A stretch of DNA of 22,215 nucleotides from a virus. Where the stretch lies: the IMG/VR virus record IMGVR_UViG_3300008266_009996, positions 1 to 22,215 of that record; one strand, 5' to 3'. Under the pieces are notes generated by a model. The model saw only the letters and a list, made by a program, of their open reading frames with translations. It made no database searches and was not told the origin of the DNA. Made by a program: the position numbers and the translations under genes. Shown here piece by piece: positions 1-22,215 of this stretch (positions are counted from its first letter, which is position 1; each line of letters starts with the position of its first letter).

Positions 1-138
1 ACTACAGATATTAGAGGTAGAGAACATTTTCACACCGACGAATATGAAAAACCAACAGAAAATTATTTAGATATTAATACAACTAATGTTGACCCACAAA
101 TATCACTAAACCAAATAATAGAACACATTTCAAAATGA
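1..138 (+). CDS. C-terminal fragment of an APS-kinase-like protein (partial)
   Basis: The window opens inside an open frame that ends at TGA 136-138 and encodes 45 residues. The tail contains YEKP followed by LDINTT and a closing amphipathic helix. This resembles the end of adenylylsulfate kinases (CysC), where a YE-x-P motif is followed by an IDT segment and a C-terminal helix. Such enzymes phosphorylate APS to PAPS, the sulfate donor. The P-loop and substrate site lie outside the window, so activity cannot be judged. The stop overlaps the next start codon in an ATGA arrangement, implying translational coupling with the nucleotidyltransferase. Another P-loop kinase of the same fold is possible. 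Confidence 0.55.
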   Translation, partial: TTDIRGREHFHTDEYEKPTENYLDINTTNVDPQISLNQIIEHISK

Positions 139-599
139 ATTGGGAAGTAAAAAATCACGGAGGAGAACCTACAACAAACGAAAGTAAAAAATATGCAATA
201 TTTGTTGGTAGATACCAACCATACCATTATGGACATATTGAGTTAATACAACAAAAATTAAATCAAGGAATTCCTGCTCTTATTATGGTTAGGGATATTG
301 AACCTGACGAAAAAAATCCATTTACCACTGAACAAACGGTAAAGATGATTGAGGAATATCATAACTCAAAAGGTGATGATGTTAAAGTTGTTATTATTCC
401 TGATATTGAATCTGTTAATTACGGTAGAGGTGTTGGGTATGAAATAAATGAATTCACACCACCAGATAATATTGGATTCATATCTGCAACAGGAATAAGA
501 AACTCAATTGCTAAAGGTGACGACAAATGGAAAGATATGGTGGACGAATCAATACAAGATTATATAATTAATTTTTTAACATATGCAAATACAAAGTAA
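135..599 (+). CDS. HxGH-type nucleotidyltransferase (NMN adenylyltransferase/cytidylyltransferase superfamily)
   Basis: This 154-residue protein has the two hallmark motifs of the HxGH nucleotidyltransferase fold. GRYQPYHYGH at residues 25-34 gives the nucleotide-binding HxGH (31-34). ISATGIR at 116-122 matches the C-terminal (S/T)xxxR ATP-binding motif. NPFTTEQ near residues 61-67 resembles the NPF-T-ER region of NadM/NadR-type NMN adenylyltransferases. Such enzymes transfer a nucleotidyl group from an NTP to a phosphorylated substrate with release of pyrophosphate. The substrate here is not known. NAD salvage is one option; its coupling to an APS-kinase-like gene and a DUF2061 gene makes a role in sulfate or sugar activation also possible. 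The start overlaps the upstream stop and the 3' end overlaps the next gene by 17 nt. Confidence 0.8.
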   Translation: MNWEVKNHGGEPTTNESKKYAIFVGRYQPYHYGHIELIQQKLNQGIPALIMVRDIEPDEKNPFTTEQTVKMIEEYHNSKGDDVKVVIIPDIESVNYGRGVGYEINEFTPPDNIGFISATGIRNSIAKGDDKWKDMVDESIQDYIINFLTYANTK

Positions 600-1023
600 A
601 ACTTATCAAATCAGATTTAACACAGATTCAAAAACTGATGATGAAAGATGGAGATTAATTGAAAACGGTAACGAGACATTAGTTTCAGACATCATTATTG
701 ATGGACACACTCAAACAACTAAAGATTGGTTACCGGAAATTAATGATTATAAATGGCATGTTAGTTGTGTTGGTTATTGTAGTATTGAGAATAATGTTGC
801 ATATATAAAAACCATAAAAGAAGAATCTGTATTAATTAGACATATTTTAAAAACAGTTAGTTATAGATTTTTAGGAACCTTAACTACAGTTGTTGTTGCA
901 TATTCGTTAGGGGCAACAATTGAGGTTTCGGCATTGCTTGGTGTTGGTGAACTTATTATGAAACCATTTATATATTTTGGTCACGAAAGATTGTGGTATA
1001 AATATATAAGAATTAAAAAATAA
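583..1023 (+). CDS. DUF2061 membrane protein with an N-terminal soluble domain
   Basis: The C-terminal part (about residues 82-143) matches DUF2061 (PF09834): a basic entry segment ending in LKTVSYRFLGTLTT, two hydrophobic segments (about 96-112 and 115-132) and the family signature GHERLWYK near 133-140. The first 80 residues form a separate soluble domain containing ERWRLIENG and YKWHVSC, which I believe recurs in phage and Bacteroidetes proteins linked to APS kinase. As I recall, DUF2061 genes often sit beside cysC/cysD/cysN in Bacteroidetes. The molecular function of the family is unknown. The gene starts inside the end of the nucleotidyltransferase gene (17 nt overlap), so the three genes probably form one unit. 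No Shine-Dalgarno precedes the ATG. Confidence 0.75.
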   Translation: MQIQSKTYQIRFNTDSKTDDERWRLIENGNETLVSDIIIDGHTQTTKDWLPEINDYKWHVSCVGYCSIENNVAYIKTIKEESVLIRHILKTVSYRFLGTLTTVVVAYSLGATIEVSALLGVGELIMKPFIYFGHERLWYKYIRIKK

Positions 1024-1031
1024 CTTTCTTT

Positions 1032-1054
1032 CATTGTATTTATAAGATACAATG
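1032..1054 (+). repeat. Perfect inverted repeat enclosing a start codon
   Basis: CATTGTAT (1032-1039) and ATACAATG (1047-1054) are exact reverse complements separated by 7 nt. The right arm ends with the ATG (1052-1054) of the following gene, and the TATTTATA motif lies in the left arm and loop. A transcript starting upstream could fold the start codon into an 8-bp stem. The stem is A/T-rich and only moderately stable. It could instead be a protein-binding palindrome. Confidence 0.5.
1037..1044 (+). promoter_or_regulatory. TATTTATA motif, candidate late promoter element
   Basis: TATTTATA lies 7 nt before the ATG at 1052. The same octamer or a one-base variant appears just upstream of most transcription-unit starts in this window, in gene orientation. 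If it works like a -10 element, the transcript here would be almost leaderless. Function is inferred from recurrence only. Confidence 0.4.
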
Positions 1055-1546
1055 GAGCAATCAATTACTATACAAAGTATTAATTATGACGGTGAACTTG
1101 CTAATATCTTATTTAAACCAGATATTAGCGAAACCGTATATAATTTAGGTGATCAGTTTTTACCTTTTGTGTTTAATTCAAACACAATTAACCCTAATTT
1201 AGAAGTATTTGGGACATATACTATATTAATTTTATTTAATAAATGCCCATATTTTTTAAATGTCCCAAGACTTACTCCTACACCGACACCTACAAATACG
1301 CCAACTAGAACACCAACACCTACACCAACACCTACGATTACACCTACACCTACGTTCGATCCTTGTAAGGTACCAACACCAACACCAACGGTTACTACAA
1401 CGCCTACGATTACACCTACAAATACACCAACTCCAAGTGTGACTTGTACAAATCCTTGTGGTTGTCCTGAACCAAGTAAAACACCAAAACCAAGTAAAAC
1501 ACCAAAACCGACACCTACTTGTACAAGTCCTTGTGGTTGCCCATAA
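1052..1546 (+). CDS. Mucin-like Pro-Thr repeat protein, probable virion surface or fibre component
   Basis: This 164-residue protein has a non-repetitive N-terminal domain (about residues 1-72, beta-rich with no signal peptide) and a low-complexity tail of Pro-Thr dipeptides (about 73-133). The end carries two copies of a Cys motif, CTNPCGCP and CTSPCGCP, separated by a Lys-rich SKTPKP repeat. Threonine and proline codons vary along the repeat (ACA, ACC, ACG, ACT; CCA, CCT, CCG). The amino-acid pattern, rather than a simple DNA microsatellite, therefore seems to be maintained. Pro-Thr tracts of this kind are typical extended stalks and are common O-glycosylation substrates. A glycosyltransferase cassette lies 2 kb downstream on the same strand. 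The next gene shares the PT stalk, so the two are probably partners or paralogous fibre proteins. The exact role is unknown. Confidence 0.7.
1262..1542 (+). repeat. Coding Pro-Thr repeat tract and duplicated Cys motif
   Basis: A degenerate ACA-CCA/ACA-CCT type hexanucleotide repeat encodes alternating Thr-Pro. It is followed by a duplicated block (about 1441-1467 and 1517-1542) encoding the CTxPCGCP motif, and by a doubled SKTPKP unit. It lies wholly inside the gene at 1052-1546. Confidence 0.8.
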
Positions 1547-1577
1547 ACAATTTAATTTTTGATTAAATGTTTTATTG

Positions 1578-1585
1578 TATTTATA
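1578..1585 (+). promoter_or_regulatory. TATTTATA motif, candidate late promoter element
   Basis: An exact TATTTATA lies 14 nt before the ATG at 1600, in the 53-nt gap after the PT-repeat gene. The spacing matches that at 7841, 12797 (- strand) and 15727. Assignment rests on recurrence. Confidence 0.45.
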
Positions 1586-1599
1586 TAATGTAATTTAAA

Positions 1600-3537
1600 A
1601 TGATACATCAAATTTCAATAACAGGAGTAACAGGAACTCCACCATATTCAATATCGGTATGTGATTCAACATACACATATTGTTATTTGGTTACAGGTTC
1701 AACAACAATACCACCAACATTTACTTTTGATGTTCCATCACCTTTAGATGGAGTTAATAATTTAATTGTAAAAATAACTGATTCTACAGGATGCGAATAC
1801 TTTGAACCTTATAGTTGTCCTCCTACACCGACACCAACACCTACTCTAACACCGACACCAACACCTACCCCAACCGATTTGTGTTATTGTTTAATGGCAG
1901 TTAATTCATCCATGATGGATGGTTCGTTTGATTATATAGATTGTGATGGATTATCACAATTAAATATTCATGTCCCAAGTGGAATAACATATTATACTTG
2001 TGGATCTAACCCGACAAACATAATTAATTTATCAATCGGAATAGGTGATTTATGTTCTTTATCCAGTTGTAATCCACCTTTACCTTCATTATCGGCAACA
2101 CCAACTCCTACTCCCACACCTTCGTCATTACCTTTTGCGTTTATTTCAGTTTGGTCGGCATCAACTACAATTGAACTTCCGTATTCACCAACTGGAACTT
2201 ATTCAGGAATAATAGATTGGGGTGATGGTAATACATCTGTTAACTCATATGCAAATAGAACTCATACATATTCGATAACAGGTGATTATACTGTAACAAT
2301 TACAGGTACAATTGAGGGTTGGGATTTTAATAATTATGCGACATCTTATAAAAACAATATAAAAGAAATATTAAGGTGGGGTCCACTAAAAGGAGAATCA
2401 GGTTCAAACAATGGCATGTTCTATGGTTGTCAAAATTTAATTATAACAGGTGTAACAGATACTATTAATTTAATTGGAATAACAAATTTGAGTAGTATGT
2501 TTTTTGGTTGTACTAGTTTAACTACCGTAAATAATATGGATAGTTGGGATGTATCATCTGTTAATAATATGTCGGGTATGTTTACATTGACATCTAATTT
2601 CAATCAACCAATAGGAAGTTGGGATGTTTCAAATGTTACAAATATGGCATCTATGTTCTCGTTATCCACAAACTTTAACCAAAACATCGGAAGTTGGGAT
2701 GTTTCAAACGTTACCAATATGTTGGCTATGTTTTTAGCCGCGGCAAATTTCAATCAACCAATAGGAGGATGGGATGTTTCAAATGTTATCAATATGTCAG
2801 CTATGTTCGCAGGTTCTCAAAATTTCAATCAACCAGTAGGAAGTTGGGATGTTTCAAATGTTACCAATATGTCGTCTATGTTTGGTAATGCAACAAACTT
2901 CAATCAGACAATTGGGGGTTGGGATGTGTCAAATGTTACCAATATGGGTAATATGTTTGGTAATGCAACAAACTTTAACCAAAACATCGGAAGTTGGGAT
3001 GTTTCAAATGTTACCGATATGAATGGTATGTTTTTATCGGCAATAAACTTTAACCAAAACATCGGAAGTTGGGATGTTTCAAATGTTACCGTTATGAATG
3101 GTATGTTTAATAATGCTACAAGTTTTAACAATGGAGGTTCTCCAAGTATAAATTTATGGAATGTTTCAGGTGTGACAAATATGTCATTTACTTTTTATAC
3201 CGCAACAAATTTCAATCAACCAATAGGAGGATGGGACGTATCTAATGTAACAAATATGGAAAATATGTTATCATTGGCAACAGTTTTTGATCAACCAATC
3301 GGAGGATGGGATGTTTCATCAGTAACTAATATGAGTTTTATGTTAAATGGTACGTCATTATCAACACCTAATTATGATTTACTACTCAATGGATGGGCAT
3401 CATTAGGAGGTTCATTACAACCCTCAGTTAATTTTAATGCCGGTACTTCTGTATATACGATTGCAACGGCTGGTGTGAGTAGAAATTATTTGACAGGAAC
3501 CAAGTTATGGAATATAACTGACGGGGGAGGAATTTAA
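1600..3537 (+). CDS. Tail-fibre/adhesin-like protein: PT stalks, PKD-like domain and DUF285 repeats
   Basis: This 645-residue protein is a mosaic surface protein. Residues 1-72 are beta-rich. A Pro-Thr stalk follows (about 73-93), then a Cys-containing domain (94-160) and a second short PT stalk (about 165-177). A PKD-like Ig domain comes next, with the signature IDWGDGNTS near 205-213 and HTYSITGDYTVTI. Residues 313 to about 590 hold roughly eleven 25-residue repeats of the type GSWDVSNVTNMxxMFxxAxNFNQPI. These match DUF285 (PF03382), the BspA-like repeat found in surface proteins of Bacteroidetes and Mycoplasma. No signal peptide is visible, which suits a virion protein rather than a secreted one. 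Adjacent glycan enzymes and the PT stalks suggest a fibre or adhesin that binds the host surface and may be glycosylated. Near-identical DNA repeats suggest recent expansion. The receptor-binding role is inferred. Confidence 0.8.
   Translation: MIHQISITGVTGTPPYSISVCDSTYTYCYLVTGSTTIPPTFTFDVPSPLDGVNNLIVKITDSTGCEYFEPYSCPPTPTPTPTLTPTPTPTPTDLCYCLMAVNSSMMDGSFDYIDCDGLSQLNIHVPSGITYYTCGSNPTNIINLSIGIGDLCSLSSCNPPLPSLSATPTPTPTPSSLPFAFISVWSASTTIELPYSPTGTYSGIIDWGDGNTSVNSYANRTHTYSITGDYTVTITGTIEGWDFNNYATSYKNNIKEILRWGPLKGESGSNNGMFYGCQNLIITGVTDTINLIGITNLSSMFFGCTSLTTVNNMDSWDVSSVNNMSGMFTLTSNFNQPIGSWDVSNVTNMASMFSLSTNFNQNIGSWDVSNVTNMLAMFLAAANFNQPIGGWDVSNVINMSAMFAGSQNFNQPVGSWDVSNVTNMSSMFGNATNFNQTIGGWDVSNVTNMGNMFGNATNFNQNIGSWDVSNVTDMNGMFLSAINFNQNIGSWDVSNVTVMNGMFNNATSFNNGGSPSINLWNVSGVTNMSFTFYTATNFNQPIGGWDVSNVTNMENMLSLATVFDQPIGGWDVSSVTNMSFMLNGTSLSTPNYDLLLNGWASLGGSLQPSVNFNAGTSVYTIATAGVSRNYLTGTKLWNITDGGGI
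2536..3354 (+). repeat. Tandem 75-bp coding repeats (DUF285 units)
   Basis: About eleven tandem units with an exact 75-bp period encode the 25-residue DUF285 repeat. Some blocks are almost identical at DNA level: the segment beginning AACTTTAACCAAAACATCGG occurs at 2671, 2971 and 3046, offsets that are multiples of 75. The eighth unit is lengthened by a few residues (near 3130-3150). Such repeats can expand or contract by recombination or slippage. Confidence 0.9.
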
Positions 3538-3556
3538 AAACATTTATTGAGTTTTA

Positions 3557-3585
3557 TTTTTATTTTTTTATTATTAAAATAAAAA
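3557..3585 (+). repeat. A/T-only inverted repeat between fibre gene and glycan cassette
   Basis: TTTTTATTTT (3557-3566) and AAAATAAAAA (3576-3585) are exact reverse complements around a 9-nt loop, directly upstream of the GT60-like start. With no G-C pair it would be a weak terminator or hairpin. It may simply reflect the A-rich leader typical of this genome. Confidence 0.35.
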
Positions 3586-4832
3586 TGAAAATTTTCATCC
3601 AAATCGCTTCTTATAGAGATCCCCAACTTATACCAACAATTAAAGATTGTATTGATAAATCAAAAAAACCTGAAAATTTAAGATTTGGTATTTGTAGACA
3701 ATTTCATCCTGAAGATGGTTTTGATAATTTAACAGAATATGAGAATGATGATAGATTCAGAATTTTAAATATTCCATATCAAGAATCAACAGGCGTGTGT
3801 TGGGCAAGAAACCAAGTACAACAATTATATAAAGGAGAAAAATACACTCTACAGTTAGATTCTCATATGAGATTTGAACAAGATTGGGATGATACTTTAA
3901 TTAAAATGATTAAAGGATTACAAAAGAATGGCTATAAAAAACCATTATTAACTGGTTATGTCTCATCATTTGATCCTGAAAATGATCCTCAAGGTAGGGT
4001 TACCGATCCGTGGAGAATGACATTTGATAGATTTACACCTGAAGGTGTTGTATTCTTTTTACCTGAAGTAATTCCTAATTGGAGGGAATTTAGTGAACCA
4101 ATACCTTCAAGATTTTACTCCGCACATTTTGCATTTACATTAGGGGAGTTTTCTAAAGAAGTTCAACATGATCCTGAATACTATTTTCACGGTGAAGAAA
4201 TTTCAATTGCAGTAAGAGCATACACTCATGGATATGATTTATTTCATCCACATAGAGTTGTTATTTGGCACGAATACACAAGGAAGGGTAGAACTAAACA
4301 ATGGGACGATGATAAAGAGTGGTATAAAAAAAACGAATCTTGTCATAAAAAGAATAGACAAATACTTGGTATTGATGGAGAATCTTATGAAGGGGATTTA
4401 GGTAAATATGGTTTTGGTACCGAAAGGACAATTAGAGATTATGAAAAATATTCAGGTATCCTATTTTCTAAAAGAGCAATACAACAATATACAATAGATA
4501 AAAATTATCCTCCTAATTCATACGATTATGAAACTGAAGAACAATGGTTAGATAGTTTTACAACAATATTCAAACATTGTATTGATATATCATTTGATGG
4601 AGTTCCTGAAAATGATTACGATTTTTGGGTTGTTGCATTTCATAATGAAAAAGATGAAACTTTATTTAGACAAGATGCCGACTCAAACGAAATAAATAGA
4701 ATGATGCAAGATCCTGACAGATACTGTAAAATATGGAGAGAATTCCACACAAAAGAAAAACCTAAGTATTGGGTTGTGTGGCCGTATAGTAAATCAAAAG
4801 GATGGTGTCCAAGATTAACAGGTAATTTATAA
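3585..4832 (+). CDS. GT60-type GlcNAc transferase (Skp1/mucin polypeptide GlcNAc-transferase family)
   Basis: This 415-residue protein matches the GlcNAc-transferase family PF11397 (CAZy GT60). It begins with FIQIASYRDPQL (residues 4-15), has RFGICRQF (33-40) and GVCWARNQVQQLY (70-82), then LQLDSHMRFEQDWD (89-102), whose DSH replaces the metal-binding DxD. HGEEISIAVRAYTHGYD (about 199-215) is the expected acceptor/catalytic region. Characterised relatives add GlcNAc to hydroxyproline of Skp1 in Dictyostelium and to Thr of mucins in Trypanosoma cruzi. A C-terminal extension (about 310-415, Trp/Asp-rich) is not recognised. The gene directly follows two Pro-Thr-rich proteins, so these are plausible acceptors. 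No membrane segment is seen; it would act in the infected cell's cytoplasm. The family call is firm, the acceptor is inference. Confidence 0.85.
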   Translation: MKIFIQIASYRDPQLIPTIKDCIDKSKKPENLRFGICRQFHPEDGFDNLTEYENDDRFRILNIPYQESTGVCWARNQVQQLYKGEKYTLQLDSHMRFEQDWDDTLIKMIKGLQKNGYKKPLLTGYVSSFDPENDPQGRVTDPWRMTFDRFTPEGVVFFLPEVIPNWREFSEPIPSRFYSAHFAFTLGEFSKEVQHDPEYYFHGEEISIAVRAYTHGYDLFHPHRVVIWHEYTRKGRTKQWDDDKEWYKKNESCHKKNRQILGIDGESYEGDLGKYGFGTERTIRDYEKYSGILFSKRAIQQYTIDKNYPPNSYDYETEEQWLDSFTTIFKHCIDISFDGVPENDYDFWVVAFHNEKDETLFRQDADSNEINRMMQDPDRYCKIWREFHTKEKPKYWVVWPYSKSKGWCPRLTGNL

Positions 4833-4837
4833 TTTAT

Positions 4838-5548
4838 ATGGTAACATTTAATGATGTAAAAATAGCTGATGTTGGGTATTATATAAATTTGGATAGTAGG
4901 GTTGACAGAAAAGATAACCTTGAGTCACAGTTTAATAAATTTAACATAAAGGGGGTTAATAGATTTTCGGCATTTTCAAGTTACCCAAGTAATCCCTCAA
5001 ATTGTAAAAAAAGTCATTATCAATTATTTGAATTGTTTTTACAATCAAATTACAATACTATGTTAGTATTAGAAGATGATTGTAAGTTTTTAGATTTTTT
5101 AAAGGATGAGTCAACCGAAATTTTTGATAAAATTTTAAATACTGATTGGGATTTATTTTGGTTAGGATGTAGAAATAGAAAACCACCAAAAAATTATATT
5201 AATAATTGTTATTTTACCTCATCAACTTCCGGAGCTCAATCTTACATTATAACAAAAAGATTTGTTGAGTATCTATTATCTACTTTCCCTATTGAACCTA
5301 ACGATAATTTAAGGAACACATCAATTGATGAACTACTGTGTTTATCAATATATGATATTGATGTGGTTAATAACCCAAATAAATATAATTTTTATAATTT
5401 AGATCAACCTTTAGATAATCTACAAACTAAATTTAAATCATTGTGTTATGAAAAGGCACTTACAACACAATATCTTTCATATAGTGATTTATGGGGTACT
5501 ACTACCGATTTAGAATATTATATGATATCATCACACCCAAAACAATAA
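4838..5548 (+). CDS. Glycosyltransferase family 25-like protein
   Basis: This 236-residue protein has the GT25 (PF01755, lipooligosaccharide biosynthesis) pattern. YYINLDSRVDRKD lies at residues 14-26, CKKSHYQLFE at 56-65 and the metal-binding MLVLEDDCKF at 75-84. Later STSGAQSYIITKRF fits the family's GT-A fold. Members transfer a hexose (often galactose or glucose) from a nucleotide sugar to a glycan or, in the eukaryotic collagen branch, to hydroxylysine. The gene begins 5 nt after the GT60-like gene and is followed 4 nt later by a methyltransferase, so the cassette is almost certainly co-transcribed. It may extend a GlcNAc added by the upstream enzyme. Donor and acceptor cannot be read from sequence. 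Confidence 0.85.
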   Translation: MVTFNDVKIADVGYYINLDSRVDRKDNLESQFNKFNIKGVNRFSAFSSYPSNPSNCKKSHYQLFELFLQSNYNTMLVLEDDCKFLDFLKDESTEIFDKILNTDWDLFWLGCRNRKPPKNYINNCYFTSSTSGAQSYIITKRFVEYLLSTFPIEPNDNLRNTSIDELLCLSIYDIDVVNNPNKYNFYNLDQPLDNLQTKFKSLCYEKALTTQYLSYSDLWGTTTDLEYYMISSHPKQ

Positions 5549-5552
5549 TAAT

Positions 5553-6146
5553 ATGAACGGACACTTTATTTACAAAAATTTAATTATTAGTCAACATCCA
5601 AATGTTGGGGAAAAGTTTAAAACACTTATTGACGAATACAAACCATCAAGAGTTTTAGAAATAGGAACTGCGGATGGCGGATTAACATTATTAATAAGAG
5701 ATTTATTAGATAGTGTGGGATTAACTAATACAATAGTACGAACTTATGATGTTAATGAACAAAAAAATTTAAAGTTAAAAGAAAGAAATATTGAGATAAT
5801 CACAAAAGATGTTTTTAATTATCCATATTCAGATTTAGAATATCCTGATGAAATCAGAGACTTTATACAAAGTAATGGTAAAACTTTAGTTCTTTGCGAT
5901 GGAGGGAGTAAAAAAAATGAATTTAGATTATTATCTCAATTTTTAAAATATGGTGATATTATTATGGCTCACGATTATGCACCAAATGAAAATTATTTTA
6001 ATGAAAATATAAAAGATAAAATATGGAATTGGTTAGAAATACAAGATTTTGATATTAATGAAAGTTGTTTAACTTATAATCTTAAACCATATATGGAAGA
6101 TGAATTTCGTTCTGTTGTATGGGTATGTAAAATAAAAGAACAATGA
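5553..6146 (+). CDS. SAM-dependent class I methyltransferase (CmcI/rhamnosyl O-methyltransferase-like)
   Basis: This 197-residue protein shows a Rossmann methyltransferase core. Motif I VLEIGTADGG lies at residues 34-43, an acidic residue after strand 2 at D66 (TYDV), and VLCDGG at 113-118 followed by a predicted helix and DIIMAHDYA (135-143). The DGGxxKxxE and AHDY pattern resembles the CmcI/rhamnosyl O-methyltransferase group (PF04989), which methylates sugar hydroxyls with metal assistance. Sitting between glycosyltransferases, it probably caps or modifies a glycan; this is context inference. Its TGA stop overlaps the next ATG (ATGA), indicating coupling to the HtrL-GT fusion. Confidence 0.75.
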   Translation: MNGHFIYKNLIISQHPNVGEKFKTLIDEYKPSRVLEIGTADGGLTLLIRDLLDSVGLTNTIVRTYDVNEQKNLKLKERNIEIITKDVFNYPYSDLEYPDEIRDFIQSNGKTLVLCDGGSKKNEFRLLSQFLKYGDIIMAHDYAPNENYFNENIKDKIWNWLEIQDFDINESCLTYNLKPYMEDEFRSVVWVCKIKEQ

Positions 6147-7825
6147 TTACATTAGTAACTGGTTTATGGGATATTGGTAGAGGTGATTTACAGGAAGGTT
6201 GGTCACGATCATATCAACACTATTTAGGTAAGTTTGAAGAACTACTAAAAGTAGATAGTAACCTTATTATTTTTGGTGATAAAGAGTTACAAGATTTTGT
6301 ATCTCAAAGAAGACAGGTTGAAAACACTCAATTTATTTTGAGGGATTTGAATTGGTTTAAAAATAACGAATATTTCCAATTAATACAAACTATACGAACA
6401 AATCCTGATTGGTTTAACCAAGTTGGGTGGTTAAAGGACTCAACTCAATCTAAATTAGAAATGTATAACCCTTTGGTTATGTCTAAAATGTTTTTACTTA
6501 ATGATGCAAAAATTTTAGATAAATTTAATTCAGATAAACTATTTTGGGTTGATGCCGGTTTAAGTAATACCGTACATATGGGTTATTTTACGCATGATAA
6601 AGTTATGGATAAAATAGATAAATTATCTGACAAATTTTTATTTATTTGTTTTCCATATAACGCAGAAACTGAAGTTCATGGATTCAAGTATGAAGAAATG
6701 AAACGATTAACAAACTCAACACCTGATATTGTTGCTCGCGGAGGATTCTTTGGTGGGGATAAGGATTTAATATCACAAATGAATAGTTTGTATTATGGGA
6801 TATTAATTGACACCCTTAAACGAGGTTTTATGGGTACTGAAGAAAGTTTATTTACAATATTAACATACCAATACCCTAACATAATTGATTACTGTGAAAT
6901 AGAATCTAATGGATTAGTTTATAAATTTTTTGAGGATGTTAAAAACAATTTAGTTGTAATAAAAAACTTTGACTCAAAACCAACAATCGTTAAAACTAAT
7001 TTAGAAATTAACTCAAATGGGATTGGTTTATATATTATAACATTTAATTCACCAAATCAATTTGAGACATTAATCCAATCAATGTTGAACTATGATACTG
7101 ATTTTATCACAAGAACCAAAAAGTTTTTACTTGATAATTCAACAGATACATCAACAACCCCAAGGTATTTGGAACTTTGTGAACAATATGGTTTTACTCA
7201 CATAAAAAAAGATAATATTGGTATAACTGGTGGAAGACAATTTATTGCGGAACATTTTAATGAACAAGAAGATTTAGGTTATTATTTCTTCTTTGAGGAC
7301 GATATGTTATTTCACTCAGGTAAAACCGATGTGTGTAAAAATGGTTTTGGTAGGTATGTTAAAAAACTATTTACCAAATCTTTAAACATACTAAAAAGAG
7401 AATCTTTTGATTTCTTAAAATTAAATTTTACAGAATTTTATGGTTCTAATGATAAACAATGGTCTTGGTATAATGTTCCCCAAGATTTTAGACAATCCCA
7501 TTGGCAGAACAATCCAAGGTTACCACAACAAGGGTTGGATCCAAATTCACCAAACACAGAATTCAAATATATTAAATCATTACAGGGGTTACCATATGCG
7601 AGTGGAGAAATCTATTTGTGTAACTGGCCGATTCTAATGTCAAAAGAAGGTAATTATAAGTGTTATTTAAAAACAAAATTTGATCATCCATTTGAACAAA
7701 CTTTAATGTCCCAATGTTTCCAAGAAACCATTAAGGGTAATATCAATCCGGGTTTATTATTAATAACCCCAACTGAACACAATCGTTTCGATCATTATGA
7801 ATCCTCATTAAGAAAAGAATGTTAA
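6143..7825 (+). CDS. Bifunctional HtrL/YibB domain fused to a GT-A glycosyltransferase domain
   Basis: This 560-residue protein has two parts. Residues 1 to about 265 match the HtrL/YibB family (PF09612): ITLVTGLWDIGR at the start, PLVMSKMFLL (110-119), FWVDAGLSN (134-142) and ARGGFFGGD near 200. These are features of a GT-A-like fold of uncertain activity, encoded near lipopolysaccharide genes in enterobacteria. Residues about 290-560 form a second GT-A-like domain: GLYIITFNSPNQFETLIQSM, KFLLDNSTD, a central NIGITGGRQ and FFFEDDM (about 382-388), the last being a candidate metal-binding acidic cluster. Fusion in one polypeptide suggests sequential sugar transfers. It is the last gene of the cassette and is coupled by overlap to the methyltransferase. 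Substrates are unknown. Confidence 0.75.
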   Translation: MITLVTGLWDIGRGDLQEGWSRSYQHYLGKFEELLKVDSNLIIFGDKELQDFVSQRRQVENTQFILRDLNWFKNNEYFQLIQTIRTNPDWFNQVGWLKDSTQSKLEMYNPLVMSKMFLLNDAKILDKFNSDKLFWVDAGLSNTVHMGYFTHDKVMDKIDKLSDKFLFICFPYNAETEVHGFKYEEMKRLTNSTPDIVARGGFFGGDKDLISQMNSLYYGILIDTLKRGFMGTEESLFTILTYQYPNIIDYCEIESNGLVYKFFEDVKNNLVVIKNFDSKPTIVKTNLEINSNGIGLYIITFNSPNQFETLIQSMLNYDTDFITRTKKFLLDNSTDTSTTPRYLELCEQYGFTHIKKDNIGITGGRQFIAEHFNEQEDLGYYFFFEDDMLFHSGKTDVCKNGFGRYVKKLFTKSLNILKRESFDFLKLNFTEFYGSNDKQWSWYNVPQDFRQSHWQNNPRLPQQGLDPNSPNTEFKYIKSLQGLPYASGEIYLCNWPILMSKEGNYKCYLKTKFDHPFEQTLMSQCFQETIKGNINPGLLLITPTEHNRFDHYESSLRKEC

Positions 7826-7840
7826 AATAGATTATTGATA

Positions 7841-7860
7841 TATTTATAGTAAAAACTATA
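7841..7860 (+). promoter_or_regulatory. TATTTATA motif with overlapping inverted repeat
   Basis: TATTTATA (7841-7848) lies 13 nt before the ATG at 7862. TATAGT (7845-7850) and ACTATA (7855-7860) form a perfect inverted repeat with an AAAA loop that overlaps it. This gap separates the glycan cassette from the small virion-like gene, so a new transcript may start here. Confidence 0.4.
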
Positions 7861-7861
7861 G

Positions 7862-8278
7862 ATGGAATTCTACATTAAAAAAAATGCAACTCTTCCTGTT
7901 TTAAAGATACAAGTTGTAAAAGACGGAAGAAGTGATTATAATAATTTTATGGAGATGATTGAGGAATCTGCCATATTTTTTTCTATGGTAAATGTAGAAA
8001 CTGGTATCCCTAAAATAACAACAAGACCCGCAGGATTTGTGGAAAAAATTCAAATAGAACCAAACGCAACTCCCGAATATTATATCTACTATAGATTTAC
8101 CTCAAAAGACACAAGTAAAGTTGGTAGATATGAAGCACAATTCTTATTGAGAAATAATGACGGAACTTTAATTTTACCAATAAGAGAAAGATTATTTATA
8201 AATGTCCAAGAGAGTTATATTGCGGATGATTTATTATATCAAAATCCTTATATAGTAGATTTCCCTTGTTGTGGGTAA
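7862..8278 (+). CDS. Small beta-rich protein, probable virion or baseplate/fibre component
   Basis: I do not recognise this 138-residue protein with certainty. It is predicted to be almost all beta strand. It opens with FYIKKNATLPVLKIQVVKDG, continues through YIYYRFTSKDTSKVGRYEAQF and LILPIRERLFINVQESYI, and ends in PYIVDFPCCG with two adjacent Cys near the C-terminus. The layout resembles the N-terminal beta-sandwich modules of phage baseplate or fibre proteins (BppU-like), which attach fibres to the baseplate. A candidate late motif precedes it, which supports a structural role. There is no signal peptide or membrane segment. Function is inferred from fold impression and context. Confidence 0.55.
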   Translation: MEFYIKKNATLPVLKIQVVKDGRSDYNNFMEMIEESAIFFSMVNVETGIPKITTRPAGFVEKIQIEPNATPEYYIYYRFTSKDTSKVGRYEAQFLLRNNDGTLILPIRERLFINVQESYIADDLLYQNPYIVDFPCCG

Positions 8279-8370
8279 TTGACATTAATGTAATAATAAG
8301 ATATATTTAAGAGTGTAAGGTAAATGTCGTTACATACGGCAGTTAATAAACCAAACTTAAATATATACAA
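8279..8370 (+). promoter_or_regulatory. Leader of the DNA polymerase gene with sigma70-like promoter
   Basis: This 92-nt gap, the longest in the window except the divergent sheath region, starts with TTGACA (8279-8284). A TATATT (8302-8307) follows after 17 nt, a textbook -35/-10 spacing for a sigma70-type promoter. It contains only a degenerate form of the TATTTATA motif (TATTTAAG, 8304-8311). That would fit early or middle expression of the polymerase. Bacteroidetes primary sigma factors prefer a different consensus, so host recognition is uncertain. I see no terminator or tRNA here. GACATT (8281-8286) and AATGTC (8323-8328) are complementary but far apart. Confidence 0.35.
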
Positions 8371-11304
8371 ATGATATCAGAAGAAGAAATTAAATCCTTC
8401 TTAGAAGGTGCCGACCCAGAACAATTCATAGTGTCGGTAGAGTATGATTACGCTGCTAATTGCGTTTATAAAATCAAAGAAACACCAGGAAAAGGAAAAT
8501 CAATACATAAAGAATCTTTTAGTTCTTTTGGTTGGGTAGGTGACTTGCGTGGTATGAATTTTTACCAAGGTTCTAAAGAATTACAAAAAGAGGCAATGAC
8601 TAAATACGGTATTATCATTGAGAAACTAAGGACTGATGGTAATGAAAGATTAGAAAATGGACTAACATTCTTAGTTAAATCAATCAAAGGATATAGAGAA
8701 CTAATTCAATTTTTTAGAGACGGTGGTATAGATCCTTGGGGTGAAAAAACCAAAGATAAAATAATGATTCTACCTCCTGTAGAACAATACCTCATCTCAA
8801 AAGAAAAACGACTATTTAAAGGATTTGAAGAATACAATGATATTACAAGACTTGTATTTGACTTGGAGACGACTGCTTTAGAACCTAAAGACGGTCGTAT
8901 TTTTATGATTGGAATTAAGACAAATAAGGGACACTTAAAAGTAATTGAGTGTAAAGATGCTGACGAAGAAAGACGAGGTATCGTTGAATTTTTCAGAATC
9001 ATAGATGAGATAAAACCTTCAATCATTGGGGGTTACAACTCAGCAAACTTTGACTGGCATTGGATTTTTGAGAGATGTAAAGCTCTTAACATTGACTTAA
9101 AGAAAATCCCAACCTCATTAAACCACTCAAAACCTATTGCACAAAAAGAGTCAATGTTAAAATTGGCAAATGAAGTTGAGCGATATAACCAAGTACAAAT
9201 GTGGGGATACAATGTTATTGATATCATCCATTCAGTTCGTAGAGCTCAAGCAATCAACTCAAGTATTAAAGAGGCGGGACTTAAATATATTACCAAATAT
9301 ATTGATGCCGAAGCGAAAGATCGTATTTACATCGATCACACAAAAATTGGTCCGATGTATGCAAACAAGGACGAATATTGGTTAAATACCGAAAACGGTA
9401 AATACAAGAAGGTTGGTGTTGATCAAAAAATTGATGAGGTATGTTTTAGACGAGGTGACATTTATCTTAAAACCACAGGTGATAACATTGTTGAGAGATA
9501 TCTTGACGATGACTTGGAGGAAACCTTAATTGTTGACGATGAATTCAATCAAGGATCATTCCTACTTGCATCACTACTCCCAACAACATATGAACGAGTA
9601 TCAACAATGGGTACCGCAACATTATGGAAAATGTTAATGTTAGCTTGGTCATATAAACATAAATTGGCGATACCTCAAAAACAAGAAAAAGGAAACTTTG
9701 TTGGTGGTTTATCAAGACTATTAAAAGTTGGGTATTCAAAAGATGTACTGAAACTTGACTACTCATCACTATACCCATCAATTCAGTTGGTTCACGATGT
9801 GTTTCCTGAATGTGATATAACAGGAGCAATGAAAGGATTATTAACTTACTTTAGAAATACTCGTATCAAGTATAAAAATTTGGCATCAGAATTTAAAAGT
9901 AAGGATAAAAAACTTTCCTTATCTTACGATAGAAAACAATTACCAATTAAAATCTTTATCAACTCATTGTTTGGTGGTTTAAGTGCCCCACAAGTATTCC
10001 ATTGGGGTGATATGAACAAGGGGGAACAGATTACCTGTACGGGTAGACAATATCTTAGACAGATGTTAAAATTCTTTAGTAAAAGAGGATATAGTCCTTT
10101 GGTGTGTGATACTGATGGTATGAACTTCTCATTACCTGAAGGTGGTGTAGAAGATAGAGTATACATTGGTAAAGGATTAAATTGGTTGGTTAAGGAAGGT
10201 AAAGAATATCGTGGTTATGATGCGGATGTTGCCGAGTTTAATGATTTATTTATGAGAGGTGCGATGGGTCTTGATTGTGACGGTACTTGGGATTCTTGTA
10301 TTAACTTAGCTCGTAAAAATTACGCAACTATGGAACAAAACGGTAAGATTAAACTTACAGGTAATAGTATCAAGTCCAAAAAGATGCCAAAGTATATTGA
10401 GAAGTTCTTGGATAAAGGGATTAAACAATTACTTAAAGGTGAGGGTAAAGAATTTATTGAGTGGTATTACGAATACATTCAAAAGATATTTGATCAAAAG
10501 ATTCCTTTGGCGGAAATTGCGTCTAAAGCAAAAGTTAAATTGAGTGTTGATGATTACATTAAACGCAGTAAACAAACTACCAAGGCAGGTTCGTTGATGT
10601 CAAGACAGGCACATATGGAACTTATTATAAGAGATGGGATTCAGTCAAATCTTGGTGATATGATTTTCTATGTGAATAACGGAACAAAGGCTTCACACGG
10701 AGATGTTCAGAAAGTTAATAAACCAAAGAAAGGGTGGACAGAAGAACAAATAAGTTTGTTCTTTTCGGATAGTTCAAAAAATAATTTAGATTATAAACAG
10801 AAAGAAAAATTTTTAATTAACAACGGTTGGGAAACTTCTTGGTCTGATGATAATTGGGTAAGAAGTGATTCACCGTACAAAGAAGCAAATACTGGTATAC
10901 CGACAGATGTTGCATATAAAGTCGCTAGTTCAGATTCTGTTATACAACTTAATTGTTATCGTATTGAACCTTCGGATTTGGAAAACAATCCTGAGATGTT
11001 AGGTGAGTACAATATCCAAAGAGCGATTGCAACATTCAATAAACGAGTGGAACCTTTATTAATTGTTTTTGACGATGAGGTAAGAGATTCACTATTGGTT
11101 AAAAATCCTGAAGATAGAAATTTCTATACAACAGAACAATGTAAATTGATTAATGGAAAACCATTCAGTCCTGAAGATCAAGATGATGTATATGAAAATC
11201 TATTAAAGATGGAACAAGGTGAGGTTGAATTTTGGAACCGTGTTGGTATCAACCCTGATTATATTTATGAGTTAGCAGATGAGGGATGGGAGGAGTTAAT
11301 TTAA
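8371..11304 (+). CDS. Family B DNA polymerase with 3'-5' exonuclease (gp43-like)
   Basis: This 977-residue replicative polymerase has all core motifs in order. Exo I is FDLETT with D164 and E166, Exo II is YNSANFD with D228, and Exo III is YLDDD (Y377-D381). Motif A is DYSSLYPS (463-470), motif B K-x3-NSLFG (K527, N531-G535) and motif C CDTDG (579-583). Catalytic aspartates D463, D580 and D582 are present, so both synthesis and proofreading should work. It is somewhat longer than T4 gp43 (898 residues), with extra length before Exo I and in the C-terminal thumb region. Motif C reads DTDG rather than the usual DTDS. The 3' end overlaps the convergent gene's stop by 9 nt. A polymerase between virion genes differs from the T4 layout. 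Confidence 0.95.
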   Translation: MISEEEIKSFLEGADPEQFIVSVEYDYAANCVYKIKETPGKGKSIHKESFSSFGWVGDLRGMNFYQGSKELQKEAMTKYGIIIEKLRTDGNERLENGLTFLVKSIKGYRELIQFFRDGGIDPWGEKTKDKIMILPPVEQYLISKEKRLFKGFEEYNDITRLVFDLETTALEPKDGRIFMIGIKTNKGHLKVIECKDADEERRGIVEFFRIIDEIKPSIIGGYNSANFDWHWIFERCKALNIDLKKIPTSLNHSKPIAQKESMLKLANEVERYNQVQMWGYNVIDIIHSVRRAQAINSSIKEAGLKYITKYIDAEAKDRIYIDHTKIGPMYANKDEYWLNTENGKYKKVGVDQKIDEVCFRRGDIYLKTTGDNIVERYLDDDLEETLIVDDEFNQGSFLLASLLPTTYERVSTMGTATLWKMLMLAWSYKHKLAIPQKQEKGNFVGGLSRLLKVGYSKDVLKLDYSSLYPSIQLVHDVFPECDITGAMKGLLTYFRNTRIKYKNLASEFKSKDKKLSLSYDRKQLPIKIFINSLFGGLSAPQVFHWGDMNKGEQITCTGRQYLRQMLKFFSKRGYSPLVCDTDGMNFSLPEGGVEDRVYIGKGLNWLVKEGKEYRGYDADVAEFNDLFMRGAMGLDCDGTWDSCINLARKNYATMEQNGKIKLTGNSIKSKKMPKYIEKFLDKGIKQLLKGEGKEFIEWYYEYIQKIFDQKIPLAEIASKAKVKLSVDDYIKRSKQTTKAGSLMSRQAHMELIIRDGIQSNLGDMIFYVNNGTKASHGDVQKVNKPKKGWTEEQISLFFSDSSKNNLDYKQKEKFLINNGWETSWSDDNWVRSDSPYKEANTGIPTDVAYKVASSDSVIQLNCYRIEPSDLENNPEMLGEYNIQRAIATFNKRVEPLLIVFDDEVRDSLLVKNPEDRNFYTTEQCKLINGKPFSPEDQDDVYENLLKMEQGEVEFWNRVGINPDYIYELADEGWEELI

Positions 11305-11655
11305 CTTCAACCCATCACTGCTGATAATGTACCAATTTCCCTCAACAAAACTTAAATGAACACAAGCACCTTTTTCAAGTAAAAGTTCATCCCATTCTTC
11401 ATCAATTAAACCAATATCAGGTTTAATTAAAACGGTAGTCAAAGATTTTATGGTTACCGTTTTATTTTTTTCTGAACTTAAAGTAACTTCTGAACTTTCA
11501 ATATCTTTAACAATAACTAAAATTTCTTCATCAACTTGATGTGTCTCTGTTGTTACAATTTTGTCCTCAACAATTTTAGCTGGTGTAGGCGGAATGTGTG
11601 TTCTGTATCTAACCACATTTTTTCTCGGTGAAATATTTTCAATTTTAAAACTCAT
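11296..11655 (-). CDS. Small beta-rich protein of unknown function, last gene of the minus-strand operon
   Basis: I do not recognise this 119-residue protein. It has an N-terminal segment with MSFKIENISPRKNVVRYRT, an acidic middle with many Glu and Val, and a C-terminal stretch GACVHLSFVEGNWYIISSDG. The latter looks like a beta-sandwich or fibre-type fold seen in phage structural proteins. Its start overlaps the stop of the gp13-like gene by 4 nt, so the two are translationally coupled and probably act together, likely in the virion. It converges on the DNA polymerase gene, their ends overlapping by 9 nt with no room for a terminator between them. Confidence 0.5.
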   Translation of the reverse strand: MSFKIENISPRKNVVRYRTHIPPTPAKIVEDKIVTTETHQVDEEILVIVKDIESSEVTLSSEKNKTVTIKSLTTVLIKPDIGLIDEEWDELLLEKGACVHLSFVEGNWYIISSDGLKLN

Positions 11656-12782
11656 ATAACATAAATTTGTCTAGGCATTGCCCTGAACTTTAAAGATTTG
11701 TTAAGATTCTCCGCAAGTAAAGCCTCTCGTTCTAAAACTTTATCAGGTCTTAATCTTGTTAACTTACCTTCAGCCCCTGTTAATTCTTCTATTAGTTTAG
11801 TTTTTTCGTCTTTACCTTCAGTTGCTAATGACTGATAATCCATTGTAAGTTCTGAATCCGGTGTTTTGATATTACCACTAAATTTACCTCTAACTTTTGA
11901 TAGAGTTTCTTTACAACTTGCGATAAACCAATTTCTAACCCAAACTTGTGCGGGATGATTTAAATCAACCCAAGAAAGTTTATCAATCGGAACATCAGAT
12001 GGTAATTTAATAATATCAGGATTATCTTTTAAACATTTGTCTCTACCTCCTTCAGTAGTATCATAGTACCAATACCATACTTTTCCTTTAGTCATTGTTC
12101 CATTACCAAAATCAAACTTACCACCAGGAGTGTTCATTAAATGTATAGCTTTTTTACCACCTGGTAATGCGGTAATTCTATATGTTAAATCACCAGCAAT
12201 AATTCTTCTTTGAATGTTTATTTCTTGCATTCTCAATAACATATCAAAAGCCGGCATCATAAAATATGAACCTGCCATATTACCACCCATTTGTGCGAGA
12301 CCTCCACCTCCACCAAGACCTCCACCATATCCTAATGAACCAAATGACCATGGATCAAACATTGTGTTGTTTAGTGTTGCAGGAGTAAACCATAGTAGTT
12401 CATTAATTTCTCTTCCTTCAGGTATTTCGTATATTTGTTGGTTTTTGACTAATTGGATGTAATCCTTTTTAAGTTCCCACTCTCCACCCGCTTGTAACCC
12501 AACGATTTTAGAATATGCGTATGTGTATCTTGTTTCGTAATCTAAACTTTTTGTTACAAAGGCTCTTGATAACGATTGAGTTTCAAGATTCAAATTCCAT
12601 AAACTTGTCCATTGAGATTCAATCAACCAATCATTAACTTTTTGAGAATACTCATCTATTGAGAATTCAAGAAGGGTATCCATTTGTTCGTCCTCTAATT
12701 CAACACTCCTTAACGGTGCTCCGAGTATGTGTCTAATTTTAGTGTATAATTCACTTCTTTGTGGTTCTGGTATAATTCCCAT
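11652..12782 (-). CDS. Putative neck/head-tail connector protein (gp13-like)
   Basis: This 376-residue protein has no enzyme motifs and looks structural. Its N-terminal helical region (about 8-60, with ILGAPLRSVELEDEQMDTLL and SIDEYSQKVNDWL) is typical of head-tail connector proteins. A central part contains EIPEGREINELLWFTPATLN (119-138), a flexible Gly-rich loop (about 148-171) and FDMLLRMQEI, then LTYRITALPGGKKAIHLMNTPGG, and a C-terminal helical tail. I associate this arrangement with gp13-type neck proteins of marine T4-like phages. The assignment is supported by order: gp14-, gp15- and gp18-like genes follow in sequence downstream on the other strand. A TATTTATA motif precedes the ATG by 14 nt. 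T4 gp13 is shorter (309 residues). Another connector role is possible. Confidence 0.5.
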   Translation of the reverse strand: MGIIPEPQRSELYTKIRHILGAPLRSVELEDEQMDTLLEFSIDEYSQKVNDWLIESQWTSLWNLNLETQSLSRAFVTKSLDYETRYTYAYSKIVGLQAGGEWELKKDYIQLVKNQQIYEIPEGREINELLWFTPATLNNTMFDPWSFGSLGYGGGLGGGGGLAQMGGNMAGSYFMMPAFDMLLRMQEINIQRRIIAGDLTYRITALPGGKKAIHLMNTPGGKFDFGNGTMTKGKVWYWYYDTTEGGRDKCLKDNPDIIKLPSDVPIDKLSWVDLNHPAQVWVRNWFIASCKETLSKVRGKFSGNIKTPDSELTMDYQSLATEGKDEKTKLIEELTGAEGKLTRLRPDKVLEREALLAENLNKSLKFRAMPRQIYVI

Positions 12783-12796
12783 AGTAATAGTTTTAT

Positions 12797-12804
12797 TATA
12801 AATA
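12797..12804 (-). promoter_or_regulatory. TATTTATA motif, candidate late promoter element (minus strand)
   Basis: Read on the minus strand this is TATTTATA, 14 nt before the ATG (12782-12780) of the gp13-like gene. It falls in the 23-nt gap after the peptidase-SOD gene and overlaps nothing coding. Recurrence on both strands in gene orientation supports a role in initiation. Confidence 0.45.
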
Positions 12805-12805
12805 T

Positions 12806-13897
12806 TTATTTCTTCATTCTTAATTCGTATAACTCATTGACGAATTCCCAATTAACACAATTCCAAAAGTTTTTAATGTACTGATCCCTCTTGTTTCTGT
12901 ATCTCAAATAATAAGCATGTTCCCAAACATCAAGTCCAAGAAGTGGATAACCACCACCCTCAACAACATTCATTAATGGATTGTCTTGATTTGGGGTTGA
13001 CATAATTTTTAATCTACCTGTTTTAGTTAATACTAACCAAGCCCACCCTGAACCAAATCTATCTAATGCGGTTTTATTAAATTCTTCTTTAAATTTGTTA
13101 AATGAACCGTATTGTTTTTTTATTTTCTCAAAAACAATACCTTTAGGTGTTTGTTTTGTTGGGGATAACATTTTCCAAAATAATGCATGGTTGAAAGCTC
13201 CTCCAGCATTGTTTCTAACTTTAGTATCAAATTTACTAATGGATTTAACAATGTCCTCAAGTTCCATATCACCTTTTCTACTTGATAAAGCGTCGTTTAA
13301 TTTTTTTACATATCCTTTGTAGTGTTTGTTATAATGAATATCCATTGTCTCAGGATCTACAAATTTTTTAATTGCTGAATATGAATAAGGTAATTTCTCA
13401 ATACCTATTTTTTTCATTTCAGTTAAAAACTGTTTTTGGATGTTTTCTTTTTCTTTAAGGACTATCTGTTCTGATATGATATCTAATTTATTGGATATTG
13501 ATTTAAACCCCTCAAATATTGTTTTTTCATAATTTGGATAGTCTTTCTCAAACATTTTAACAATTTGACCCGCAAACGCATTTGCTTCATCTTCATTTTT
13601 CCCACCAATGTCCGGACCTTTATCTCTATCTAAAACTCCGTGTTGATATTCGTGAACCCATTCGTGAGCAAGAGTTCTCATAATATCTCTATTTAATCTA
13701 TTTTTTGCGAGTATCTTTAATATATGTTTGTTAGTCCTACTACCAGTACTCATTTTACCATATCTTTCACCCGTAAAAACTATTTCTATATCATCAACCA
13801 ACGGCAATTTTTTACTTAAGAATTTTATAAAATCCTCAAATAATTTGTAATCTTTTTTTGGGATATCCGATTTAAGATATTTTATTGAAACTTTCAT
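12806..13897 (-). CDS. Fusion of HExxH zinc metallopeptidase and Mn-type superoxide dismutase
   Basis: One uninterrupted frame joins two enzymes. Numbering is from a TTG two codons upstream of the chosen ATG at 13897. Residues 3-130 form a metallopeptidase-like domain: AHEWVHEYQH gives HEWVH (80-84), and NEDEANAFA (103-111) offers the third zinc ligand Glu in the manner of gluzincins. After a helical linker (131-165), residues about 168-365 are a full-length Fe/Mn superoxide dismutase. Predicted metal ligands are H190, H239, D325 and H329 (DVWEHAYY), with active-site H194 and Y198. NNAGGAFNH and NQDNPL (Q306) match manganese-type rather than iron-type enzymes. The SOD part would convert superoxide to peroxide and oxygen. 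ATG is preferred because the TTG lies inside the TATTTATT motif. No signal peptide. It sits between helicase and neck genes. Confidence 0.85.
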   Translation of the reverse strand: MKVSIKYLKSDIPKKDYKLFEDFIKFLSKKLPLVDDIEIVFTGERYGKMSTGSRTNKHILKILAKNRLNRDIMRTLAHEWVHEYQHGVLDRDKGPDIGGKNEDEANAFAGQIVKMFEKDYPNYEKTIFEGFKSISNKLDIISEQIVLKEKENIQKQFLTEMKKIGIEKLPYSYSAIKKFVDPETMDIHYNKHYKGYVKKLNDALSSRKGDMELEDIVKSISKFDTKVRNNAGGAFNHALFWKMLSPTKQTPKGIVFEKIKKQYGSFNKFKEEFNKTALDRFGSGWAWLVLTKTGRLKIMSTPNQDNPLMNVVEGGGYPLLGLDVWEHAYYLRYRNKRDQYIKNFWNCVNWEFVNELYELRMKK

Positions 13898-13901
13898 TAA
13901 C

Positions 13902-13909
13902 AATAAATA
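13902..13909 (-). promoter_or_regulatory. TATTTATT motif upstream of the peptidase-SOD gene
   Basis: On the minus strand this reads TATTTATT, one base off the recurring octamer, only 4 nt before the ATG at 13897. If it acts as a -10 element the transcript would begin at or inside the start codon, so it could be leaderless. It lies in the 22-nt gap after the helicase gene. Confidence 0.35.
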
Positions 13910-13925
13910 TCTTCAAATGAAAGTT

Positions 13926-15689
13926 TTATCTTCTCTTGTTAATTGAATTGAGTATTTCCTCTACAACATCTCCACCATTTTCAAGTAAGTCATCACCCAT
14001 CACGGTATTTATGATTTGTTTTTTTCTAGTAAGAATATCATATATTGCGCCCTCAATTGAGTTATCAAATAATGGGTAATAAACAAGAACATTATTTTTT
14101 TGTCCGTAACGATACGCTCTATCCTCAGCCTGTGCGTGTTCCGCAGGGACAAATGATAAGTCATTCATTATTACCACTTCTGCCGATGTTAATGTTAAAC
14201 CAACACCTGCCGCTTTAAGGTTACCTACAAATACTTTAATTTTTTCATTATCTTGAAACTGATCTACGGCATATTGTCTTTGAGGTTTAGTACAACTACC
14301 ATCCAAGTAAACAGACTGTTTCCCAAAATGATTATGTATCATTTGTAATGTATCCGTAAAATTTGTGAATATGATAACCTTTTTACCTTGTTCAATTATG
14401 TTCTCAACAAATTCAATTGTGTGTTTGATTTTTTCGTTTGCAATAATTTTTCTAACTTTCATCAATTTACTAAACTGAATAGTCAAAGATGATGATTCGT
14501 CAGATTTGTTTTCATACCAATCATAATATTCTCCCATCATTTCTTCGTAGTCTTTAGAAACTAATCTTAGATATATTGGTGAAATAATTTTATCTGGTAA
14601 ATCAAGGACATCTTCTTTCAATCGTCTTAACATCTGTTTTGAAGTCCTGTCTCTTAATTCCTCAAGATTTGATGCTCCTTGTACATTCCATACTTTTCTT
14701 TTCCCTGCCATGAATTGATATCCCTGACAGTATCGGATAGCATAAGCCATCCAATTCTGTGCTACGGGACTTTCGATGATACTCAAAAGATTATAGTAAT
14801 TCATGGGACGAGATGTCATTGGTGTTCCTGTCAACAACCACACTCGTTTAATATCTTTAACGAATGAATTAATAATTTTAGTTCGTTGAGCTTGTGGATT
14901 TGATATCATATGTGCCTCATCCAAAATAACCAAGTCAAAATTTGAATTATGTATGATTGAATTGTCTTTATTTTTTGTATCGTAGAAATTTTTAAGAATG
15001 TCGTAATTAACAATCGTAAAGTCTTCTTCTGTAGAGAATTTTTTACCTTCACTAATATAAACACTACGATCAGTATAATTTTCAATCTCTCGTTGCCAAT
15101 TTATTTTTAATGATGCGGGACATACAATTAAAATTCTTTTTGCACCTGTTTCTAAAGCGGCAATTATTGTGGAAGTTGTTTTACCAAGTCCCATATCATC
15201 CGCAAGAATAAATCTTTTAGAACCAACTAATTTCTCAATCGCTTCTTTTTGGTGGGTAAGTGGTGGTCTATGTTCGTATTTAGAATAATCAATATCAACT
15301 TTCTCTATTGTGTGGGTTTTAATTAATGCGGATTTAGGAACCCAAAATTCAGTTAAATCATCCTTCTCAAAAAATTTACCCCAAATATGATATGACTTTT
15401 CTTTTTCCACTAAAAGTTTCTCAACATAAACAGTTTCAGGAACTTCTAATAGATATTTTTCTTCAGCAAATTTCTTTGCGAAGTATGAATCCAAGTCAAC
15501 CCATTTACGAGCAACTTTTGGTTTTACATCATGATAAGTATTTATATAATCTGATTGTGATCTAGTAGGAAAGAATTTTTTACTCTTTTCTTTTTTAGTT
15601 TTTAAAGATAAAATATAGTTATTCGCACCTGAATATACCTCAAGTACTTCTAATGCTTTTTGCTCTATCGTTTTCGTTAGAATATCCAA
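13926..15689 (-). CDS. SNF2-family DNA helicase/translocase
   Basis: This 587-residue superfamily 2 ATPase has the Q-like entry PPLTHQKEAIEKL (142-154), Walker A DDMGLGKTT (164-172) and CPASLKINW (190-198). The DEAH box is at 257-260 and motif III LLTGTP at 285-290. Motif IV is KVIIFTNF (437-444), motif V GLTLTSAEVVIM (497-508) and motif VI QAEDRAYRYGQ (520-530). MGLGKT and the arginine pair in QAEDRAYRYGQ are typical of SNF2/SMARCAL1-type translocases that remodel forked or annealed DNA; T4 UvsW does a comparable job. The N-terminal 140 residues are not recognised. The first codon is TTG (15689-15687); no better in-frame ATG is seen near it and no Shine-Dalgarno is present, so the start is uncertain. 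It heads the minus-strand operon and lacks a clear TATTTATA motif. Confidence 0.9.
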   Translation of the reverse strand: MDILTKTIEQKALEVLEVYSGANNYILSLKTKKEKSKKFFPTRSQSDYINTYHDVKPKVARKWVDLDSYFAKKFAEEKYLLEVPETVYVEKLLVEKEKSYHIWGKFFEKDDLTEFWVPKSALIKTHTIEKVDIDYSKYEHRPPLTHQKEAIEKLVGSKRFILADDMGLGKTTSTIIAALETGAKRILIVCPASLKINWQREIENYTDRSVYISEGKKFSTEEDFTIVNYDILKNFYDTKNKDNSIIHNSNFDLVILDEAHMISNPQAQRTKIINSFVKDIKRVWLLTGTPMTSRPMNYYNLLSIIESPVAQNWMAYAIRYCQGYQFMAGKRKVWNVQGASNLEELRDRTSKQMLRRLKEDVLDLPDKIISPIYLRLVSKDYEEMMGEYYDWYENKSDESSSLTIQFSKLMKVRKIIANEKIKHTIEFVENIIEQGKKVIIFTNFTDTLQMIHNHFGKQSVYLDGSCTKPQRQYAVDQFQDNEKIKVFVGNLKAAGVGLTLTSAEVVIMNDLSFVPAEHAQAEDRAYRYGQKNNVLVYYPLFDNSIEGAIYDILTRKKQIINTVMGDDLLENGGDVVEEILNSINKRR

Positions 15690-15749
15690 ACTAATTAGTT
15701 TTTTATAATAATAATCAATATTTAGATATTTATCAATAAAACTGTTTTT
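15690..15749. promoter_or_regulatory. Divergent intergenic region between helicase and gp14-like genes
   Basis: This 60-nt A/T-only stretch separates two divergent units. A TATTTATC motif (15727-15734, + strand) lies 15 nt before the gp14-like ATG, and the ATATTTA core is doubled (starting near 15719 and 15728). No equally good motif faces the helicase, which may use another promoter class. Confidence 0.4.
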
Positions 15750-16262
15750 ATGTCAAATAAAGTACCTATTACAAGACTGGGTAAGTTTTTCGGAGAAAAT
15801 GATTTTAACCTTGATATCTCAATGGGAGAAGAATGGTTAGTCGGGGATATGAACTTTACTTGTGTTCTTTATCGTATTGATAGATATAAAACAAAAACTG
15901 ATGATGTTTATGGTGAGACTGTTGAGGACGGAATTAAATTCTTACCTCCTGTTGAGTTCAATGCGTTTGTACAAGTATCGGCACCTGAAAATAAAATGAT
16001 GGGAACTACAAGAATTGATCAGATGGAACCTGGTAATATTAGAGTGTCTGTTTATCAAAAAACATTAGATGATTTGGAAATTGATATAAATTTTGGTGAT
16101 TATATAGGTTACTATGAAAGTGAAACTTTGGTTAGATATTATACGGTTAATAACGATGGTCGTGTAGTTTCTGATAATAAACATACATACGGTGGGTATA
16201 AACCTTTTTATCGTACAATATCGGCATCTCCTGTTGGACCTAATGAATTTAGAGGATTATGA
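15750..16262 (+). CDS. Putative neck/head-closure protein (gp14-like)
   Basis: This 170-residue protein is predicted to be mostly beta strands with no catalytic motif. It has a YGETVEDGIKFLPPVEFNAF segment (about 54-73) followed by EPGNIRVSVYQKTLDDLEID, then INFGDYIGYYESETLVRYYT. The last pattern, in which a GDYI or GDYV hairpin precedes an aromatic-rich strand, recalls small head-closure and neck proteins. The position between gp13-like and gp15-like genes supports a gp14 counterpart, though T4 gp14 is larger (256 residues). Its TGA stop overlaps the next ATG (ATGA), coupling it to the nuclease-like gene. A candidate late motif precedes it. Confidence 0.5.
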   Translation: MSNKVPITRLGKFFGENDFNLDISMGEEWLVGDMNFTCVLYRIDRYKTKTDDVYGETVEDGIKFLPPVEFNAFVQVSAPENKMMGTTRIDQMEPGNIRVSVYQKTLDDLEIDINFGDYIGYYESETLVRYYTVNNDGRVVSDNKHTYGGYKPFYRTISASPVGPNEFRGL

Positions 16263-17263
16263 GAAAAATGAAAATAATGTTGTCTGAGTCACAATATTTT
16301 AAAGTGATGAGGTTAGTGAATGAAGAAGAAGAAATTGATATCATTGATGAACCAACAAAATATACTTATTTGAGTGTGAATCCTTGGCAGAAAGGAACTA
16401 CCAAAAAATATTTTTTTAATAAGGTAAGATCAGTACCTGATAAATCACCAATACCAGGAAAAATTAAATTGGTTGGTAACCGTGGGGAGTTTATTTTCAA
16501 TAAAAGTGATTTAAGATTTAATGTTGAAAAAGAAACCATAAGTGTTGATCAATGGTTATTAGATAAAGATTTTAATTTGGGGGAAGGCGCTAATGAACCT
16601 CAAAATATGGGAATTACTCCGAATAATATTAGAAAGGCATTGAGTTTGGCGTTTCCTAATAATTGGATGTCTGAGGATGATATATATAGTGCGGGTTTAA
16701 GAGGTGTTTACACTATTGGTGATAAAATTAATGATCAAACAGAAGATTGGTCTATTATGAATTATTTTGATACCAAGCCCGAAATTCATGATTTGATATT
16801 TTTAAGATATAAAGAACAAGACAGTAATGAAGATATTATTGATTGGATGATAAATTTATTTAAAAATGATGATGCATTCACACAACTTTTAGTTGATAGA
16901 CAATGGCAGTCAATTGAAAATGGGTTAAAATTAGAGAGGGATTCCGTTAAATACCTTTTAACCAAACTTAAAAGTGCTTCTATTACTTTTTATCCTCACG
17001 GTTCTAAAATGGATAGATGGTACGGTATTGATGTAACAATTAACGGGATTAATTGTCAAGTTAAACCATTAACATCATATTTTGAAAAAGATGGAGTTTA
17101 TACCGTTTATACTTACGGTATGAGAGATTATTCATCTAAAAAAATGGTAAATAAAATAATTTTTGCAAATAATAAAGAAATACTAATATTTGATAATAAA
17201 AATTATTCTGTTAACTCAAGATCAAAAGCAACTTTTAATGAACAACCAAAAATAGTAAAATAA
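16259..17263 (+). CDS. Unknown protein with a candidate PD-(D/E)xK-type nuclease core
   Basis: I do not recognise this 334-residue protein as a named family. The first 24 residues (MKIMLSESQYFKVMRLVNEE, beginning at residue 4) form an amphipathic peptide. In my recollection similar LSESQ/LTEEQ openings occur in other phage proteins. Residues about 30-110 are beta-rich and 115-215 mainly helical. The end holds LERDSVKYLL (225-234), then YGIDVTINGINCQVKPL (255-271). This gives the spacing of a PD-(D/E)xK nuclease core: E226 on helix A, D258, and Q267-x-K269. Conserved Trp and Tyr surround it. It might cut DNA during packaging or processing. It is coupled to the gp14-like gene and ends 1 nt before the next ATG, so a structural or assembly role is equally possible. 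Confidence 0.45.
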   Translation: MRKMKIMLSESQYFKVMRLVNEEEEIDIIDEPTKYTYLSVNPWQKGTTKKYFFNKVRSVPDKSPIPGKIKLVGNRGEFIFNKSDLRFNVEKETISVDQWLLDKDFNLGEGANEPQNMGITPNNIRKALSLAFPNNWMSEDDIYSAGLRGVYTIGDKINDQTEDWSIMNYFDTKPEIHDLIFLRYKEQDSNEDIIDWMINLFKNDDAFTQLLVDRQWQSIENGLKLERDSVKYLLTKLKSASITFYPHGSKMDRWYGIDVTINGINCQVKPLTSYFEKDGVYTVYTYGMRDYSSKKMVNKIIFANNKEILIFDNKNYSVNSRSKATFNEQPKIVK

Positions 17264-17264
17264 A

Positions 17265-18302
17265 ATGCCGATACCTAAAAAAATAAAAAAAACATTACCA
17301 CTTACTCAATCTAAAACTTTATATCCAAGAAGAGAGGAACTTAAAGAAATGATTGAAAGGGATGGTACTTACCTACCAAAGTCGTTACTCCATGCGGATT
17401 TGGATAGAGGTTTTTTAGATTTTGTACGAGATGAATTAAAATGTGTCGTTGAGGGTAAAACGGTACCAATGGTTGATATACTAATCTCAACTCAAAATTG
17501 GAGTCAGTTTGTTGAAACATGGGATTTCCAAAACATTGATAAAAATGCGGAACCCCCATTTATTACAGTAATTAGAACACCTGAAGTTAAATACGGATCA
17601 AATCCTGCATTAAGATGGAACATTCCAAATAGAAGACAATATTATTATGCTCAAGTACCAACATGGGATGGACAACGACACGGAATGGACATTTATAAAA
17701 TTCCACAACCAGTACCTGTTGATATAAAATATACGGTTGCGATCATTTGTAACAGAATGAGAGAACTAAATAAGTTTAATCAGATTATACTTGAGAAGTT
17801 TTCATCAAGACAAGCGTATCAAAATATTAAAGGACATTATATTCCAATTGTTAATGATGATATTACTGATGAATCAGTTTTAGATCTTGAGAAAAGAAAA
17901 GTTTATATTCAGAAGTATTCATTCACTATGTTAGGATTTCTTATTGATGAAGAGGAATTTGAAGTACAACCTGCGGTTACAAGGATATTCCAAATGTTTG
18001 AAGTGGACACTCAAACAAGAAAACGAAAACCAAGAAGAGAAGAACCGGCACCACCTTCATTATATACAACAACATATCCTGACGGAGTCACTGAAACGAT
18101 ACAAACTTTTGAGTACACTGCAAACCTATATTTAACCGATACTTATAATGTTGATAATTTTAGTGTGTATATAAATGGTGATTATTATGGTGATACTTTG
18201 GAGGAATTTCAAATAAATACTAATGACATTTTAACCTTATTAGTGAATAAAATTAATCCATTGGAAGAGAGTAGAATATCATATACTCAAACATTATTAT
18301 AA
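17265..18302 (+). CDS. Putative tail-completion/sheath-terminator protein (gp15-like)
   Basis: This 345-residue protein has a main domain (about 1-245) with VPMVDILISTQNWSQFVETW, a Trp/Pro-rich middle, and PVPVDIKYTVAIICNRMREL followed by LEKFSSRQAYQNIKGHYIPI. KYSFTMLGFLIDEEEFEVQP closes the domain. The pattern of an IPxPVPVDIxY strand, a helix and a long meander is like tail-terminator and tail-completion proteins that cap the sheath and tube. Its place just upstream of the sheath gene matches T4 gp15. Residues about 250-345 follow a basic, Pro-rich linker (RKRKPRREEPAPP) and form a second beta-rich domain not expected in gp15. No enzyme motif is visible. The assignment rests on fold impression and synteny. 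Confidence 0.5.
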   Translation: MPIPKKIKKTLPLTQSKTLYPRREELKEMIERDGTYLPKSLLHADLDRGFLDFVRDELKCVVEGKTVPMVDILISTQNWSQFVETWDFQNIDKNAEPPFITVIRTPEVKYGSNPALRWNIPNRRQYYYAQVPTWDGQRHGMDIYKIPQPVPVDIKYTVAIICNRMRELNKFNQIILEKFSSRQAYQNIKGHYIPIVNDDITDESVLDLEKRKVYIQKYSFTMLGFLIDEEEFEVQPAVTRIFQMFEVDTQTRKRKPRREEPAPPSLYTTTYPDGVTETIQTFEYTANLYLTDTYNVDNFSVYINGDYYGDTLEEFQINTNDILTLLVNKINPLEESRISYTQTLL

Positions 18303-18464
18303 CTACTCCCCGTATATATCCTTTTTTTCTTTACACTTTTCTGTAATTAGATTTTCTAAAAATCTATACATTTTAATTCCGCGCTTATCACAATACTTTT
18401 TTAGTATATCGTGAACCTCAACAGAAATCTTAAGATTCTTTATTTTTTTAGGTGTTTCTTTCAT
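18303..18464 (-). CDS. Small ribbon-helix-helix DNA-binding protein (Arc/CopG/MetJ-like)
   Basis: This 53-residue basic protein starts at ATG 18464-18462. A longer frame from TTG at 18497 would run over a palindrome and is less likely. LKISVEVHDILKKYCDKRG is a strand-helix pattern typical of a ribbon-helix-helix fold, followed by a short turn and a second helix (MYRFLENLITEKC), then a Lys-rich tail. Such proteins dimerise and read DNA with paired beta strands. The gene is divergent from the tail sheath and 122 nt from its start. Between them lies the palindrome AAAGTATAAATACTTT, a natural operator candidate. It probably controls the sheath unit and itself, but target and signal are inferred. 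The 3' end abuts the gp15-like stop with no gap. Confidence 0.65.
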   Translation of the reverse strand: MKETPKKIKNLKISVEVHDILKKYCDKRGIKMYRFLENLITEKCKEKKDIYGE

Positions 18465-18495
18465 AGGTAGAATAAAGGCAGAATAAAATCTCACC

Positions 18496-18511
18496 AAAGT
18501 ATAAATACTTT
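18496..18511. promoter_or_regulatory. Palindrome AAAGTAT-AA-ATACTTT, candidate operator
   Basis: The 7-bp arms (18496-18502 and 18505-18511) are perfect with a 2-nt centre. Its core reads TATAAATA on the + strand and TATTTATA on the - strand (18500-18507), 35 nt from the ribbon-helix-helix ATG. It sits between the two divergent genes. It could be the regulator's own operator, a promoter element, or both. Confidence 0.5.
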
Positions 18512-18543
18512 ATCAGAAGTAAAGTTTTTGCCTAATTCACCAA

Positions 18544-18551
18544 TATTTATA
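18544..18551 (+). promoter_or_regulatory. TATTTATA motif upstream of the sheath gene
   Basis: An exact TATTTATA lies 35 nt before the ATG at 18587, followed by an unusually A-rich leader. The longer leader than at other sites and the A-run next to the ATG may favour high expression of this abundant protein. Confidence 0.45.
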
Positions 18552-18586
18552 TATAAAAAATAAATCTATAAACAAAAAAAAACAAA

Positions 18587-21500
18587 ATGGCAACTAACAG
18601 TAAAGTATTTGTATCACCAGGTGTCTATACTTCAGAAGTTGATTTGAGTTTCGTTGCTCAAAGTGTGGGTGTTACCACATTGGGTATTGCGGGAGAGACT
18701 TTAAAAGGACCTGCATTCGAACCGATATTCATTAGAAACTTCGATGAATTCACGACATACTTCGGTGGTACTTCTCCTGAAAAATTTGTAAATACTCAAA
18801 TTCCTAAATATGAAGCAGCATACATCGCAAAGGCGTATTTACAACAATCAAATCAATTATTTGTAACAAGAATCCTTGGATTATCGGGTTATGATGCGGG
18901 ACCATCTTGGTCAGTAGTTACAGTTGCAAATGTTGATCCAACGACTGTTGGGTTTGATTGTGCAAGTGGTGTAACCGTTGATTGTGTTTTTGAATGTACT
19001 TCAGCTAATACTATTGATTTTACGGTACCTTTTAGTGGATGTAACAGTACTGACGGGACAGTTAACTTTTTAAGTGATTTTCCTACAGTAATACAAAGTA
19101 TGTTAACAGAATCATACCAACAATTTGACGGAGGAACCTCATCAATAGATGCTGATATTACAAGTACAATTTTTAGTATTATCTCTTTAGATGATCCAAC
19201 TACAGGACAGACAGTAATTGATTATTTTGGTTCTATTGATCCTGATGATTATTCAGGATTTACTAATCCTACTTTTTCTGCGGGAACTCAAAACAATAGA
19301 TTTGATGTACCTTCAGTTGATTTAGCTCAAACTGATTTAACATCACCATTAAATGATTCTTGGTATTACGCTTTATTTGATAATACAGGTAATGGTAATT
19401 ACACAGGATTCTCATTTTACTCATATGTAACAGGAGTTACTGCAACTACAACAACAAGTAATTGTGCATCATTCTACGACTATTCAATTAGTGGAACATC
19501 CGCAAGTATAAACTATAATACTAATGTTATTAGTGTTTGTTTACCATCAGGGTTTACAGGTAATTTATCGGCATTAACTCCGACATTCAGTGCGTGTACA
19601 ACAGGGGTTAGTGTTAATAGTGTTACACAGGTAAGTAATTCCACAGTGGTAAACTTCTCAGCAGGTACTGTGGAATATGTGTTAACATCGGGAGATGGAT
19701 CAGTTACAACAACTTGGACTGTAAATGTTTATGAATACGATCCTTGTTTAACTTGTCCTGGTTCTAACGGTGGATCACAAAATGTTGGTGAATTTACAAC
19801 TTGTTATTCAGGTAATGTCGTTGGTAAAATTTATCTTTACACAGGTAATTCATTCACTGATTACGATGATTTAGTCGTAACAACATTAAGATCAAGAGGT
19901 GTATCTAATTATACTGATGGAAATAACCCAACTTGGGAAGTGACAGGAATTACTGACGTAACTCTTGATATGACAGGACCTTATTCAGGGGTTTCTAAAA
20001 ATCCTTATTTACCATTTGTGGTTAATGTTACCAACTACCAAGGAGATTCATTCTCGTTTGAAACATCAATGAGTATATCAGACGCTAAATATGTAACTAA
20101 AGTATTTGGTACTAGTAATTTTGGTAAACCTAGAACAACAGTTCCATTAATGGTTGAGGAAAGATTCCAATCATTATTAAATTACGCATATAGAAAAGGT
20201 TATATTAGAGGATTAAATTCTGAGTTAATTTCACTTGATTCCGCTCAAAGTCAAAGTTCTACATCTATTGGGTGGTACTTAGATAGATATCAATCACCAA
20301 GTTCCCCTTGGGTTGTATCCGAAGTAAGAGGTAGTAAAGTTTATAACTTATTCAAATTCTATACAATTGCTGACGGTAATGATGCAAACACAAGTGTAAA
20401 ACTTTCAATTACAGATATTTCATTCGCTAATCAAACATTTACAGTGTTAGTTAGAGATTATTTTGATACAGATTCTGCACCTACAGTTCTTGAGAAATTC
20501 ACTAACTGTTCAATGGATCCAAGTCAAAATAGTTTTATTGCTAAAAAAATTGGTACATTAGATGGTGAATACGAATTGAACTCTAAATATGTTATGGTTG
20601 AAATGAATGAGGATGCTCCTATTGATTCACTACCTTGTGGATTTGAAGGGTTTAACTTCAGAGAGTACTCAGGTGCTAGATCTCCATTCCCAATCTTTAA
20701 AACAAAATACGATTTCCCTGGTGAAGTAATTTATAACCCACCATTTGGTTTACCAACAGGAGGAGATAACGCAACTACAACAGGTGGTGATAATGTTAGA
20801 AGAACATATTTGGGTATGTCTAATTTCTGGGGTTACGATCCTGACTTCTTTGAGTATGTTGGTAAAAGAAATCCAATTTCTACTTGCGACATTGAGGGAG
20901 GACAGTGGTCTTACAGAACAAGAGGATTCCACATGGATAAAAACGCAAGTGGTATTACTATCGGAAGTGCGTTCTCAACAAGTGGAACACCAAGATTCTA
21001 TGTAGGTGATGCACCGTTTGCTTCAGAACCTATAAATGAAACAAGTCCTTACTACAGATTGTTCTCAAGAAAATTCACTTTGTTTGTACAAGGAGGGTTT
21101 GATGGATGGGACATATATAGAGAAAGAAGAACAAATAGTGATAGATATGTTTTAGGTAGAATCGGATTCTTAAATGGTTCTTGTCCTACAGATAGATATC
21201 CTGATGCTAAAGGATGGGGAGCGTTTAAACAAATTTCTATCGGTGACGGTACAAGAACTTGGGCAAATACTGACTACTACGCATATTTGTTGGGTATTAG
21301 AACATTCTCTAACCCTGAAGCGGTAAACATTAATGTATTCGTAACTCCTGGTATTGATTATGTAAATAATTCAGACTTGGTTGGTGATGCGGTTGAGATG
21401 ATTGAGTTTGAGAGAGCTGATTCATTGTATATTACAACAACACCTGACTACGATTTATTATTACCGACAACGACAGGAACTGATGGTTTAATCTATCCTA

Positions 21501-22159
21501 CTGAAGCGGTTGATAATTTGGAGACTGCGGGAATTGACTCTAACTATACTTGTACTTACTATCCTTGGGTATTAACTCGTGATACTGTTAATAACACACA
21601 AATCTATATCCCAGCAACAGCTGAGGTAACTAGAAACTTGGCGTTGACAGATAATATCGCATTCCCTTGGTTCGCCGCGGCGGGTTACACTCGTGGTATT
21701 GTTAACTCAATCAAAGCTCGTAAGAAGTTGACTCAAGAAGATAGAGACACATTATATGTAGGTAGAATCAACCCAATCGCAACCTTCTCTGATGTTGGTA
21801 CAGTAATTTGGGGTAACAAAACTCTACAAGTTAGAGAGTCAGCACTTGACAGAATCAATGTTAGACGATTGTTACTACAAGCTCGTAAATTGATTTCAGC
21901 GGTTTCTGTGAGATTGTTGTTCGATCAAAACGATGAACAAGTTAGACAAGACTTCTTAAATGCGGTTAACCCTATCTTGGATTCAATCAGAAGAGACAGA
22001 GGTTTATATGATTTCCGTGTGACAGTTTCAAGTGATACTGCAGACTTAGATAGAAATCAGTTAACAGGTAAGATTTATGTGAAACCTACTCGTTCACTTG
22101 AATTTATTGATATCACATTCTACATTACCCCAACAGGAGCGTCGTTTGAGAATATCTAA
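18587..22159 (+). CDS. Contractile tail sheath protein with large inserted Ig-like region (gp18-like)
   Basis: The N-terminus SPGVYTSEVDLSFVAQSVGV (10-29) with GIAGETLKGPAFEPIFI and FDEFTTYFGG is the classic sheath start. The C-terminus (about 1070-1190) has LLLQARKLISAVSVRLLFDQ, the hallmark helix, and RDRGLYDFRVTVSSDT with the final beta strands that link subunits. At 1190 residues it is almost twice T4 gp18 (659). The extra length lies mainly between about residues 110 and 480. It includes a segment (about 294-385) with VISVCLPSGFTGNLSALTPT and ending in TTWTVNVYEYDP, resembling DUF5018-type Ig-like domains of Bacteroidetes surface proteins. Several Cys occur there. The insertion should face outward on the tail. 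It contracts to drive the tube through the host envelope. The gene is followed at once by a strong terminator. Confidence 0.92.
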   Translation: MATNSKVFVSPGVYTSEVDLSFVAQSVGVTTLGIAGETLKGPAFEPIFIRNFDEFTTYFGGTSPEKFVNTQIPKYEAAYIAKAYLQQSNQLFVTRILGLSGYDAGPSWSVVTVANVDPTTVGFDCASGVTVDCVFECTSANTIDFTVPFSGCNSTDGTVNFLSDFPTVIQSMLTESYQQFDGGTSSIDADITSTIFSIISLDDPTTGQTVIDYFGSIDPDDYSGFTNPTFSAGTQNNRFDVPSVDLAQTDLTSPLNDSWYYALFDNTGNGNYTGFSFYSYVTGVTATTTTSNCASFYDYSISGTSASINYNTNVISVCLPSGFTGNLSALTPTFSACTTGVSVNSVTQVSNSTVVNFSAGTVEYVLTSGDGSVTTTWTVNVYEYDPCLTCPGSNGGSQNVGEFTTCYSGNVVGKIYLYTGNSFTDYDDLVVTTLRSRGVSNYTDGNNPTWEVTGITDVTLDMTGPYSGVSKNPYLPFVVNVTNYQGDSFSFETSMSISDAKYVTKVFGTSNFGKPRTTVPLMVEERFQSLLNYAYRKGYIRGLNSELISLDSAQSQSSTSIGWYLDRYQSPSSPWVVSEVRGSKVYNLFKFYTIADGNDANTSVKLSITDISFANQTFTVLVRDYFDTDSAPTVLEKFTNCSMDPSQNSFIAKKIGTLDGEYELNSKYVMVEMNEDAPIDSLPCGFEGFNFREYSGARSPFPIFKTKYDFPGEVIYNPPFGLPTGGDNATTTGGDNVRRTYLGMSNFWGYDPDFFEYVGKRNPISTCDIEGGQWSYRTRGFHMDKNASGITIGSAFSTSGTPRFYVGDAPFASEPINETSPYYRLFSRKFTLFVQGGFDGWDIYRERRTNSDRYVLGRIGFLNGSCPTDRYPDAKGWGAFKQISIGDGTRTWANTDYYAYLLGIRTFSNPEAVNINVFVTPGIDYVNNSDLVGDAVEMIEFERADSLYITTTPDYDLLLPTTTGTDGLIYPTEAVDNLETAGIDSNYTCTYYPWVLTRDTVNNTQIYIPATAEVTRNLALTDNIAFPWFAAAGYTRGIVNSIKARKKLTQEDRDTLYVGRINPIATFSDVGTVIWGNKTLQVRESALDRINVRRLLLQARKLISAVSVRLLFDQNDEQVRQDFLNAVNPILDSIRRDRGLYDFRVTVSSDTADLDRNQLTGKIYVKPTRSLEFIDITFYITPTGASFENI

Positions 22160-22176
22160 TAAAAGAATAATAAAAG

Positions 22177-22204
22177 AAAAGGGAGATAAATTCTCCCTTT
22201 TTTT
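22177..22204 (+). terminator. Intrinsic terminator after the tail sheath gene
   Basis: AAAAGGGAGA (22177-22186) pairs perfectly with TCTCCCTTTT (22192-22201) around a TAAAT loop, giving a 10-bp stem with a G/C-rich core that runs into a T tract ending at 22204. It lies 17 nt after the sheath stop. It is the only clear rho-independent terminator in the window. Confidence 0.9.
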
Positions 22205-22215
22205 ATTTATTGAAT

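Follow-up and report, generated by a model that had tools for sequence, protein, structure and literature searches.

The viral DNA analysed here (referred to as the window: the whole 22,215-nt stretch of IMG/VR record IMGVR_UViG_3300008266_009996) contains a gene, P0001, in which a metallopeptidase and a manganese-type superoxide dismutase (SOD) are encoded in a single open reading frame, and this peptidase-SOD fusion is real and conserved. Judged by sequence, the joints between its parts look like sites at which the head-assembly protease of the phage itself would cut, and a C-terminal module forms a third, exchangeable part of most fused relatives. Our best reading of P0001 is a late, head-packaged, protease-cut multi-enzyme protein; packaging, cleavage and the enzymatic activities are what we infer, and we give this reading a probability of about one half (0.52).

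The fusion gene and its relatives

The P0001 frame opens with an ATG at 13897 on the minus strand and its stop codon ends at 12806, which gives a protein of 363 residues. The features of the window used below are as follows, with the basis of each assignment in brackets.

12806..13897, minus strand: peptidase-SOD fusion gene P0001, 363 aa (single open frame and 100% identical relatives)
13544..13897, minus strand: zincin-type metallopeptidase domain, aa 1-118 (model, fold match, conservation)
13652..13666, minus strand: HEWVH, aa 78-82, predicted zinc site (alignment)
13586..13594, minus strand: E102-D-E104 of EDEAN, candidate third zinc ligand (alignment)
13400..13543, minus strand: variable linker, aa 119-166, in which [LI]xE ends at E129, E143, E149 and E160 (sequence and model)
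12827..13399, minus strand: Fe/Mn SOD domain, Mn-type, aa 167-357 (Pfam, NCBIfam, residues, fold)
13898..13911, minus strand: GATATTTATTGTTA, immediately before the ATG, containing a variant of the promoter-like TATTTATT at -12 (motif scan)
11652..12782, minus strand: neck or head-tail-adaptor-like gene, 376 aa, next downstream (PHROG)
13926..15689, minus strand: SNF2 helicase, next upstream, TTG start (Pfam and PHROGs)
16259..17263, plus strand: stand-alone gene with the start MRKMKIMLSESQYF..RLVNEEEE (27% identity over 255 aa to a C-terminal module that other phages have fused to the SOD)

A preliminary description of this DNA had proposed one phage frame with an HEWVH peptidase followed by a complete SOD, and both halves bore this out. 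Pfam searches placed residues 167-355 in Sod_Fe_N (9.6e-21) and Sod_Fe_C (1.1e-41), with 74.5 and 141.5 bits against cut-offs of 27 and 20.9 (PF00081/PF02777), and the top NCBIfam match was to 'superoxide dismutase [Mn]' (1.2e-59), at 201.6 bits under the equivalog cut-off of 363. The four metal ligands (H188, H237, D323 and H327), the second-shell His and Tyr (H192 and Y196) and the Mn-type Gly/Gln pattern (G232/G233 and Q304) are present as had been claimed, and we take these residues to correspond to those of E. coli MnSOD; together with HEWVH and E102/E104 they were invariant in a 27-sequence alignment. Among 119 distinct SOD-bearing sequences, a set selected on DxWEHxYY, this motif, GGxxNH and NQDNP were each found in all 119, HYxKHYxGY in 118 (the exception being L004) and NNAGG or NNGGG in 117. 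A Foldseek search with the SOD model superposed it on the Sphingobacterium sp. T2 MnSOD (6gsc_A; E 1.1e-21, rmsd 1.5, 46% identity); residues 129-169 of the SOD-containing model had pLDDT values below 50.

The peptidase half was assigned at the level of fold, and on the evidence of its model it is a zincin. The AlphaFold2 model of residues 1-128 had a pLDDT of 93.4, contained the zincin core fold, and in VIA-align matched zincins such as AQ_1354 (Z 9.9), M1 aminopeptidase cores (up to 9.5) and Wss1 (8.5). Foldseek gave no match to this model with E < 0.001 (the best, an M61 peptidase, was at 4.7e-3), and a peptidase profile run against PDB sequences found only weak matches (best 0.059). Pfam searches with the first 157 residues returned metallopeptidase matches that were all sub-threshold; for family M78 (IrrE/ImmA, PF06114) the N-terminal part of P0001 scored 13 bits against a cut-off of 22, and 8 of 45 peptidase relatives matched this model at E up to 0.01 (best 5.1e-7). 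At the same threshold 29 of the 45 matched PHROG 87 'metallo-protease', which the P0001 domain did not, its sole match being PHROG 16532 (function not annotated). P0001 has HExxH (H78, E79 and H82) with conserved downstream glutamates at 102 and 104, one of which is likely to be the third zinc ligand. R67, D71, T75, L76, H78, E79, H82, Q85, G98, E102, E104, A105, N106 and A109 were invariant in the 45 relatives, which were found through part of those motifs. HEW[VI]H occurred in 108 of 108 fused sequences with HExxH at residue 77-79, a count that tells the form of the motif only, as the set was selected on HExxH. Both active sites are intact by their residues, the SOD is very probably active, and the peptidase is quite probably active as well.

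That no described protein has this architecture, as the preliminary description had put it, agrees with our searches. P0001 matched 28 of 50,697 phage records, every match beginning at residue 147 or beyond, and none of the 28 covered 80% of the protein. The peptidase part alone matched a single phage record, from cyanophage B23 (E 6e-5), and the full-length protein matched no PHROGs family at E up to 0.01. Neither an architecture of this type nor a phage SOD in virions appeared among the titles and abstract openings that literature searches, mostly of open-access papers, brought up. Phage SODs, zincins in polyvalent proteins and capsid-targeting propeptides are each known separately; titles, abstract openings and PHROGs suggest that what is new is the fusion combined with prohead-protease-like joints and exchangeable modules.

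Three contigs (118, 130 and 304 kb), each from a different dataset other than the window's, carry copies of P0001 that are 100% identical over the full length. In a viral-contig scan with the fusion protein, the best 80 of 315 relatives all encode HEW[VI]H and the SOD in a single frame; the copy L004 has an internal deletion, is 36 residues shorter and lacks a piece of the SOD that includes the first ligand motif. Among the best 80 of 396 relatives of the peptidase part were one peptidase alone (L152) and one frame that breaks within the SOD (L139). Pooling three scans and the window gave the 119 distinct sequences with an SOD, of which 108 are fused and 11 have the SOD alone; distinct here means non-identical and some differ merely by a contig end. 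At the C-terminus, 35 of the 108 fused proteins stop soon after the SOD, as P0001 does, 71 have an extension of at least 40 aa, and in 2 the SOD end is missing where the contig ends. In other phages the SOD or the peptidase occurs alone.

SOD regions were extracted from 118 of the 119 sequences (L004 was dropped), and with near copies removed the tree comprised 75 rows: 50 fused, 8 SOD-only and 17 bacterial. The fused rows formed a single clade (support 97/89) with long branches at some joins, and all 58 phage rows grouped together apart from the bacterial ones (95/76). The bacterial loci came from a GTDB scan with two short SOD patterns, which gave 19 loci, the nearest being Sphingobacterium SODs (54%); none of the 18 that were read was fused, and the tree singled out no bacterial donor. 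Two loci, L181 and L189 (frame not read), were left out of the trees. L181, on a contig of a 'Fluviicola' MAG (JAJTEO010000009.1) with an SOD that starts MNLKIVDILREG, was kept out because its SOD is 100% identical to that of L282 on a 222-kb viral contig, and it is probably a phage contig inside a bacterial MAG. G009, the phage contig on which L282 stands as an SOD gene of its own, also has a separate 233-aa peptidase gene elsewhere (L368, start MKKNKNIKELISEISV); a separate peptidase match in G010 with no readable frame (L367) was left out.

An artefact that joined two neighbouring genes can practically be dismissed. The odd copies (the broken frame, the internal deletion and the lone peptidase) speak for it; 108 distinct fused sequences, three identical contig copies and one supported clade rule out an assembly or sequencing error. 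The same search for the fusion in related contigs answered the case that the preliminary description had named as refuting it: an arrangement in which a stop divides the two halves into genes of their own was not found as a rule.

Joints and tag-like N-termini

The linker (aa 119-166) has pLDDT values mostly under 50. In 105 of the 108 fused sequences (3 were skipped), [LI]xE occurred at 7.45 per 100 aa in the linker compared with 0.67 in the peptidase and 0.57 in the SOD, more than ten times the density of either domain; shuffled linkers gave 4.36 per 100 aa (the largest of 500 being 5.07), so that the excess over its own shuffles is 1.7-fold. Since E, K, I and L abound in the linker, part of which is predicted to be helical, much of the [LI]xE excess is a matter of composition.

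Behind the SOD, all 77 sequences with a matched SOD end and an extension of at least 40 aa (58 of 58 distinct junctions) have [LIV]xE within 28 aa after that end; the controls gave 35% for windows placed at random farther on and 54% for shuffled sequence. A narrower motif picked after viewing the data, [LI][NKTSR]E[SN], was found in 63 of the 77 (46 of 58 distinct junctions), with 1.7% in random windows and 5.3% in shuffles. Extended SOD-only proteins, which have no peptidase, keep the junction [LIV]xE in 6 of 6 cases and the narrower motif in 3 of 6. In addition, all SOD-only genes except L282 and L294 begin with a stretch that ends like the linker (e.g., FFITEMRKIGIEKLPY and KFFITEMRKIGIEKLPY); the linker may therefore once have been the N-terminus of a stand-alone SOD gene. 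These linker-like starts and the third exchangeable module in most fused relatives, both read from sequence, go beyond the preliminary description.

By BLAST the C-terminal extensions fell into clusters of 49, 24 and 3 sequences. The largest is a mixture of several types, and 25 of its 49 members match open reading frames (ORFs) of the 304-kb contig, including stand-alone ones with tag-like starts (62% identity over 85 aa, 33% over 120 aa and 27% over 255 aa, this last ORF being the contig's counterpart of the window gene at 16259..17263); no ORF of that contig matched the other two clusters. The gene at 16259..17263 gave a weak, sub-threshold match to an MjaI endonuclease model. No C-terminal module matched a Pfam family above cut-off; several perhaps carry an [E/Q]xK nuclease-like motif, as read by eye.

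Phage T4 offers a precedent for cutting at such motifs: its prohead protease gp21 cleaves after L/I-X-E, and its internal proteins are targeted to the capsid by short N-terminal propeptides (both described in PMC9026906). The 304-kb contig with the identical P0001 encodes a gp21-type protease (PF03420, 3.0e-23), a family found in 4 of 8 related contigs whose completeness is not established, as well as a gp23-like capsid protein (6e-25), in which LINEATSEG occurs close to the N-terminus, ahead of the part that aligns with T4 gp23. P0001 itself starts MKVSIKYLKSD, with no N-terminal propeptide ending in [LI]xE, and its first [LIV]xE, at 19, lies within a helix of the model; targeting would therefore need the linker or another signal.

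Many peptidase relatives do have tag-like starts. In a scan led by the cyanophage B23 protein we read 79 of the best 80 of 539 relatives; none of the 79 has the SOD motif, and they stand alone or are joined to other domains. [LI]xE lies within the first 16 residues of 50 of these 79, divided into 31 of 34 proteins no longer than 160 aa (MKTFVEFLTES is one such start), 1 of 18 members of a 161-195 aa subgroup and 18 of 27 of the rest; the 160-aa cut favours the tag reading, for which the figure over the whole set is the 50 of 79. In later windows of equal length the short relatives had [LI]xE in a mean of 3.4 and a maximum of 8 of 34. Several members of the 161-195 aa subgroup (which includes L217, L218 and L225) have INES or YNES near the C-terminus. 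Six relatives (L271, L274, L275, L222, L262 and L263) lie inside longer proteins, some of more than 1000 aa, and the N-terminus of some of these reads by eye as nucleotidyltransferase-like.

A motif chosen after the tags had been seen, [LI][NKTSR]E[SNEQKG], occurred in the first 30 residues of 63 of the 332 ORFs of at least 80 aa on the 304-kb contig, compared with 18 in the middle and 16 in the last 30 residues; the loose [LIV]xE was hardly enriched at starts (170, 132 and 160, respectively). Examples in G001 (the record of L003) are the ORFs at 13668-13964, 46421-47200 and 60294-60620, and frequent forms of the tag are MKKVIRLTESDLTRIVKRVINE, MKELIRHILKEE, MNLQENIRRILREE and MKIIITESQ. The 63 tagged ORFs of G001 are perhaps a genome-wide set of head-targeted proteins. 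We infer from these patterns that the tags would be capsid-targeting signals and that the joints would be cut.

Neighbouring genes and a promoter-like motif

The preliminary description had placed P0001 in an operon with a neck-like gene, behind a sequence motif. The next gene downstream matched PHROG 'head-tail adaptor Ad2' (1.1e-9, over 60 of 376 residues), and TATTTATA begins 22 bases before it. The helicase upstream is presumably UvsW-like. Over 240 loci, many of them on shared contigs, a helicase match was present at 237 and the neck gene at 213, and in loci without the peptidase the helicase lies beside the SOD in 16 of 17, L282 being the exception.

On the 304-kb contig, 50 of the 365 ORFs have TATTTATA upstream, where 3.7 would be expected from its density in the genome. 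The form TATTTAT[AT] lies at -12 relative to the fusion gene and at -22 relative to the neck gene, and it also precedes the prohead-protease gene, the sheath gene and a gene read by eye as terminase-like. It is absent before the DNA polymerase and helicase genes (60 bases before the TTG in the latter case), and also from the 60 bases before the portal, scaffold and capsid-protein genes and an ORF for a 2319-aa tail protein. It precedes 23 of 63 tagged and 59 of 269 untagged ORFs (Fisher p 0.022). This distribution is in keeping with a late promoter and does not prove one. In G001, 83 ORFs have TATTTAT[AT] within 60 bases of the start; the motif begins 20-24 bases before the start codon in 32 of them and 10-14 bases before it in 23. 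Transcripts of the latter class, to which the fusion gene belongs, could be leaderless or nearly so.

Elsewhere in the window, positions 1600-3537 encode a 645-aa protein with many FNQPIGSWDVSNVTNMSGMF-like repeats, which we take to be BspA-like; a PTPTPT-rich protein (1052-1546) adjoins it, and the run of genes at 3585-7825 reads by eye like glycosyltransferases and a methyltransferase.

Proposed role and known systems

The joints are dense in [LI]xE and a protease of the matching type is encoded, and therefore the protein may be packed in the particle and delivered to the cell. The fusion precursor would be made late and enter the prohead core, where the gp21-type protease would cut the joints after [LI]xE, freeing a small zinc peptidase, the Mn-SOD and, in relatives, a third module; ejection of the DNA would then carry these domains along. 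Inside the next cell the peptidase would cleave host proteins or complete the processing of the precursor, and the SOD would clear the superoxide to which infection or sunlit water gives rise, thereby shielding the incoming genome and the cell until lysis. That the protein is packaged and cut seems to us somewhat better than an even chance from its sequence, and we give even odds that the SOD has been selected for protection against oxidation. The whole chain of a late precursor, cuts at gp21 sites in the prohead, and a peptidase, an Mn-SOD and an exchangeable module (some modules perhaps being nucleases) delivered with the DNA is put forward tentatively. The preliminary description had gone as far as a protein that could be made late and even packaged; for packaging, [LI]xE at the joints and the tag-like N-termini of many peptidase relatives speak, with the limit that such tags are not on all relatives.

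We favour a packaged payload over a plain intracellular auxiliary enzyme, in which a cytoplasmic Mn-SOD would guard the cell and DNA replication, the peptidase would be a house-keeping partner and nothing would be packaged. Freshwater phages with SOD and other ROS genes have been read in terms of such host protection (PMC6802176, PMC12542629), and the SOD here has been retained at one locus with its catalytic residues kept; however, it would be left unexplained why [LI]xE stands at each of the two joints, why modules are exchanged after the SOD and why many peptidase relatives have tag-like N-termini, and we consider this account rather unlikely. Improbable to a greater degree is a self-processing polyvalent protein, which shares packaging with our best reading and differs in that the zincin and not a gp21-type protease would do the cutting, with the SOD and modules as cargo. 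Among the peptidases of polyvalent proteins zincins are the most frequent, and a role in releasing other domains has been proposed for them (PMC5512222); the fused proteins, moreover, have their peptidase ahead of the SOD. Against this, the joints fit the gp21 motif, extended SOD-only proteins keep the junction motif though they have no peptidase, and the short stand-alone peptidases carry little to process.

Very doubtful is a structural use, in which an oligomeric SOD fold would cluster peptidase domains at the neck or head and dismutase activity would be irrelevant. Fe/Mn SODs are oligomers, and the fusion gene adjoins the neck gene; the SOD residues are nevertheless kept in 117-119 of 119 sequences, by motif, and in some phages this locus holds an SOD with no peptidase. 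An inert scaffold is disfavoured by the retained catalytic residues. The preliminary description held for a real, conserved phage fusion with an Mn-type SOD, both sites intact by sequence and a promoter-like motif shared with some virion genes; its suggestion that the SOD is a mere targeting or oligomerisation unit was not supported.

If the packaged payload is correct, phage-delivered redox control becomes directly testable: a packaged Fe/Mn SOD would blunt superoxide at the start of infection, and payloads would be built in modular fashion from tagged genes. [LI]xE tags and joints would then amount to a sequence rule that predicts head cargo across a large set of T4-like jumbo phages from fresh water, represented here by contigs alone, and cargo would evolve by joining tagged genes end to end, with tags becoming protease sites between domains.

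Among known systems, the bacterial MnSODs (Sphingobacterium sp. T2, PDB 6gsc and 5a9g) share the metal ligands and second shell with P0001, whose SOD, in contrast, is phage-borne and lies behind a peptidase and linker, with a third module in many relatives. The SODs of freshwater phages have been interpreted as metabolic or host-protecting genes (PMC6802176). Pseudomonas phage PA5oct and relatives likewise have an Fe/Mn SOD in a jumbo phage; the PA5oct gene (EST35_0261) is separate and small, however, and its product a distant homolog, 27% identical over residues 159-358. The depositor's note on EST35_0261 gives ESI-MS/MS with the MS sample unnamed, and the same note stands on one structural and one baseplate protein of PA5oct. 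A particle-borne SOD or SOD-like protein, as proposed here for P0001, has counterparts in PBCV-1, whose SOD A245R is made late and packaged (cells infected with it had less superoxide than cells infected with a virus lacking the gene; PMC7019647), and in vaccinia, in which A45 (A45R) is a lateral-body candidate (PMC9282662); these differ in belonging to the Cu/Zn and not the Fe/Mn family and to viruses that are not phages, and the passages describing them mention no peptidase.

Polyvalent proteins with a zincin MPTase domain (PMC5512222) are likewise multi-domain, with an HExxH...E zincin beside enzymatic cargo, and plausibly packaged and injected. P0001 differs in being small and in having joints that fit gp21 sites. 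What might count as polyvalent-type content is a peptidase and an SOD in P0001 and an extension of at least 40 aa in 71 of the 108 fused sequences; the word 'superoxide' has 0 occurrences in the main text of that paper. With the T4 internal proteins and Alt, which have capsid-targeting sequences cut by gp21 (PMC9026906), the likeness lies in the many stand-alone peptidase relatives whose short tags end in [LI]xE and in a gp21-type protease encoded on the 304-kb contig, whereas P0001 itself has no N-terminal tag and carries its sites between the domains.
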